From Jiangella aurantiaca (GTDB lineage: Bacteria; Actinomycetota; Actinomycetes; Jiangellales; Jiangellaceae): DNA of 64,000 bases. The stretch lies in the NCBI RefSeq assembly GCF_004349105.1, contig NZ_SMLB01000005.1:1-64000 (forward strand), in the 5' to 3' direction. Position numbers and translations under genes: made by a program. A model generated the notes under the pieces. That model saw nothing but the letters and a program-made list of their open reading frames with translations. It was not told where the DNA came from and did not search any database. Below, piece after piece: positions 1 through 64,000 of the stretch. The stretch's first letter is position 1. Each line of letters begins with the position of its first letter.

Positions 1-262
1 GCGCGGGGCGGGCGGTCACGGGGCCGGAGTCGTCGAAGAGCCGCTCGACCTCGGCGGCGCGGTGCGGCACGGCGCGGAGCCGGGCCAGCACCAGCCGCTC
101 GACCAGCTCGTTGAGCGCCTCCTCGACGACGGCCAGGTCGCGGGGCCCGAGGGTGCCGGCGCGGCCGGCCAGCCGGGTCAGCTCCCGGCCGATGATCTCG
201 TCGCTGCGCCGGCGCAGCCGCTCCACCGTCGCGCCGGCGTCCGCCGGCTCAGTGGCGTGCAT
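1..262 (-). CDS. GluTR dimerisation-domain-like protein (partial, 3-prime end outside window)
   Basis: Open frame of 87 codons running off the left edge. The ATG at 262 overlaps the stop of the multicopper oxidase by 14 nt, so it is the third gene of that operon. The visible residues are helical and charged. The pattern ERLRRRSDEIIGRELTRL followed by a second helix ending in LVLARLRAVP resembles the C-terminal dimerisation helices of glutamyl-tRNA reductase, but nothing precedes it that could be the catalytic or NADPH domain. If the likeness is real this is a stand-alone copy of that domain, not HemA. Its function is unknown, and the family call rests on pattern resemblance only. Confidence 0.5.
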   Translation of the reverse strand, partial: MHATEPADAGATVERLRRRSDEIIGRELTRLAGRAGTLGPRDLAVVEEALNELVERLVLARLRAVPHRAAEVERLFDDSGPVTARPA

Positions 263-2159
263 GGCCGTGCCCGCCCGCCAGGCCGGTGACGCCGTCGTAC
301 CTCAGCTGGAGCATCATCCCCTGGTCGGCGTGCGGCAGGTTGTGGCAGTGGTTCATCCACACGCCGGGGTTGTCGGCCGCGAACGCGACGTCCCAGACCT
401 CGCCGGGCCGCACGTCGAACGTGTCGACCCACAGCGGGCTGCCGGTCGCCGCCCGGCCGTCCCGCGCGAGCACCAAGACGCCGTGGCCGTGCAGGTGCCA
501 CGGGTGTGTCTCGAGGCTGCGGTTGACGACGGTGAAGCGGACCAGGTCGCCCTCGGCCACCACCTGCTCGGGGATGGACGGATGGCCGCGGCCGTTCACG
601 GTCTGCGCGAACGCCGGCCGGCCGTCGACCATCGCCGCGCCGCGGTCCAGCACCATGCTGAAGTGCCGGTCGAACCGGGTGTCCAGCGTGAACGGCACCT
701 CGGCCGGCGCGCCGTAGTGCAGCGGGTCCAGCTCGGGCCAGTCACCTGGAGCCGGGTCACCGTCGCCACCGCCGAGGCGCAGCCGTACCTCGCCGTCCAC
801 CGTCAGCGCGACCGGGCCGGACGGCATGGTGAAGACGAGGTCGTAGCGGCCGCCCGCGGGCAGCCGCAGCGCCCGCTCGGACACCTCGCCGGGCTCGTGC
901 ACGTCGCGCCCGTCGACGGCCGCCAGCCGGAACGCCGTGCCGGCCAGCCCGAACCGGTGCGGCTCGGAGTCGGTGTTCAGCAGCCGCAGCCGGACCGACG
1001 CGCCCGGCTCGGCCGCCTCCTCGAGCACGCCGTCGTCGTCGCCGATCGCCACCACCCCGTCGTAGGTGTGCACCGGCAGGACCAGGTCGACGTCGGCCGG
1101 CTCGGCGTCGCGTGGCGTGACGACGAGCGTGCCGTACAGCCCGCGGCGGACGCCGGTGTGCGAGACCTGATGCGTGTGGTACCAGAACGTGCCCGCCTGG
1201 TCGGCGCGGAAGCGGTAGCCGAACTCGGCGCCCCGCGAGACCACGTCCTGCGTGGTGCCGGGCGCACCGTCCTCGCCGCACGCGACGTCGTAGCCGTGCC
1301 AGTGGATCGTGACCCCGTCGTCGATGTCCTCGTTGCGCAGCCTCACCTCGACGAGGTCGCCCTGGACGGCGGTCAGTGGCGGCCCGGGCAGCCGTCCGTC
1401 GAACGTCCACGCGTCGACCTCGTGCCCGGAGGTGAGCGCGACGGTCGCCGTCCGGGCGGTGACGGTGTACGGCCGGACGGTGCCGCCGGCGGCCGGCGTC
1501 GTTGCGCCGCGCAGGTCGGTCACCGGGGTGCCGTGGCCGGACGGATCCGCGGCGGCCACTCCCCCGCCGGCGTCGATCGACGGGGCGCGGACGAACGCCA
1601 GCCCGACCCCGGCCGCGCCCGCTCCGGCGGCGGCGATCCCGAGCAGCCGGCGCCGCGACAGCATGCCCACCGTCGTCGTCTCGTCGGCCGGGGCGGTGTC
1701 GTCCGCCGGGGCCATCACCTGCGCCGTCAGCAGCACGGCGCCGCCGACGCCGGCCACGGCGAGCAGTGTGACGCTCCACGTCAGCGGGTAGCCGCCGACG
1801 TACGTCACGACGAACCCCGCCAGCGCCGCGTACCCGGCCGCGAACAGCGCCGTCACCGCGCCCGGCGACAACGGTCCGCCGCGCAGCAGCGACCGCCACG
1901 TCAGCGCCGCGGCGGCCGCCACTGTCACGACCAGCAGCGGCAGCCCGAGCAGGACCTTCTCCTGCACGAACCACCAGCCCCGGTCGGCCAGGACCGCGAC
2001 CAGCACCAGCCGCCCGGCCACCGCCAGCACGCCTCCGGCCGCCAGCCCAGCCGCCACCCGTGTTCGGCCGGCCGCCGCCACCGCGCCCGCGGCCAGCCAG
2101 AGCGCACCCGTCAGGACCGCGACGACGTGGTCGAGGACGACCAGCTGCCCAGTGCTCAC
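249..2159 (-). CDS. Membrane-anchored multicopper oxidase
   Basis: A 636-residue protein with two parts. The first ~145 residues form about five hydrophobic segments. A twin-arginine-like RRRLLG followed by another hydrophobic stretch (~155-175) then leads into a cupredoxin-type multicopper oxidase. All four copper motifs are present: WHGY (~286), WYHTHQ (~326), HPWHLHGHG (~554) and HCHNLPHADQGM (~604), the last with the type-1 copper Met. The oxidase domain should face outside the membrane and use O2, perhaps on cuprous ions or small organics; the substrate cannot be read from sequence. The GTG start at 2159 overlaps the upstream gene stop (GTGA), so translation is probably coupled. The multi-pass N-terminal membrane domain is unusual for this family. 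Confidence 0.9.
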   Translation of the reverse strand: MSTGQLVVLDHVVAVLTGALWLAAGAVAAAGRTRVAAGLAAGGVLAVAGRLVLVAVLADRGWWFVQEKVLLGLPLLVVTVAAAAALTWRSLLRGGPLSPGAVTALFAAGYAALAGFVVTYVGGYPLTWSVTLLAVAGVGGAVLLTAQVMAPADDTAPADETTTVGMLSRRRLLGIAAAGAGAAGVGLAFVRAPSIDAGGGVAAADPSGHGTPVTDLRGATTPAAGGTVRPYTVTARTATVALTSGHEVDAWTFDGRLPGPPLTAVQGDLVEVRLRNEDIDDGVTIHWHGYDVACGEDGAPGTTQDVVSRGAEFGYRFRADQAGTFWYHTHQVSHTGVRRGLYGTLVVTPRDAEPADVDLVLPVHTYDGVVAIGDDDGVLEEAAEPGASVRLRLLNTDSEPHRFGLAGTAFRLAAVDGRDVHEPGEVSERALRLPAGGRYDLVFTMPSGPVALTVDGEVRLRLGGGDGDPAPGDWPELDPLHYGAPAEVPFTLDTRFDRHFSMVLDRGAAMVDGRPAFAQTVNGRGHPSIPEQVVAEGDLVRFTVVNRSLETHPWHLHGHGVLVLARDGRAATGSPLWVDTFDVRPGEVWDVAFAADNPGVWMNHCHNLPHADQGMMLQLRYDGVTGLAGGHGHARH

Positions 2160-2578
2160 GCTGCGACGGCGGGCCGCTCGGTCCGCACCAGCCGGCGAGC
2201 GTCCGCGAGCACCCGGCCGCTCAGGCCCATGATGGCCAGCCCGTTCAGTGCGTGCAGCCCGAACACCAGCGTGCCGGCGGTCGTCGACGTGTCGCCGGAC
2301 TCGTTGAACGCGTCGGCGAGCACCCGGATCAGGCTCTGCAGCATCGTCAGGCCGGCGATCCCGGCGGTCATGCCGATCAGCCGGCCGCCGACCCGGGCGA
2401 CCGCCGCCACGATCGTCGCCAGCACGGCGAGCGCGAACAAGATCGAGCCGAAGATCGCGTGAGCGTTGAACGCCTCGTCGTTGGGCGCGGTGTCGAACGC
2501 GCCGACCGCCGCGAGGTAGAACTGCACCGCGACCGCCGCCAGCATGAGCACCGCGAAGCCGAGGTAGACCTTCCGCAT
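2156..2578 (-). CDS. Small four-helix membrane protein, DUF6220-like
   Basis: A 140-residue protein with four predicted membrane helices (about 5-27, 42-65, 68-88, 104-122) and short loops, including an acidic/Asn loop after helix 1 (NDEAFNAHA). It resembles the DUF6220 membrane family and has no catalytic motif. It is the first gene of an operon with the multicopper oxidase, and its stop overlaps the oxidase GTG by 4 nt. A role as a membrane partner of the oxidase is inferred from position alone. Confidence 0.8.
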   Translation of the reverse strand: MRKVYLGFAVLMLAAVAVQFYLAAVGAFDTAPNDEAFNAHAIFGSILFALAVLATIVAAVARVGGRLIGMTAGIAGLTMLQSLIRVLADAFNESGDTSTTAGTLVFGLHALNGLAIMGLSGRVLADARRLVRTERPAVAA

Positions 2579-2668
2579 GACCCGCTCCCTCCGGGCCGGC
2601 TCCGCCGCCGGTCCCGGGAACGATCATTCGCCGGCGCGGGAGGCACGTCGTCCGCTCCGGAACGGCGT

Positions 2669-2692
2669 CGCGTACGCAGATCTGCGTACGCG
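2669..2692. promoter_or_regulatory. Perfect 24-bp palindrome, probable operator
   Basis: An uninterrupted self-complementary sequence with core GTACGCAGATCTGCGTAC plus CGC/GCG on its ends. It lies 91 bp upstream of the first gene of the oxidase operon and 37 bp past the PPK2 stop. The length and symmetry suit a dimeric repressor or activator such as TetR or MerR type. A terminator is less likely because there is no loop and no T-tract. Confidence 0.6.
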
Positions 2693-2728
2693 GGCCGCGT
2701 GTCGTCTACTCCCGCGGGCGTAGCCGGG

Positions 2729-3571
2729 TCACGACGACTCCAGCCGCGCCTTCTCGGCCTCGACGTCGAAGTCGGCCGGCGGCCAGTCCAGTTTCAGCGC
2801 CGCGAGGTGCTCGACGAGCAGCTGCGTCACCGCGAGGTTGCGGTACCACTTGCGGTCGGCCGGCACGAGGAACCAGGGCGCGGTCTCGGTGTTGCAGCGC
2901 TCCAGCGCGATCTCATACGCGCGCTGGAAGTCGGGCCAGAGCCGGCGGTCGTCGATGTCGCCAGGGTTGTACTTCCAGTACTTCGCCGGGTTCTCGAGCC
3001 GCTCGGCAAGCCGGGCCTTCTGCTCGTCGGCGGAGATGTGCAGCATGACCTTGACGACGACGACGCCGGCGTCGACGAGTTCTCGTTCGAAGTCGTTGAT
3101 CGCCTCGTACCGGCCCTCGATCACTGCCGGCCGGACCAGCTTGCGCACCCGCGCGGCCAGGACGTCCTCGTAGTGGCTGCGGTCGAAGACGCCGACCTGG
3201 CCGGGCTCCGGTAGCGCCTGGCGGATGCGCCAGAGGAAGCCCCGGCGCCGCTCGTCCGCCGTCGGCGCCTTGAACGCCCGGATGCTGACGCCCTGCGGGT
3301 CCATGATGCCCACCGCGTGGCGCATGGTGCCGCCCTTGCCGGAGGTGTCCATGCCCTGAAGGACCAGCAGCACCCGCTGGTCGCCGCCAGTGCGGCCGGC
3401 CGCGAACAGCCGCTCCTGCAGGTCGGAGATGACAGGGTCGAGCTCCTGCAGCGCCGCCTTCCCGTCGGCCTTCGTGCCGTCGAAGCCCGGGGTGGCGCGG
3501 GTGTCGACCGACGCGAGGTCGACGGGTCCCGGCGGGAGGCGGAGGAGCGACGACCACGTCGGCTGACTCAT
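2729..3571 (-). CDS. ppk2: Polyphosphate kinase 2 family protein
   Basis: A 280-residue protein of the PPK2 family, which moves phosphate between polyphosphate and nucleotides. It has a Walker A motif GMDTSGKGG (73-81), a Walker B segment FDRSHYEDV (129-137) and a lid region with ERRRG (107-111). It is a single-domain PPK2 of usual length. Whether it prefers NMP, NDP or GDP cannot be decided from these motifs. The ATG at 3571 gives the typical short N-terminal extension. It is monocistronic and divergent from helD. Confidence 0.93.
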   Translation of the reverse strand: MSQPTWSSLLRLPPGPVDLASVDTRATPGFDGTKADGKAALQELDPVISDLQERLFAAGRTGGDQRVLLVLQGMDTSGKGGTMRHAVGIMDPQGVSIRAFKAPTADERRRGFLWRIRQALPEPGQVGVFDRSHYEDVLAARVRKLVRPAVIEGRYEAINDFERELVDAGVVVVKVMLHISADEQKARLAERLENPAKYWKYNPGDIDDRRLWPDFQRAYEIALERCNTETAPWFLVPADRKWYRNLAVTQLLVEHLAALKLDWPPADFDVEAEKARLESS

Positions 3572-3682
3572 CGATCCAGCGTAACGGACGGGGTGAGCGC
3601 GGGGGCCGCTACAATTGACGACTCGGTCGGCTGGACCGAACGGCTTCGGAAAGGGAAAGTCATCGACGCCGAGAAGCATGAT

Positions 3683-5923
3683 GTGGCCGCACGGCCGGTG
3701 GCCGGTCACGACGACGCCGTCGACGAAGAGCAGCCGTACATCACCCACCTGTACGAGCGGCTCGATGAGCTCAAGGCGCGGCTGACGGCCCGGCTGGCGA
3801 CGCTGTACCGCGAGCACGGCGGCACACACGCGTCGGTGTGGGACCGCGAGGCGTTCGTCGCCCGCGACGTCGAGCGGCTGGAGCGGCTCGGCTCGGTCGA
3901 CCGCGGGCTGTGCTTCGGCCGGCTCGACTTCCGCGACGGCCACACCAGCTACATCGGCCGCATGGGGCTGACCGACGACGACTACGAGCAGCTGCTGGTC
4001 GACTGGCGGGCCCCGGCCGCCGAGCCGTTCTACCGGGCCACCGCCGCCGATCCCGGCGACCTCGTCCGCCGCCGGCACATCCAGACCCGGCTGCGCAAGG
4101 TGCTCGCCGTCGACGACGAGGTGTTCGACCTCGAGGCGATGCCGGCCGGCGGCCAGGGCACGCTGCGCGGTGAGGCGGCGCTGCTGGCGGCGCTGACGGA
4201 GCACCGCACGGGCCGCATGTCCGACATCGTCGCGACCATCCAGGCCGAGCAGGACCGCATCATCCGCTCGCCGCTGGCCGGCGTGCTGGTCGTGCAGGGT
4301 GGTCCGGGCACCGGCAAGACGGTCGCGGCGCTGCACCGCGCGGCGTACCTCCTCTACACCCACCGCGACCGCCTGGGCTCCAGCGGCGTGCTGGTGGTCG
4401 GGCCGAACCGCACGTTCCTGCACTACATCGACCAGGTGCTGCCGTCGCTGGGTGAGACCGGCGTCGTGCTGGCGACGGTCGGCGAGATGGTGCCCGGCGT
4501 CGAGGCGGCCGGCGACGACCCCGCCGACGTCGCCGTCGTCAAGGGCGACCCCCGCATGGCCGACGTCATCGCCGTCGCCGTCCGCGACCGGCAGCGGCTC
4601 CTCGACGGTCCCGTCGAGCTGAAGGTCGACCGCGTCGAGCTGACGCTGGCGCCGTCCGCCGTCCGGGCCGCGCGCACCCGTGCCCGCCGCGCCCGCAAGC
4701 CGCACAACGTCGCCCGCCGGGTGTTCGTCCGCGAGCTGCTCGACCACTTGGCCGACGAGCAGGCGCGGGCGCTCGGCGAGTCGCTGGACGAGGACGACCT
4801 CGCGGAGATCCGCGCCGACCTCGCCGCGGAGCCGAGTGTCGCCGCCCTCGTCGACGAGCTGTGGCCGGCGCTGACGCCGCAGCGGCTGATCGGCGAGCTG
4901 TTCGCGTCGCCGTCGCTGCTCGCCTCGGCCGGCGGCGACCTGACGGCGGCCGAGCGGGCGCTGCTGGCGCGGGGCCCGGGTGCGGCCTGGACGACGTCCG
5001 ACGTGCCGCTGCTGGACGAGGCGGCGGAGCTGCTCGGCGAGGTCGACGACCCCGACGAGGCGGCCCGGCTGGCCCGGCAGCGCGAGGAGGCGGAGATCCA
5101 GTACGCCCGCGACCTGCTGGACGAGCTGTCGCTGGAGGTCCCGGTCGACCCCGAGCTGGTCGCGCAGCGGTACCGCGGCGGCGAGGCGCGTCGCAGCGTC
5201 GCCGAGCGGGCCGGGCTGGACCGCTCGTGGGCGTTCGGGCACGTCATCGTCGACGAGGCGCAGGAGCTGTCGCCGATGGCGTGGCGGATGATCATGCGCC
5301 GGGCACCGGGCCGGTCCATGACGGTGGTCGGCGACATCGCCCAGACGGGGGCGGCTGCCGGTGCGCGGTCGTGGGCCGACGTGCTGGAGCCGCACGTGCC
5401 CGGCCGCTGGCGGCAGGAGACGCTGACGGTCAACTATCGGACGCCGAGCGAGGTGATGGATCTCGCTGCGCGGGTGCTCGCCTCGATCGACCCGGCGCTC
5501 GAGCCGCCGACATCCGTGCGCTCGACCGGCGAGCCGCCGCGCACGGTGCCGGTGTGGTCGTCGCTGGACCTCGTGGAGCAGCTGGCGACGGAGGTCTCGG
5601 CCGAGCTGTCCGACCTCGGCGCGGGTCGGCTGGCGGTGCTCGTGCCGGCCGCGCGGCTCGATGAGGTGCACTCCGGGCTCGCCGCGGCGCTGCCGGCCGC
5701 GGTGTCGCGTGCGGAGTCGGCCGACGCACTGGACGCGCCGGTCGCGGTGCTCACGGCCGGCCAGGCGAAGGGCCTGGAGTTCGACACCGTCGTCGTGGTC
5801 GAGCCGGCCGAGCTGCTGGCGGAGTCCGTGCGCGGCGCGACCGACCTCTACGTCGCCGTCACCCGGCCGACGCAGCGGCTGGTGCTGGTCCACGCCGAGC
5901 CGCTGCCGCCCATGCTCGCCTGA
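3683..5923 (+). CDS. helD: HelD-like RNA polymerase-associated UvrD-type ATPase
   Basis: A superfamily-1 ATPase of about 746 residues with the HelD layout. A charged N-terminal coiled-coil region is followed by Walker A GGPGTGKT (~205), a long insert, Walker B-like VIVDEAQELS (~525), VNYRTPSEV and a C-terminal motif with VAVTRPTQRL. HelD family proteins remove stalled RNA polymerase from DNA. Some actinobacterial members protect against rifamycins, but no rifamycin-associated inverted repeat is visible upstream. Starts are ambiguous: GTG 3683 has a weak GAGAAG ribosome site, and GTG 3593 is also in frame. A TACAAT hexamer at 3609 could be the -10 element, which favours the later start. Confidence 0.88.
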   Translation: MAARPVAGHDDAVDEEQPYITHLYERLDELKARLTARLATLYREHGGTHASVWDREAFVARDVERLERLGSVDRGLCFGRLDFRDGHTSYIGRMGLTDDDYEQLLVDWRAPAAEPFYRATAADPGDLVRRRHIQTRLRKVLAVDDEVFDLEAMPAGGQGTLRGEAALLAALTEHRTGRMSDIVATIQAEQDRIIRSPLAGVLVVQGGPGTGKTVAALHRAAYLLYTHRDRLGSSGVLVVGPNRTFLHYIDQVLPSLGETGVVLATVGEMVPGVEAAGDDPADVAVVKGDPRMADVIAVAVRDRQRLLDGPVELKVDRVELTLAPSAVRAARTRARRARKPHNVARRVFVRELLDHLADEQARALGESLDEDDLAEIRADLAAEPSVAALVDELWPALTPQRLIGELFASPSLLASAGGDLTAAERALLARGPGAAWTTSDVPLLDEAAELLGEVDDPDEAARLARQREEAEIQYARDLLDELSLEVPVDPELVAQRYRGGEARRSVAERAGLDRSWAFGHVIVDEAQELSPMAWRMIMRRAPGRSMTVVGDIAQTGAAAGARSWADVLEPHVPGRWRQETLTVNYRTPSEVMDLAARVLASIDPALEPPTSVRSTGEPPRTVPVWSSLDLVEQLATEVSAELSDLGAGRLAVLVPAARLDEVHSGLAAALPAAVSRAESADALDAPVAVLTAGQAKGLEFDTVVVVEPAELLAESVRGATDLYVAVTRPTQRLVLVHAEPLPPMLA

Positions 5924-5931
5924 GACCTCGA

Positions 5932-6492
5932 TCAGACCGGGGCGGTCTTGCGCAGCTGCTCCATGAACGCGCCGAACCACTGGGGATGGTCGGGCCAGGC
6001 GCGGCCCGTCACCAGGTTGCCGTCCACCACGCCGGCGCCGTCGACGAACGTGCCGCCGGCGGTCTCGACGTCGACCGCGAGGGCCGGATAGGCCGCCGAT
6101 CGCCGTCCGTTCAGCGTCTTCGCGGCCGCCAGCAGCAACGGGCCGTGGCACAGGGCGGCCGTCGGGGCGCCGCTGTCCATGAAGTACTTGACGATGCGCT
6201 GGGCGTCGGGGTCGTTGCGGATGTACTCGGGCGCGCGGCCGCCGGGCACCACGACCGCCACGTAGTCGTCGACGTTCACGTCGGCGAAGGCGATGTCGGC
6301 GGGCCAGCTGTGGCCGGGCTTCTCGGTGTACGTGTCGAACCCGTCGACGAAGTCGTGCACGACGAACTGCAGCTTCTTCACCGACGGGGCGGCGACGTCG
6401 ACCTCGTAGCCCTCCTCGAGCAGCCGCTGGTACGGGTAGAAGAACTCCAGATCCTCGGCCGCGTCACCGGTCAGGATGAGCACCTTGGGCAT
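5932..6492 (-). CDS. DJ-1/PfpI family protein
   Basis: A 186-residue single-domain protein of the DJ-1/PfpI superfamily. The nucleophile-elbow cysteine is in AALCHGP (C115, followed by H116), and an acidic partner E16 lies in the DLEFF segment. Family members include deglycase or glyoxalase-like enzymes and chaperones; the exact activity here cannot be assigned. It converges on helD with 8 bp between the stops. Confidence 0.88.
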   Translation of the reverse strand: MPKVLILTGDAAEDLEFFYPYQRLLEEGYEVDVAAPSVKKLQFVVHDFVDGFDTYTEKPGHSWPADIAFADVNVDDYVAVVVPGGRAPEYIRNDPDAQRIVKYFMDSGAPTAALCHGPLLLAAAKTLNGRRSAAYPALAVDVETAGGTFVDGAGVVDGNLVTGRAWPDHPQWFGAFMEQLRKTAPV

Positions 6493-6566
6493 GGGTCGGA
6501 CCTCCTCGTCGCGACGGACTCTGCACGACGCCAGTCTCCGCCCGCGCGGCGGCCGTGACCAGTGCT

Positions 6567-7613
6567 CTATCGCGATCCGAGAGCGGCCGCGCCGTCCCGG
6601 CTCAACGCCGTCAGCCGCGACACCGCCCGGAAGTACTTCTTCCGGTACCCACCGGCCAGCAGCTCCGGGGTGAACAGCCGGTCCAGCGGCACACCGCCGG
6701 CGACGACGGGCAGGTCGCGGTCGTAGAGGCGGTCGGCCAGCACGACCAGCCGCAGCGCCGTCGACTGGTCGTCGACTGTACGCACGCCGCGCAGGTGCAC
6801 CCGGCTGACGCCGTCAAGCAGTGGTCCGTACCGCGACGGGTGGACGGTGGCCAGGTGCGCCACCAGCGCGTCGAAGTCGTCGAGCGTGACGCCGTCACCC
6901 TCCGCGGACGCGGCGACGACATCGTCGGACACGGGCGGCGGCGATGACGGCAGCCCGCGGTGCCGGTAATCCTCGCCGTCGACGCGGACGACGGTGAACC
7001 GCGCGGCCAGCCGCTGGATCTCGCGCAGGAAGTCCGCGGCCGCGAACCGGCCCTCGCCGAGTTGGTCGGGCAGCGTGTTGCTGGTCGCGGCCAGCCGCAC
7101 GCCGTGCTCGGACAGCCGGCTGAGAAGCGTCGACACCAGCACGGTGTCGCCGGGGTCATCCAGCTCGAACTCGTCGACGCAGACAAGCCGGTGCGCGGAC
7201 AGCGCCTCGACGGTCGCGGCGAAGCCGAGCGCGCCGGCGAGGTTGGTGAGCTCGACGAACGTGCAGAACAGCTTCCGCTCCACCGGCACCGGCGCCGCGT
7301 GCCACAGCGACGCCAGCAGGTGCGTCTTGCCGACCCCGAAGCCGCCGTCCAGGTAGATCCCCGGCCCGGCGATGTCGGCGGCTGCGCCCGCACCCCGCGA
7401 CCGGAACCACCCGCGGCGCCGCCCGCTCACACCGTCACCGACGGCGGCGGCGAAGGCCCGCGCGGCCGCGACGGCGGCGGCCTGGCTGGGGACGGCGGGA
7501 TCGGCCCGGTAGCTGTCGAAGCTGACGTCGCGGAACCGCGGCGGCGGCACCATATCCGTGACGAGCCGCGACGCCGGCACGTCCGGACGACGGTCGGCGA
7601 TGCGGTCCGGCAT
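6567..7613 (-). CDS. zapE: Cell division protein ZapE (AFG1-like ATPase)
   Basis: A 348-residue P-loop ATPase of the AFG1/ZapE family. It has Walker A GGFGVGKTH (90-98), Walker B LVCVDEFELDD (143-153) and an arginine-rich C-terminal region with YRKKYF. In proteobacteria ZapE acts at the division ring; in actinobacteria the role is less defined. The gene starts 25 bp from the divergent RibD-like reductase, so the two promoters must overlap. Confidence 0.88.
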   Translation of the reverse strand: MPDRIADRRPDVPASRLVTDMVPPPRFRDVSFDSYRADPAVPSQAAAVAAARAFAAAVGDGVSGRRRGWFRSRGAGAAADIAGPGIYLDGGFGVGKTHLLASLWHAAPVPVERKLFCTFVELTNLAGALGFAATVEALSAHRLVCVDEFELDDPGDTVLVSTLLSRLSEHGVRLAATSNTLPDQLGEGRFAAADFLREIQRLAARFTVVRVDGEDYRHRGLPSSPPPVSDDVVAASAEGDGVTLDDFDALVAHLATVHPSRYGPLLDGVSRVHLRGVRTVDDQSTALRLVVLADRLYDRDLPVVAGGVPLDRLFTPELLAGGYRKKYFRAVSRLTALSRDGAAALGSR

Positions 7614-7637
7614 GGCGTCAATCGTAAGGTTCTTCCC

Positions 7638-8333
7638 GTGCAGCAGCTCTATCCACCGGTCGACGACACCGGCCCCGCCGACCTCGAGGCGGCCTACGCC
7701 TATCCGCCGCTCGCCGACGGCGCGACCTGGCTGCGGGCCAACATGGTGACCAGCCTCGACGGCGCCGTGCAGGGTCCCGACGGCCGGTCGGCGACGGTGT
7801 CCAGCCCACCCGACCGTGTGGTGCTGTCCCTGCTGCGACGGCTGGCCGACGTCGTCGTGGCCGGCGCGGGCACCGTCCGGGCCGAGCACTACGGCCCCGC
7901 CGGCCGGCCGATCGCCGTCGCCAGCCGGTCGCTCGACCTCGACCCCGCGGCGCCGCTGTTCACCGAGGCGACGCACAGGACCATCGTGCTGACCTGCGCA
8001 TCCGCACCGGCCGACCGCATGACCGCGCTGCGGGCCGTCGCGGACGTCGTCGTCGCCGGCGAGACGTCGCTGGACGTGCCGGCCGCCGTCCGGGCGCTGG
8101 CCCAGCGCGGCCTGACCCGGATCCTGTGCGAGGGCGGCCCGCACCTGCTGGCGGCGATCGTCGCGGCCCACGCGCTGGACGAGCTCTGCTACACGCTGAC
8201 GCCGGGGATGGTCGGCGGCCGGTCGCACCGCCTGCTGGAGGCTCCGACGACGCTGCGCAGCGACTGGTCGCTCGGCCACGTCATCGAGGACGGCGGGACG
8301 CTGCTCATGCGCTGGGTGGCGCGCCGAGTCTGA
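7638..8333 (+). CDS. RibD C-terminal-like pyrimidine reductase family protein
   Basis: A 231-residue protein matching the reductase (C-terminal) half of RibD. It has MVTSLDGA near residue 36, a glycine-rich ILCEGGPHL segment (~160) and no deaminase zinc site. Such proteins are dihydrofolate-reductase-fold NADPH enzymes; a role in riboflavin or deazaflavin synthesis is possible but not shown. The start is fixed by a TAAGGT -10 hexamer at 7625-7630, which leaves 7 nt before the GTG and implies a leaderless mRNA. Confidence 0.85.
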   Translation: MQQLYPPVDDTGPADLEAAYAYPPLADGATWLRANMVTSLDGAVQGPDGRSATVSSPPDRVVLSLLRRLADVVVAGAGTVRAEHYGPAGRPIAVASRSLDLDPAAPLFTEATHRTIVLTCASAPADRMTALRAVADVVVAGETSLDVPAAVRALAQRGLTRILCEGGPHLLAAIVAAHALDELCYTLTPGMVGGRSHRLLEAPTTLRSDWSLGHVIEDGGTLLMRWVARRV

Positions 8334-8365
8334 GCTCTGTCGGCGGCGTGGTACAGACTGGGCGC

Positions 8366-9430
8366 ATGCGACTCCCGGTCCTGCCGCCCGTGCCGCCGAT
8401 GCTGTCCAAGCCCGTCAAGGCGATCCCCGACGGCGACTTCAGCTTCGAGCCCAAGTGGGACGGCTTCCGGTCCATCATCTTCCGCGACGGTGCCGAGGTC
8501 GAGATCGGCAGCCGCAACGAGAAGCCGATGACCAGATACTTCCCCGAGCTGGTCGAGGCGGTGAAGGCGAACTTCCCTGAGCGCGCCGTCGTCGACGGCG
8601 AGATCGTGCTGGTCGGCGCCTCGGGCGACCGGCTCGACTTCGAGCTGCTGCAGCAGCGCATCCACCCCGCCGCCAGCCGGGTGAAGATGCTCTCCGAGAC
8701 CACGCCGGCCAGGTTCGTCGCGTTCGACCTGCTCGCCCTCGGCGACGACGACTTCACCCAGCGGCCGTTCCGCGAGCGCCGGGCCGCCCTCGTCGAGGCG
8801 TTCGCCGCGGCGCGGACGCCCATCCACGTCACCTCCGCCACCACCGACAAGGCGCTCGCCGAGCAGTGGTTCCACCAGTTCGAGGGCGCCGGGCTCGACG
8901 GCGTCATCGCCAAGCCGCGCGACGGCGTCTACGAGCCGGACCGGCGGGTGATGTTCAAGATCAAGCACGAGCGCACCGCGGACTGCGTCGTCGCCGGCTA
9001 CCGCGTGCACAAGAGCGGCCCCGACCGCATCGGCTCGCTGCTGCTCGGCCTGTACGACGACGACGGCGTGCTGGCGAGCGTCGGCGTCATCGGGGCATTC
9101 CCCATGGCGCGCCGCCAGGAGCTGTTCGAAGAACTGCAGCCGCTGGTCACGTCGTTCGACGACCACCCCTGGTCGTGGGCGAAGCAGGAGGAGGGCACCC
9201 GCACGCCGCGCAACGCCGAGTACAGCCGCTGGAGCGTCGGCAAGGACCTCTCGTTCGTCCCGCTGCGCCCCGAGCGGGTCGTCGAGGTGCGTTATGACCA
9301 CATGGAGGGCGTCCGGTTCCGGCACACCGCGCAGTTCGTCCGCTGGCGGCCCGACCGCGACCCGTCGTCGTGCACCTACGCGCAGCTGGAGGAACCGGTC
9401 AAGTTCGACCTCGCGGACGTCCTCGCCTGA
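8366..9430 (+). CDS. ligC: ATP-dependent DNA ligase, LigC type
   Basis: A 354-residue stand-alone ATP-dependent ligase. The adenylation lysine is K30 in EPKWDGFR. Motif III/IV segments (VVDGEIV, LDGVIAKP) and motif V (FKIKHERTADC) follow, and then an OB-fold domain rich in basic residues. It lacks polymerase and nuclease domains, so it is of the mycobacterial LigC class rather than LigD. It is followed by an unknown gene and a PrimPol gene in the same direction. The ATG at 8366 lies 6 nt after a CAGACT hexamer, consistent with leaderless initiation. Confidence 0.9.
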   Translation: MRLPVLPPVPPMLSKPVKAIPDGDFSFEPKWDGFRSIIFRDGAEVEIGSRNEKPMTRYFPELVEAVKANFPERAVVDGEIVLVGASGDRLDFELLQQRIHPAASRVKMLSETTPARFVAFDLLALGDDDFTQRPFRERRAALVEAFAAARTPIHVTSATTDKALAEQWFHQFEGAGLDGVIAKPRDGVYEPDRRVMFKIKHERTADCVVAGYRVHKSGPDRIGSLLLGLYDDDGVLASVGVIGAFPMARRQELFEELQPLVTSFDDHPWSWAKQEEGTRTPRNAEYSRWSVGKDLSFVPLRPERVVEVRYDHMEGVRFRHTAQFVRWRPDRDPSSCTYAQLEEPVKFDLADVLA

Positions 9431-9556
9431 CCGTCCGTGCCGAACCGCGCCGCCGACTCGCCTAGGCTGCGGCATCTGAGCCAGAATGGAGACGGGCCCG
9501 GTATGGTTCCGGAACTTGCTGACGCCGGGCCCGGTGCCGACCCTGGGAGGTGGGCC

Positions 9557-10141
9557 ATGTCGTACAACATCGTGGTACTCGTGGAAGAACCCGTTGCCGA
9601 CTGGGACGCGCGCCAGATCGTGGCGCTGCACGCCGACACACCCGAACCGGTCCGCTATCACGTGCTGATCCCGGTCGAGGACGCCGCCAGCCGGGTCGAG
9701 TCGACCATCGGGTCACTCGCGGCCAGCGAGGTCATGGGCACCGCCGCCATGTACGTCGACGAGGCCGACCTCGAGCGCGTGCACGAGGAGATCCGGGCCG
9801 CGAGCAAGCGCGCGCTGGCCCAGTCGCTCGAGGCGTTCGCCACGGCCGGCGCCCAGGCCGGCGGCGAGGTCACCGCGACCGACCCGCTCGACCGCCTGTG
9901 CGCACTCTCACAGGAGTGCGGCGCGGCCGAGATCATCATCCTCACCCGCCCGCACGTCGTCGCCGAGCTGTTCCACGTCGACTGGACCGCCCGGGCCCGG
10001 CGCCGGCTCAAGGTGCCGGTGCTGCACCTGCTGGCCCACGGCGAGCCCGACTGGGAGTCCGAGGTCGAGGCCGAGCATGCCGCCGAACGCGAGCGGCGGG
10101 CGTCGAACGGCACCGGCTCCGACGCCGCGGGAACGGCATGA
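9557..10141 (+). CDS. Conserved hypothetical protein, Usp/HUP-like fold suspected
   Basis: A 194-residue protein not recognised with certainty. It has alternating hydrophobic strands (NIVVLV at 4-9, YHVLIPV at 34-40, AEIIILTRP at ~124-132, VPVLHLLA at ~148-155) and amphipathic helices, the pattern of a universal-stress or HUP-type alpha/beta fold. A charged, probably disordered tail follows. The ATG at 9557 has a strong GGGAGG ribosome site, and the stop overlaps the PrimPol ATG (ATGA). Its place between a ligase and its PrimPol suggests a link to DNA repair, but this is positional inference. Confidence 0.75.
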   Translation: MSYNIVVLVEEPVADWDARQIVALHADTPEPVRYHVLIPVEDAASRVESTIGSLAASEVMGTAAMYVDEADLERVHEEIRAASKRALAQSLEAFATAGAQAGGEVTATDPLDRLCALSQECGAAEIIILTRPHVVAELFHVDWTARARRRLKVPVLHLLAHGEPDWESEVEAEHAAERERRASNGTGSDAAGTA

Positions 10142-11184
10142 GGGAAGCGATCGAGGTCGAGGCCGGCGGCCGCAAGGTCCGGGTCTCCAGTCCCAGTAAG
10201 GTCTACTTTCCCGAGCGCGGCCTCACCAAGCTCGACGTCGTGCAGTACTTCCTCGCCGTCGGCGACGGCATCCTCGGCGCGCTGCGCGAGCGGCCGACCA
10301 CGCTGGAGCGCTGGCCCGGCGGCGTCTTCGAGGGCGCGAAGCTGTCGACGCGGCAGGACAACCGCGGCGACGCGTTCTACCAGAAGCGCATCCCCAAGGG
10401 CGCACCCGACTACGTCGAGACCGCGACCGTCGCGTTCCCCAGCGGCCGCACCGCCGACGAGGTCTGCCCCACGGAGGTCGCGGTGGTCGTATGGGCGGCG
10501 AACCTCGGCACGCTGACGTTCCACCCGTGGCCGGTCCGCCGTCCCGACGCCGAGCACCCCGACCAGCTGCGCATCGACCTCGACCCGCAGCCGGGCACCG
10601 ACTACGCCGACGCCGTCAAGGTCGCCCATGAGGCCCGTGCGCTGCTGCAGGAGCTCGGCATGGACGGCTTCCCGAAGACGTCCGGCGGCCGCGGCATGCA
10701 CCTCTACGTCCCCGTCCGGCCCGAGTGGGACTTCGTCCAGGCCCGCCGCGCCGTCATCGCGTTCGGGCGCGAGCTGAACCGGCGGATGCCCGACCAGGTG
10801 ACGGTGGACTGGTGGAAGGAGGAGCGGGGCGAGCGCATCTTCATCGACTTCAACCAGATGGCCCGCGATCGCACCATCGCCTCCGCCTACTCCGTCCGCC
10901 CCAAGCCGCGGGCGACGGTGTCGGCGCCGCTGTCCTGGGACGAGATCGACGACGCCCGGCCTGAGGACTTCGACATCACGACCATGCCAGCCCGGTTCGC
11001 CGAGGTCGGCGACCTGCACGCCGGCGTCGCGGAGGTGGCGCACTCGCTGGAGCCGCTGCTCGAGCTGGCCGCCCGCGACGAGCGCGACCACGGCCTGGGC
11101 GACCTGCCCTATCCGCCGGAGTACCCGAAAATGCCCGGCGAGCCGCTGCGCGTGCAGCCGTCCCGCCGGGCGACCTTCGACTGA
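10138..11184 (+). CDS. LigD-type primase-polymerase (PrimPol), stand-alone
   Basis: A 348-residue stand-alone archaeo-eukaryotic primase-like polymerase domain as found in LigD and in mycobacterial Prim-PolC/PolD proteins. Metal-binding DLDPQPG (~145) and the SGGRGMHLYVP nucleotide-binding segment (~181) are intact, and IDFNQMARDRTIAS (~236) supplies the third acidic residue and basic patch. Such enzymes fill short gaps with ribo- or deoxynucleotides in end joining or excision repair. It is translationally coupled to the preceding unknown gene and co-directional with ligC. No ku gene is in the window. Confidence 0.9.
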   Translation: MREAIEVEAGGRKVRVSSPSKVYFPERGLTKLDVVQYFLAVGDGILGALRERPTTLERWPGGVFEGAKLSTRQDNRGDAFYQKRIPKGAPDYVETATVAFPSGRTADEVCPTEVAVVVWAANLGTLTFHPWPVRRPDAEHPDQLRIDLDPQPGTDYADAVKVAHEARALLQELGMDGFPKTSGGRGMHLYVPVRPEWDFVQARRAVIAFGRELNRRMPDQVTVDWWKEERGERIFIDFNQMARDRTIASAYSVRPKPRATVSAPLSWDEIDDARPEDFDITTMPARFAEVGDLHAGVAEVAHSLEPLLELAARDERDHGLGDLPYPPEYPKMPGEPLRVQPSRRATFD

Positions 11185-11203
11185 CAGCGTCCCAGCGGCG
11201 GCG

Positions 11204-11623
11204 TCAGCCGACGTCGAAGAGCGGGTCGGTGATGGTCAGCGGGGTCGCGTCGCCGAGCTCCCACACCAGGAACAGCAGCATCAACGACGCGCCGGTCAGC
11301 GCGGTGTCCTTGAAGAACTGCGTCTGCTCCTGCTGCCGCGACATGGGTTCCTTCTCCTTCCAGAACCCGTGCATGAGCACCGCGGTGAGCAGCGTGAACA
11401 GCCCGAGCAGGATGGCGCCGACGTCCATCCAGACGCCCAGCAGCACCGACAGCCCGCCGAGCAGCATTTGCGCACCGGTGACCAGCACCGCCGGCCGGGC
11501 TGGGCGGACGCCGCGGCTCTCCGCGTAGCCGGCCATCGCCCCCTTGTCGGTGAGGTGGGCCGTCGCGCTGGCGAGGAACAGCGCGACGAAGAGAATGCGG
11601 CCGATCAGGAACACGACGTCCAT
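11204..11623 (-). CDS. DoxX-like membrane protein
   Basis: A 139-residue protein with four membrane helices and the DoxX-type N-terminus (FLIGRILFVALFLASATAHL). The substrate or partner is unknown; family members are linked to quinone or redox functions. The ATG at 11623 is preferred over an ATG 36 nt upstream because it follows a GGAGG ribosome site at a spacing of 5 nt. Confidence 0.8.
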   Translation of the reverse strand: MDVVFLIGRILFVALFLASATAHLTDKGAMAGYAESRGVRPARPAVLVTGAQMLLGGLSVLLGVWMDVGAILLGLFTLLTAVLMHGFWKEKEPMSRQQEQTQFFKDTALTGASLMLLFLVWELGDATPLTITDPLFDVG

Positions 11624-11719
11624 GTCGCCTCCGGGGGTGAGGAGTTCCACCCCCATCATGCTCGCGGCGAGGCGCTCTCACACTGGGAATCCGGCCGTTG
11701 CCGACGGGGTTCTCCAGGT

Positions 11720-12136
11720 ATGAGCTACGAGATCCAGAAGAGCGACGCCGAGTGGCGCGCCGAGCTGACGCCGGAGGAGTACCACGTGCTGCGCGAGGCG
11801 GGCACAGAACGCGCCTTCACCAGCCCGCTGGAGCACGCCGACGAGCAGCCGTACGTCTATTCCTGTCGGGCCTGCGGCGCCGAGCTGTTCGAGTCCGCCA
11901 CCAAGTTCGACGCCCAGTGCGGCTGGCCGTCGTTCTACGCCCCGCTGGCCGAGGACCGCGTCGAGTACATCGACGACCGCAGCCTCGGCATGGTCCGCAC
12001 CGAGGTGCGCTGCGCCCGCTGCGGCTCGCACCTGGGCCACGTCTTCCGGGGCGAGGGCTTCCCCACCCCGACCGACCTGCGCTACTGCATCAACGGCATC
12101 TCCCTGCAGCGGCGGGCGGCCGATCCGGCACACTGA
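11720..12136 (+). CDS. msrB: Peptide-methionine (R)-S-oxide reductase
   Basis: A 138-residue MsrB that repairs oxidised methionine with thioredoxin. Zinc is bound by two CxxC pairs (C49/C52 and C98/C101), the catalytic cysteine is C123 in RYCINGISL, and the substrate motif CGWPSF is at 67-72. Length is normal. A GNAT gene begins 4 nt after the stop, so the two probably share a transcript. Confidence 0.96.
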   Translation: MSYEIQKSDAEWRAELTPEEYHVLREAGTERAFTSPLEHADEQPYVYSCRACGAELFESATKFDAQCGWPSFYAPLAEDRVEYIDDRSLGMVRTEVRCARCGSHLGHVFRGEGFPTPTDLRYCINGISLQRRAADPAH

Positions 12137-12140
12137 GCCG

Positions 12141-12590
12141 GTGACCGCCGACCTCACCCTGCACATCGCGACCATCGACCAGCTCGACGCCCCGACGCTG
12201 TACCGGCTGCTGCGCCTGCGTACCGACGTCTTCGTCGTCGAACAGGCCGACCCCTACCCCGAGCTGGACGGCCGCGACCTCGAGCCGTCCGCCGTCCACC
12301 TCTGGCTCGCCCACGGCGACGAGCCGGTCGGCTACCTGCGCATCCTCGACGACCCCGGCGGCGCCGCCCGCATCGGGCGCGTCGTGGTGGCGGAGTCCGC
12401 GCGTGGGTCCGGCCTGGCCGGGCGGCTGATGTCGGCCGCCCTGGAGCACATCGGCGAGCGTCGATGCGTGTTGGACGCCCAGTCCCACCTGGCCGACTTC
12501 TACACCCGCTACGGCTTCTCCGTCACCGGCCCCGAGTTCCTCGACGGCAGCATCCCGCACCTGCCGATGGCCCGCCCGGCCGCTCATTGA
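12141..12590 (+). CDS. ElaA-like GNAT N-acetyltransferase
   Basis: A 149-residue acetyltransferase of the GNAT fold. The N-terminal LRTDVFVVEQ and DGRDLEPSAVHLW pattern is typical of the ElaA group, and the acetyl-CoA loop is RIGRVVVAESARGSGLAGRL. The substrate is unknown. The GTG start lies just after msrB. Confidence 0.85.
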   Translation: MTADLTLHIATIDQLDAPTLYRLLRLRTDVFVVEQADPYPELDGRDLEPSAVHLWLAHGDEPVGYLRILDDPGGAARIGRVVVAESARGSGLAGRLMSAALEHIGERRCVLDAQSHLADFYTRYGFSVTGPEFLDGSIPHLPMARPAAH

Positions 12591-12637
12591 CGTCCGTCGA
12601 TCCCGATCGACGCGATCGCGGGTGGATGTGCGTTCGT

Positions 12638-12682
12638 GCGTGTTGACACAGCCGCCAACTGTTGGCGTTCAGGTCAACACGC
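12638..12682. promoter_or_regulatory. 45-bp interrupted dyad
   Basis: Outer arms GCGTGTTGAC (12638-12647) and GTCAACACGC (12673-12682) are perfect complements. Inside them, CGCCAAC (12653-12659) and GTTGGCG (12661-12667) pair around a single T. The two 5-nt spacers do not pair. The dyad lies between the GNAT gene and the next ORF, 84 bp before that start. It could be a double operator or a terminator hairpin with an internal loop; no T-tract follows. Confidence 0.65.
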
Positions 12683-12765
12683 CGTTCTGCATTCTCGCTC
12701 CGCGACGTGCGACTGCCGGCTGCTCTCCTGAGCGGGCGCAGCACCCGGTTGCTACCGTGCCGTCC

Positions 12766-13251
12766 GTGCAGCGAGCGTTCAAGCCCGGGGAATGTGGCCG
12801 GCCGGTGACCATGCTCGGCCCGGCGCCGGACGCTCCGCTGGAGCTGACGGTGCGGCTCGCGGACAGCTACGCCCGCAATCACAGTGGTCCGCTTGGCACG
12901 TTCACTGTCACCAACATCAGCGACCGGCAGGTCAGGGGCATGAGCGGACCGGCCTCCTGGGTCTGGGTCAGCCGCGACGGCGTGACCGTCACCGGACCGG
13001 GCGCCATGCCGGCCGTCAACGTACCCGTCGAGCTGGCGCCCGGCGAGTCGTTCACCTCCGACCTGCACTCGGTGCTGCGGCAGTGCGACGCGACGCCGGC
13101 CGACCCGGCGCAGGTGCCCGGCATGCCGTATCCCTGGGATCCGCCGCTGGCGCCAGGCCGCTACGAGGTCTACGTCACCTGGGACCTGCGCGGCCACGAC
13201 GGCGTCGAGATCGTGCTCTACGCCGGCCCGATCGGGATCGATGTGCGGTGA
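12766..13251 (+). CDS. Hypothetical protein, soluble paralogue of the sigma-linked ectodomain
   Basis: A 161-residue protein without a membrane helix. Its body aligns along its length with the ectodomain of the protein at 13831-14526: both have a VTN(I/V)S strand, W V . RDG . TVT, LEPGES/LAPGES and a C-terminal EIVLY.GP segment, with two matching cysteines. A GTG at 12622 extends the frame by 48 residues across the 45-bp dyad. The start at 12766 is preferred because TACCGT (12753-12758) sits 7 nt before it as a leaderless -10. Function unknown. Confidence 0.65.
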   Translation: MQRAFKPGECGRPVTMLGPAPDAPLELTVRLADSYARNHSGPLGTFTVTNISDRQVRGMSGPASWVWVSRDGVTVTGPGAMPAVNVPVELAPGESFTSDLHSVLRQCDATPADPAQVPGMPYPWDPPLAPGRYEVYVTWDLRGHDGVEIVLYAGPIGIDVR

Positions 13252-13330
13252 CCTGACGCCGGGTTTCCCAGCCGCACCCCAACCGGATCGCCGCGCCGCT
13301 CGTCCTAGGTGATGAGAGGCGGGTGATCGG

Positions 13331-13834
13331 GTGGCGGACTGGGAGCGGGTCTTCACCGACCTGGCGGAGAGCCGCGGCCAGGCGCTGCTCCGTTACGCCT
13401 ACCTGCTGACCGGCGACGCGGCCGAGGCGGCCGACCTGGTGCAGGAGGCGATGCTGCGCGCCTTCGGCAGGACGACGCGAGGGCTGACGTTGGAGTCGGC
13501 CGAGGCCTACGTCCGGCGGGCGATCCTCACCCTCCACATCGACGGCCGGCGCCGGTCGGGTCGGTGGCTGCTGGTCCGGCACCTGGTCGCCGACCGCGAG
13601 GACGTCTCCGGGCCGGAAGGTGCGGTGGTCGACGGCGCTGACCTGCGGTCCGCGCTGGCGGCGCTGTCGCCACGGCAGCGGGCCTGCGTGGTGCTGCACT
13701 ACTACGAGGACCTCTCGGTGGCGCAGGTCGCCGACGTGCTCGGCTGCGCGCCCGGCGCGGTCAAGCGGCACCTCAGCGACGCCCGCGCCCGCCTCGAACC
13801 CCTACTCAGCGACTCGCCGGAGGGACTGCGATGA
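13331..13834 (+). CDS. SigE-family ECF RNA polymerase sigma factor
   Basis: A 167-residue ECF sigma factor. Region 2 (LLRYAYLLTGDAAEAADLVQ) and region 4 (LSPRQRACVVLHYYEDLS followed by a helix-turn-helix) are intact, and the acidic linker is short, as in the SigE group. The GTG start has a GAGAGG ribosome site. The stop overlaps the ATG of the next gene (ATGA), which encodes a membrane-anchored protein in the usual place of an anti-sigma factor. Confidence 0.92.
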   Translation: MADWERVFTDLAESRGQALLRYAYLLTGDAAEAADLVQEAMLRAFGRTTRGLTLESAEAYVRRAILTLHIDGRRRSGRWLLVRHLVADREDVSGPEGAVVDGADLRSALAALSPRQRACVVLHYYEDLSVAQVADVLGCAPGAVKRHLSDARARLEPLLSDSPEGLR

Positions 13835-14526
13835 CCCTGCGTACCCGACTCGACGACCTCGCCGCCGACGCTCCCGACCCGGGCGTGCTCGACGTCGACC
13901 GGCTCCGCGGCCGCATCGCCCGCCGCCGCCGGACCCGCTTCGCCGCCGCCGGCGCTGCCGCCATCCTGACGGTGGCAGCCGTGGGCACGGCGACGGCCAC
14001 GCTCCTGCCCCGCGACGGCGGTGATGATTCCGCTGACCTGCCGGTCTCCACGTCCGACGCCACACCTGCCCAGGTCCGGTTCCGCGCTCTCACCTGTGGC
14101 TCGCCGATGATCGTGAGCGAGCGCGACGACGTGCCGCCGCTCGCCCTGTCGGTCGACGTCCCGTCGGTCGTCGGCCATATCGACGAACAGCTGGCCGTCA
14201 CGACCGTCACCAACGTCAGCGCCACCAGGATCCAGGGCACGACGGGGTTGGGCCCGACCATGTGGGTCACCCGTGACGGCGAGACCGTCACCGCCGCCGC
14301 GTTCGTGCCTGAGGGCGCTCATCTGGTCGACCTGGAGCCGGGCGAGAGCATGACCTTCGACACGACCAACCACATCGGCTGGTGCGGGCCGACGCTGACC
14401 TCGGGCCTCGGGGAGGTCGCCACGGCACCGGGCAGCTACCAGCTCTGGTTCACCTGGCGGATGACCACGCTCGATGGCGAGGAGATCGTCCTCTACGAGG
14501 GGCCCGTCGACGTCGAGGTGGAGTGA
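13831..14526 (+). CDS. Membrane-anchored protein coupled to ECF sigma factor
   Basis: A 231-residue protein. A short cytoplasmic N-terminus (1-28) with arginines is followed by one membrane helix (~32-55) and an ectodomain of about 165 residues carrying two cysteines. It has no zinc-binding anti-sigma HxxxCxxC motif. Translational coupling to the sigma gene suggests it regulates or senses for that factor. The ectodomain is shared with the product of the gene just upstream of the sigma factor. Confidence 0.8.
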   Translation: MTLRTRLDDLAADAPDPGVLDVDRLRGRIARRRRTRFAAAGAAAILTVAAVGTATATLLPRDGGDDSADLPVSTSDATPAQVRFRALTCGSPMIVSERDDVPPLALSVDVPSVVGHIDEQLAVTTVTNVSATRIQGTTGLGPTMWVTRDGETVTAAAFVPEGAHLVDLEPGESMTFDTTNHIGWCGPTLTSGLGEVATAPGSYQLWFTWRMTTLDGEEIVLYEGPVDVEVE

Positions 14527-14530
14527 CCGG

Positions 14531-15235
14531 CTACGGCAGCGCCGCCACGAGTTCGGTTAGCTCGAGGCGCCGGCCGGTGTAAAAGGGGATCTCCTCGCGG
14601 ACGTGCCGCCGGGCCGCCGAACCGCGCAGGTGACGCATGAGGTCGACGATGCGGTACAGCTCGTCGGCCTCGAAGGCGAGGATCCACTCGTAGTCGCCGA
14701 GGGAGAAGGAGGCGACGGTGTTGGCGCGCACGTCGGGGTAGTCGCGGGCCATCTTGCCGTGCTCGGCGAGCATCTGGCGGCGCTCGGCGTCGGGCAGCAG
14801 GTACCACTCGTACGACCGCACGAACGGGTACACCGACACGTATGCGCGCGGCTCCTCGTCGGCCAGGAATGCGGGGATGTGGCTCTTGTTGAACTCGGCC
14901 GGGCGGTGCAGGGCTGCCTGCGACCAGACGGGGTCCAACTGGCGGCCGAACGCGGTGCCGCGGAACCGGTGGTACGCCGTCTGGAGGTCCTCGATGGCCG
15001 GCGCGTGCCACCAGATGAGCAGGTCGGCGTCGGCGCGCAGGCCGGCGACGTCGTAGGTGCCGCGGACGACGACGTCCTTGGCGGCGAGCTCGGCGAACAG
15101 CGCCGTCACCTCGTCGGCGAGATCGGCCCGCGACGTGTCGCCCAGCGGCGAGCGCAGCCGGAACACCGACCACATGGTGTAGCGGATGACCTGGTTCAGC
15201 TCGCGGGCCTTCGGCATGGACGCGGTGTCGCTCAT
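14531..15235 (-). CDS. hemQ: Coproheme decarboxylase (HemQ/ChdC)
   Basis: A 234-residue chlorite-dismutase-fold enzyme that converts coproheme to heme b by oxidative decarboxylation, the last step of the coproporphyrin-dependent pathway. The likely radical tyrosine is Y136 in [12 protein letters not shown], and the proximal heme histidine is probably H159 in [10 protein letters not shown]. Chlorite dismutases differ at these positions. The ATG overlaps the stop of cgoX by 4 nt, so the two genes are coupled. Confidence 0.95.
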
Positions 15236-16722
15236 GTCTCGATCCTGGCACGCCGCTCCGACAGGTAGGCGGCCACCCTCCCCGCAGCATCGCGGGCCGC
15301 CCCGACGCAGGCCGCCACGCCGACGCCGTCGTACACGGCGCCGCAGACCGCCAGCCCGGGCACGGCCTCGACGGCGGCCCGTACGCGCGCGACGCGGTCC
15401 AGGTGCCCGACGGCGTACTGCGGCAGCGCGCCGCCCCACCGGGTCACGCGTGAGTCGACGACGGAGCCCGCGTAGCCGGTCGCGGCCCGGACGTCGGCCA
15501 GCGCGGCCTCGACCAGCTCCCCGTCGTCGCGCTGCAGGTCGCGGGCCTCGCCGTGCCGGCCGAGCGACGCGCGCAGCAGCACCAGTCCGCCGGCCCGCCC
15601 GCCCAGCCACGGCCACTTCGCCGACGAGAACGTCACCGCCTTGATGGTGCGCCCGTCGATCGGCGGCACCAGGAACCCCGACGACGACGGCGCCGCCGGG
15701 AACCCGTCCGCCGGCAGCGCCAGCGTGACGATCGCCATGCTGGCAGCCTCCACGCCACCGAGCTCCGCCGCGGCCGCCGGGGCCGCCGACGCCAGCACTC
15801 GGGCGGCCGCGACCGCCGGGGTCGCCACGACCACCGCATCGACGTCCAGCACGGACGGCGCCGGGACCGGGCCGGTCACCAGCCGCCAGCCGTCGGCCGT
15901 CCGCTCCACCGAGCGCACCGTCACGCCGGTCCGCACGTCCGCCCTGGACGCCACCGCCACCGCGCCCGGTAGCCGGCCGACGCCACCGGCCAGCCCCGCG
16001 AACACCGGCCCCGGCCCACCAGACGTGGCGCCACCCGACGACGCCGGCGTGCCGGACCCCCTCCCCGGCCCGTTGCCCGCCGCACCGCCCGACGTCACCG
16101 TCGCGACCGCCTCGCGCAGCGTCCGCGCCGTCCGGGCCGCCGCGCCCAGCGCCGGCACCGTCGCGTCCAGGGACAGCTCGTCCGCCCGTCCGGCGTACAC
16201 GCCGCCGAGCAGGGGCTCGACCAGCCGATCGGCCACCGCGTCGCCGTACCGCGACCGCACCAGCCGCCCGATCGCGACGTCCTCCGCGACCGGCAGCCCC
16301 GCGTCGCCCCGAGCGTCCAGCGCCTCCGCCCGCGCCACCTCCGACGGCGTCAGCAGGCCGGCCAGCCGCGCGGGGTCGGCCGGCACGCCCATCACCGTCC
16401 CGACGGGCAGCGGCACGATCTCGCCACGGCTCCACAGCCCGGCGCCGACGGCAGCCGGATGCACGATGTCGTCGCCCAGGCCCACGGCGACGGCCAGGTC
16501 GACCGCCTCGGGCCGCCGCGCCAGCAGCGACTCCGCACCCTCGTCGACCGGCAGCCCAGCGACCTCGGAGACGCGCAGGTGACCGCCCACGACCGGCTGC
16601 TTCTCCAGGACGACGATCTCGGCGTCCGGTCCCAGCGACTGCCGCAGGAACCACGCCGCCGCCAGTCCGCTGATCCCGCCGCCGACGACCGCCACCCGCA
16701 CACCGCTCACGCGCCCCAGCAT
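15232..16722 (-). CDS. hemY: Coproporphyrinogen III oxidase (CgoX/HemY)
   Basis: A FAD enzyme of about 496 residues with an N-terminal Rossmann motif [15 protein letters not shown], ending in a flavin-binding segment rich in [18 protein letters not shown]. In organisms with HemQ this enzyme oxidises coproporphyrinogen III rather than protoporphyrinogen. A low-complexity Gly/Ser insert lies at ~215-240. ATG 16722 and GTG 16710 are both possible starts, and no strong ribosome site separates them. It lies directly upstream of, and overlaps, hemQ. Confidence 0.93.
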
Positions 16723-16743
16723 CGCACGCGCGGGCCGCACGCC

Positions 16744-16774
16744 CGTGACCAGGTCGTTCCCCGATCGTGACCAG
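16744..16774. promoter_or_regulatory. Two direct CGTGACCAG repeats in a divergent promoter region
   Basis: CGTGACCAG occurs at 16744-16752 and again at 16766-16774, a period of 22 bp or two helical turns. It lies between the divergent cgoX and DUF4349 starts. Same-face direct repeats suit an activator or response-regulator site, but the sequence is too short to name one. Confidence 0.35.
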
Positions 16775-16837
16775 CGGATGAGCAACCCCGGCGCACGCCA
16801 GGCCGTCGAACAGGCAACACGAACCTCGGGAGGTGTC

Positions 16838-17767
16838 ATGACACGACGGACGGTGTTCGGCACGACGATGACCCTGCTCGCGGCGCTCGCGCTGGCCGGC
16901 TGCGGTGGCGCCGGTGACAGCGGCAACGACAGTGCCAGCGGCGCCGCGGCCGAAGCGCCGGCCCAGGCGCCGGCAGAGGGCAACGGCGAGGCCGCGCCCG
17001 ACGAGTCGGGCGGGGACTCCGCCGCCCGGGCTGAGGGCGGCGTGCTCGCCGAGGTGACGTCCGCGGTCGCCGACCGGTCGATCATCTACACCGTCGACCT
17101 CACCATCAGCACCGACGACGTCGTCAGCGCCGCCAACCGCGCCGCGGCGGCCGCCGTCACCGCGGGCGGATACGTCGTCGACGAGCAGGTCAACGGCGAC
17201 CACGACGCCGTCCTCACGCTGAAGATCCCGTCGGCCGGGCACCAGGAGACCGTCGCCGACCTGGAGGCGCTCGGCGAGGTCACCAGCCGCAGCCGAGGCA
17301 CCGAGGACGTCACCCAGGAGGTCGTCGACGTCGCGTCGCGGATCGAGTCGCAGCGGGCCAGCATCGCCCGCATCCGCGCCCTGCTCGCCGAGGCCACGCA
17401 GCTCGCCGACGTCGTCAGCATCGAGTCCGAGCTGGCCGGCCGCGAGGCCGACCTCGACGCGCTGCTGAGCCGGCAGGAGCAGCTGGCCGGGCTGACCTCG
17501 ATGGCCACGGTGACGTTGCACATCTACCGCAGCGACGAGGCCCCACCGCAGCAGGACGACGATGACGGCGGCTTCCTCGCGGGCCTGGCCGGCGGCTGGG
17601 AGGCGTTCGTCACCGTCGGCGGCGGGTTCCTGACCGGGCTCGGCGCGGTGCTGCCGTTCGCCGCGTTGGCCGCGCTGATCGGCGTCCCCGCCTACCTGGT
17701 CGCCCGCCGCCGACGGGGTCAGGCCGCGCCCGTGCCGGAGCCGGTACCGGGTCCGCCGGCGGCCTGA
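16838..17767 (+). CDS. DUF4349 lipoprotein
   Basis: A 309-residue exported lipoprotein. It has a signal peptide with lipobox LAGC (C22), a low-complexity Ala/Gly/Glu linker (23-70), a DUF4349 domain with a central coiled coil (about 160-215), then one C-terminal membrane helix (~262-285) and a basic tail. It is thus anchored at both ends. The ATG has a GGGAGGT ribosome site. It sits between heme genes on the opposite strand; function unknown. Confidence 0.88.
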
Positions 17768-18804
17768 ACGGTCTCGACCACCCGGGCCAGCACGTCCGGG
17801 TCGGTGGTCGGGAGCACGCCGTGGCCGAGGTTGAAGATGTGCGCCGGCGCCCGCCGGCCCTCGGCCACGATGCGGTGCACCTCGCGCTCGATGACCGGCC
17901 AGTCCGCGCCCAGCAGCGCGGGGTCGAGGTTGCCCTGCAGCGGCTTGCCCGGCACCCGCAGCGCGGCCTCGTCCAGCGGCAGCCGCCAGTCGACGCCGAC
18001 GACGTCCGCACCGGCCGACGCCATCAGCGGCAGGAACTCAGACGTCCCGACGCCGAAGTGGATGCGCGGCACGTCGATGACGCTGTCGAGCACCTCGGCA
18101 CTGTGCGGGTGCACGTACTTGGCGTAGTCGGCGGCCGACAGCGCGCCGGCCCACGAGTCGAACAGCTGGACGGCGCTCGCGCCGGCCCGCACCTGCACGT
18201 CGAGGAACATCGCGGAGATGCCGGCGACCCGGCTGAGCAGTTCGTGCCACAGGTCCGGGTCGCTGTGCATGAGCGCCTTGGTGACCTCGTGGTGCTTCGA
18301 CGGCCCGCCCTCGACGAGGTACGACGCCAGTGTGAACGGCGCGCCGGCGAAGCCGATCAACGGCGTGCCGCCCAGCTCGCCGACCAGTGCGCGCACCGCC
18401 TCGTCGACGAACGAGACCTCGCCGGGCTCCAGCGGCCGCAGCCGGTCGAGGTCGGCCCGGCTGCGGATCGGCTGGTCCAGCACCGGTCCGATGCCCGGCT
18501 TCACGTCGACGTCGACGCCCACCGCCCGCAGCGGCACCACGATGTCGGAGTAGAAGATGGCGGCGTCGACGCCGTACCGCCGCACGGGCTGCAGGGTGAT
18601 CTCGGTCACCATGTCAGGGCGGGTGCACGACTCCAGCATCGGCACGCCCTCGCGCAGCCGCCGGTACTCGGGCAAGGAGCGCCCGGCCTGCCGCATGAAC
18701 CACACTGGTGGACGGCTGGTGCGCTCGCCGCGGCAGGCGCGCGCGAAGAGGCTGTCGGACGGGTCCGCGGGCGCGGCGGCGTTCTCGTCGTAGGTCACGG
18801 TCAC
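17719..18804 (-). CDS. hemE: Uroporphyrinogen decarboxylase
   Basis: A 361-residue enzyme that makes coproporphyrinogen III from uroporphyrinogen III. The substrate-binding [13 protein letters not shown] (36-48) and the [13 protein letters not shown] and YFSDI-like FYSDIVVPL segments are intact. The GTG at 18804 gives the usual N-terminus; an in-frame start at 18852 would add 16 unlikely residues. It is convergent with the DUF4349 gene, overlapping its 3-prime end by 49 bp, and divergent from the DUF3000 gene. Confidence 0.95.
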
Positions 18805-18872
18805 ATCACTGATCGTCGCATGGCGGGCGTGCCTGCCTGACGGGACCGCCAAACGGGCCTAGTCTGCCAATT

Positions 18873-19475
18873 GTGGCAAGGGACACCGAGGGTCTCCAGC
18901 CGGAGGTACCGGCTGTCTTCAGGCGTGCCGTGCGTTCATTGACGTCCGCCCAGTTCCGGCCCGAGGTCCGGCTCGAGGAGACCCCCGCACCGAAGCGGCT
19001 GGCGCCGCACACCCACGCGCTCAGCGCCGACGTCCTCGTCGACGAGGCCGACGAGGACGCCACCGCCACCGGCCGGCTCGTGCTGCTCTACGACCCCGCC
19101 GGCCAGGAGGCCTGGCACGGCGAGTTCCGTCTCGTCACGTACCTGCGGGCCAGCCTCGAGCCCGAGATGGGCGCCGACCCGCTGCTGCTCGCCGTCGGCT
19201 GGACTTGGATCACCGACTCCCTGGCCGGCCGGTCCGCGCCGTACACCGCGGCCAGCGGCACCGTCACCCGGGTCGCCTCCGAGGGCTTCGGCGGCATGGC
19301 CGGCGAGCTGGCGAGCGCCGAGATCGAGATCCGCGCGTCCTGGACGCCGCTCGAGCCCGACCTCACCGCACACGCCCTGGCCTGGGGCGACGCGCTGACG
19401 ACGGCGGCCGGCCTGGTGCCGCTGCCGGCCGGCGTGGTCGCGATGCCACCCACACGCCGTAGGCGGAGCCGTTGA
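18873..19475 (+). CDS. DUF3000 family protein
   Basis: A 200-residue protein of the actinobacterial DUF3000 family, recognised by position between hemE and rnd and by the LTSAQFRPEVRLEETPAP and WHGEFRLVTYLRASLEPEMG segments. Function unknown. TAGTCT at 18860-18865 lies 7 nt before the GTG, implying a leaderless transcript. Its stop overlaps the TTG start of rnd. Confidence 0.88.
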   Translation: MARDTEGLQPEVPAVFRRAVRSLTSAQFRPEVRLEETPAPKRLAPHTHALSADVLVDEADEDATATGRLVLLYDPAGQEAWHGEFRLVTYLRASLEPEMGADPLLLAVGWTWITDSLAGRSAPYTAASGTVTRVASEGFGGMAGELASAEIEIRASWTPLEPDLTAHALAWGDALTTAAGLVPLPAGVVAMPPTRRRRSR

Positions 19476-20719
19476 CGGACGACGTCTCGACTCCCTTGCT
19501 GGAGCCGCGCGACGGCCTTCCGGAGGTCATCACCGACGGTGACGCCTTGAAGGCCACGATCGCGGCGTTCGCGGCCGCCGACGGACCGGTGGCCGTCGAC
19601 GCCGAGCGGGCGTCCGGCTACCGCTACGGCCACCGCGCCTACCTCATCCAGCTGCGTCGGCGGGGCGCGGGCACGGCGCTGATCGACCCGATCCCGCTGC
19701 CCGACCTGTCCGCGCTGGGCGCCGCGCTGGCCGACGCCGAGTGGGTGCTGCACGCCGCGTCGCAGGACCTCGCCTGCCTCGCCGAAGTCGGCATGAAGCC
19801 GAGGCGGCTGTTCGACACCGAGCTGGCCGGCCGGCTGCTCGGGCTGCCGCGCGTCGGACTCGGCCCGCTGGTCGACAGCGTGCTCGGCTACACGCTGGAG
19901 AAGGGCCACTCGGCCGCCGACTGGTCCACCCGGCCGCTGCCCGAGGACTGGCTGCGCTACGCCGCCCTCGACGTCGAGCTGCTCATCGAGCTGCGCGACG
20001 TGCTGGAGGCTCGTCTGCGCGACGCCGGCAAGCTCGGCTGGGCGCACGAGGAGTTCGCGGCCATCGCCGCCGCTCCCCCGCAGGAGCCCCGCTCGGACCC
20101 GTGGCGGCGTACGTCCGGGCTGCACCGCATCCGCGACCGCCGCCGCCTTGCCGTCGTCCGTCAGCTCTGGTTCGCCCGCGACGAGCTGGCCCGGCAGCGC
20201 GACCTCTCGCCCGGCCGGGTGCTGCCCGACGCCGCGATCATCGAGGCCGCGCTCACCATGCCGACCAGCGCCGAGGCGATGTCGGCGATGCCGGTCTACC
20301 GGGGCCGGGCGCAGCGGCGCGAGCTGTCCCGCTGGTTCGGCGCCGTCGCCGACGCCCGCGCCCTGCCGGACAAGGAGCTGCCGCCGCAGACGGCCCCGTA
20401 CGACGGCCCGCCGCCGCCGCGTGCCTGGGCGGCCCGGCAGCCCGACGCCGCCGCCCGGCTGGCGGCCGCGCGCGCCCGCGTCGCCGAGATCGCCGAGGCC
20501 AACGAGCTGCCGGTCGAGAACCTGCTCACCCCCGACACCCTGCGCCGGGCCGCCTGGCAGCCGCCGTCGCCCCTGACCGCCGAGACCGTCGGCGAGGTGT
20601 TCCGCGCCCGCGGCGCCCGGGCGTGGCAGATCGAGCTGACCGCGGCCGCCGTCGCCGAGGCGTTCGCGAACCCGGTGCCGCCGGAGCCACCCGAGCCGCC
20701 CCCGCCGGCACCCTCATGA
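19472..20719 (+). CDS. rnd: Ribonuclease D-like 3-prime exonuclease with HRDC domain
   Basis: A 415-residue DEDD exonuclease. The catalytic residues are D43 and E45 in AVDAERAS, D99 in AASQDLACL, and Y163/D167 in LRYAALDVEL. An HRDC domain follows (about 217-290) and then a proline-rich C-terminus. It trims RNA 3-prime ends. The start is TTG, overlapping the DUF3000 stop, so expression is probably coupled. Confidence 0.93.
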   Translation: MTDDVSTPLLEPRDGLPEVITDGDALKATIAAFAAADGPVAVDAERASGYRYGHRAYLIQLRRRGAGTALIDPIPLPDLSALGAALADAEWVLHAASQDLACLAEVGMKPRRLFDTELAGRLLGLPRVGLGPLVDSVLGYTLEKGHSAADWSTRPLPEDWLRYAALDVELLIELRDVLEARLRDAGKLGWAHEEFAAIAAAPPQEPRSDPWRRTSGLHRIRDRRRLAVVRQLWFARDELARQRDLSPGRVLPDAAIIEAALTMPTSAEAMSAMPVYRGRAQRRELSRWFGAVADARALPDKELPPQTAPYDGPPPPRAWAARQPDAAARLAAARARVAEIAEANELPVENLLTPDTLRRAAWQPPSPLTAETVGEVFRARGARAWQIELTAAAVAEAFANPVPPEPPEPPPPAPS

Positions 20720-20768
20720 TCATCGGCGCTTGACCACATCATGACGTGGTCAAGCGCCGATGATCATG
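20715..20768. terminator. 23-bp perfect inverted repeat, bidirectional terminator
   Basis: Arms 20715-20737 and 20746-20768 are perfect complements with an 8-nt loop. The outer end of each arm reads CATGATCATC. It lies between the convergent rnd and FAD-oxidoreductase genes and includes the rnd stop codon. It is unusually long and perfect for a terminator and is related in its ends to the hairpins at 42831 and 49977. Confidence 0.75.
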
Positions 20769-20805
20769 GAGAAGCGCGGCGACGCCCGGAGCGGGAGCAG
20801 CCGGG

Positions 20806-22215
20806 TCAGCCGTCGACGTAGCCGGAGCGGGCGAACCGTTCGCGTGCCACCGTCCACGCGTACCGGTCGAACCGGCCATCATCGCGGATGGCGTCGACCG
20901 CACCGTAGGCCATGAGCAGCGCCTGGTCGATGTTGTCCAGGACGAACAGTCCCTGCCGGCCCAGCGTGACGACGCGGCGGATCATCCGTGCCCAGGTGTC
21001 GACGTCGCTGAGGTCGTGCTCGTAGCCGACGCGATAGATCGGGTGCACCTGGCCGATGCGGCGGCTCTCGACGTGAACGCGGTTGACCTTCGGCAGCCCG
21101 GTGAGCCCCAGCGTCTCGTCGACGAGGTCGGCCAGCGACTCGTCGTCGAGCCCCCACACGTCGTCGGTCATGGAGCACGGGATCTCCGCGCACAGCACGG
21201 ACCGGTCGACGGGGTCGTCGGGGTTGACGCGGTAGTTGGGCGGCTCGGAGATGCGGATGACCGGCGTGCGCGGGTCGGGGATGTCGTGGGAGTCGTGCGG
21301 GCTCCACCGGCCGCCCTGGTGCACGACGTAGACCAGCAGCATCGCGCGGTAGCGCAGCCGGGCCGACGACTCGATGGACGTCAGCGACGGCGCCGGCCGG
21401 GCGATGCGGGCCAGCACCGGGAGCGGCAGCGTCGAGAACACCAGTCCGCCAGTGATGACGTCGCCGTCCTGCGTGCTGACCTCGACCTCGTCCTCGGTGA
21501 CGCGGACGCGGTCGACCTCGGCCTCGCACCGGATGTCCACGCCGGCCGTGACGGCGGCGTCGGCGAGCGCCTCGACCAGCTGCCCGAACCCGTTGCGCGG
21601 GTAGTAGTAGCCCCCGCCCGTCGCCGACGTCCCGCGTGTGCGGCTGCGGCGCAACGCCCTGGCCGCGACCCGCCAGGTGCCGAGCCGGTCGGTCTGCCGG
21701 CGGGCCTGCTCGGCGCTGATGCGGTCGCCCGGCATGCCCCACAGCTTCTCGGCCAGCGGCCCGTAGACGGACTCGTACAGCGCCGGCCCGACGCGGCTGC
21801 GCACCAGGCCGCCATAGGTGTCGCCCTCCTCGCGGCGGAACCGCGACACCGCGGAGTCGCGGGCGACCTTCGCCAGGAACGACGCCGGCAGTCGCCGCGC
21901 GACCTCGTCGGCCCGCAGCGGCAGCGCCAGCCACTGGTCGCCGACGCGGATGCGGCTGGTCCGCCGCCGCTGTTGCAGGTCGTCGCCGAGGAGGGCGCGC
22001 AGGTCGTGCAGGATGGCCGGCGGCGTGTTGGGGTCCAGCCGGTGCGACCCCTGGTCGACCCGTACCCCGCCCACCTCGAACGACGCGGCCAGCCCGCCCA
22101 CGTGATCGGCCCGCTCGAGCAGCGCCACCTTCATGCCGCGCTGGGCAGCCCTCCAGGCGGCGGCGAGCCCCGCGGGCCCCGCGCCGATCACGATGAGATC
22201 GTACGAGCCGGTCAT
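20806..22215 (-). CDS. FAD-dependent amine-oxidase/protoporphyrinogen-oxidase-like protein
   Basis: A 469-residue flavoprotein with N-terminal LIVIGAGPAGLAAAWRAAQRG and a second motif LLERADHVGGLAASF. A GMPGDRISAEQARRQ segment and a central domain like those of UDP-galactopyranose mutase and protoporphyrinogen-oxidase-like proteins follow. The substrate is unknown; it might act on sugars or prenyl lipids. The ATG at 22215 lies 10 nt after TAGGCT, part of the small palindrome AGGCTCAGCCT (22220-22230), which may be promoter and operator. Confidence 0.85.
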   Translation of the reverse strand: MTGSYDLIVIGAGPAGLAAAWRAAQRGMKVALLERADHVGGLAASFEVGGVRVDQGSHRLDPNTPPAILHDLRALLGDDLQQRRRTSRIRVGDQWLALPLRADEVARRLPASFLAKVARDSAVSRFRREEGDTYGGLVRSRVGPALYESVYGPLAEKLWGMPGDRISAEQARRQTDRLGTWRVAARALRRSRTRGTSATGGGYYYPRNGFGQLVEALADAAVTAGVDIRCEAEVDRVRVTEDEVEVSTQDGDVITGGLVFSTLPLPVLARIARPAPSLTSIESSARLRYRAMLLVYVVHQGGRWSPHDSHDIPDPRTPVIRISEPPNYRVNPDDPVDRSVLCAEIPCSMTDDVWGLDDESLADLVDETLGLTGLPKVNRVHVESRRIGQVHPIYRVGYEHDLSDVDTWARMIRRVVTLGRQGLFVLDNIDQALLMAYGAVDAIRDDGRFDRYAWTVARERFARSGYVDG

Positions 22216-22368
22216 GTGAAGGCTCAGCCTAACCAAGCCGGCCCCCGCGACACGCCGCCGCCCGCGCCGGCGATCGTCACGGATGCAAGTTGTGACGGCG
22301 CCGGTCGCCATATGGCGGAGGATGCGTCAGCGCCGCCGGTGTGGGTGCGGGCGCCTAACGTTGTGGTC

Positions 22369-23091
22369 GTGATCACCGCCGACACCGCCCTCGTCGACGC
22401 CGTCCGGACGGCGCTGCGCTCGGCCGCCGATCCCGCGGCCGCCGAGCCGATGCGCGCCTACATGAAGTCGGAGATGCCGTTCCTCGGCGTCCCCAAGCCC
22501 GCCCGCACGGCCGCGCTCAAGCCGGTCTTCACCGCCCATCGGATCGACGACGGCGACAGCTGGCGGGCCACGGTCCTCGAGCTCTGGGACAGCGCCGAGT
22601 TCCGCGAGGAGCGCTACGCCGCCGTCACGCTGGCGCAGCTGAAGCCGTACGCCGCCTTCGCCACCCGGCCCGGCGCTCTCGACCTCTACGACCACCTCGT
22701 CGTGACCGGCGCCTGGTGGGACCACGTCGACGAGGTCGCCATCCGCTCCGTCGGCCCCGTCCTGCGCGCCCACCACGACGCCGTCGCCCCCGTCGCCAGG
22801 CACTGGGCCCGCGACGCCGACCGCTGGCGCCGTCGGGCGGCGGTCATCTGCCAGATCGGGTCAAAGGCCGAGACCGACACCGCGCTGCTGGCCGAGGCCA
22901 TCGAGGCCAACGCCGACGACGAGGACTTCTTCCTGCGCAAGGGCATCGGCTGGGCGCTGCGCGAGTACGCCAAGATCGACCCCGACTGGGTGCGCAGGTT
23001 CGTCGCCGCGCACGAGGGCGAGCTGTCGCCGTTGTCACGCCGCGAGGCACTGCGTAACATCGACCCACCGAGTATTGTTACTCGTGGGTAG
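22369..23091 (+). CDS. AlkD-like DNA alkylation repair protein
   Basis: A 240-residue all-helical protein of HEAT-like repeats. It matches the AlkD glycosylase group, with KSEMPFLGVPKPARTAALKP near residue 33-52 and the substrate-pocket motif WWDHVDEV (116-123). AlkD removes N3- and N7-alkylated bases. TAACGT at 22356-22361 lies 7 nt before the GTG at 22369, which supports that start over GTG 22363. The stop overlaps a putative operator for fadA. Confidence 0.9.
   Translation: MITADTALVDAVRTALRSAADPAAAEPMRAYMKSEMPFLGVPKPARTAALKPVFTAHRIDDGDSWRATVLELWDSAEFREERYAAVTLAQLKPYAAFATRPGALDLYDHLVVTGAWWDHVDEVAIRSVGPVLRAHHDAVAPVARHWARDADRWRRRAAVICQIGSKAETDTALLAEAIEANADDEDFFLRKGIGWALREYAKIDPDWVRRFVAAHEGELSPLSRREALRNIDPPSIVTRG
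23078..23091. promoter_or_regulatory. Near-palindrome upstream of fadAB
   Basis: TTACTCGTGGGTAG, with arms TTAC(T/C)C and GGGTA, overlaps the alkD stop 22 bp before the fadA start. It nests with a second dyad, CGAGTA-N4-TACTCG, at 23069-23084. Such sites before beta-oxidation genes often bind acyl-CoA-responsive TetR or GntR repressors; no regulator is named by the sequence. Confidence 0.4.
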
Positions 23092-23113
23092 CTTCCGATC
23101 CGAGGAGGGCCAC

Positions 23114-24340
23114 GTGCCACGCTCCACCAGGCCTGTTCGCGACGTGCTGTTCGTCGACGGCGTGCGGACGCCGTTCGGCAAGGCCGGCCCCAAGGGCATG
23201 TACCACGAGACCCGCGCCGACGATCTCGTCATCAACTGCATCCGCGAGCTGCTGCGCCGCAACCCGAGCCTCCCACCGGAGCGGGTCGACGACGTCGCCA
23301 TCGCCGCGACCACCCAGCTCGGTGACCAGGGGCTGACCATCGGCCGGACGGCGGCGCTGCTGGCCGGGCTGCCCAAGTCGGTGCCCGGCTACGCCATCGA
23401 CCGCATGTGCGCCGGCGCCATGACGGCCGTGACGACGACGGCGGGCGGCATCGCGTTCGGCGCCTACGACGTCGTCATCGCCGGCGGCGTCGAGCACATG
23501 GGCCGCCACCCCATGGGCGAGGGCGTCGATCCCAACCCGCGCATCCTCGCCGAGAAGCTGGTCGATCCGTCCGCGCTGGTCATGGGCAGTACGGCCGAGA
23601 ACCTGCATGACCGGTTCCCGCACCTCACGAAGGAGCGGGCGGACGTGTTCGCTGCGGCCAGCCAGGCCAAGTACGCCAAGGCGGTCGCCGACGGCAAGGT
23701 CCAGCCCGACCTCGTCCCCGTCGCCACCCGGAGCGTCGAGCAGGGCTGGGGGCTGGCCACCGCCGACGAGCCGCCGCGTCCGGGCACCTCCGTCGACGAC
23801 CTCGCCGTGCTCAAGACGCCGTTCCGCCCGCACGGCCGGGTCACCGCCGGCAACGCCGCGGGTCTGAACGACGGCGCCACCGCCGCCCTGCTGGTCAGCG
23901 ACGAGGCGGCCGCCGAGTTCGGGCTGACGGGCAAGATGCGGCTGGTCTCGTACTCCTTCGCCGGCGTCGAGCCCGAGGTCATGGGCGTCGGCCCGGTCCC
24001 CGCGACGGAGAAGGCGCTGGCCAAGGCCGGCCTCACCATCGACGACATCGGGTTGTTCGAGATCAACGAGGCGTTCGCGGTGCAGGTGCTGGCGTTCCTC
24101 GACCATTTCGGCATCGCCGACGACGACCCGCGGGTCAACCCGTACGGCGGCGCCATCGCCGTCGGCCACCCGCTCGCGTCGTCCGGCGTCCGGCTGATGA
24201 ACCAGCTGGCCCGCGAGTTCGGGGAGCACCCCGAGGTCCGCTACGGCGTCACCACCATGTGCATCGGCATCGGCATGGGCGGCACCGTCGTCTGGGAGAA
24301 CCCGCACCACGCCGACTACTCCGAGGAGGCCGCGGCCTGA
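23114..24340 (+). CDS. fadA: Acetyl-CoA acyltransferase (thiolase)
   Basis: A 408-residue thiolase. The acyl-accepting cysteine is C99 in IDRMCAGAM, the catalytic histidine lies in GGAIAVGHPLASSG (~350), and the second cysteine in TTMCIGIGMGG (~382). NEAFAVQ is also intact. It cleaves 3-ketoacyl-CoA in beta-oxidation. GTG 23114 follows a GAGGAGGG ribosome site. The stop overlaps the fadB ATG, as in a stoichiometric trifunctional complex. Confidence 0.94.
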   Translation: MPRSTRPVRDVLFVDGVRTPFGKAGPKGMYHETRADDLVINCIRELLRRNPSLPPERVDDVAIAATTQLGDQGLTIGRTAALLAGLPKSVPGYAIDRMCAGAMTAVTTTAGGIAFGAYDVVIAGGVEHMGRHPMGEGVDPNPRILAEKLVDPSALVMGSTAENLHDRFPHLTKERADVFAAASQAKYAKAVADGKVQPDLVPVATRSVEQGWGLATADEPPRPGTSVDDLAVLKTPFRPHGRVTAGNAAGLNDGATAALLVSDEAAAEFGLTGKMRLVSYSFAGVEPEVMGVGPVPATEKALAKAGLTIDDIGLFEINEAFAVQVLAFLDHFGIADDDPRVNPYGGAIAVGHPLASSGVRLMNQLAREFGEHPEVRYGVTTMCIGIGMGGTVVWENPHHADYSEEAAA

Positions 24341-26448
24341 TGACCACCGACCTCGCCACCGTCTTCCCCGACGAAGTCGTCACCACCTCGCACGTCCGTT
24401 TCATCGAGCTGCCGCTGGGCGCCGGGAAGGCCGCGCTGATCACGCTCGACAACGGCCACGACCACACCAAGCCGAACACGCTCGGCCCGGCCACGCTGCT
24501 GGGCCTGGAGCAGGCCATCGACGCCGCATACGCCGAGCCGGGCGTCGTCGCCGTCGCCGTCACCGGCAAGCCGTTCATCCTGGCCGCCGGCGCCGACCTC
24601 AAGGGCATGTCGCTGGTGACGGAGCGCGTGCAGGCGGTCGCGCTCGGGCGGCTCGGGCACCGGGTGTTCGGCAAACTCGCCGATGGCCCGGTACCGACGT
24701 TCGCGCTGATCAACGGCCTGGCGCTGGGTGGCGGGCTGGAGATCGCGCTGCACTGCACCTACCGGACGGTGTCCAAGGCGGCGCAGGGCATCGCGCTGCC
24801 TGAGGTGTTCCTCGGCCTGGTCCCGGGCTGGGGCGGCGCCTGGCTGCTGCCGAACCTCGTCGGCGCCGACAAGGCCGTCACCGTCATCGTCGAGAACGCG
24901 CTCAACCAGAACCGCATGCTTCGCGGCCCGCAAGTGGCCGAGCTGGGCATCGCCGATGTGGCGCTCGACGGCGCCGATTTCCTCGAGCGGTCGCTGCACT
25001 GGGCGGCGCAGGTGCTGCGCGGCCACGTGGAGGTGTCGCGGCCGCAGGTGGACCGGTCCGAGGCCGCATGGGACGCCGCCGTCGCCCGCGGCCGGGCGGC
25101 CGCAGACGGCCGGTTGCACGGCGCGACACCGGCCCCGTACCGCGCGCTGGAGCTGATCGCCGCGGCGCGGACGGCCTCGCGCGAGGAGGGCTTCGCGGCC
25201 GAGGACGAGGCGCTCGGCGACCTCATCATGGGCGACGACCTGCGGGCCGGCGTGTACGCGTTCGACCTCACCCAGCGGCGGGCCAAGCGGCCGGCCGGCG
25301 CGCCGGACGAGTCGCTGGCCCGGCCGGTGACGAAGGTCGGCATCGTCGGGGCCGGGCTGATGGCCAGCCAGCTGGCGCTGTTGTTCGTCCGGCGGCTCGA
25401 GGTGCCGGTCGTGCTGACCGACCTCGACGAGTCGCGAGTGGCCAAGGGCGTCGGCTGGGTGCACGCCGAGATCGACAAGCTCGCCGCCAAGGGCCGGTTG
25501 TCGCCCGACGCCCGCAACCGGCTGACCGCGCTGGTCAGCGGCTCGACCGACAAGGGCGTCTTCGCCGACGCCGACTTCGTCATCGAGGCGGTGTTCGAGG
25601 AGATGAAGGTCAAGCAGCAGGTCTTCGCCGAGCTCGAGGCCGTCGTCTCCCCCGAATGCGTGCTCGCCACCAACACGTCGTCGCTGTCGGTGACCGAGAT
25701 GGCGTCCGTACTGCGGCACCCGGAGCGTGTGGCCGGGTTCCACTTCTTCAACCCGGTGGCCGTGCTGCCACTGGTCGAGGTGGTCCGCGCGGCCGCGACC
25801 GACGACGCGACACTGGCGACGGCGCTGGCGGTCGGCAAGACGCTGAAGAAGTCGTGCGTGCTGGTCAAGGACGCCCCGGCGTTCGTCGTCAACCGGGTGC
25901 TGACCCGGTTCATCGGTGAGATCACCCGCGCGGCCGACGAGGGCACTCCCCTCGACGTCGCCGACCACGCGGTCGCGCCGCTCGGCCTGCCGATGACGCC
26001 GTTCGTCCTCCTCCAGCTCGTCGGCCCGGCCGTCGCCCTGCACGTCGCCGAGACGCTGCACGACGCCTACCCCGACCGCTTCCCGGTGTCCGAGAACCTG
26101 CGCCGGCTGGTGGCGGCGGGCAAGCCCGGCATCTGGTCGTGGAACGAGCAGGGCAAGCCCTATCTCGACGACGCGACCGCGGCGCTGTTCGAGCAGGGCG
26201 ACGTCGCACTGACGGCCGACGAGGTGCGCGAGCGTGCCCTCGCCGCCGTCGCTGAGGAGGTCCGCCTCATGCTCGACGAGGGCGTGGTCGCGGAGGCGCA
26301 GGACATCGACCTCTGCATGCTGCTCGGCGCCGGCTGGCCGTTCCACCTGGGCGGCATCACGCCGTACCTCGATCGCAGTGGCGTGGCCGAGCGGGCCACC
26401 GGCCGGCGCTTCCTCCCACCCGGCGTCGCCAGCGTCGTCCGCACCTGA
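24340..26448 (+). CDS. fadB: Fatty-acid oxidation protein: enoyl-CoA hydratase / 3-hydroxyacyl-CoA dehydrogenase
   Basis: A 702-residue fusion. An N-terminal crotonase domain (~20-260) has the oxyanion-hole segments AAGADLKGM and LALGGGLEIALHC. A Rossmann-type dehydrogenase domain begins at VGIVGAGLMASQLA (~332), with ATNTSSLSVTEMA and HFFNPV, and two C-terminal helical domains follow. Together with FadA it carries out the last three steps of beta-oxidation. The ATG overlaps the fadA stop. Confidence 0.95.
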   Translation: MTTDLATVFPDEVVTTSHVRFIELPLGAGKAALITLDNGHDHTKPNTLGPATLLGLEQAIDAAYAEPGVVAVAVTGKPFILAAGADLKGMSLVTERVQAVALGRLGHRVFGKLADGPVPTFALINGLALGGGLEIALHCTYRTVSKAAQGIALPEVFLGLVPGWGGAWLLPNLVGADKAVTVIVENALNQNRMLRGPQVAELGIADVALDGADFLERSLHWAAQVLRGHVEVSRPQVDRSEAAWDAAVARGRAAADGRLHGATPAPYRALELIAAARTASREEGFAAEDEALGDLIMGDDLRAGVYAFDLTQRRAKRPAGAPDESLARPVTKVGIVGAGLMASQLALLFVRRLEVPVVLTDLDESRVAKGVGWVHAEIDKLAAKGRLSPDARNRLTALVSGSTDKGVFADADFVIEAVFEEMKVKQQVFAELEAVVSPECVLATNTSSLSVTEMASVLRHPERVAGFHFFNPVAVLPLVEVVRAAATDDATLATALAVGKTLKKSCVLVKDAPAFVVNRVLTRFIGEITRAADEGTPLDVADHAVAPLGLPMTPFVLLQLVGPAVALHVAETLHDAYPDRFPVSENLRRLVAAGKPGIWSWNEQGKPYLDDATAALFEQGDVALTADEVRERALAAVAEEVRLMLDEGVVAEAQDIDLCMLLGAGWPFHLGGITPYLDRSGVAERATGRRFLPPGVASVVRT

Positions 26449-26539
26449 GGCCGTCACCACCCGCTTTCCTCTCCTTGCGTGCAAACACCTGACCCCGAGG
26501 GTGGCGTTGACACAGTAGAGAGGGAGAGGAGCGGGCCGG

Positions 26540-26760
26540 GTGAGCACACCGCCGTTCGAGGACTGGGCGACGGGCGCGCCGTCGTCTACGACGACACCGG
26601 CCGGCCACGAGCGCGCGAGGGCGACACGGTCGGCCTCGGCGGCGGCAACCTCGACTACGACAACGCGTTGATGCCCATCGATCCCAGCCATCCATGCGCT
26701 CTCGGCGAGTACCGGTACTTCTTCGCCAGCGGCGAGATGGACCCCGAAGTGCTTCCCTAA
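26540..26760 (+). pseudogene. Possible frameshifted small ORF
   Basis: A GTG at 26540 with a GAGAGGAG ribosome site 9 nt upstream opens with MSTPPFEDWATGAP, but that frame stops at 26671. The neighbouring frame carries a protein-like, actinobacterial-codon stretch VVYDDTGRPRAREGD ... GEYRYFFASGEMDPEVLP down to a TAA at 26760. Joined near 26580 the two would make about 73 residues. A TTGACA at 26507 may belong to its promoter. This could be a frameshift mutation, a sequencing error or two unrelated frames. The stop overlaps that of the AI-2E-type transporter. Confidence 0.35.
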
Positions 26761-27935
26761 CGCGACGGGGACTCGAGCGGCGACGGCGGGTCTGCCGACG
26801 GCGGTGCGGTCGCGTCGGCTGGCGGCGGTTCGCCGCTCCCGCCGGTTGGCTCGCCACTCTCGGCCAGTTCGCGCGCCTGCGTGACCCGTCGCCACGCCAG
26901 CACCGCCGCCACGATCGCACCCGTCACCGGGACCGCGAGGAACAGGCCGACCAGGCCGAACGCCGCGGCCGCCGCCGTCGTGAGGATCAGTGTCACGACC
27001 GGGTGGAAGTTGAGCGCCCGCGACATGAGCAGCGGCGACAGCACGTTGCCCTCGATCTGCTGCACGATGATGACGATGACCAGCGCCCACAGCGCCGTCG
27101 TGAAGCCACCGGAGAACAGCGCCACCAGCACCGCGACCGCGCCGGCCAGCGTGGCGCCGACCAGCGGGATGTAGGCCATGATGAACGTCAGCGCGCCGAT
27201 AGGAACGGCCAGCGGCACGTCGAGGATCAGCAGCCCGACGCCGATCAGCACGCCGTCGACCAGGCCGGTGAGCGTCGAGGCGTAGAACCAGTTGCCGGCG
27301 GTGCGCATCGACGCCCGGAAGGCGGCGTCGGCCGGTTCGCGGTGGCTCGGCGCCAGCGCCCCCACGAACTGGTTCCACAGCTTGTCGCCGCTGGTCAGTG
27401 CGAAGATCGCGAAGAACGTGGCGATGAGGATGACGGTTGCGAAGTTGCCGACCAGCGACAGCCCACCGACCGCCGCGCTGGTGACGTCGCCGAGGACGTC
27501 GCCCAGCCGCGACTGCAGCTCGCCGAGGAGATCCTGGACGCTCTGCGTGTCCATGCCGAACGGCCCGCCTTCGAGCCATTCGTTGATCTCGTTGACCGAG
27601 CCGGTGATGGCGTCGACCATGCGCGGCCAGGAGTCGACCACCTCGGTGATGACGAAGACCAGCAGCCCGGCGAAGAACGCCAGGAACAACAGCACGCACA
27701 GCAGCGCCGCCAGGACGGCCGGCACCCGCTTGCTGCGCAGCCAGCGGGCCAGCGGCCAGAGCAGCGCCACCTCGGCGAAGCCCAGCACGACCGCCGTGGC
27801 GATGAACTGCACCTGCAGGACCAGCCACATCGCGGCGGCGACGGCCACGCCGATGATGAGCAGCCGCCCGGCGATGATCGCCTCGGGCCGCAGCCAGTCA
27901 GGGTCCGGACGACGCCGGGAAGTAGTGGTGGCCAC
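26757..27935 (-). CDS. AI-2E (TqsA/PerM) family transporter
   Basis: A 392-residue membrane protein with about eight helices in the AI-2E/PerM pattern: two early helical pairs, a long extracytoplasmic loop (about 100-155), and conserved TSGDKLW and AYIPLVGATLAG segments. The tail is a proline-rich disordered region. Substrates in this family vary and the name does not prove AI-2 export. It begins 4 nt after the dxs stop, suggesting one transcript. Confidence 0.88.
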   Translation of the reverse strand: MATTTSRRRPDPDWLRPEAIIAGRLLIIGVAVAAAMWLVLQVQFIATAVVLGFAEVALLWPLARWLRSKRVPAVLAALLCVLLFLAFFAGLLVFVITEVVDSWPRMVDAITGSVNEINEWLEGGPFGMDTQSVQDLLGELQSRLGDVLGDVTSAAVGGLSLVGNFATVILIATFFAIFALTSGDKLWNQFVGALAPSHREPADAAFRASMRTAGNWFYASTLTGLVDGVLIGVGLLILDVPLAVPIGALTFIMAYIPLVGATLAGAVAVLVALFSGGFTTALWALVIVIIVQQIEGNVLSPLLMSRALNFHPVVTLILTTAAAAAFGLVGLFLAVPVTGAIVAAVLAWRRVTQARELAESGEPTGGSGEPPPADATAPPSADPPSPLESPSR

Positions 27936-27938
27936 CGA

Positions 27939-29855
27939 TCACACCGTCGTCGTCCGGTCGTGCGGCGTGCTGTCGAGCGCCGCGACCAGCCCGGACACCT
28001 CGCGCGCCAGGTTCTGCGCCGTGAGCCCGGCGGCGGCCAGGATCTCGTCGCGTTTGGCGTGCTCGAGGAACTGCTGGGGCAGTCCGTAGTCGTGCACCGG
28101 GACGGTGACGCCGGCGTCGCGCAGCACCTGGGCCAGCACCGAGCCGACCCCGCCGACGCGGCCGTTGTCCTCGACGGTCACGACCAGCCGGTGCTGCCGC
28201 GCGAGGTCGACGAGCGCGTCGTCGAGCGGCTTCACCCAGCGCGGGTCGACGACGGTGACGCCGACGCCCTGCGCCTCGAGCCGCTTCGCGGTGTCGACGC
28301 CGACCTTGCCCATGGCGCCGACGGCGACCAGCAGCACGTCGCGGGTCTCGCCGCGGGCCAGCACGTCGACCGTTCCGATGCGCTCCAGCGCCGGCACGTC
28401 CGGCCCGACCGCGCCCTTCGAGAACCGCACGACCGTGGGCGCGTCGTCGACGTCGAGAGCCTCGGCGAACTGCTCGACCAGCTGGTTTCCGTCGCGCGGA
28501 GCGGCCAGCCGCAGCCCTGGTACGACCTGCAGGATCGACATGTCCCACATGCCGTTGTGCGACGGCCCGTCGTTGCCGGTGACGCCGGCGCGGTCGAGCA
28601 CGAACGTCACGCCCGCCTTGTGCAGCGCGCAGTCCATCAGCACCTGGTCGAACGCGCGGTTGAGGAACGTGGCGTAGACCGCGACCACCGGGTGCAGGCC
28701 CATTGCCGCCATGCCGGCCGCGGACGTGGCCGCGTGCTGCTCGGCGATGCCGACGTCGAAGCAGCGGTCGGGGAACGCCCGCGCGAAAGGCTCCAGCCCG
28801 GTCGGGCCGAGCATCGCGGCGGTGATGGCGACGATGTCGGGCCGCTCCCGTCCGGCGCGCACGAGCGCGTCGCTGAACACGTCGGTCCACTCGCGCACCG
28901 GCTTGCCCGCGGGGGCGCCGGTGAGGGGGTCGAACGGCCGCGGGCTGTGCATCTGGTCGGCCTCGTCGCGGACGGCGGGGTCGTAGCCGAACCCCTTCTG
29001 CGTCAGGCAGTGCACCAGCACCGGTCCGCCGAACCGCTTCGCCTGGGTGAGCGCCTGCTCCACCTGTGTGCGGTCGTGCCCGTCGATGGGCCCGATGTAC
29101 TTGAGCCCGAGGTCCTCGAACATGCCCTGCGGCGCCAGCAGATCCTTGAGGCCCTTCTTTGCCCCGTGCAGCGCGTCGTAGAGCGGCTGGCCGACCAGCG
29201 CGGTGCGCCCCAGCGTGCGCTTGACGACGTCGAGCGCCTGCTCGTAGCGCGGGTCGGTGCGCAGCCCGGTGAGGTGCCGGGCCAGGCCGCCGACCGTCGG
29301 CGAGTAGGAGCGGCCGTTGTCGTTGACGATGATGACCAGCGGCCGGCGGTCCGGACCGGTCTGCGGGCCGCCGGCGATGTTGTTCAGCGCCTCCCAGGCC
29401 ATGCCGCCGGTCAGTGCGCCGTCACCGATGAACGCGACGACGGTGCGGTCACGCTCGCCGCGCACGGCGAACGCCTTGGCCATCCCGTCGGCGTAGGACA
29501 GCGCCGTCGACGCGTGCGAGTTCTCGACCCAGTCGTGCTCGCTCTCGGCCCGGCTCGGGTACCCGGACAGCCCGCCGGACTGCTTGAGCCGCGTGAAGTC
29601 GTGCCGGCCGGTGAGCATCTTGTGCACGTAGGCCTGGTGGCCGGTGTCGAAGACGATGGGGTCGCGCGGCGAGTCGAACACCCGGTGCGCCGCGATGGTC
29701 AGCTCGACGACGCCGAGATTGGGTCCGAGGTGACCGCCGTTGGAGGCGCAGGTGGCCACCAACCGGTCGCGGATCTCCGCGGCCAGCGACTCGAGCTCGT
29801 CATCGGACAGTGCCCGCAGCTCGCGGGGGTCCTTGATGCGGTCGAGAAGTCCCAC
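27939..29855 (-). CDS. dxs: 1-deoxy-D-xylulose-5-phosphate synthase
   Basis: A 638-residue thiamine-diphosphate enzyme, the first step of the MEP isoprenoid pathway. It has [16 protein letters not shown] (TPP-proximal histidine), the TPP motif [27 protein letters not shown] and a transketolase C-domain. GTG 29855 is chosen because it follows GGAGG at 8 nt, gives the conserved [10 protein letters not shown]-terminus, and lies downstream of a TAGACT -10 (29893-29898). A further in-frame GTG at 29921 lies inside a tandem repeat. Confidence 0.95.
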
Positions 29856-29918
29856 GCGTGCTGCCTCCAAGTCGCGTCGGTGCTGACTGCCGAGTCTAGA
29901 GGGCGAACGGCTCTCGAT

Positions 29919-29964
29919 CACGTTCAGGTCTCCTTGTTGAGCACGTTCAGGTCTCCTTGTTGAG
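29919..29964. repeat. Tandem duplication of a 23-bp unit
   Basis: Two identical adjacent copies (29919-29941 and 29942-29964), followed by CACG, the start of a third. Read on the minus strand each copy contains AAGGAGA followed by GTG at 8 nt, a complete ribosome site and start. The upstream copy encodes MLNKET and stops just before the second GTG. The element lies between the divergent -10 sequences of dxs and the 29996 gene. Confidence 0.8.
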
Positions 29965-29995
29965 CACGCGCCTCGCGGGCCATTACCCTTCCGCT

Positions 29996-30490
29996 GTGTC
30001 TCACGAGGAACGGGCGCGGGGGCCGGTCGGCCGACTGGGACGCCGGGCGACCGGGGCCATCATCGCTGGCGTCGGCAGCCTGCTGTGCGCGCTGAGCGCG
30101 TACGTGGCGTGGTTCGGCGACCGCGCGCCGCACGACCTGCCCATCCGGCACCTGGCCGAGACCGGCGCGCCCGGCCTGGCGACCGGCTACTGGACGTCGG
30201 TCGCGGCGCCGCTGGCGGTCGTCGGCGCGTTGGGGGCGCTCGGAGCGCTGGTGCGGTTCCGGTTCCTGCTCGGCCTGGCCTGGATGGTCGGCGTCGCGAC
30301 GCTCGCGCTCTGGGGGCTGATGCGCGCCATCGGCAACGCGACCGACAACGCGCCGGCCGGCGTCGGGGTCGGCGCGGGCGTGTGGCTGTGCGCGGCCGGG
30401 CTGCTGGCCATCCTGGTCGGCATCGTCGTCATGGGACCGCGCAAGGAAGAGGTCGACGCCCCGCTGTCGATGTTCGGCGACGACGACTGA
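29996..30490 (+). CDS. Four-helix membrane protein, copy 1
   Basis: A 164-residue protein with four membrane helices and the recurring segments [27 protein letters not shown] and [17 protein letters not shown]. It is a paralogue of the next gene. No known family is recognised. TACCCT at 29984-29989 lies 6 nt before the GTG, so the mRNA is probably leaderless. Confidence 0.75.
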
Positions 30491-30616
30491 CTCGCGCTCT
30501 TCACCGTTCTGACGTGCGTGGTTCTGGGACGCGTGGCACAGTGGAAGTGCGGCACGTGCCGCCCGGCGCGAGGCCGTGAGCGAGTCGTCTGGACCCTCGG
30601 CGAGGAGGCGATCCAC

Positions 30617-31087
30617 ATGACCACACGTCAACGTGTCGCTGGAGCCGTCGTCGCCTTCGTCGGCGCCCTGGGCGTCACGGCGAGCGCATACCTCGACTGG
30701 CACGGCGGGCGCGACGCCACCGAGATCCCGCTCGAGCGGCTCTTCCAGACCTCCCCCGTCGGCGAACCGTCCTCGTACTGGAACTCGATGGCGCTGGCGC
30801 TCGCATCGGTGACCGTCCTCGGCCTGCTCGGCGCGCTGCTGCTGTCGCGGTTCGTCCTGGGTCTGGGCTGGCTGGTCGGACTGGCGACGCTGGTGCTCTG
30901 GATCGTCATGTCCGCCAACGACGACTCGCTGTCGGTGTCGGTGGGCGACGTCCAGGCCGGCGCCTGGGTGTGTGCGGCGGCACTGCTGGTCATGCTGATC
31001 GGAATCATCGGCATGGGCCGCGCTGCCCGTTCCCGCGAGCCGGCCGACGACACCCGCATCGAGCCCCTCCCGCCACCCGCCCCCTGA
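30617..31087 (+). CDS. Four-helix membrane protein, copy 2
   Basis: A 156-residue protein paralogous to the preceding one: same four helices, AYLDWHGGRDATEIP, SYWNSMALALASVTVLG and FVLGLGWLVGLATLVLW in the same order and spacing. The ATG at 30617 has a GAGGAGG ribosome site. Function unknown; the C-terminus is a short charged, proline-rich tail. Confidence 0.78.
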   Translation: MTTRQRVAGAVVAFVGALGVTASAYLDWHGGRDATEIPLERLFQTSPVGEPSSYWNSMALALASVTVLGLLGALLLSRFVLGLGWLVGLATLVLWIVMSANDDSLSVSVGDVQAGAWVCAAALLVMLIGIIGMGRAARSREPADDTRIEPLPPPAP

Positions 31088-31153
31088 CGTCGTGGGTCTG
31101 CGTCACGACTTGGGTCTATGTCGCGCTCCACGGCGTCAACAGGCCCGAACACG

Positions 31154-32152
31154 TCACCCAGACCCAAGACGATGCGGTACGGGGCCACGCCACCACGGCA
31201 CCGGCTCGGGACGCACGGGGCATCGCTCGATCGCCCGTGCAAACCGCGCCGCCAACCGCCTATGGTCGTACCGGGCTAGGTCCCAGCCGTAGCGCACCAC
31301 CTCCAGCCCCAGCTCACGCAACTGCCATTCGCGTTCTCGCTGGTCGGCGACCACTCGGCCGGCGTCCAAGCGGTTGTCGTACTTGAGCGCCCCGTCGCCT
31401 TCGAACACCAGCCACCGGTCGGGCAGCAGGTGATCGACGCGGTAGCGCCCCTGCCCGGTGTCGATCCAGGCATTCGACACCGGCACTGGCAGGCCGTACT
31501 CGATGAACGCCAGCCGCCCCAGCGTCTCCAACGGGCTCTCCGCGAAGCCGTCGGCATGGTCGACCACCCACGTGGCGGTCCGGATCCCGCGCCAGCACGC
31601 CTGGAACTCCACCACCGCTCGCAGCTCCGCCACGGTCGCACCCGCGGCCAGCGCCGCATCAGCGGCCACCAGAGCCTCCGCGCGCGACGACGTCCGGGCG
31701 ACATCGACGATGGTCCGCGGCGCGGACGTCACCCGGCATCCGTTGGCGTAAGTGCGATGATGCGGCGCCAGCGCTACCGCCCTGAGCCGGCCGGCCACGT
31801 TGTCGCTGGCCATCCGGGCGCCGACCGGCACCACGGCCAAGGGCTGCGCCGGCGGCGTGCCGATGACAGGCAGGCCAAGCACGGCGGCCGCCGACCAGCC
31901 AGCGGCCGCAGCCCAAGGGCCACAGGCCAGCGTGAAGGCACGCGAGCGCTGGGTGAACGCCGTCCACTCGTCTGCTGCCGCGTACTCCGCCGCGTCGGCA
32001 TACACCCCCTTCGCCAGGCGCACCAGGAGCGCGGACCGCTCCAGCCGCGCCAGCCGCGATCGTGTGATCCCGCGTGCCTGTGCCTCGGTGACGCTGAACA
32101 CGCCGTGCCCCGAACGGAGCAGGCGGCCGACGTCGTGGGGCAGCGTGCGCAT
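31154..32152 (-). CDS. AbiEi-like N-domain / DUF559-like protein
   Basis: A 332-residue protein. The N-terminal ~60 residues (VFSVTEAQARGITRSRLARLE) are a winged-helix segment like the AbiEi antitoxin family. The C-terminal ~110 residues (RYRVDHLLPDRWLVFEGDG, then QREREWQLRELGLEVVRY) resemble the DUF559/Vsr-like nuclease fold, with candidate acidic residues D and E-x-D. No AbiEii toxin gene is next to it, so it is not a complete type IV toxin-antitoxin pair. It stands alone between membrane proteins and acnA. Function unknown. Confidence 0.78.
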   Translation of the reverse strand: MRTLPHDVGRLLRSGHGVFSVTEAQARGITRSRLARLERSALLVRLAKGVYADAAEYAAADEWTAFTQRSRAFTLACGPWAAAAGWSAAAVLGLPVIGTPPAQPLAVVPVGARMASDNVAGRLRAVALAPHHRTYANGCRVTSAPRTIVDVARTSSRAEALVAADAALAAGATVAELRAVVEFQACWRGIRTATWVVDHADGFAESPLETLGRLAFIEYGLPVPVSNAWIDTGQGRYRVDHLLPDRWLVFEGDGALKYDNRLDAGRVVADQREREWQLRELGLEVVRYGWDLARYDHRRLAARFARAIERCPVRPEPVPWWRGPVPHRLGSG

Positions 32153-32216
32153 GCCGTCGAGATCACCAGAACCGAGCGGCCGCCACCACCGCCGATCGCG
32201 GAAATGTGGACAAAGC

Positions 32217-32263
32217 GGCGCCGACGGCCGGCCTGTGGACGACCAGGACCGGCCGGCGGCGCC
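32217..32263. terminator. GC-rich hairpin downstream of acnA
   Basis: Arms 32217-32231 and 32249-32263 (GGCGCCG.CGGCCGG type) pair over 15 bp with one A.G mismatch and a 17-nt loop. Placed 22 bp after the acnA stop in its direction of transcription, it is a likely terminator. Confidence 0.55.
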
Positions 32264-32284
32264 GTACCAAGAATCGAACGAACC

Positions 32285-35083
<2,799 letters not shown>

Positions 35084-35177
35084 GTTCGATCCCCAACCTC
35101 TCGCGTCATGGTTCGCTCCGCTCATCGTCGCGCACGGCGGTGACGCCGGCGCGCTGAGGCTCGCCTAACCGGAAGTC

Positions 35178-35191
35178 TCTTGACTTCAAGA
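35178..35191. promoter_or_regulatory. TCTTGA-N2-TCAAGA palindrome upstream of acnA
   Basis: A 14-bp inverted repeat with a 2-bp centre, 95 bp upstream of the acnA start in the divergent region shared with a lipoprotein gene. The form suits a MarR- or Rrf2-like dimer. It could control aconitase, the lipoprotein gene, or both. Confidence 0.45.
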
Positions 35192-35257
35192 TATCACGTC
35201 GAGATCTTCTTCGCCCCGGCTGTCACATTCGCCCTTCCCGATTGACCCATAGGAGGT

Positions 35258-36397
35258 GTGAAGACATGGATGCTGCTGTGGATCGTCCTCGTCCTGGCCG
35301 CGTGCGGGGTGGAGATGCGTCCGGCGGCCGATGTGACGCCGCCGATCGCGACGACGGGTGCGGCGACGGGGTCAGGGTCACCCTCGCCGGCGGTTCCGGT
35401 CGAGGTCACGCCGGGTGCGGCGGTGCTGATGCCGGCGGACGACGTCGGCGGACTGGAGCCGCTGTCGCCGCCGCTGCGATTGGTCACACCGGCCGCCACG
35501 GTGACGGTGGAGGCGGTAGGTGGGTGGGATCTCCGCGCCCGCACCGACGACCTCGTCGCGCGGGTGTGGCGCGTCAGGGTCGCCGCTCCCACGGCCCTCG
35601 CGCCGTCAGCCGATCCGTTCCTGACCGGCACCGGTACGGACCGGCCGCCGCGCGACGCCGCGACGACCCTCTGGCTCGACACCGGGTCCGAGCGGCTGCC
35701 GGTCACCCGGGACGGCATCGACGACCCGCTGGTCCTGCCCTGCGACGATCTGCCCTGCGCCGACCGCGGACCCGAGGAGCATCTGCTGGTCGCCGCGACC
35801 GCCGACGACGCGGAGCCCGCCCTGATCGCCACGGTCGACGGGGCCGACCAGCGGCTCGACCTCGACACGGGCGAGGTGACGTCGTCGGTGTCCCGGGTCG
35901 CGTACGACCGGCCCACCACCGTGCCGGTGTCCGTGCCGGGCTGGCCGCCGCGGACCATCGCCGTGCGCACGCAAGAGCAACTGGAGGCCGAGTTCGGCAC
36001 CGGCGCCGGCGACATCACCCGTGGTGGGCTCGACGTCGGCTACGGCGGCAGGGTCGCCGAGATGTACCTGTCGCCGTTCGATCGCTACGAGGGCTGGGCG
36101 CCGCCGGGGCATGCCTGGCTGGTCCTCCGGGTCGACGATCACTTGCGCCAGCCCGCCAACACCTCCTGGCGGGCCGAACTCGACGCGGCCGCCAGCTGGA
36201 CCGTCGCCCACGACGCCGGCATGGCGACGCCCGCCTACCCGCCCGCCCTCTCCAACGTCCTCGCCTTCCTCGTCCCCGACGATCTGCGCTCGGTGACCCT
36301 CGCCTACCGCCCCATCGGCACGGTCGGCCTTCCGCCCGATGCCCAGTACGATTTCCAGGCGCCGGAACCCCTCACCGCAGAGGTCCCGCTCCCATGA
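35258..36397 (+). CDS. Hypothetical lipoprotein
   Basis: A 379-residue exported protein with signal peptide KTWMLLWIVLVLAAC (lipobox LAAC, C16). A Thr/Pro-rich linker is followed by a beta-rich body with no recognised family. AGGAGG at 35251-35256 leaves only one base before the GTG at 35258, but starting there retains the signal-peptide lysine. The in-frame ATG at 35270 has better spacing (13 nt) but leaves no charged n-region. Function unknown. Confidence 0.75.
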   Translation: MKTWMLLWIVLVLAACGVEMRPAADVTPPIATTGAATGSGSPSPAVPVEVTPGAAVLMPADDVGGLEPLSPPLRLVTPAATVTVEAVGGWDLRARTDDLVARVWRVRVAAPTALAPSADPFLTGTGTDRPPRDAATTLWLDTGSERLPVTRDGIDDPLVLPCDDLPCADRGPEEHLLVAATADDAEPALIATVDGADQRLDLDTGEVTSSVSRVAYDRPTTVPVSVPGWPPRTIAVRTQEQLEAEFGTGAGDITRGGLDVGYGGRVAEMYLSPFDRYEGWAPPGHAWLVLRVDDHLRQPANTSWRAELDAAASWTVAHDAGMATPAYPPALSNVLAFLVPDDLRSVTLAYRPIGTVGLPPDAQYDFQAPEPLTAEVPLP

Positions 36398-36844
36398 CGA
36401 TGCCCGCCGGCCGCACGCCCGCCGCCCACGGCGCCGGGCGACTCAGCCAGCGCTGCAATCGCGGACGAGCCAGCAGGATGGACGCGCCTTGGCCGACGCT
36501 CAGGACGAGGACGCACACGGTCGCGGCGACATGGTGGACAGTTGCCCAGGCAGGCCTACCATGCCGACCGCCGGAACCACCGGCAGGAACCGCGCCACCG
36601 GCCGCCACAGGCGGGTCAGCCTCGACCGCACGAACGCCGCGTGGTCGCCGCCGGCCGCTGGCACGGACACCGACGCCATCAGCCAATGACCGAGGACCAC
36701 CACCGCCACGCTTGCAGCACGGACCGCGTCCACCAGCCGATCCCGCGCCGTCCCCGTTTCGCGGCCCGCGGCATCCAGCACCGCCGCGCTAGGGGTCGTG
36801 ACGCCGGGCGCCGCGCCGCCTGGGACCGCGTCGACCGGCCTCAT
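36372..36844 (-). pseudogene. Decayed acyltransferase-3-like gene
   Basis: The ATG at 36844 overlaps the stop of the phospholipase gene (ATGA), as in a coupled operon. The frame carries RDRLVDAVRAASVAVVVLGHW, the N-terminal helix of acyltransferase-3 proteins, then skips to AAFVRSRLTRLWRPVARF and ends at 36500. The adjacent frame continues from about 36545 with VHHVAATVCVLVLSVGQG and RPRLQRWLSRPAPWAAG, which match a later part of that family. At least one frameshift and large internal deletions are needed, since intact members have about 350-400 residues. Confidence 0.6.
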
Positions 36845-37521
36845 CGCGACCACCGCTGCCGACACCGTACGGCGATCGAGGGGCCGGCGGCGGCGCCGGC
36901 GATGAGGACCGCCGACACCAGGTACGGCCAGACCGCCTCGCTGCCCGGGTTGCCGTAGCCCTGCCGCCACGAGTTGAACCCGACGGCGCTGGTGGTCAGG
37001 CGGGCGAGCGCGGAACAGGCGGCGCCGCCGTCCACCTCGGCGCAGCGAGACCGAAGATCTGCGGCGAACCGCTCGTCGATCGCCCGGCGCGCCCAGGGCC
37101 CCAGTTCGCCGCCCTTCGCGGTCGCGTAGCGGAGCAGGTCGTAGCCGAGGTCATGCGATCGGCACGCGCGGTCGAAGCCGTAGGTCGTGTCGCCCAGCCA
37201 AGAACAACCGCCGTCGGGATCGGTCACGTGAACGGAGCCGTCCGGGTCGGTCACCACGAGCGGCTCATAGCCCACGACCGCGGCGAGGTCGGCCGGGAGC
37301 ACCGCCGCGACCTCGCCGCCCGAGGCGCCCGCACGGCCCAAAGTGCCGACACCGCCCGAAGCGCCAACACCGGCCGGTACGCCGGACCCGCCGGTGAGCA
37401 CGGCGACGGCGTGGGCGGCGCGTTCGTTCTCCGGCGCGGACGGCGTCACCACCTGGCCGGCCCCGGTCAACGCGAACGACGCGAGTAGAGCGGCCGCGAG
37501 AAGTCCGATGCGATTCCTCAT
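36841..37521 (-). CDS. Secreted phospholipase A2 family protein
   Basis: A 226-residue protein with an N-terminal signal peptide (1-23), a Gly-rich linker (45-70), and a prokaryotic phospholipase A2 domain with catalytic CRSHDLGYD (~118-126). Cysteines able to form disulphides are present. A C-terminal hydrophobic helix (~200-215) and a basic tail follow, so it may stay membrane-anchored outside the cell. ACGCTA (TAGCGT on the coding strand) lies 8 nt before the ATG, implying leaderless mRNA. Confidence 0.85.
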   Translation of the reverse strand: MRNRIGLLAAALLASFALTGAGQVVTPSAPENERAAHAVAVLTGGSGVPAGVGASGGVGTLGRAGASGGEVAAVLPADLAAVVGYEPLVVTDPDGSVHVTDPDGGCSWLGDTTYGFDRACRSHDLGYDLLRYATAKGGELGPWARRAIDERFAADLRSRCAEVDGGAACSALARLTTSAVGFNSWRQGYGNPGSEAVWPYLVSAVLIAGAAAGPSIAVRCRQRWSR

Positions 37522-37657
37522 GCCGCCGGACGCTAAGAACGCGACTGCGGCCGATCGTCACGCCGCGGAGCCAGGTTCGAGGTACCCCGCCGGTATCCCT
37601 GAGGGACACCTCCGTAGTACGACGCCCGGCGGGGGTCGCCGCCCTAGTGTGAGTCGC

Positions 37658-39517
37658 GTGAACGGCGAACGGCGCACCATCGGGTCGTGGCTGCCGTGGC
37701 TGGGGGCTGCGGCGGCGTTCGTCGTGACCCTGCAGACGGCGGGCGACGTGCTGGACGTGCCGCTGAACGCGACGCCGCTCGTCGCTGTCGCGGCGGCCGC
37801 GCCGCTCGGCCTGATCACGACGCTGCCGGCGCTCGGCTGGCTGCTGTCGGCCGGGTCGGCGCTGCTGGTGTCGCGCGTCTACGACGTGGTCGATGGCGAC
37901 CCGTGGCCGTGGCCGACGGTGCACGGAGTGGTGCTGCTGGCACTGCTGTTCGCGACGGCGCTGCAGCCGCTGCCCTGGTCGCACTCCCCCGGCGACGCGG
38001 ACGGACGGGACGACCCTTCCGGGCGCCGGCGGCGATCGCGGGCGGCGACGGTGCTCGGCGAGCTCGCCGTCCCGGTCGTGGCGGCCGTCGCGACCGCGGC
38101 GCTGTTCGCCGCCTCGGTGCCCGATCACCTACGGGCCGGATGGGCGGTCGGCGCGGCGGCGGCCGGTGTGGCGGGGATGGTGGCGCGGCGCCTGCCGGTG
38201 TTCCGGGCCCTGCCGGCCGAGGCGCCGGTGTCCGCCGGCGACCTGCCCGCCCTGCTGCGCGCCGGGCTCGGCCGGGTGGCGTTCGACTGGGGTCCGCCGC
38301 CGGCCGCCGAGCCGAGCGGGGTCGCGCCGTGGGTGCGCCGCTACGTGCCGTGGCTGGCCGCGTTCGTCGTGTTCTGGGTGGCGTTGTCGACAGTCGAGGC
38401 GTCGGTCGCGATCCATCCGCTGCTGGTGCCGGTCGCCGCGATGGCGATGGCGCTGCCGGCCGGCCTGGTCGACCGGTACCCGCTCGTCGGCTGGCGCATC
38501 GCCACCGTCCTCGGCGTCGTGCTGCTCACGCTGGGCGCGCCGAGCGACGGCGAGTACGACGGCGCCTGGCCGGTGATCTTCCAGTGGATCTGGCTCGCGA
38601 CGGTGTTCTTCGTCGCCGTGCGGTACGACCGGTGGACGACGGTCTGCGTGTGGGCGATCACCATCGCGGCGATGCTCACGGGCATGGGCGACGACGCCGG
38701 CACGGCGGTCACGATGATCGTGGCGGTGACGGCGACCGCGGTCATCGGCGACCTCGTCCGCGCCCGCCGGACCACCAGCCGCGACCTCGAACGGCAGACC
38801 GAGCTCAGCGAACTGGAGAAGGCCCGCCGCACGGTCCTGGAGGAGCGCAGCCGCATCGCCCGCGACCTGCACGATGTCGTCGCGCACCACATGTCGATGG
38901 TCGTCGTGCAGGCCGAGACCGCGCCGTACCGGATCGAAGGGCTGTCCGACGACGCGCGCGCCGAGTTCGCGTCGATCAGCGGGTCGGCCCGGCAGGCGCT
39001 GGACGAGATCCGCGGCCTGCTCGGCGTGCTGCGCGGGGCGGACGAGACGGTCGCGCTGGCGCCGCAGCCGGGCCTGGCCCAGCTCGGCGACCTGGTCGAC
39101 GGCGCGCGGCGGTCCGGCGTGGCGGTCGAGTTGACGACGGCCGGGGTGCCGGTGACGGAGGTCTCGGGCGCGGTCGGACTGTCGGCGTACCGGATCGTGC
39201 AGGAGTCGCTGGCCAACGCGGTTCGGCACGCCTCCGGCACCGAGGTCACCGTCGACGTCTCGTACACGGCACAGGCGGTCGAGCTGCGGGTCCGCAACAC
39301 CGCCCCGGCAACCCCGAAGAGCGGGGCGACCAGGGCGAATGGGCACGGGCTCCCCGGCATGCGCGAGCGCGCCGCCGTGGTGGGAGGAACACTGGGCGCC
39401 GGGCCGACCGCGACGGGCGGGTTCGCCGTCACCGCCGTCCTCCCCTATCGGGCCGGCCCGCCGCCGGACCCCGACGGCGCCGAACACCACACCGACACCG
39501 AGGAGCCCGACGCATGA
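37658..39517 (+). CDS. Two-component sensor histidine kinase, NarL-system type
   Basis: A 619-residue membrane kinase. The N-terminal ~370 residues contain two blocks of several hydrophobic helices. A HisKA_3 dimerisation segment IARDLHDVVAHHMSMV (phosphorylated His in DLHD) and an ATPase domain with YRIVQESLANAVRHA and GHGLPGMRERA follow. The signal is unknown. TAGTGT at 37645-37650 sits 7 nt before the GTG, supporting a leaderless start. The stop overlaps the response-regulator ATG. Confidence 0.92.
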   Translation: MNGERRTIGSWLPWLGAAAAFVVTLQTAGDVLDVPLNATPLVAVAAAAPLGLITTLPALGWLLSAGSALLVSRVYDVVDGDPWPWPTVHGVVLLALLFATALQPLPWSHSPGDADGRDDPSGRRRRSRAATVLGELAVPVVAAVATAALFAASVPDHLRAGWAVGAAAAGVAGMVARRLPVFRALPAEAPVSAGDLPALLRAGLGRVAFDWGPPPAAEPSGVAPWVRRYVPWLAAFVVFWVALSTVEASVAIHPLLVPVAAMAMALPAGLVDRYPLVGWRIATVLGVVLLTLGAPSDGEYDGAWPVIFQWIWLATVFFVAVRYDRWTTVCVWAITIAAMLTGMGDDAGTAVTMIVAVTATAVIGDLVRARRTTSRDLERQTELSELEKARRTVLEERSRIARDLHDVVAHHMSMVVVQAETAPYRIEGLSDDARAEFASISGSARQALDEIRGLLGVLRGADETVALAPQPGLAQLGDLVDGARRSGVAVELTTAGVPVTEVSGAVGLSAYRIVQESLANAVRHASGTEVTVDVSYTAQAVELRVRNTAPATPKSGATRANGHGLPGMRERAAVVGGTLGAGPTATGGFAVTAVLPYRAGPPPDPDGAEHHTDTEEPDA

Positions 39518-40179
39518 CGACGCGGGTGCTGATCGTGGACGACCAGGCGATGGTGCGGGAGGGGTTCGGGGCGTTGCTCGCCGCGCAGGACGACCTGGAG
39601 GTGGTCGGGAGCGCGGCCAACGGGGCCGAGGCGGTCGACGCGGTGTGGAGGAAGCACCCGGACGTGGTGTTGATGGACGTGCGGATGCCGGTACTGGACG
39701 GGCTGGAGGCGACCCGGCGCATCCTCAAGGCGCCCGGCGACCAGCACCCCAGGGTGATCATGCTCACCACGTTCGACCTCGACGACTACGTGTACGAGGC
39801 GCTGCGGGCCGGCGCCAGCGGCTTCCTGCTCAAGGACGCGCCGGCCGCCGACCTCGTGCACGCCGTCCGGGTGGTGGCGGCCGGCGACGCGCTGCTGGCG
39901 CCGTCGATCACGCGCACCTTGATCGCCGACTTCGCCCGCCGCCCGCAACAGAACCGGCCCCGGCCCGAGCAGCTGCGGGTGCTGACCCCGCGCGAGACCG
40001 AGGTGCTCAAGCTCATCGCCGCCGGCCGGTCGAACGGCGAGATCGCCGACACGCTCGTGCTGGCCGAGCAGACGGTCAAGACGCACGTCAGCCGGATCCT
40101 CATGAAGCTCGACCTGCGCGACCGCGCCCAGGCCGTCGTCGTCGCCTACGAGACCGGACTGGTGCAGCCAGGCGGCTGA
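39514..40179 (+). CDS. NarL/FixJ-type response regulator
   Basis: A 221-residue regulator. The receiver domain (3-120) has acidic residues VDDQ and phosphoacceptor aspartate in VVLMDVRMP (~54). A LuxR-type helix-turn-helix (about 150-210) has LTPRETEVLKLIAAGRSNGEIA. It overlaps the kinase by 4 nt and is its partner. The regulon is unknown; the divergent phospholipase promoter is an obvious candidate. Confidence 0.94.
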   Translation: MTTRVLIVDDQAMVREGFGALLAAQDDLEVVGSAANGAEAVDAVWRKHPDVVLMDVRMPVLDGLEATRRILKAPGDQHPRVIMLTTFDLDDYVYEALRAGASGFLLKDAPAADLVHAVRVVAAGDALLAPSITRTLIADFARRPQQNRPRPEQLRVLTPRETEVLKLIAAGRSNGEIADTLVLAEQTVKTHVSRILMKLDLRDRAQAVVVAYETGLVQPGG

Positions 40180-40191
40180 ACACCGAGATCC

Positions 40192-40209
40192 CTGCCCGAT
40201 TCCGGGCAG
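40192..40209 (+). terminator. Short hairpin after the two-component system
   Basis: CTGCCCG (40192-40198) and CGGGCAG (40203-40209) pair around the 4-nt loop attc, followed by attctt. It sits 12 bp past the response-regulator stop. Confidence 0.55.
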
Positions 40210-40250
40210 ATTCTTGGCGATCCGCCCGTCGTCCGGGCATGGTGTGACCC

Positions 40251-40517
40251 GTGACCCACACCGCCGCGGATCTCGTCGAGCAGATCATCCGGTCGACGGG
40301 GCTGCCGGCCGGCGAGGTACGGCGGATCGTCGCCGACGTCGCGGCGTACTTCTCCGAACCGGTCGAGGAGTACGTGCGGCGACGCCACCACGAGCTGCGG
40401 CTGCGCGGCGGTAAGAACGAGGAGATCTTCGAGCGCATCCGGGCCGAACTGACTCATCGGCCGGTCCGCGCGCCCGAACTGTCGGCCCGGCAGCTGCGCC
40501 GCATCGTCTACGGCTGA
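40251..40517 (+). CDS. Small conserved hypothetical protein
   Basis: An 88-residue basic helical protein with VEEYVRRRHHELRLRGGKNEEIFERI and a C-terminal LSARQLRRIVYG. I recall similar small proteins in other bacteria with the same ending but know no function. The GTG start has no clear ribosome site. It lies 67 bp before glmS in the same direction. The pattern of conserved arginines suggests nucleic-acid or ribosome binding, which is only a guess. Confidence 0.6.
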   Translation: MTHTAADLVEQIIRSTGLPAGEVRRIVADVAAYFSEPVEEYVRRRHHELRLRGGKNEEIFERIRAELTHRPVRAPELSARQLRRIVYG

Positions 40518-40584
40518 CGCCGTCCCCTGGCCGCATCCCGGCCCACCCGATTAGACACCAACCCAACGAGAGGACCACGCGACC

Positions 40585-42408
40585 ATGTGCGGAATCGTCG
40601 GATACGTCGGCGCGAAGCCGGCCGCCCCCATCCTGGTCGACGGCCTGGCGCGGCTGGAGTACCGCGGCTACGACTCCGCCGGCGTCGCCGTCCTGGGACC
40701 GAGCGAGATCAGGCTGCACCGCGACGCCGTCCGGGTGCGCGAGCTGGAGGCGTCGCTGCCGAAGCGGTTCGGCGGCAAGGTCGGCATCGGCCACACCCGC
40801 TGGGCCACGCACGGCGTCCCGTCACAGCGCAACGCCCACCCGCAGCTCAGCGCCGACGGCCGGGTCGCGGTCGTGCACAACGGCATCATCGACAACGCCG
40901 CTCAGCTGCGCGCCGAGTTGACGGCTGACGGCGTCGAGCTGAGCTCCGACACCGACACCGAGGTGCTGGCGCACCTCATCTCCCGAGCCCGGACGAGCAA
41001 CGGCTCCCTGGAGGACGCCGTCCTCGCGACCCTCGACCGCATCGAGGGCACCTACGGCCTCGCCGTCCTCGACCAGGCGCACCCGGACCGCATCGTCGTC
41101 GCCCGCAACGGCAGCCCGATCATCATCGGCATCGGCGACCGCGAGATGCATGTCGCCAGCGACACCGCCGCCCTGGTCCGCTACACCCGCCAGGTCGTCC
41201 ACCTCGACGACGGCGAGCTGGCCACGCTGCGCGCCGACGGCTACCAGACGTTCACCCGCAACGCCCGCACCACGAAGACCGCGGTCACCGTCGACTGGGA
41301 CGCTTCCGACTACGGCACCGACGGCCACGAACACTTCATGCACAAGGAGATCGCCGAGCAGCCCGACGCCGTCCGCCGCGTCCTCAAGGGCCGGCTGGAC
41401 GAGCGGTTCCACACCGTCCGCCTCGGCGGCCTGGAGATGGACGCCCGTGAGCTGCGCGAGTTCCGCCGGGTCAAGATCCTCGGCTGCGGCTCGGCCTACT
41501 ACGCCGGGCAGGCCGGCGCGCAGTTCATCGAGGAGGTCGCCCGCATCCCGGCCGACGCCGAGCCGGCCTCGGAGTTCCGCTACCGCAACCCGGTCATCGA
41601 GAAGGACACCCTCTACGTCGCCGTCAGCCAGTCCGGTGAGACGTACGACACGCTGGTCGCCGTCCAGGAGCTGAAGCGGAAGGGCGGCCGGGTGATCGGC
41701 CTGGTCAACGCGGTCGGGTCGAGCATCGCGCGCGAGTGCGACGGGGGCGTCTACCTGCACGCCGGCCCGGAGGTCGCGGTCGCCTCGACGAAGGCGCTGA
41801 CGAACATGCTGGTCGGGTTCGCGCTGCTCGGCCTGCACCTGGGCCGCATCCGCGACGTCTCACCGGCAGACGGGCGCCGCCTCATCACCGCGCTGCAGGC
41901 GCTGCCGGAGCAGATCGAGGCGATCCTCGACGGCGAGCCGCACCTGGCCGCCGTCGCGAAGGAGCTGGCACAGGCGCCGAGTCTGTTCTTCGTCGGCCGC
42001 ACCCGCGGCTTCCCGGTCGCCCGCGAGGGCGCGCAGAAACTCAAGGAGATCTCCTACCGGCACGCCGAGGCGTACCAGACGTCCGAGCTCAAGCACGGGC
42101 CGCTGGCGCTGGTCGGGCCGGAGCTGCCGACCGTCGCGATCGTCCCCGACGACGAGCTGCTCGACCGCAACCTCGGCGCGCTGCAGGAGATCACCGCACG
42201 GTCCGGTCCACTGGTCGTGGTGACGCACGACGGCGTCGACCTCGGCGTCGTGGCCGGCCAGGTGATCACCGTGCCGAAGAGCGAGCCGGAGCTGGACCCG
42301 CTGCTGCTGACGATCCCGCTCCAGCTGCTCGCCTACCACGCCGCCCTGACGCTCGGCCACGACGTCGACAAGCCCCGCAACCTCGCGAAGTCGGTCACCG
42401 TCGAGTAG
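40585..42408 (+). CDS. glmS: Glutamine-fructose-6-phosphate aminotransferase
   Basis: A 607-residue isomerising amidotransferase that makes glucosamine-6-phosphate for cell-wall synthesis. The N-terminal nucleophile is C2 in MCGIVGYVG. The glutaminase motifs RWATHG and NGIIDN and the two SIS domains with GCGSAYYAG, SQSGETYDT and KELAQAPSLFFVGR are intact. The ATG has a GAGAGGA ribosome site, and TAGACA at ~40552 may be the -10. No glmS ribozyme is visible. Confidence 0.97.
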   Translation: MCGIVGYVGAKPAAPILVDGLARLEYRGYDSAGVAVLGPSEIRLHRDAVRVRELEASLPKRFGGKVGIGHTRWATHGVPSQRNAHPQLSADGRVAVVHNGIIDNAAQLRAELTADGVELSSDTDTEVLAHLISRARTSNGSLEDAVLATLDRIEGTYGLAVLDQAHPDRIVVARNGSPIIIGIGDREMHVASDTAALVRYTRQVVHLDDGELATLRADGYQTFTRNARTTKTAVTVDWDASDYGTDGHEHFMHKEIAEQPDAVRRVLKGRLDERFHTVRLGGLEMDARELREFRRVKILGCGSAYYAGQAGAQFIEEVARIPADAEPASEFRYRNPVIEKDTLYVAVSQSGETYDTLVAVQELKRKGGRVIGLVNAVGSSIARECDGGVYLHAGPEVAVASTKALTNMLVGFALLGLHLGRIRDVSPADGRRLITALQALPEQIEAILDGEPHLAAVAKELAQAPSLFFVGRTRGFPVAREGAQKLKEISYRHAEAYQTSELKHGPLALVGPELPTVAIVPDDELLDRNLGALQEITARSGPLVVVTHDGVDLGVVAGQVITVPKSEPELDPLLLTIPLQLLAYHAALTLGHDVDKPRNLAKSVTVE

Positions 42409-42726
42409 GGCGTCCGCTCAACGTGATCGTTCCAGCTCTTCGACCCGATCCGTGGGTCGGTCGCGACCGGTTCGCCGGAGGATGCAGCGTTGGCCGGGGC
42501 TGCGGCGTTGGCCGTCCCCATGCTGGCCATTCTCTTGGCCGCGCACCCGCGCCTCAAGCGGACTGTTGGGCGCTTCGCGCGGCGATGACCGCTTGACCCG
42601 CAGCTCCGCGGCCCTGGGCGCTATCAGGGGGACGGGGCGAGTCTGGGCACACCTCGACCCGCGCCGGCGTGGTTCGGTGTGCCGGCGGTGGCTGTGGACA
42701 GCGTTGATCATCAACGATCGCGTACA

Positions 42727-42790
42727 TCACCAGGATCACCCGAGCCTCAACACGATTGCAGGCGTGTTGAGGCTCGGGTAATCCTGGTGA
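42727..42790. repeat. REP-like hairpin, copy A
   Basis: Left arm TCACCAGGAT plus ACCCGAGCCTCAACACG pairs with the right arm over 27 bp, with one C.A mismatch and an 8-nt loop attgcagg. It shares arms and loop (attgca) with the element at 56398-56465, so this is a dispersed repeat rather than a simple terminator. Confidence 0.75.
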
Positions 42791-42830
42791 CGGCCCCACG
42801 AACGCCGCGCCGCCCTTCTGTGGACACCCG

Positions 42831-42880
42831 TGATCATCAACCTTTGGTGCTGCTCAGACGACGCAGAAGGTTGATGATCA
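42831..42880. terminator. TGATCATC-type hairpin at a convergent gene end
   Basis: TGATCATCAACCTT (42831-42844) pairs perfectly with 42867-42880 across a 22-nt loop. It lies 14 bp past the stop of the LLM oxidoreductase and shares its outer arm with the hairpin at 49977. Probable terminator for that gene. Confidence 0.6.
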
Positions 42881-42894
42881 AGGGGGCCCGAGCG

Positions 42895-43818
42895 TCAGGC
42901 GACGTGCGGGGCGACCTCGGCCGCGATCAGCTCCAGGTGGTCGAGGTCGCCGAGGTCCAGGATCTGCAGGTAGACCCGGCCGCCGCCCAGCTCGCGGATG
43001 GCGTTGATGCCGTCGACCACCTCCTGCGGCGTGCCGGCCAGGCCGTTCCTCCGCACCTCGGCCGGCTCGCGCCCGATGGCGGCCGCACGGCGGGCGAACT
43101 CCGCCTCGTCGGCCCCGACGCACGCCACCAGTGCGACCGAGTAGACCAGCGAGTCGGGGTCGCGACCAGCCTCCTCACACGCCTTGCGCACGGCCAGGAA
43201 CCGATCGCCGATCTCCGCCTTCGGCGGGAACGAGGTGTTGTACTCGGCGGCATACTTCGCGGCCAGCGCAGGCGTGCGGCGTGGGCCGTTGCCGCCGACG
43301 ATGAGCGGCACCGGCTGCTGCACCGGCTTCGGCAGCCCCGGGGAATCAGACACCGTGTAGTGCGAGCCCGAGAAGTCGAACGTCGAGCCGGTCGGGGTGT
43401 TCCACAGCCCGGTGATGACGGCGAACTGCTCCTCGAGCAGGCCGAATCGCTTCTCCGGGAACGGGATGCCGTAGGCCGCGTGCTCCTGCGCGTACCAGCC
43501 CGCGCCCAGCCCCAGCTCGACCCGGCCGCCGGACATCTGGTCGACCTGCGCGACCTGGATGGCCAGCACGCCGGGGTGCCGGAACGTCGCCGACGACACC
43601 AGCGTGCCCAGCCGGATGCGCGACGTCTCGCGGGCCAGCCCGGCCAGCGTCGTCCACGCGTCGGTCGGGCCGGGCAGTCCGCTGACGCCGCCCATCTTCA
43701 GGTAATGGTCGGACCGGAAGAAGGCGTCGAAGCCGAGCCGCTCGGTCGCCTGTGCGACGGCGAGGAGGTCGTCATAACTCGCGCCCTGTTGGGGCTCGGT
43801 GAAGATCCGCAGCTGCAT
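42895..43818 (-). CDS. LLM-class F420-dependent oxidoreductase
   Basis: A 307-residue TIM-barrel protein of the luciferase-like monooxygenase class. It has GFDAFFRSDHYLKMGG, a LGAGWYAQEHAAYGIPFP segment and PVPLIVGGNGPRRTPALAAKYA, typical of actinobacterial F420-dependent enzymes. Flavin use cannot be excluded. The substrate is unknown. It is monocistronic, running toward glmS. Confidence 0.87.
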   Translation of the reverse strand: MQLRIFTEPQQGASYDDLLAVAQATERLGFDAFFRSDHYLKMGGVSGLPGPTDAWTTLAGLARETSRIRLGTLVSSATFRHPGVLAIQVAQVDQMSGGRVELGLGAGWYAQEHAAYGIPFPEKRFGLLEEQFAVITGLWNTPTGSTFDFSGSHYTVSDSPGLPKPVQQPVPLIVGGNGPRRTPALAAKYAAEYNTSFPPKAEIGDRFLAVRKACEEAGRDPDSLVYSVALVACVGADEAEFARRAAAIGREPAEVRRNGLAGTPQEVVDGINAIRELGGGRVYLQILDLGDLDHLELIAAEVAPHVA

Positions 43819-43897
43819 GGGTCCAGCCTCTCATCCGGGGACAGACGTCAGACCTCGCGGTCGGCTGCCAGGCCTTCACGACCCTGCCGGCGTCGGC

Positions 43898-45034
43898 TCA
43901 GAGCCAGTCCTTCTTCCGGAAGATCACGAACAGGGCGGCGCAGACGAACGCCATGAGCAGCAGCGCGAACGGGTAACCGAACGCCCAGTGCGTCTCAGGC
44001 ATGTTGTCGAAGTTCATGCCGTAGATGGTCCCGACGAGCGTCGGCGCGAACAGGATGGCGGCCCAGGCGGAGATCTTCTTGAGCTCCTCGTTCTGCTCGA
44101 AGCTGGCCTCGGTCAGCGACTTCATCTCCTCGTTCTGCTGCTGCGTCACCAGCGTCGCGTTGACGGCCAGGATGTCGGAGAGCACCTGGCGGAAGCTGTC
44201 GACCCGCTCCGTCACCTCCGTGACATGGTCGGCGACGTCGCGCAGGTAACGCTGCAGCTCCTCGTCGGTGCCGTACTTCTCGAAGCCGCCCTCGAGCCCG
44301 GACATCATGCTGGCCAGCGGCCGGGTGGCCCGCTGGAACTCCAGCACCTCGCGCGACAGCTCGTAGATGCGCCGCGACACCTTGGGGTCGCGGCCGAACA
44401 CCTGCACCTCGATCTCGTCGACGTCGTTGCTGACGCCGTTGACCACCGGGACGTAGCCGTCGACGACGGAGTCGAGGACGGCGTACAGCACGGCCTCGGG
44501 TCCGAGGCGCAGCAGGTCGGGATCGTCCTCCATGCGCCGGCGGACCGACGACAGATTGGGCGCCGCGCCGTGCCGGACGGTGATGACGAACCCGGGCCCG
44601 ACGAACAGGTGCAGCTCGGCGAAGTCGACCTCCTCGACGGCGTCGAGGTAACGCGCCGCACGCAGCACCACGAACAGGGTCTCGCCGTAGCGCTCCAGCT
44701 TGGGTCGCTGGTGCGCCTCCATGGCGTCCTCGACGGCCAGCGGATGCAGGTCGAACTCGTCGGCCAGCGACAACAGCTCGGCGTCGCTGGGCTTGTAGAG
44801 CCCGATCCACGCCATCGCCTCGGCGTCGGTGCGCAGCTGGCGGTACGTCTCGGCCAGCGAGCTGGGCGTGCTGATGCGCTTGCCGTCGCGGTACAGCGCG
44901 GCGTCGACGATGCTCGACCGGGGCTCAGTGGCCTCCGGCTCCTCGGTGGAGTGGTCGGTCACCGAGTTGCCCCGGCCCTGACGGCGCAGGGCGGGGGGGA
45001 TGACGCGCAAGGCGCGCTGACGACGAGGAGGCAT
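43898..45034 (-). CDS. corA: CorA-family magnesium/cobalt channel
   Basis: A 378-residue CorA channel. A cytoplasmic acidic/helical domain with a long coiled coil (about 225-310) leads to two C-terminal helices and the signature YGMNFDNMPE in the loop between them. The C-terminus is basic (FRKKDWL). It carries Mg2+ and perhaps Co2+ into the cell. ATG 45034 follows GGGAG at 7 nt. Upstream is a ~170-nt leader with a short ORF, so translation-linked control is likely. Confidence 0.93.
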   Translation of the reverse strand: MPPRRQRALRVIPPALRRQGRGNSVTDHSTEEPEATEPRSSIVDAALYRDGKRISTPSSLAETYRQLRTDAEAMAWIGLYKPSDAELLSLADEFDLHPLAVEDAMEAHQRPKLERYGETLFVVLRAARYLDAVEEVDFAELHLFVGPGFVITVRHGAAPNLSSVRRRMEDDPDLLRLGPEAVLYAVLDSVVDGYVPVVNGVSNDVDEIEVQVFGRDPKVSRRIYELSREVLEFQRATRPLASMMSGLEGGFEKYGTDEELQRYLRDVADHVTEVTERVDSFRQVLSDILAVNATLVTQQQNEEMKSLTEASFEQNEELKKISAWAAILFAPTLVGTIYGMNFDNMPETHWAFGYPFALLLMAFVCAALFVIFRKKDWL

Positions 45035-45107
45035 GGCGTCGCTCCCATAGCGGTGAGGCGGACGGAGACGGGTGTCGAGGAACGCAGGAACACCCGGCCG
45101 TCGGACA

Positions 45108-45164
45108 TCAGGTGTCCTCGGCCTCGGCGTCCTGCGTCGCATGACTAGGAGGCTCACTGCGCAT
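45108..45164 (-). CDS. Leader ORF upstream of corA (18 codons)
   Basis: Encodes MRSEPPSHATQDAEAEDT, ending 73 nt before the corA start. It has a strong GGGAGGTGAGG ribosome site. A hairpin with GAGGCT/AGCCTC arms (45149-45154 and 45068-like partner at 45168-45173) spans its ATG. The peptide has a PP pair followed by five acidic residues in seven, features that destabilise ribosomes when Mg2+ is low, as in the enterobacterial MgtL and CorL leaders. TATTCT (45209-45214, minus strand) is a plausible -10. The leader role is inferred. Confidence 0.5.
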   Translation of the reverse strand: MRSEPPSHATQDAEAEDT

Positions 45165-45239
45165 GGCAGCCTCACCTCCCGTTACGTCGCTCTGGTTCGC
45201 CGCCGTCAAGAATAGTCCACGGGCGGCCGGGACGGGCGA

Positions 45240-46454
45240 TCAGCTCACGGGATGCAAGATCGCGACGCACTCGACGTGGTGCGTCATCGGGAACAGGTCG
45301 AACGCGCGCAGGCCGGTGAGGCGGTAACCGAGACCGGCGAACGTGGCGAGGTCGCGGGCAAGCGCGGCCGGATCGCAGGCCACGTAAGCGACGACCCGCG
45401 GTGCGCGCTCGGCGATCCGGCCGACGACGGCGGCCTTGGCCCCCTCGCGCGGCGGGTCCAGCACGACGACGTCGACGGTGTCGGGCACGCCCGCCGGCCC
45501 CGTCCCGGCCAGCACCCGGTCGACCCGGCCGGCCAGCAGCCGCACCCACGGGACGTCGTGCAGGTTGCGCTTCGCGTCGGCGACCGCCTGGCGCGACCCC
45601 TCGACGCCCACGAGCGTCCCGGACCGGCCGACCAATGGCGCCAGCGCGCCGGCGAACAGGCCCACGCCACAGTAGAGGTCCAGCGCCGACTCGCCGGGCC
45701 GGGCCTGGACGCCGTCCAGCACGGCACCGACGAGCGTGGCCGCCGCACCCGGGTGGACCTGCCAGAACCCGCCGCCGCTGACCCGCCAGCGCCGGTCGGC
45801 GGCCTCCTCGACGACGTACCCGCGGCCCTCGACGACCTCACCGTCGACCAGGAGCTGCCGCTCCCCGGTGTTCGCCGCGACCACCTCGACCGACGACGCG
45901 CCAGGCCACTCGCCGTCCTCGACGCGGGCCGCCCGGACGTCGGGGTGCGCGATGCGGCAGTAGTCGATCGGCACGACCTCGTGTGACCGGTGCGCCCGCA
46001 GCCCGGCCCGTCCGATCGCGTCGACGGCGTAGGTGACGCGGGTCCGCCAGCCCAGGCCGTCGTCGTGGCCGGCCGAGGTACGCTTCTCAGCCGAGGCCGG
46101 AGATCGAATTGCCACCGGCTCCACCTCGACCGGCCAGTCGATGCCGGCCAGCCGGGACAGCTGCTCGGCGACGACGGCCGCCTTCAGCCGCCGCTGCGAC
46201 GGCAGTGCGGCGTGCTGCCAGTCGCAGCCGCCGCACTTCCCAGGCCCGGCCCACGGGCACGGCGGTGTGACGCGGTCCGGCGACGGCGTCAGGACGGCGA
46301 CGGCGTCGGCGCGCCAGAACCGGTCCTCCGTGCCGCCCTCGGTGACCCGGATCCGGACCCGCTCGCCGGGCAGCGCGTGCCGGACGAAGACCGCGCGGCC
46401 CTCGTGCCGGGCCACGCAGACGCCGCCGTGCGCGACGGGGCCGACGTCGACCAC
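45240..46454 (-). CDS. TRAM-domain RNA m5U methyltransferase, TrmA/RlmD family
   Basis: A protein of about 404 residues: TRAM domain (1-60), a cluster-type cysteine set (C66, C74, C77 in CPWAGPGKCGGC, plus a later C in DYCRIAHP), then an SAM methyltransferase domain with LDLYCGVGLFAGAL. The catalytic cysteine is in YVACDPAALARD and the base glutamate in HHVECVA. It methylates uridine in tRNA or rRNA; the target is not clear. GTG 46454 is the only nearby in-frame start, but its ribosome site is poorly spaced. Confidence 0.88.
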   Translation of the reverse strand: MVDVGPVAHGGVCVARHEGRAVFVRHALPGERVRIRVTEGGTEDRFWRADAVAVLTPSPDRVTPPCPWAGPGKCGGCDWQHAALPSQRRLKAAVVAEQLSRLAGIDWPVEVEPVAIRSPASAEKRTSAGHDDGLGWRTRVTYAVDAIGRAGLRAHRSHEVVPIDYCRIAHPDVRAARVEDGEWPGASSVEVVAANTGERQLLVDGEVVEGRGYVVEEAADRRWRVSGGGFWQVHPGAAATLVGAVLDGVQARPGESALDLYCGVGLFAGALAPLVGRSGTLVGVEGSRQAVADAKRNLHDVPWVRLLAGRVDRVLAGTGPAGVPDTVDVVVLDPPREGAKAAVVGRIAERAPRVVAYVACDPAALARDLATFAGLGYRLTGLRAFDLFPMTHHVECVAILHPVS

Positions 46455-46504
46455 GGCCTCCGTGCCGACGACGGAGTCGCCCCGGACAGTGCGCGTCCGC
46501 CCGC

Positions 46505-48511
46505 TCAGCGGGGACCGCCTCGCCGCACGTCGCCCGGCGCCCGGGGCGCCGGCTTGGCCTTGTCCCGGGCCTTCAGCGCCGCCGCGGAGCGCAGCTGCCA
46601 GGGCACGCTCGTCACCATGACGCCCGGCGTGAACAGCAGCCGACCCTTGAGCCAGAAGACGCTCTGGTTGTGCAGCAGCCGCTCCCACCAGTGCCCGACC
46701 ACGTATTCCGGCACGTACACCGTCACGATGTCGCGCGGGCTGGCCCGCCGGATCGCCCGCACGTACTCCACGACCGGCCGCGTGATCTCGCGGTACGGCG
46801 AGTCGAGCACCCGCAGCGGCACCGGGATGTCGTGCCGGTCCCACTCGTCCAGCAGTGCGGCGGTCGCGTCGGTGTCGACGTCGACGGTGATGGCCTCGAT
46901 GATGTCCGGCCGGGTCGCCCGCGCGTAGGCGATGGCCCGCACCGTCGGCTTGTGCAGCCGCGACACCAGCACGACGGCGTGCACGCGCGACGGCAGCAGC
47001 GACTCCGCCGGCCAGTCCTCGACCTCCAGCTCCCGCGAGGTGGTGTCGTAGTGCCGCCTGATGCCGCGCATCAGCAGGAACAGCACCGGCATCATCGCGA
47101 CAACCAGCCAGGCGCCGTGCGTGAACTTGGTGATCAGCACGACGACGAGCACGACGCCGGTGAGGCTGGCGCCGGTGGCGTTGATGGCGCGTGACCGCAG
47201 GATCTGCCGTCGTTCCGGGCCCGATGGGCCGGCCGCGAGCAGCCGGTTCCAGTGCCGCACCATGCCGGTCTGGCCGAATGTGAACGCCGTGAACACGCCG
47301 ACGATGTAGAGCTGGATCAGCCGGGTCACCGAGGCGTCGAACGCGACGATCAGCAGCCCGGCCAGCACCGCCAGCACGATGATGCCGTTGCTGAACACCA
47401 GCCGGTCGCCGCGGGTGTGAAGCTGACGCGGCGCGTACCGGTACTGGGCGAGGATCGAGCCGAGCAGCGGGAAGCCGTTGAACGCGGTGTTCGCGGCCAG
47501 GATCAGGATCAGCGCCGCGGCGCCCTGGACGTAGTAGAAGGGGATGGTGTCGGCGCCGAACACCGCCTCGGCCAACTGCGAGATGACCGTCGGCTGCGGC
47601 TGCGAGCAGTCGAACCCGACGAGGTCGCAGGGGTTCTCGACGTAGCGGACGTCGGCGATCACGGCCAGCGCGGTGATGCCGCTGAACATCGTGATCGACA
47701 GCGTGCCCATGATCGCCAGCGTCGTCGCGGCGTTCTTCGCCTTGGGTTTGCGGAAGGCGGGCACGCCGTTGGCGATCGCCTCGACGCCGGTGAGCGCCGT
47801 ACAGCCGGACGCGAACGCGCGCAGCACCAGCAGCATCAGCGCGATGCCGCCGAGATCGGTCATCTCGGCCTGGACGTCGTACGAGGCCGACTCCGCGACG
47901 GGGTCGGTGCCGAACGCCGTCTTCCCCAGGCCCCAGACGATCATTGCGCCCATGCCGACGATGAACAGGTAGGTCGGGATGGCGAACGCGGTGCCGCTCT
48001 CGCGGATGCCGCGCAGGTTCATCGCCGAGAGCAGCACGACGATGCCGATGGCCATGGGCACGCGGTAGTCGTTGAGCTCCGGCACGGCCGAGATCAGGTT
48101 GTCCACGCCCGCGGAGACCGACACGGCCACCGTCAGGATGTAGTCGATGAGCAGCGCGCTGGCCACGACGATGCCCGCGGTCGGGCCGAGGTTCGTGCTG
48201 GCGACCTCGAAGTCGCCGCCGCCCGTCGGGTAGGCACGCACCAGCTGCCGGTACGAGAGCACGACGGTGATGAGCAGCAGCACGACGACGATGGCGACCC
48301 AGGGCGTGTACGTCAGGTAGGCCAGCCCGCCCAGCGTCAGGATGACCAGGATCTCCTGCGTGGCGTACGTGACCGACGACAGCGGGTCGCTGGCGAAGAC
48401 CGGCAGGGCCAGCCGCTTGGGTAGCAGCGTGTGCCCCATGCGGTCGCTGGGGAGTTTGCGACCGATGAGCAGCCGCTTGGACAGATCGCCGAGGCTCGGC
48501 ACGATCGGCAA
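46505..48511 (-). CDS. APC-family permease, KimA-like potassium importer
   Basis: A 668-residue membrane protein. About 12 helices of the APC fold begin after FASDPLSSVTYATQEI, and GGGDFEVASTNLGPTAG and ALTGVEAIANGVPAFRKPK follow. The soluble C-terminal ~180 residues resemble a universal-stress fold. This layout matches KimA-type K+ importers rather than amino-acid permeases. The start is TTG (48511) with GAAGG at 7 nt. It is divergent from two TrkA genes, and its end nearly abuts the RNA methyltransferase. K+ specificity is inferred. Confidence 0.85.
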   Translation of the reverse strand: MPIVPSLGDLSKRLLIGRKLPSDRMGHTLLPKRLALPVFASDPLSSVTYATQEILVILTLGGLAYLTYTPWVAIVVVLLLITVVLSYRQLVRAYPTGGGDFEVASTNLGPTAGIVVASALLIDYILTVAVSVSAGVDNLISAVPELNDYRVPMAIGIVVLLSAMNLRGIRESGTAFAIPTYLFIVGMGAMIVWGLGKTAFGTDPVAESASYDVQAEMTDLGGIALMLLVLRAFASGCTALTGVEAIANGVPAFRKPKAKNAATTLAIMGTLSITMFSGITALAVIADVRYVENPCDLVGFDCSQPQPTVISQLAEAVFGADTIPFYYVQGAAALILILAANTAFNGFPLLGSILAQYRYAPRQLHTRGDRLVFSNGIIVLAVLAGLLIVAFDASVTRLIQLYIVGVFTAFTFGQTGMVRHWNRLLAAGPSGPERRQILRSRAINATGASLTGVVLVVVLITKFTHGAWLVVAMMPVLFLLMRGIRRHYDTTSRELEVEDWPAESLLPSRVHAVVLVSRLHKPTVRAIAYARATRPDIIEAITVDVDTDATAALLDEWDRHDIPVPLRVLDSPYREITRPVVEYVRAIRRASPRDIVTVYVPEYVVGHWWERLLHNQSVFWLKGRLLFTPGVMVTSVPWQLRSAAALKARDKAKPAPRAPGDVRRGGPR

Positions 48512-48639
48512 TGGTATGCCTTCTCTGGCGGACGTGTAACGTCGACAGCACCATGGCGGGCCCGGGCGCCACTGGGCGAGGTTGACAGCCGGCCGCGAGG
48601 TCCGACGTCAGTCCCGGAAAACAGGGTGAGAGGACCACA

Positions 48640-49305
48640 GTGCACGTCGTCATCATGGGCTGCGGCAGGGTCGGTTCGACCGTCGCTCACATCCTCGAGT
48701 CGCACGACCACACCGTCGCGATCGTCGACCAGAACCCGGAGGCGTTCCGGCGGCTGCAGCCGGGCTTCGAGGGCTCGACGGTGGCCGGCGTCGGGTTCGA
48801 CCGCGACGTGCTCATCGAGGCCGGCATCGAGCGCGCCGACGCGTTCGTCGCGGTCAGCAGCGGCGACAACTCCAACATCCTGGCCGCCCGGGTGGCCCGC
48901 GAGACGTTCGGCGTCGACAACGTGGTGGCCCGCATCTACGATCCCGGCCGGGCCGAGGTCTACCAGCGGCTGGGCATCCCGACGGTGGCGACGGTGCGGT
49001 GGACGGCCGACCAGATCCTGCGCCGCTTGTTCCCCGAGGGCGCGCAGACTGAGTGGGTCGACCCCACCGGGACGGTCCAGCTGGCCGAACTGCACGTCAG
49101 TACCGGTTGGATCGGCCAGACCGTCGACAAGCTGGAAGCGGCGTCCGGCGCCCGCATCGCGTTCCTCACCCGCTACGGCGAGGGCGTCCTGCCGACCGCC
49201 GACACCGTCGTCCAGGACGGCGACCTCGTCCACGTCCTCGTCAACACCGAGCGCATCTCGTACGTCGTCCAGGTGCTCTCCAAGGACCCGGAGGTGGAGA
49301 TCTGA
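48640..49305 (+). CDS. trkA: TrkA-type K+ regulatory protein, copy 1
   Basis: A 221-residue cytosolic regulator. An RCK_N Rossmann domain with MGCGRVGSTVAHIL and VDQNPEAFRRL is followed by an RCK_C domain from about 140. It binds nucleotide and gates a K+ transporter. The GTG has GAGAGGA upstream. The stop overlaps the next trkA ATG by one base (TGATG). Confidence 0.93.
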   Translation: MHVVIMGCGRVGSTVAHILESHDHTVAIVDQNPEAFRRLQPGFEGSTVAGVGFDRDVLIEAGIERADAFVAVSSGDNSNILAARVARETFGVDNVVARIYDPGRAEVYQRLGIPTVATVRWTADQILRRLFPEGAQTEWVDPTGTVQLAELHVSTGWIGQTVDKLEAASGARIAFLTRYGEGVLPTADTVVQDGDLVHVLVNTERISYVVQVLSKDPEVEI

Positions 49306-49970
49306 TGCGCGTCGCCATCGCCGGCGCCGGGAACGTCGGCCGCTCCATCGCGTCGGAGCTGCTGGCCAACGGCCACGACGTGCTGCTCATCGACAAGGAC
49401 ACCAAGGCGATCAAGGCCGCCAGCGTGCCCGAGGCCGAGTGGCTGCTGGCCGACGCCTGCGAGTTGTCCATGCTCGAGGAGGCGGCCTTGGACCGCTGCA
49501 ACGTCGTCATCGCCGCCACTGGCGACGACAAGGTCAACCTGGTCGTGTCGCTGCTGGCCAAGACGGAGTTCGGCGTGCCCCGCGTGGTGGCCCGGGTGAA
49601 CCACCCCCGCAACGAGTGGATGTTCAACGAGTCCTGGGGCGTCGACGTCTCGGTGTCCACGCCGCGCATCATGAGCGCGCTGGTCGAGGAGGCCGTGAGC
49701 GTCGGCGACCTGGTCCGGCTCTTCAGCTTCCGGCAGGGCGAGGCCAACCTGGTCGAACTGACGCTGCCGAGCGACTCCCCCATCGTCGGGACGGCGGTCG
49801 CGGACGTCGCCTGGCCGGTCGACACCTCGCTGGTCTCGATCATCCGTGGCAAGCACGTGCACAGCCCGCTGCCCGACCTCCCGCTGGAGGCCGGCGATGA
49901 GCTGCTCTTCGTCGCCGCGCCGGAGCGGGAGAAGCAGCTCGAGGACCTGCTCTCCCCCCACTTCTCCTGA
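49305..49970 (+). CDS. trkA: TrkA-type K+ regulatory protein, copy 2
   Basis: A 221-residue partner of the preceding protein: RCK_N with AGAGNVGRSIASELL and LIDKDTKAIKAA, and RCK_C from about 135. In actinobacteria such paired proteins (mycobacterial CeoB/CeoC) act together. No TrkH/TrkG or KtrB membrane subunit is in the window, and the divergent KimA-like permease is the nearest K+-type transporter. Confidence 0.93.
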   Translation: MRVAIAGAGNVGRSIASELLANGHDVLLIDKDTKAIKAASVPEAEWLLADACELSMLEEAALDRCNVVIAATGDDKVNLVVSLLAKTEFGVPRVVARVNHPRNEWMFNESWGVDVSVSTPRIMSALVEEAVSVGDLVRLFSFRQGEANLVELTLPSDSPIVGTAVADVAWPVDTSLVSIIRGKHVHSPLPDLPLEAGDELLFVAAPEREKQLEDLLSPHFS

Positions 49971-49976
49971 CTCGTC

Positions 49977-50032
49977 CCGTGATCATCAACCTTTTGAGCT
50001 GCGATAGCGACCCAAAGGGTTGATGGTCACGG
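49977..50032. terminator. TGATCATC-type hairpin between trkA and DUF3159 genes
   Basis: CCGTGATCATCAACC (49977-49991) pairs with 50018-50032 with one T.G pair; the arms then continue into TTT and AAA. It lies between two convergent stops (49970 and 50027) and overlaps the second. A likely bidirectional terminator, related to 42831-42880. Confidence 0.65.
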
Positions 50033-50758
50033 AAGCGGGTCTGGGTCGGGCTTGGCGGGCGGCTTGACGACGGCGGCCGCCTCGCGCTCCTGGTGGGCGC
50101 GGTACGCGGGCCGGATGATCAGCCACGACAGGTACGCGACCAGCAGGAACAGCGGCCAGCTCATGACCAGCCGGGCGCCGGCCAGCCAGCCGATCTGGTC
50201 CTCGCCGGACAGATACAGCGGCACCTGGACCGCCAGCCGCAGCGCGAACATTCCCACCCACAGCAGGCTGGCCTGCGTATACGCGCGCAACAGCGCCGGA
50301 TCGCGACGCCAGCCCATGCCCTGGCCGGTGACCAGCCCGATGAACACGCCGAGCAGCGGCCAGCGGGCCACGATCGACACCAGATAGGCCAGCCCGTAGC
50401 CGACGTTGATGAGCAGGCCCGGCAGGAACACGTCCTCGGCGCGGCCGGTGCGGTTGGCCATGAACGCGGCGATGCCGACGCCGAGGAAGCCGGCGATGAC
50501 GTTCTGCAGCGGCTCCTTGCGCAGCAGCCGGACCCCGGCCAGCACGACGCCGGAGGCCAGCGCGACCCACAGCGACAGCGTGAGGTCGCGACCGGCCGCG
50601 GTGTAGACGACGGTGAAGATGGCCAGCGGCAGCCCGGCGTCCAGGAGGGCGGCCGGGCCGAGCACGTCCTTGGGGCGGAACCGCTCGTCGGCGGCGATGG
50701 CCTGGACCCAGCTCGGCCGGCCGGCGCGGTCGGGTGCGCCGGGATCGTTCTGACTCAT
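50027..50758 (-). CDS. DUF3159 membrane protein
   Basis: A 243-residue protein with about six membrane helices in two groups and GVGIAAFMANRTGRAEDVFLPG and WPLLGVFIGLVTGQGMGWR, typical of the actinobacterial DUF3159 family. Function unknown. It follows the OB-fold gene by 1 nt, as in related genomes, so the two are co-expressed. Confidence 0.9.
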   Translation of the reverse strand: MSQNDPGAPDRAGRPSWVQAIAADERFRPKDVLGPAALLDAGLPLAIFTVVYTAAGRDLTLSLWVALASGVVLAGVRLLRKEPLQNVIAGFLGVGIAAFMANRTGRAEDVFLPGLLINVGYGLAYLVSIVARWPLLGVFIGLVTGQGMGWRRDPALLRAYTQASLLWVGMFALRLAVQVPLYLSGEDQIGWLAGARLVMSWPLFLLVAYLSWLIIRPAYRAHQEREAAAVVKPPAKPDPDPLP

Positions 50759-50759
50759 C

Positions 50760-51152
50760 TCACTCCATGCCTGCGGGCAGCAGCTCGTATCGCGGGTTGT
50801 ACATGACCCTGCGGCCGTCGAGGGAGGCCACCCGTCCGGTTGCGACCAGCCGGCGCCCGCAGCTGATGCCGGCGATGCGCCTCCGGCCGAGCCAGACCAG
50901 TGTCACCGCACCAGAGCCGTCGTACAAGTCGGCCTCGAGGGCAGGGGTGCCCATACGGGGCTGCAGCGTGACGGACTGCAGCACCCCGCGGACGCGCACG
51001 GTGGTGCGGTCCTGGACGTCGGCCAGCGGCTGACAGCCGGCCTCGCGCGCGTCGCCGCGCAGTTCCTCGGCTTCGACGTCCTCGTCGGAGGCGACCCACC
51101 GAGTGATGGCGCCCCAGATCCCGCGGCGCCCAGTATTTTCCTGCGTGTTCAC
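50760..51152 (-). CDS. OB-fold nucleic-acid-binding protein
   Basis: A 130-residue protein with an OB fold: TTVRVRGVLQSVTLQP, ALEADLYDGSGAVTLVWLGRR and RLVATGRVASLDGRRVMYNP. Related proteins are found beside DUF3159 and DUF3710 genes in actinobacteria. Ligand and role are unknown. The GTG at 51152 has GGGGAGGG upstream, inside a duplicated block; an overlapping 16-codon ORF precedes it. Confidence 0.88.
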   Translation of the reverse strand: MNTQENTGRRGIWGAITRWVASDEDVEAEELRGDAREAGCQPLADVQDRTTVRVRGVLQSVTLQPRMGTPALEADLYDGSGAVTLVWLGRRRIAGISCGRRLVATGRVASLDGRRVMYNPRYELLPAGME

Positions 51153-51220
51153 GAGCCCTCCCCGGGCGGGGTCCTGCTGGCGCTCTCTTCCGTGTTCACG
51201 AGCCCTCCCCGGGCGGGGTC
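51144..51220. repeat. Duplicated 30-bp ribosome-site/start block with upstream ORF
   Basis: Identical 30-bp copies at 51144-51173 and 51191-51220 (period 47 bp). On the minus strand each carries GGGGAGGG, CTC and GTG AAC ACG. The downstream copy starts the OB-fold gene. The upstream copy starts MNTEESASRTPPGEGS (51149-51199), whose TGA overlaps the real GTG (GTGA), giving a coupled upstream ORF. Confidence 0.7.
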
Positions 51221-51276
51221 AAGCTCACTGTCCCCTCCCACGCTTAAGAGCCTAGTCCGACCGGCAAATGCGCTGC

Positions 51277-51987
51277 TCAGGCTTGCAACGGCTGGGACGG
51301 GTCGGTCGCCGCGCGGTTGCCGGCCGGCGGCTTCAGCACGATGACGTCGCCCGGCGCCATCGGCGACTGGCCGCGGATCACCACCGTCTGCTTGACCAAC
51401 TCGACGAACCGCTGGAACACGGCGGCGTCATTGGTGGCCTTGCCGAGGAACGTGGCCCGCAGCATCCAGCGCGGGCCGTCGATGGCCGACACCCGCGACG
51501 GTTGCAGCACCTGCTTGCCGTCAGGCGCCTGCACCGGGATCACCAGCCGGATCTCGGGGCCGAACGGCCCGGGCGCCTCCTCGGCGCGGCCGCCGCGGCG
51601 CTTGGCGTCCTGGGTGATCTGCAGCCGCGTCTGCCCCCACAGCCCGGAGCTGCGCGGCGCGGCGACGGCGATCAGCTGCACTGCGGCGTCCTCGATGGCG
51701 AGGACGGCGCTGGTGGCGTTGCCGGTGCGCTGGTCGACCTGCAGCTGCAGCTTCATGCCGGGCTCGGCCTTGATCAGCAGGCCGCCGAGATCGACGCGGC
51801 CCTTGCGCGCTTCGTCGAGATCGACCTCGGACTCGTCGAACGGGCCGCCGCTGCGGTCGCTCTTGGGCGACTCGCCCTCGTCTCCGGGCTCGCCGGCCCC
51901 CGCGCCCGACGGCGTCGACGTCGCCTCCGTGGTCTCCTCGACCCCGAGCTCGTCCTCATCGCCGTCGCGGCGCCGCCGTCCCCACAC
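51277..51987 (-). CDS. DUF3710 family protein
   Basis: A 236-residue actinobacterial DUF3710 protein. An acidic, low-complexity N-terminus (1-55) is followed by a compact domain beginning RVDLGGLLI and ending MAPGDVIVLKPP. Function unknown. The GTG at 51987 follows AAGGGGA and lies 20 bp after the dut stop; the genes form one run. Confidence 0.9.
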   Translation of the reverse strand: MWGRRRRDGDEDELGVEETTEATSTPSGAGAGEPGDEGESPKSDRSGGPFDESEVDLDEARKGRVDLGGLLIKAEPGMKLQLQVDQRTGNATSAVLAIEDAAVQLIAVAAPRSSGLWGQTRLQITQDAKRRGGRAEEAPGPFGPEIRLVIPVQAPDGKQVLQPSRVSAIDGPRWMLRATFLGKATNDAAVFQRFVELVKQTVVIRGQSPMAPGDVIVLKPPAGNRAATDPSQPLQA

Positions 51988-52006
51988 CCTGACCGTCCCC
52001 TTCGTC

Positions 52007-52522
52007 TCAACGACCGCCGGCGCTGCCGCCGGCCTGGCTTGCCGTCCCCGTCGACCCGTACCCGCCGTCGCCCCGCGCCGAACCGGGCAGCCGCTCGACC
52101 TCGTGGAACCGGGCCCGCTCGACGCGCTGGACGACCAGCTGAGCGATCCGGTCGCCGCGCGCGAACACCGCCGGTTCCCGCAGGTCGTGGTTGACCAGCA
52201 CCACCTTGATCTCGCCCCGGTAACCCGCGTCGACCGTGCCCGGAGTGTTGACGATGCTGACCCCGAGCCGGTGCGCGAGACCCGAGCGCGGGTGGACGAA
52301 TGCAGCGTATCCCGCGGGCAGGGCGATCGCGATGCCCGTCCCGACCATGGCCCGCTCCCCCGGCGGGATGCTGACGTCGCTGGTCGTGACCAGATCGGCC
52401 CCGGCGTCGCCGGGATGCGCATAGCCCGGCAGCGGCACCTCCGGGTCCAGCCGGGTGATGAGGACGTCGACCAGTCGATTTCCGCCCTCGGCGGAGAAGC
52501 GTGCCTCGGTCGGGTTCGTCAC
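52007..52522 (-). CDS. dut: Deoxyuridine 5-prime-triphosphate nucleotidohydrolase
   Basis: A 171-residue trimeric dUTPase that removes dUTP. The five motifs are present: [43 protein letters not shown] and the C-terminal [13 protein letters not shown]. Length is slightly over the usual 150 because of an N-terminal lead of about 20 residues. The GTG overlaps the thioesterase stop by 4 nt. Confidence 0.95.
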
Positions 52523-53082
52523 GGGTTCACCTCCGCGACCTTGGCGGCCGCCGGGGACAGCTCCGACGCGGCCACCAGGCGGCCGTGCTCGGTGAAATGG
52601 GTGGGCGGGACGACGACGAAGACGGCCGACGCGGTGACGCTGACAGGGCCGTCGGGCGCGTTCTCGCGCCCGATTGCGGACATGAAGATCTTCCGGCCCT
52701 CGGCGCGGTCGATCGCGGCGTCGATGTGCAGCGTCGTGCCGACCGGGACCGGGCGGCGGTAGCTGGTCTCGAGGTGGCCGGTGACGGCGGGCTTGCCGAT
52801 CAGCCAGATCAGCGAGCCGAGCACCTCGTCGAAGGCCAGCGACAGCATGCCGCCGTGCGCCAGGCCGGGCGCGCCCTGGTGGTCGTCGGTGACGGTGAAC
52901 GTGCCGGCCACAGTCAGGCCCTCGCCGGCGACGACGGTGACGTGCAGCCCCGTCGGGTGGTCCGGGCCGCAGCCGACGCACATACGGTAATGCGAGGCGA
53001 TGGTGCTGCCGGGCGCCGGCGCGTCGGGATGCCGCACGATCGCGCCGTCGGGACGCGGCTCCCGGTGCTGCCGTTCGGTCAC
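52519..53082 (-). CDS. PaaI-like hotdog-fold thioesterase
   Basis: A 187-residue protein with a hotdog domain ([17 protein letters not shown], then [11 protein letters not shown]). A cysteine-containing [13 protein letters not shown] segment near residue 35-47 is typical of actinobacterial PaaI-like proteins. The acyl-CoA substrate is unknown. TAGGGT (53091-53096 on the minus strand) lies 8 nt before the GTG at 53082, so a leaderless start there is preferred over the ATG at 53124. Confidence 0.87.
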
Positions 53083-53133
53083 GATCGACGACCCTACCCG
53101 CTCGGCTCCGGCGATCCGTGGCACCCTGCAAGA

Positions 53134-53592
53134 GTGACTCGTTACCGCGAACGCCTGGTGGTGCCGGCTCGATGGTGGCTGCTGCTGGTCGGGCTGGCCG
53201 CGTCTGTCTGGCTCGTCTACGAGCTGCCCTTCGGCCCGGGTGTGTCGCTGCCGGCGGCCGGCGGGGTGTTCGCGCTCGGCGCCGTCGCGCTGCTCGCGTA
53301 CGGCCGGCTGGCGATCGCCGTCGGAGACGACGGCGTCAGCGTCGGGCGGGCCCGGCTGCCGCTGACGGCGCTCGGCTCGGCCGAGGCGCTCACCGGCGAG
53401 GACGCCCGGGCGGCTCGTGGCCCCGGCCTCGACCGGCGCGCCTACGTGGCGATCCGCGGGTACGTGCCGGGGGTGGTGCGCATCGGGGTCGACGACGCCG
53501 CCGACCCGACTCCCTACTGGCTCGTGTCGACGCGCCGCCCCGAGCGGCTCGTGGCCGAGCTCGAGGCGGCGCGTCAGACCGCCGGCCGGTGA
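53134..53592 (+). CDS. DUF3093 membrane protein
   Basis: A 152-residue actinobacterial DUF3093 protein: [18 protein letters not shown], two membrane helices (~14-32 and ~42-62) and a soluble C-terminal domain with [16 protein letters not shown] and [16 protein letters not shown]. Function unknown. It is divergent from the thioesterase and the conserved partner of dut in related genomes. Confidence 0.9.
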
Positions 53593-53649
53593 GGGGAAGG
53601 GAAGGTGGCAGCCGACCGCATGGTCTGACGCCAGTCTCCGATGAATGGC

Positions 53650-53949
53650 TCAGGCCGCGCAGTCGCGGCAGATGAGCCTCCCGTCCTTCTCCTTCGCCAG
53701 CTGACTGCGGTGGTGCACCAGGAAGCACTGCGAGCAGGTGAACTCGTCAGCCTGCCGCGGCAGCACCCGGACCGCCAGCTCCTCGTTCGACAGATCCGCT
53801 CCGGGGAGCTCCATGGACTCGTTCAGGTCGGACTCGTCGACGTCGACGATGCCCGACGACTTGTCCATGCGCCGGTTCTTCAGTTCCTCCAGCGAGTCCT
53901 CGGACAGATCGTCGTCGGTCTTGCGTGGCGCGTCATAGTCGGTTGCCAT
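53650..53949 (-). CDS. DUF4193 zinc-ribbon-like protein
   Basis: A 99-residue acidic protein ending in a four-cysteine zinc motif: CSQC (71-74) and CRDC (94-97). Typical DUF4193, with ATDYDAPRKTDDD at the start. Possible RNA-polymerase or nucleic-acid contact is inferred from the fold only. TACGAT (53975-53980 on the minus strand) is a plausible -10, with a short leader holding GGGGGA. Confidence 0.92.
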   Translation of the reverse strand: MATDYDAPRKTDDDLSEDSLEELKNRRMDKSSGIVDVDESDLNESMELPGADLSNEELAVRVLPRQADEFTCSQCFLVHHRSQLAKEKDGRLICRDCAA

Positions 53950-54217
53950 TGATCTATTCCCCCTCACTGGGCGCATCGTATGTCTGTGGCCGGGCCGGTT
54001 GGACTCCGAGCCTCTGTAACGCACGACGGCCCGCGGTTGTGCCCGCTCCGAGCGGGAGATTCTGCCTGATGCGGTACCCCATTGGCACGGCACCCCACAC
54101 TGTGGAAATTCGTGTCGTCCTCTGGACCGACGGATCAGACCGTCCTCGGGGACGAGGGATGCCACGATTCCAGGCGAGAGGCTGTCAACAGACCACCCTG
54201 TACCGGAGAGGAACCGC

Positions 54218-55174
54218 ATGCTCGAGCTCGACCGGCTGTCCCGCCGCTATGGGGACGTCGTGGCCCTCGATGATCTCTCGTTCGCGGTCCGACCAGGGCA
54301 GATGTACGGTTTCGTCGGCACCAACGGCGCCGGCAAAACCACCGCGATGCGCATCGTCCTGGGGGTCCTCGAGCCCCACAGCGGCGAGGTCCGGTGGAAC
54401 GAGGCCCCCCTGAACCAGGACATCCGGCGTGAGTTCGGTTACATGCCAGAGGAGCGCGGACTGTACCCGAAGATGCAGGTGCACGAGCACCTCGTCTACC
54501 TCGCGCGGCTGCACGGTGTGTCAGGCATCACAGCCACGAAGGCCGCATCGGACCTGCTCGAGGCGCTCGCTCTGAGCGAACGTGCGTCTGATCGCATCGA
54601 ATCGCTCTCACTCGGCAACCAGCAGCGGGTGCAGCTGGCCGCCGCGCTCGTGCACGAGCCCACGGTCATGGTCCTCGACGAGCCGTTCAGCGGTCTCGAC
54701 CCGATGGGCGTCGACTCGATGGCCGCGGTGCTGCGCGCCCGGGTCGACGCCGGCGCCGCCGTGGTGTTCTCCAGCCACCAGCTCGAGCTGGTCGAGCGGC
54801 TGTGCGACGCCGTCGGCATCATCCGGGCGGGGCGCCTGGTCGCCGACGGCACCGTCGACGAGCTCCGCGGCACGGGCGCGCCCCGGTACCGGCTGGACGT
54901 CGGCGCGCCGCCCGGCTGGACGGCGTCGCTGGCCGACGCGGTGCCCGGTCTGAGCGTCGTCGAGGACGGCGGCCGGACCGCGCTGGTCGAGCTGCCGCCG
55001 TCGGCCGACGACCAGGCCCTGCTCGACGCCGCCCGCGCGCTGGGCACAGTCCACCAGTTCACGCCGGTGCGCCCGACCCTCGCCGAGCTGTTCCGTTCCG
55101 TCGTCGCCGAGCCGGCCGGCGCGGAGAGGGCCGGCGCGGAGAAGGCCGGCGCGGAGAAGGCCGAGGCCGCCTGA
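54218..55174 (+). CDS. ABC transporter ATP-binding protein, NatA-like
   Basis: A 318-residue ATPase: Walker A GTNGAGKT (35-42), signature LSLGNQQR, Walker B VMVLDEPFSGLDP and H-loop SSHQ. It pairs with the following permease as a NatAB-type exporter, perhaps for Na+ or small molecules. The C-terminus ends in three tandem AGAE(R/K) units from a 15-bp repeat (55115-55159). The ATG has GGAGAGGAA. The stop overlaps the next ATG. Confidence 0.92.
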   Translation: MLELDRLSRRYGDVVALDDLSFAVRPGQMYGFVGTNGAGKTTAMRIVLGVLEPHSGEVRWNEAPLNQDIRREFGYMPEERGLYPKMQVHEHLVYLARLHGVSGITATKAASDLLEALALSERASDRIESLSLGNQQRVQLAAALVHEPTVMVLDEPFSGLDPMGVDSMAAVLRARVDAGAAVVFSSHQLELVERLCDAVGIIRAGRLVADGTVDELRGTGAPRYRLDVGAPPGWTASLADAVPGLSVVEDGGRTALVELPPSADDQALLDAARALGTVHQFTPVRPTLAELFRSVVAEPAGAERAGAEKAGAEKAEAA

Positions 55175-56370
55175 TGTCGCGCCCGGTGTCGTTCCGCGAG
55201 GCCGTCACGCTCGTCGCGAGGCGGGAGTTCGGGCAGCGGATCCGCGAGCGGTCGTTCTTCATCTCGCTGCTCATCACGCTCGGCATCATCGCGGTGGTCG
55301 TGCTGCTCCCCCGGTTCAGCGACTTCGGCTCCGACAGCTACGACGTCGCGCTGGTCGGCGACTCGTCGGCGCTGGAGGAGGCGGTGTCGCGGCAGGCCTC
55401 CGTCGCGGACGTGGAGGTGAGCTTCCGGTCGGTGAGCGATGCCGACGAGGCCGAGCGGGCCGTCCGCGACGGTGACATCGACGCCTACGTCGACGGTGAC
55501 TCCGTCGTCGTCGACCAGTCGCTCGACAGCTCACTGCGCGCCGTCCTGGAGAACGCGTACAGCCAGGTCGAGGGCGCGCGAGCCCTGGAGTCGGCCGGCA
55601 TCGACCCGGCCGAGGTCTCTGCCGCGCTGACGTCGGCCACGCTCGAGACGGTGACACTCGACCCCGACGCCGACGAGCGCGAGACCCGCGGCGCCATCGC
55701 GTTCTTCGGCACCATCGTGCTGTTCGGCCAGCTCATCACCTACTCGATGTGGGTCGCCATGGGCGTCGTCGAAGAGAAGTCCAGCCGGGTCGTCGAGGTG
55801 ATCCTCGCCACCATCCCGGCCCGGGCGCTGCTGGCCGGCAAGATCATCGGGATCGGGCTGTTGGGTCTCGTGCAGCTGGCGCTGATCGGCGGGCTGGGCC
55901 TCGTGCTGGCGTCGGCGCTGGGGGCGCTGGAGCTCAGCGGGCCGATGATCACACCGGTCCTGACGGCGCTCGCCTGGTTCGTGCTCGGCTTCGCCGCCTA
56001 CGCGTCGCTGTCCGCCGCGGCCGCTGCCCGGATCTCCCGGCAGGAGGACCTCCAGAACGTCACCACGCCGGTGAACACGCTGATGATGGTGTCGTACTTC
56101 GGGGCGTTCTACGTGTTCCTCAACCAGGACAGCCCGGTCGCCGGGGTGCTGAGCATCGCGCCGCCGTTCAGCGCGCTGATCATGCCGTTGCGCATGGCCC
56201 GCGGCGATGCCGCCGGCTGGGAGATCGCGCTGGCGCTGGCCCTGATGGTCGCGTTGATCGGGGTGCTGGTGGTTCTGGCGGCGCGGATCTACGAGGGCGC
56301 GGTGCTACGGATGGGCGCCAAGGTGTCGATGAAGGACGCGTGGGCCGCCCGGCGCCGCGTGAGTCCATAG
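55174..56370 (+). CDS. ABC transporter permease, NatB-like
   Basis: A 398-residue membrane protein with one N-terminal helix (~30-48), an extracytoplasmic domain (~50-180), then five or six C-terminal helices with VVEEKSSRVVEVILATIPARALLAGKIIG. This is the ABC-2/NatB topology. It is coupled to NatA. The exported substrate is unknown. Confidence 0.92.
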   Translation: MSRPVSFREAVTLVARREFGQRIRERSFFISLLITLGIIAVVVLLPRFSDFGSDSYDVALVGDSSALEEAVSRQASVADVEVSFRSVSDADEAERAVRDGDIDAYVDGDSVVVDQSLDSSLRAVLENAYSQVEGARALESAGIDPAEVSAALTSATLETVTLDPDADERETRGAIAFFGTIVLFGQLITYSMWVAMGVVEEKSSRVVEVILATIPARALLAGKIIGIGLLGLVQLALIGGLGLVLASALGALELSGPMITPVLTALAWFVLGFAAYASLSAAAAARISRQEDLQNVTTPVNTLMMVSYFGAFYVFLNQDSPVAGVLSIAPPFSALIMPLRMARGDAAGWEIALALALMVALIGVLVVLAARIYEGAVLRMGAKVSMKDAWAARRRVSP

Positions 56371-56397
56371 GGCCTGGTTCGCCGCAACGATCGCTGA

Positions 56398-56465
56398 CAT
56401 CCCCAGGAAAACCCGACCCTCAACACGATTGCAACCGTGTTGAGGCTCGGGTAATCCTCGTGATG
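56398..56465. repeat. REP-like hairpin, copy B
   Basis: Core arms 56411-56427 and 56436-56452 pair with one C.C mismatch around the loop attgcaac; the outer stem is degenerate. It shares CAACACGATTGCA and GTGTTGAGGCTCGGGTAATC with copy A at 42727. It lies between the convergent natB and suhB genes. Confidence 0.7.
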
Positions 56466-56512
56466 GGTGGACGCCCACGCTGCACCCCGGCCAACGCGGC
56501 AAGCCCGGCGAA

Positions 56513-57316
56513 CTAGTCCCGGTCCGCGCCCAGCCGTTCCAGCAGCGCCGTCAGCTCGTCCGCCACTCCGGGCGTCGCCGCCAGCGTCATGTCGTTGCCG
56601 GCCGGAGCACCACGCAGACCCCCGACCACCGCGCCGGCTTCGGCGGCGATCAGGCCGCCGGCGGCGAGATCCCAGGGGTTCAGGCCGCGCTCGTAGTACG
56701 CATCCAACCGGCCCGACGCCACGGCGCACAGGTCCAACGCCGCCGCACCCGCCCGGCGGATGTCGCGCACCGCCGGCACGACCTCCAGGAGCACCGCGGC
56801 CTGCCGCGCCCGCCGCTCCGCGTCGTAGCCGAAACCGGTCCCGACGAGCGCCAACGACAGCGACGAGCACGCCGACACCCGCACCGGCCGACCGTCCAGC
56901 CACGCTCCCCCGCCCAGCACAGCCGTCCACGTCTCGCCGCTGGCCGGGTTGTGCACGACGCCCGCCCGCACGACGCCGTCGATCTGGGCGGCGATGGAGA
57001 CCGCGTACTGCGGGAGGCCGTACAGGTAGTTGACCGTGCCGTCGATCGGGTCGACCACCCAGTCCACCCCCGTCGTACCGGCGACCGAACCGTCCTCCTC
57101 GCCGAGGAACCCGTCGTCAGGACGGGCGGCGAACAGGCGCGAACGGATCAGCGCCTCGGCGGCGGTGTCGGACTCGGTGACGACGTCGGTCGGCGTGGAC
57201 TTGGTGCCGGCGACGGCCATCCGCTCCACCGCCTCGCGCCGGTCCCGGACCAGGTCACCCGCCTCGAGCGCGGTCTTCTCGGCCAGGACGAGCAGGTCGG
57301 CGGGGTCGGCCGTCAC
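56513..57316 (-). CDS. suhB: Inositol monophosphatase family protein
   Basis: A 267-residue phosphatase. Metal sites are in FLGEEDGS and VVDPIDGTVNY, with NPWDLAAGGLIAAEAGAVVGG near the C-terminus. It dephosphorylates inositol-1-phosphate or related sugars; in actinobacteria this can serve mycothiol or phosphatidylinositol synthesis. GTG 57316 has GGAGG at 7 nt. It follows the ferrochelatase gene by 23 bp on the same strand. Confidence 0.9.
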   Translation of the reverse strand: MTADPADLLVLAEKTALEAGDLVRDRREAVERMAVAGTKSTPTDVVTESDTAAEALIRSRLFAARPDDGFLGEEDGSVAGTTGVDWVVDPIDGTVNYLYGLPQYAVSIAAQIDGVVRAGVVHNPASGETWTAVLGGGAWLDGRPVRVSACSSLSLALVGTGFGYDAERRARQAAVLLEVVPAVRDIRRAGAAALDLCAVASGRLDAYYERGLNPWDLAAGGLIAAEAGAVVGGLRGAPAGNDMTLAATPGVADELTALLERLGADRD

Positions 57317-57339
57317 GGCGGATCCTCCAGGAGCGGACG

Positions 57340-58440
57340 TCACGGGTACGGGGGCGAGTCGACGCCGCACAGGGCGGGGAGGTCCTCGCGCAGGTTGGGG
57401 CAGCAGCCGACGGGCGCGACGTCGGGCGCCGGGCCGGGTGCGCCGATGCTCGCGCGCACCACGGACTCCCCGCGCTCGACGGCGGCGCGCTCGAGCAGCA
57501 GGTCGATGACGGTGTCGACGAAGTCGGGGTGGGTCCCGGCGGTGGCCGCCCGGGCCGCCGCGATGCCCAGCTCCTTCGCCGTCGCCAGCGCCTCGGTGTC
57601 GAGGTCGTACGCGACCTCCATGTGGTCGGACAGGAACCCGATGGGCGCCAGCACGACGGCCTCGATCCCCTGCTCGGCCAACAACGAGAGGTGGTCGTTG
57701 ACGTCCGGCTCCAGCCACGGCATCGACGGCGGGCCGCTGCGCGAGCAGTACACCAGGTCGTGCTCGCGCGTCACACCGGTGCGCGAGGCGACCTGCGCGC
57801 TGACGGCCTCGGCGACGGCCAGGTGCTGGGCGACGTACGCGCCACCGGTGAGCCCGGACGTCTCGGCCATGGTCACCGGGATCGAGTGCGTGACGTAGAC
57901 GATCCGCGCCCCCGCAGCCACGTCGGGCGGCAGGTCGCCCAGAGCGCCCACCACGCCGTCGGCGTTGGCCGTGATGAAGCCGGGGTGGTCGAACGAGTGC
58001 CGCAGGCGGTCGATGTGCGGCGCGCCCGGCCCGACCTTCTCGACGGCGCGCCACAGGTCCTCGCGGTACTGCCGGCAGCCGGAGTAGGAGTCGTACGCGC
58101 TGGTCACGAATGCGGCCACGCGCTTGACGCCGTCGTCGCGCATGCGAGCCAGCTCGTCGGCGAGGTACGGGTCCCAGTTGCGGTTGCCCCAGTAGACCGG
58201 CAACGAGACCTTCCGCTCGGCCAGCTCGTGCTCGAGGTTGGCGATCAGCGCGCGGTTCTGGTCGTTGATGGGGCTGCGCCCGCCGAACAGGCGGTAGTGC
58301 TCGCCGACCTCTTCCAGCCGCTCACGCGGGATGCCCTTGCCGCGGGTGACGTTCTCGAGGAAGGGGATGACGTCGTCCTGCCCCTCCGGACCGCCGAAGG
58401 AGACGACCAGAAGGGCGTCGTACGGATCGGTGATGCTCAC
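57340..58440 (-). CDS. cpfC: Coproporphyrin III ferrochelatase
   Basis: A 366-residue ferrochelatase that inserts iron into coproporphyrin III in organisms with HemQ. The catalytic histidine is in VTHSIPVTM and the acidic helix in LAPIGFLSDHMEV. Likely [2Fe-2S] cysteines are in GCCPNLREDLPALCG at the C-terminus, plus one in SGCRQYRE. TAGGCT (58447-58452 on the minus strand) is 6 nt before GTG 58440 but only 3 nt before the ATG at 58443, so GTG 58440 is the probable leaderless start. Confidence 0.94.
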   Translation of the reverse strand: MSITDPYDALLVVSFGGPEGQDDVIPFLENVTRGKGIPRERLEEVGEHYRLFGGRSPINDQNRALIANLEHELAERKVSLPVYWGNRNWDPYLADELARMRDDGVKRVAAFVTSAYDSYSGCRQYREDLWRAVEKVGPGAPHIDRLRHSFDHPGFITANADGVVGALGDLPPDVAAGARIVYVTHSIPVTMAETSGLTGGAYVAQHLAVAEAVSAQVASRTGVTREHDLVYCSRSGPPSMPWLEPDVNDHLSLLAEQGIEAVVLAPIGFLSDHMEVAYDLDTEALATAKELGIAAARAATAGTHPDFVDTVIDLLLERAAVERGESVVRASIGAPGPAPDVAPVGCCPNLREDLPALCGVDSPPYP

Positions 58441-58518
58441 CATGAAAGCCTAGCCTCAAGGCCGACCGCGAGGTCCCCGGCCGCGGCGAGTCCCACAAGG
58501 GAAGGGGTAATCGGGCCC

Positions 58519-59817
58519 ATGGTCTGGCAGAACTGGGCGCGTTCCGTCCAGGCGCGCCCGGTCCGCGTCGAGCGGCCCGCGAGCGCCGACGAGGCCGCCG
58601 CCGTGCTCACCGCCGCCACCCGCGACGGCCTCCGGGTCAAGCCGGTCGGCGCGGGGCACAGCTTCACCCCGATCGCGGCGACGGACGGCGTCCAGGTGCG
58701 GCTCGACGGCCTGAGCGGCCTGCTCGCCCTCGACACCGTCGAGCACACCGCCACCGTCGGCGCCGGCACCCGGTTGCACGAGCTCAACGCCCTGCTCACC
58801 GAGCGGGGCTACGGGCTGACGAACATGGGCGACATCGCCGTCCAGACGGTGTCCGGCGCCATCGCGACCGGCACGCACGGCAGCGGCCGGGCCTGCGCGT
58901 CGCTGTCCGAGCAGGTGGTGTCGCTGGAGATCGCGCTGCCGGACGGGACGGTGCGGCGGGTCTCGGCGGCCGACACCGGCGACGACGGCGACCTCTTCCA
59001 GGCCGCGCGACTCGGCCTCGGCGCGCTGGGCATCGTGACCAGTGTCACGTTCCGGATCGAGCCGGCGTTCACACTGCGCTCGACAGTGGAGCGGACGACG
59101 CTGGACGCTGTCATCGGGCGGTTCGCCGACCTCGAGGCCGAGGACCACTGCGACCTGTACTGGCTGCCGTTCACCGACGCGGTCCAGCTCACCGTCAACC
59201 GTCGCACCGGCGAGGCGGCCGCGCCGCCGAACCCCGTCGCCGCCTGGTGGTCCGGCGACGTCGTCGAGAACGCCGGCGTCGCGCTGGTCCAGCGGCTGAC
59301 CCGGGCGGCGCCCAAGACCACGCCGGCCGTCAACGCCGTCGCCGCCCGGCTGATCGGCAGCCGCACGTTCGTCGACACCGCGCCGAGGGTGTTCACCAGC
59401 ACGCGGCGAGTCCGGTTCCACGAGATGGAGTACGCGCTGCCGCGCTCCGCGGCCGCCGGGGCGCTGCGTGCGCTGCGTGACCTGACCGCGCGCGGGCCGT
59501 GGCGGGTCGCGTTCCCCGTCGAGATCCGGCTCGCTCCTGCCGACGACGTCTGGCTCTCCCCCGCGTACGGCCGCGACACCGTCTACGTCGCGACCCACGC
59601 CTACCCCCGGACGGACTACACCGGCTGGTTCGCCGCCGTCGAGAAAATGTGGACGGAATACGGCGGGCGGCCGCACTGGGGAAAGCTCCATACCCGCGAT
59701 TCAGGGTATCTTCGCGATCAATATCGGCAGATGGGGTCGTTCCGGGCGGTCCGCGACCGGGTCGACCCCGGGCGGATCATGGCGAACGAGTACCTCGACC
59801 GGGTCCTGGGCGAGTGA
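58519..59817 (+). CDS. FAD-linked aldonolactone oxidase family protein
   Basis: A 432-residue flavoprotein of the L-gulono/D-arabinono-1,4-lactone oxidase group. The FAD domain has VKPVGAGHSFTPIA (~39-52), and the C-terminal half carries the hallmark RPHWGKLH (~392). It makes an ascorbate-like lactone product or a sugar acid; the true substrate is unknown. It is divergent from cpfC with 78 bp between. Confidence 0.9.
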   Translation: MVWQNWARSVQARPVRVERPASADEAAAVLTAATRDGLRVKPVGAGHSFTPIAATDGVQVRLDGLSGLLALDTVEHTATVGAGTRLHELNALLTERGYGLTNMGDIAVQTVSGAIATGTHGSGRACASLSEQVVSLEIALPDGTVRRVSAADTGDDGDLFQAARLGLGALGIVTSVTFRIEPAFTLRSTVERTTLDAVIGRFADLEAEDHCDLYWLPFTDAVQLTVNRRTGEAAAPPNPVAAWWSGDVVENAGVALVQRLTRAAPKTTPAVNAVAARLIGSRTFVDTAPRVFTSTRRVRFHEMEYALPRSAAAGALRALRDLTARGPWRVAFPVEIRLAPADDVWLSPAYGRDTVYVATHAYPRTDYTGWFAAVEKMWTEYGGRPHWGKLHTRDSGYLRDQYRQMGSFRAVRDRVDPGRIMANEYLDRVLGE

Positions 59818-59917
59818 AAAACTGCTCGTCAGACCCGCCGGTGCGGCGGCGTGGCGGCTTGGTCGGACCCTGTCCCGCGGGTGACGATGGTGGCAGTCGT
59901 TGTTGGGAGGTGAGGAT

Positions 59918-61036
59918 GTGCGCGAGCTTCGGCTGATCGCGGTCAGCGAGGACGGCGCCCATCTGATCCTCTCCGGCCACGACGGTGAACAGCTGGTGTT
60001 GCGGGTGGACGATCGCCTGCACGCCGCGATCCGAGGCGACCGAGCGAGGTTGGGACAGTTGGATATCCGGCTCGAAAGCCAGCTACGTCCACGCGACATC
60101 CAGGCACGCATCCGGGCCGGCGAGTCCGTCGACTCCGTGGCCGCGGTCGCGGGGATGCCACGCGAGAAGGTCGAGCGCTTCGCCGGCCCCGTCCTCGCCG
60201 AACGCGAGCACATCGCCGGCCGTGCCCGGCAGGCCACGGTGCGCCGGCTGGGCGGCGACGGCCCGCCGCAGACCCTGGAGGCCGCCGCGGGGGCGACCGC
60301 CAAGACGCACGGCGCCGACCCCGACCTCGTCGAGTGGGACGCGTGGCGGCGCGAGGACGGCCGCTGGCTGGTCCGGTTCGCCTGGGCCGGCGAGGAGGAG
60401 GACTCCGCCCTCTTCTCGTTCGACCCCTCCGGCCGCACCGTCGTGCCCGAGGACGACAACGCCCGCTCCATCGCCGGCGTGCTGCCCGCCCAGGCGACCG
60501 CCGAGCCGGAGCCCGAGGTTCCGGCCGGTCCGGCGCGGCTGTCCGTGGTGGGCGGCGGCACGGCCGGCGGCCCGGCTCATGACGACGACGAAGGCCCCGA
60601 GCTGCCCGCGTTCCTCAAGCCGGCCGGCGTCGGCCCGGTGCGCGGCCTGGTCCGCGAGCCCGACCACGACGATGCCCCCGACCAGGACGACGACGAGTTC
60701 GAGCACACCGCGCCGATCCCGGCCGCCACGGCCCGCCGCAACCGGCGCACCAACCGGTCCGGCCGCGAGCGCCGGCGCCGCGAGCCCGATCTCTTCCACG
60801 ACCACGCGCCCGAGCCGGCCGAGCCCGCCGACGCCGCGGACGACGAAGCCACCAGCGAGCGGCTGCGGCTCAGCGACATCGCCCAGCACGTCGAGACCGA
60901 GCAGACCGAGGCCGACCTCGCTCCGACGGCCGACGAGCCGCCGCCGCCGGCCCGCAAGACCAGCTCGTCGCGGTCCCGGCGGCCCAGCGTCCCCAGCTGG
61001 GACGAGATCATGTTCGGCCGCCGCAAGAACGACTGA
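59918..61036 (+). CDS. sepH: Septation protein SepH
   Basis: A 372-residue actinobacterial FtsZ-associated protein. The N-terminal DUF3071 domain (1-~165) includes a helix-turn-helix-like region (AVAGMPREKVERFAGPVLA). A long disordered acidic/arginine linker follows, and the C-terminal conserved tail PSWDEIMFGRRKND is present. GTG 59918 has GGGAGG at 6 nt, which excludes the in-frame start at 59900. Confidence 0.94.
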   Translation: MRELRLIAVSEDGAHLILSGHDGEQLVLRVDDRLHAAIRGDRARLGQLDIRLESQLRPRDIQARIRAGESVDSVAAVAGMPREKVERFAGPVLAEREHIAGRARQATVRRLGGDGPPQTLEAAAGATAKTHGADPDLVEWDAWRREDGRWLVRFAWAGEEEDSALFSFDPSGRTVVPEDDNARSIAGVLPAQATAEPEPEVPAGPARLSVVGGGTAGGPAHDDDEGPELPAFLKPAGVGPVRGLVREPDHDDAPDQDDDEFEHTAPIPAATARRNRRTNRSGRERRRREPDLFHDHAPEPAEPADAADDEATSERLRLSDIAQHVETEQTEADLAPTADEPPPPARKTSSSRSRRPSVPSWDEIMFGRRKND

Positions 61037-61056
61037 CGGCGCACCACGCCGGCGCA

Positions 61057-61089
61057 CGGCCCGCCTCGTCCACGTGACGAGGCGGGCCG
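61057..61089 (+). terminator. Strong hairpin terminator after sepH
   Basis: CGGCCCGCCTCGTC (61057-61070) and its complement (61076-61089) form a perfect 14-bp stem around a 5-nt loop, followed by ttt. It lies 20 bp after the sepH stop. Confidence 0.85.
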
Positions 61090-61121
61090 TTTCGCGTCCG
61101 CCGCCCGACTCCCCGCACCCA

Positions 61122-61205
61122 CCTTGAGTTGATCTTGGAGTAATCGGGGAATCAACCGGACATTCCGAACGGTAACCGCCCACTTTCTCCAAGATCAACT
61201 CGAGG
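61122..61205. repeat. 19-bp inverted repeat with 46-nt loop
   Basis: CCTTGAGTTGATCTTGGAG (61122-61140) pairs with 61187-61205 with one T.G pair. The long AT-richer loop contains no gene. The region 61037-61347 holds only this, the sepH terminator, and a putative TATACC -10 at ~61325 for the next gene. Confidence 0.6.
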
Positions 61206-61347
61206 GGGGCGCGAGGCGGCGCGCGCCGGACGCGGGTGCCGGCCTGGGGTTCATCAAAAGTTCCATCGCGCGCCAATGGGGCGATTCAGACAAGGTGCAT
61301 CGAACCACTTCAATGAGATTGGCCTATACCTCTCTCACAAGGACTCG

Positions 61348-64000
61348 ATGCCAATGTCGAGCACCACAGCACGACGTCGATGTCTGACGTCGTTGTCCGC
61401 GTTGACGGCGTCCGCCGTCGCGTTCGGTCTTCTCAGCACGACCCCCGCGGCCGCCGGAAGCGACGGCCCGTCGCTGACCGACGACGCGATCGAGCTGGTC
61501 GACCGCACCGAGCAGATCGGTCCCGGCATCACACTGCGCGAGCTGACCTCCGTCACCCCGACCGGGTGGTACGACCAGCGCATCCTCACCGCCGACCTCG
61601 CCAACCCGGCCGTCACCAGCGATCTCCTCGCCGGTGAGCACGTCACCGATCGAGCCCCGACCTCGGAGATGGTGAACGAGGCGGGCGCGGTCGCCGGCGT
61701 CAACGGCGACTTCTTCGACATCAACAACTCCGGCGCGCCGCTGGGCGCGGAGGTGCGCGACGGCGAGCTGCTCAAGTCGTCGGACTACGGGACCTGGACG
61801 CACGTCGGCGTCGGCATGGACGGCATCGGCCGCGCGGTCGACATGACGCTGGACGCGACGGCGACGTTCGGCGGGACGGCGCACCCGGTCGTGTCGCTCA
61901 ACGCGTCGAACACGATGTCCGGCTCCCCCGCCGACGCGATCCTCGCCTACACGTCGGCGTGGGGCACGTATCGCCGCTCGATCGGCGTCACCGGCGCCAC
62001 CGACGTCGCCTCCGTGCTGGTGCAGGACGACCGCGTCGTCTCCGTCGACCCCAGCACCGCGGGCGAGGGCGCGATCCCCGGCGGCGCGTTCGTCCTGGTC
62101 GGCCGGGAGGCCGGCGCGGCGGCGATCCGCACGCTACGTCCCGGCGATCCCGTCACCCTGAGCTACGAGCTCAGCGACGAGATCGCCCGGCAGATGCGGT
62201 TCGTCATCGGCTCCAACCGCGAGCTGGTCCGCGACGGCGTCGCCCGGCCGGACTCCGAGCTCGACAACGCCGTCCACCCGCGCACCGTCATCGGCTTCAA
62301 GGACGACGGCCGGACGATGCTGCTGGTCACCAACGACGGCCGGCAGCCGCCGGTCGCCGGCATGACGATGCGCGAGCTGGCCCGGTTCATGGTCCGGCTG
62401 GGCGCGGAGACCGCCTGGAACCTCGACGGCGGCGGCTCCACCTCGATGGTGGCCCGCCCGCTCGGCGAGGAACAGGCGACCGTGCGCAACAGCCCGTCCG
62501 ACGGCTCCGAGCGGCTCGACCCGAACGGCGTCGGCCTGTTCGTGGCGCCGGGCAACGGCCGGGCCAGGCAACTGGTGATCACGCCGGACGAAGAGATCGC
62601 CCGGGCGTTCCCCGGCCTGCACCGCACGCTGACCGCCAAGGCGGTCGACAACCACCTCACGCCGGTAGCGCTCGACCCGGCCGCGGTCCGGTGGCGCAGC
62701 AGCGGCGGCACGTTCGACGGGTCCGTCCTCTCGGTGCCGGAGGGCCGGCGCGGGCGCGTCGTCGTCCACGCCACCGCCGGCGCGGCGCAAGGCGTCCGCA
62801 GCGTCCGGATCCTCGGCGAGCTGGACTCGCTGGAGCTGTCCACGAACCGGATCTCGATCGGCGAGGCGAGCCCGCGGAACGCCGTCCGGGTCGACGTCAC
62901 CGGGCGCGACGCGCAGGGCTTCGCCGCGCCCGTCGAGTTCGTCGACCTCGACCTCACCTACGACGAGTCCGTCGTCGACATCACGCCGTCCGGCACCGGC
63001 CTGCTGATCACCCCGCTGGCCGCAGGCGGCACCGTCGTCGAGCTGAGGGCGGCCGGCCACACCGTGAAGCTGCCGGTGACCGTCGGCGTCCAGACCGTCC
63101 AGGTCTACGACTTCCAGGACGACTACGCCGCCAACGGCCGCTGGACCCGCAACGGCACCGCCGGCGTGCCCATGACGATCTCGGACGACCCCGAGGGCAT
63201 CCGGCTGGACTTCGGCGCGGCCCGCAACAAGGGCATCACCGCCGCCAGCAACCCGAACCGCTGGGTGCAGATCCCCGGCCAGCCGCTGCGCGTCCGGCTC
63301 AAGATCAAGTCCAACGTGTTCATCCCGAACGGGCTCACGTACGCGGGCTTCTGGGACGCCGCGGGCAACTCGGTCGGCGTCTACGGCACCGGGCTGCAGC
63401 CGTCGGACCAGTGGCAGTACGCGACGTTCACCATCCCGTCGTCGGCGGTGTTCCCGATCCGGTTCAACTCGTTCCAGGGCATCAACACCGCGGTCGACCA
63501 GCAGGCGCCGGGCCGGTTCGTCCTCGGCGGCCTGGAGGCGGACGTGCCGTCGCAGATCGACCTGCCGCCGGTGGATCCGCTGCGTGCCGACCCGCTGGTC
63601 TCGGCCGACGGGCAGGCCCAGCCGGGCGCCGACTGGACGTTCGCCACGCTCTCCGACGTGCAGTTCACCGCGTCGGCGCCGGACCTCACCCAGGTCGCCG
63701 TCGCCGCGCTGAACCGCATCCGCGCCGAGGAGCCGGACCTCGTCGTGCTCAACGGCGACATCGTCGACCGCGGGCTGCCGGAGGACATCGCGCTGGCCCG
63801 CGAGACGCTCGAGGCGGGCGGCTGCGACCTCGTCGCCGTCGGCGAGGAGCCGGCGGCCGAGAGCACGCCGGACCTCGACTCCGGCACCATCCCCTGCTAC
63901 TACGTGCCGGGCAACCACGAGTCGTACGGGGTGAACAACACGCAGTCGACGCTGGACGCCTGGGAGGCCGAGTTCGGCCGGCCGTACCGGACCTTCGACC
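61348..64000 (+). CDS. Secreted phosphodiester glycosidase / metallophosphatase fusion (partial)
   Basis: 884 codons are visible and the gene runs off the right edge. A signal peptide (about 1-36, ending TPAAAG) is followed by a NAGPA/DUF2233-type phosphodiester glycosidase domain (~65-390) with VNGDFFDINNSG and AWNLDGGGSTSM. A beta-rich linker and sugar-binding-like region follow (~400-740), then a metallophosphatase domain beginning FATLSDVQFT (~765) with NGDIVDRG and YVPGNHES. It may remodel phospho-glycans of the cell wall or exopolymers. ATG 61348 or 61354 may be the start. Confidence 0.85.
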   Translation, partial: MPMSSTTARRRCLTSLSALTASAVAFGLLSTTPAAAGSDGPSLTDDAIELVDRTEQIGPGITLRELTSVTPTGWYDQRILTADLANPAVTSDLLAGEHVTDRAPTSEMVNEAGAVAGVNGDFFDINNSGAPLGAEVRDGELLKSSDYGTWTHVGVGMDGIGRAVDMTLDATATFGGTAHPVVSLNASNTMSGSPADAILAYTSAWGTYRRSIGVTGATDVASVLVQDDRVVSVDPSTAGEGAIPGGAFVLVGREAGAAAIRTLRPGDPVTLSYELSDEIARQMRFVIGSNRELVRDGVARPDSELDNAVHPRTVIGFKDDGRTMLLVTNDGRQPPVAGMTMRELARFMVRLGAETAWNLDGGGSTSMVARPLGEEQATVRNSPSDGSERLDPNGVGLFVAPGNGRARQLVITPDEEIARAFPGLHRTLTAKAVDNHLTPVALDPAAVRWRSSGGTFDGSVLSVPEGRRGRVVVHATAGAAQGVRSVRILGELDSLELSTNRISIGEASPRNAVRVDVTGRDAQGFAAPVEFVDLDLTYDESVVDITPSGTGLLITPLAAGGTVVELRAAGHTVKLPVTVGVQTVQVYDFQDDYAANGRWTRNGTAGVPMTISDDPEGIRLDFGAARNKGITAASNPNRWVQIPGQPLRVRLKIKSNVFIPNGLTYAGFWDAAGNSVGVYGTGLQPSDQWQYATFTIPSSAVFPIRFNSFQGINTAVDQQAPGRFVLGGLEADVPSQIDLPPVDPLRADPLVSADGQAQPGADWTFATLSDVQFTASAPDLTQVAVAALNRIRAEEPDLVVLNGDIVDRGLPEDIALARETLEAGGCDLVAVGEEPAAESTPDLDSGTIPCYYVPGNHESYGVNNTQSTLDAWEAEFGRPYRTFD

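Follow-up and report, generated by a model that had tools for sequence, protein, structure and literature searches.

Ahead of the corA gene of Jiangella aurantiaca lies a very short reading frame, and the question is whether this gene, which encodes a Mg2+ transporter, is controlled through the translation of a leader peptide and, if so, which feature of the leader would do the sensing. Here, we examined the locus within the window, i.e., the whole 64,000-nucleotide stretch of DNA that was analysed (closest named relatives in the collection: J. endophytica, J. muralis and J. ureilytica), and followed the leader through related genomes.

The reading frame ahead of corA

The leader ORF (MRSEPPSHATQDAEAEDT-stop, 18 codons) is on the minus strand, between the end of a uracil-5-methyltransferase-like gene and corA. 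It is preceded by GGGAGGU (45180-45174) upstream of its ATG at 45164, and it ends 73 nt from the corA ATG at 45034. The first-pass annotation had described a leader with a strong ribosome site, a hairpin over the start codon and this same distance to corA, and all of it was borne out, the hairpin being a predicted fold. A short ORF with its own ribosome site in front of a Mg2+-transporter gene is also one of the marks of the functional class of MgtL and CorL.

The leader ORF is more than a local chance occurrence. A loose, codon-free pattern (SD-ATG-xx-[E/Q/D/H]-P-P) gave 16 matches in the 12 whole Jiangella genomes, 11 of them at the leader site itself and five scattered elsewhere, as compared to nine in the reversed control. 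The strict pattern matched in 10 of 394 genomes of the class, always at corA leaders, and had no match in the control.

We searched the leader region for a sigma-70 consensus promoter and for an intrinsic terminator and found neither. The alignment of the 12 Jiangella leaders contains a conserved GTGRACTAnnCT stretch around a candidate -10 element, and TAnnCT boxes resembling this element occur at a comparable distance in several other lineages. If the candidate element were used, the transcript would start near 45202. The gap between the uORF and the transporter gene has a mean C-G skew of 0.12 in 20 leaders and of 0.055 (sd 0.096) in leaderless controls, which is a weak excess. We considered a further ORF that would overlap the stop codon of the uORF (TGATG...) and dropped it, as it is missing from two of the twelve Jiangella genomes.

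Table 1. Features of the corA leader region of J. aurantiaca (positions in the window)
Feature	Position	Strand	Basis
Candidate -10 element, TATTCT (inferred)	45209..45214	-	alignment of 12 Jiangella leaders
GGAGGU, Shine-Dalgarno sequence of the leader ORF, forming the 5' arm of P1	45174..45179	-	sequence, fold
Inner stem P2 with AUG in the loop: GCUGC 45170-45166 and GCAGU 45160-45156	45156..45170	-	arm-swap test
Leader ORF, MRSEPPSHATQDAEAEDT-stop; conserved codons 1-9, 45164-45138; core E-P-P-S, 45155-45144	45108..45164	-	
GCCUCC, 3' arm of stem P1, anti-Shine-Dalgarno-like, overlapping the Glu-Pro-Pro codons	45148..45153	-	fold
Second hairpin: CGCAGGA 45136-45130 and UCCUGCG 45089-45083; uORF stop near the loop	45083..45136	-	fold
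C-rich, G-poor stretch in the gap before corA, possible Rho entry site	45049..45080	-	weak signal
Ribosome site GGGAG of corA	45042..45046	-	by eye
corA, Mg2+ transporter, 378 aa	43898..45034	-	Pfam PF01544, E 8.9e-62

Conservation of the peptide core and of the start-codon hairpin

The leader accompanies the corA orthologue in each of the 12 Jiangella genomes. Codons 2-9 (RSEPPSHA) differ at five sites in these 12 leaders, each time at a synonymous third position, and the start codon is GTG in one of the 12. From codon 10 onward the changes fall mostly at first or second positions and alter the amino acid; the acidic tail DAEAEDT is the unconserved part and drifts even within Jiangella. In codons 10-15 the third positions are fixed and the amino acids differ, and the second hairpin covers the 3' half of the ORF; its arms are retained in the alignment of the 12 genomes, a feature shown for Jiangella only.

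Among 85 leaders (54 distinct) the core reads Glu (47), Gln (6) or Asp (1), then Pro-Pro, then Ser (53) or Gly (1), so that Pro-Pro-Ser is present in 53 of the 54 distinct leaders and a single PPG is the sole exception. The start codon and one to three further residues precede the core, giving M-x(1-3)-[E/Q/D]-P-P-S. The ORF takes 8-26 codons, where the upper value is a bound set by the 78 nt examined and one longer case was seen. No acidic residue follows PPS in 66 of the 85 leaders, and in one lineage, family f17, the leader is reduced to an 8-codon form, MSQPPST-x, in which Gln replaces Glu throughout. The emphasis that had been placed on acidic residues was not supported: the tail is not kept within Jiangella, most tails contain no acid, and one lineage has Gln in place of the Glu. 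A conserved run of acidic or alternating acidic and proline residues was likewise not seen in the leaders examined. What the leaders do share with EF-P-dependent PPX pause leaders is a conserved PPX in which X is a pausing residue, pausing being judged from E. coli data.

The codons of this core are unusual as well. In the first 36 leaders, CCU or CCC encodes Pro 1 in every case and Pro 2 in 34, and AGU encodes Ser in 35 of them. These codons are rare, since CCT makes up 4.8% of Pro codons and AGT 3.3% of Ser codons in the genes of the window, where CCG accounts for 61% of Pro. The parser of leaders admits CC[T/C]CCN[A/G]GT only, and the later 49 leaders are unfit for codon counts; the bias of the first 36 stands because those were found by an amino-acid pattern with no codon requirement. 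Comparing corA leaders across actinobacteria was a check suggested by the first-pass annotation; in this comparison the amino acids of the core are conserved and its codons drift synonymously. The synonymous-only variation of codons 2-9 and the persistence of the core over many lineages indicate selection on the leader peptide.

The RNA around the start codon is predicted to form a hairpin in which GGGAGGU pairs with GCCUCCU (P1) and an inner stem, GCUGC with GCAGU (P2), encloses the AUG. The whole leader folds with z = -2.1, and 5 of 200 shuffled sequences fold equally well. The complementarity of the Shine-Dalgarno sequence to CCUCC is found in nearly all leaders and is almost invariant; since the pairing hardly varies, P1 is not proven by covariation. 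For P2 we combined the spacer of one lineage with the ORF head of another. Such swapped arms reach a mean of -3.6 kcal/mol versus -5.0 kcal/mol for matched arms, and none of 10,000 permutations was as good as the matched set (19 of 10,000 when family f17 was left out). The P2 arms are co-adapted between lineages. Since codons 2-9 vary only synonymously and the P2 arms are co-adapted, the peptide and the start-codon hairpin both appear to be under selection. RNAalifold on a MAFFT alignment of the leaders recovered part of P1 only, with no covariation; MAFFT misregisters P2, which is part of the cause, and the arm-swap test was used instead. A proposed outer stem (P0), in which AGU would pair with sequence upstream, folded no better with matched than with swapped arms and was dropped. 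When the leader was compared with the Rfam covariance models, no family matched, the leader families being considered at E up to 1.

Association with corA and mgtE

The regions upstream of CorA relatives were scanned with an amino-acid pattern without any codon requirement. The leader core was found upstream of corA in about ten actinobacterial lineages; the same scan placed it in a sister genus of Jiangella, in a MAG of Candidatus Stackebrandtia and in six further families, and some Streptomyces have it as well (sp. NEAU-Y11, S. coffeae, two further genomes). A profile was then built from sequence only, from 20 corA leaders and with no mgtE leader in the training set. In the 394 class genomes it gave 33 clear matches at E <= 6.8e-6, with the remainder above 1e-4; 28 of the 33 precede corA and five precede mgtE, and Pfam places MgtE at these same five loci. 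Four profile matches that had not yet been assigned were inspected. One of them, in G361 (L253), is a true mgtE leader; the other three, all weak, showed no Mg2+-transporter leader in the stretch examined.

The profile also matched in 79 of 88 genomes of genus g36 and in 20 of 179 genomes of the genus of G190, which we take to be Streptomyces from the similarity of its leader and CorA to named loci. The two genera contributed 49 new loci, of which 42 precede mgtE, six corA and one a transposase, counts that are of non-independent events, the leader loci being related by descent. At the last of these (L297, G459:C1:2277737-2277781) an intact corA-type leader is followed, after the expected corA ribosome site, by an IS110-type transposase gene as judged by eye, and corA is probably disrupted there. 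Two genomes of genus g64 hold a leader-like sequence, VRDSDPPSRGRAHRQPR, with a ribosome site and a hairpin (G203:C3:2555320-2555364 and G111:C1:6569692-6569735, both on the minus strand); it faces the end of a convergent VWA-domain-like gene, and no Mg2+ transporter was found in the stretch examined.

Since the gene surroundings of the mgtE and corA copies differ, the leader is not one locus carried along. Most CorA and MgtE relatives of the same class are without the leader, and among the best 30 MgtE loci examined only five have it, all of one group. We looked for leaders on other CorA and MgtE paralogues, including a second corA of the same genome, and found none. That second CorA (G000:C6:58709-59689), which shares its genome with the main corA, is 69% identical and has no leader; no CorA at 69% identity is listed beside the main copy in the other eleven Jiangella genomes. 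MgtE had no match in the Jiangella genomes searched, and for the five class-sample genomes whose leader precedes mgtE the census lists no close CorA. In one genome, G506, corA and mgtE each carry one leader. It seems that the leader follows whichever Mg2+ transporter a lineage uses.

The tie between a conserved leader peptide and Mg2+ transport, as originally proposed for corA, was thereby upheld and extended to the unrelated mgtE. Because the leader is attached to two non-homologous transporters, we argue that Mg2+ supply is what it serves. Low Mg2+ would be the signal, as this gene association suggests.

A candidate mechanism and its alternatives

We hold it very probable that the leader is real, is translated and regulates Mg2+ transporters in cis. 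What is conserved, as far as sequence and predicted fold can tell, is Pro-Pro-Ser in rare codons within a hairpin that would mask the ribosome site. From the computed conservation, gene association and hairpin co-adaptation we infer a Mg2+ response, a pause and an output step. With ample Mg2+, the ribosome would cross [E/Q]PPS and complete the ORF, and the leader would be in its OFF state. With Mg2+ scarce, the ribosome would pause or fall off at PPS, owing to poor Pro-Pro peptidyl transfer, to less of the Mg2+-dependent m1G37 modification of tRNA-Pro, or to ribosome destabilisation. The leader would then refold or remain covered, and corA or mgtE would be expressed. The output may run through Rho termination by way of the C-rich gap, or through access to the ribosome site GGGAG of the transporter, to which CCUCC could also pair. 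We give about an even chance to the full model, in which transporter expression is set by Mg2+-dependent passage of ribosomes through PPS in the manner of MgtL, and are slightly more reserved about the particular combination of an ORF that can shrink to eight codons, Pro-Pro codons that double as the anti-Shine-Dalgarno arm, and Mg2+ sensing by PPS passage before both CorA and MgtE.

Work on other bacteria offers precedents for these steps. In E. coli devoid of EF-P, PP followed by Ser pauses, PP followed by Thr or Tyr does not, QPPS is strong and PPG usually pauses (PMC4140641), and Pro-Pro in short nascent chains leads to drop-off (PMC8934632). EF-P acts on both mgtP and mgtL of Salmonella (PMC6460261), the CC[C/U] codons of MgtL depend on m1G37, which is made by the Mg2+-dependent TrmD (PMC6335274), and at low Mg2+ MgtL undergoes drop-off at its early EPDP stretch (PMC11282234). 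In E. coli, corA expression varies inversely with translation of its uORF, and Rho takes part (PMC11552253). Several points count against the full model. CCUCC is at once the Pro-Pro codons and the arm that masks the Shine-Dalgarno sequence, so that constraints on peptide and RNA overlap, and the invariant AGU points to some constraint on the nucleotides. The strength of PPX pauses comes from E. coli and not from actinobacteria. Most CorA and MgtE relatives of the class are without the leader, and the leader-like sequence of genus g64 has no Mg2+ transporter in the stretch examined. In E. coli MgtL, changing E to Q and D to N abolished the response (PMC11282234), whereas Gln is natural in the actinobacterial leader.

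One alternative is a switch in which the hairpin itself senses Mg2+ or another ligand and gates the leader ribosome site, the peptide mattering little beyond its translation. The co-adapted P2 arms and the joining of Shine-Dalgarno and CCUCC in nearly all leaders fit such a switch, the almost invariant AGU of Ser suggests some constraint at the nucleotide level, and the ribosome site of the E. coli corA uORF is likewise sequestered (PMC11552253). However, codons 2-9 of Jiangella vary synonymously only, and in several lineages a CCU to CCC change breaks a P1 pair and Pro is retained; conservation of E/Q/D-P-P-S would not be expected of an element acting purely as RNA. The hairpin is moreover small (~40 nt) and corresponds to no known aptamer and to no Rfam family. 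We regard an RNA sensor as unlikely, even if it is the strongest of the alternatives. Destabilisation of the ribosome at low Mg2+ by an acidic and proline-containing nascent chain, as in MgtL, draws on the Glu just before Pro-Pro in 47 of the 54 distinct leaders, a position that resembles the EPDP of MgtL (PMC11282234). It seems to us the least likely reading, given the drifting and mostly acid-free tails and the Gln that stands for Glu across one lineage.

A signal other than Mg2+, such as the supply of proline or prolyl-tRNA, the level of EF-P or translation stress, is only a little less improbable than that. Mg2+ transporters would in this case be targets since Mg2+ stabilises ribosomes; the core belongs to the pause motifs of the EF-P type (PMC4140641), and in Salmonella the Pro codons of mgtP and mgtL make both responsive to EF-P (PMC6460261). 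However, every confirmed target is a Mg2+ transporter, and a leader for general stress should also turn up on other genes. Amino-acid attenuators usually contain long runs of cognate codons, and this leader has two Pro codons only.

Several described systems are close to this leader. MgtL, ahead of mgtA in Escherichia and Salmonella, is likewise a short translated ORF before a Mg2+ transporter, with early Pro and acidic residues and CC[C/U] Pro codons, and its links to EF-P and m1G37 are reported (PMC6335274, PMC6460261, PMC11282234). Its sequence is unrelated to MRSEPPS (by-eye comparison with MgtL as quoted in PMC8934632) and its target is the P-type MgtA, whereas the actinobacterial leader has Pro-Pro-Ser without need of acid, in an ORF of down to eight codons, and would target CorA and MgtE. 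CorL of the same two genera is likewise a uORF ahead of corA whose ribosome site is sequestered in a stem, and Rho is reported to act there (PMC11552253); unlike our leader, which combines Pro-Pro-Ser with a simple hairpin and also precedes mgtE, corL is reported to have a single proline and lies in a three-way junction. In the Salmonella mgtCBR operon a Mg2+ transporter is controlled by the small ORFs MgtP, which contains Pro, and MgtQ, which is acidic (PMC6460261, PMC8092293), but they show no sequence relation, serve another transporter family and belong to one enterobacterial operon. Mycobacterium tuberculosis, also an actinobacterium, has the M-box, a Mg2+-related leader that comes with small uORFs and involves Rho (PMC12810186); it is, however, a large Mg2+-binding RNA, and our leader has no M-box match in Rfam. 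The candidate riboswitch named the mgtE motif, in Thioalkalivibrio, is a leader RNA before mgtE with covariation, but it is reported only from that genus, forms a large RNA of several stems surrounding the start codon of mgtE, and is not described there as a uORF (PMC11109978). By analogy, the leader may work like MgtL and CorL. It is not a member of those sequence families: no similarity was found to MgtL by eye or to the Rfam leader models, in agreement with the initial view of an independent actinobacterial version.

A literature search, with subscription papers and preprints outside its coverage, returned no report of MRSEPPS, MSQPPS or an mgtE or corA leader beyond the enterobacterial and mycobacterial work. 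On its sequence features, the leader is a strong candidate for an undescribed, translation-based control of Mg2+ uptake in actinobacteria. The sensing step of the enterobacterial leaders is debated, with acidic destabilisation, EF-P together with Pro-Pro, and m1G37 of tRNA-Pro all under discussion. Another leader, apparently independent of these and much more minimal, with PPS in CC(U/C) codons and with acid dispensable, would help to separate these models, and it offers a way into the Mg2+ homeostasis of soil actinobacteria, antibiotic producers among them.
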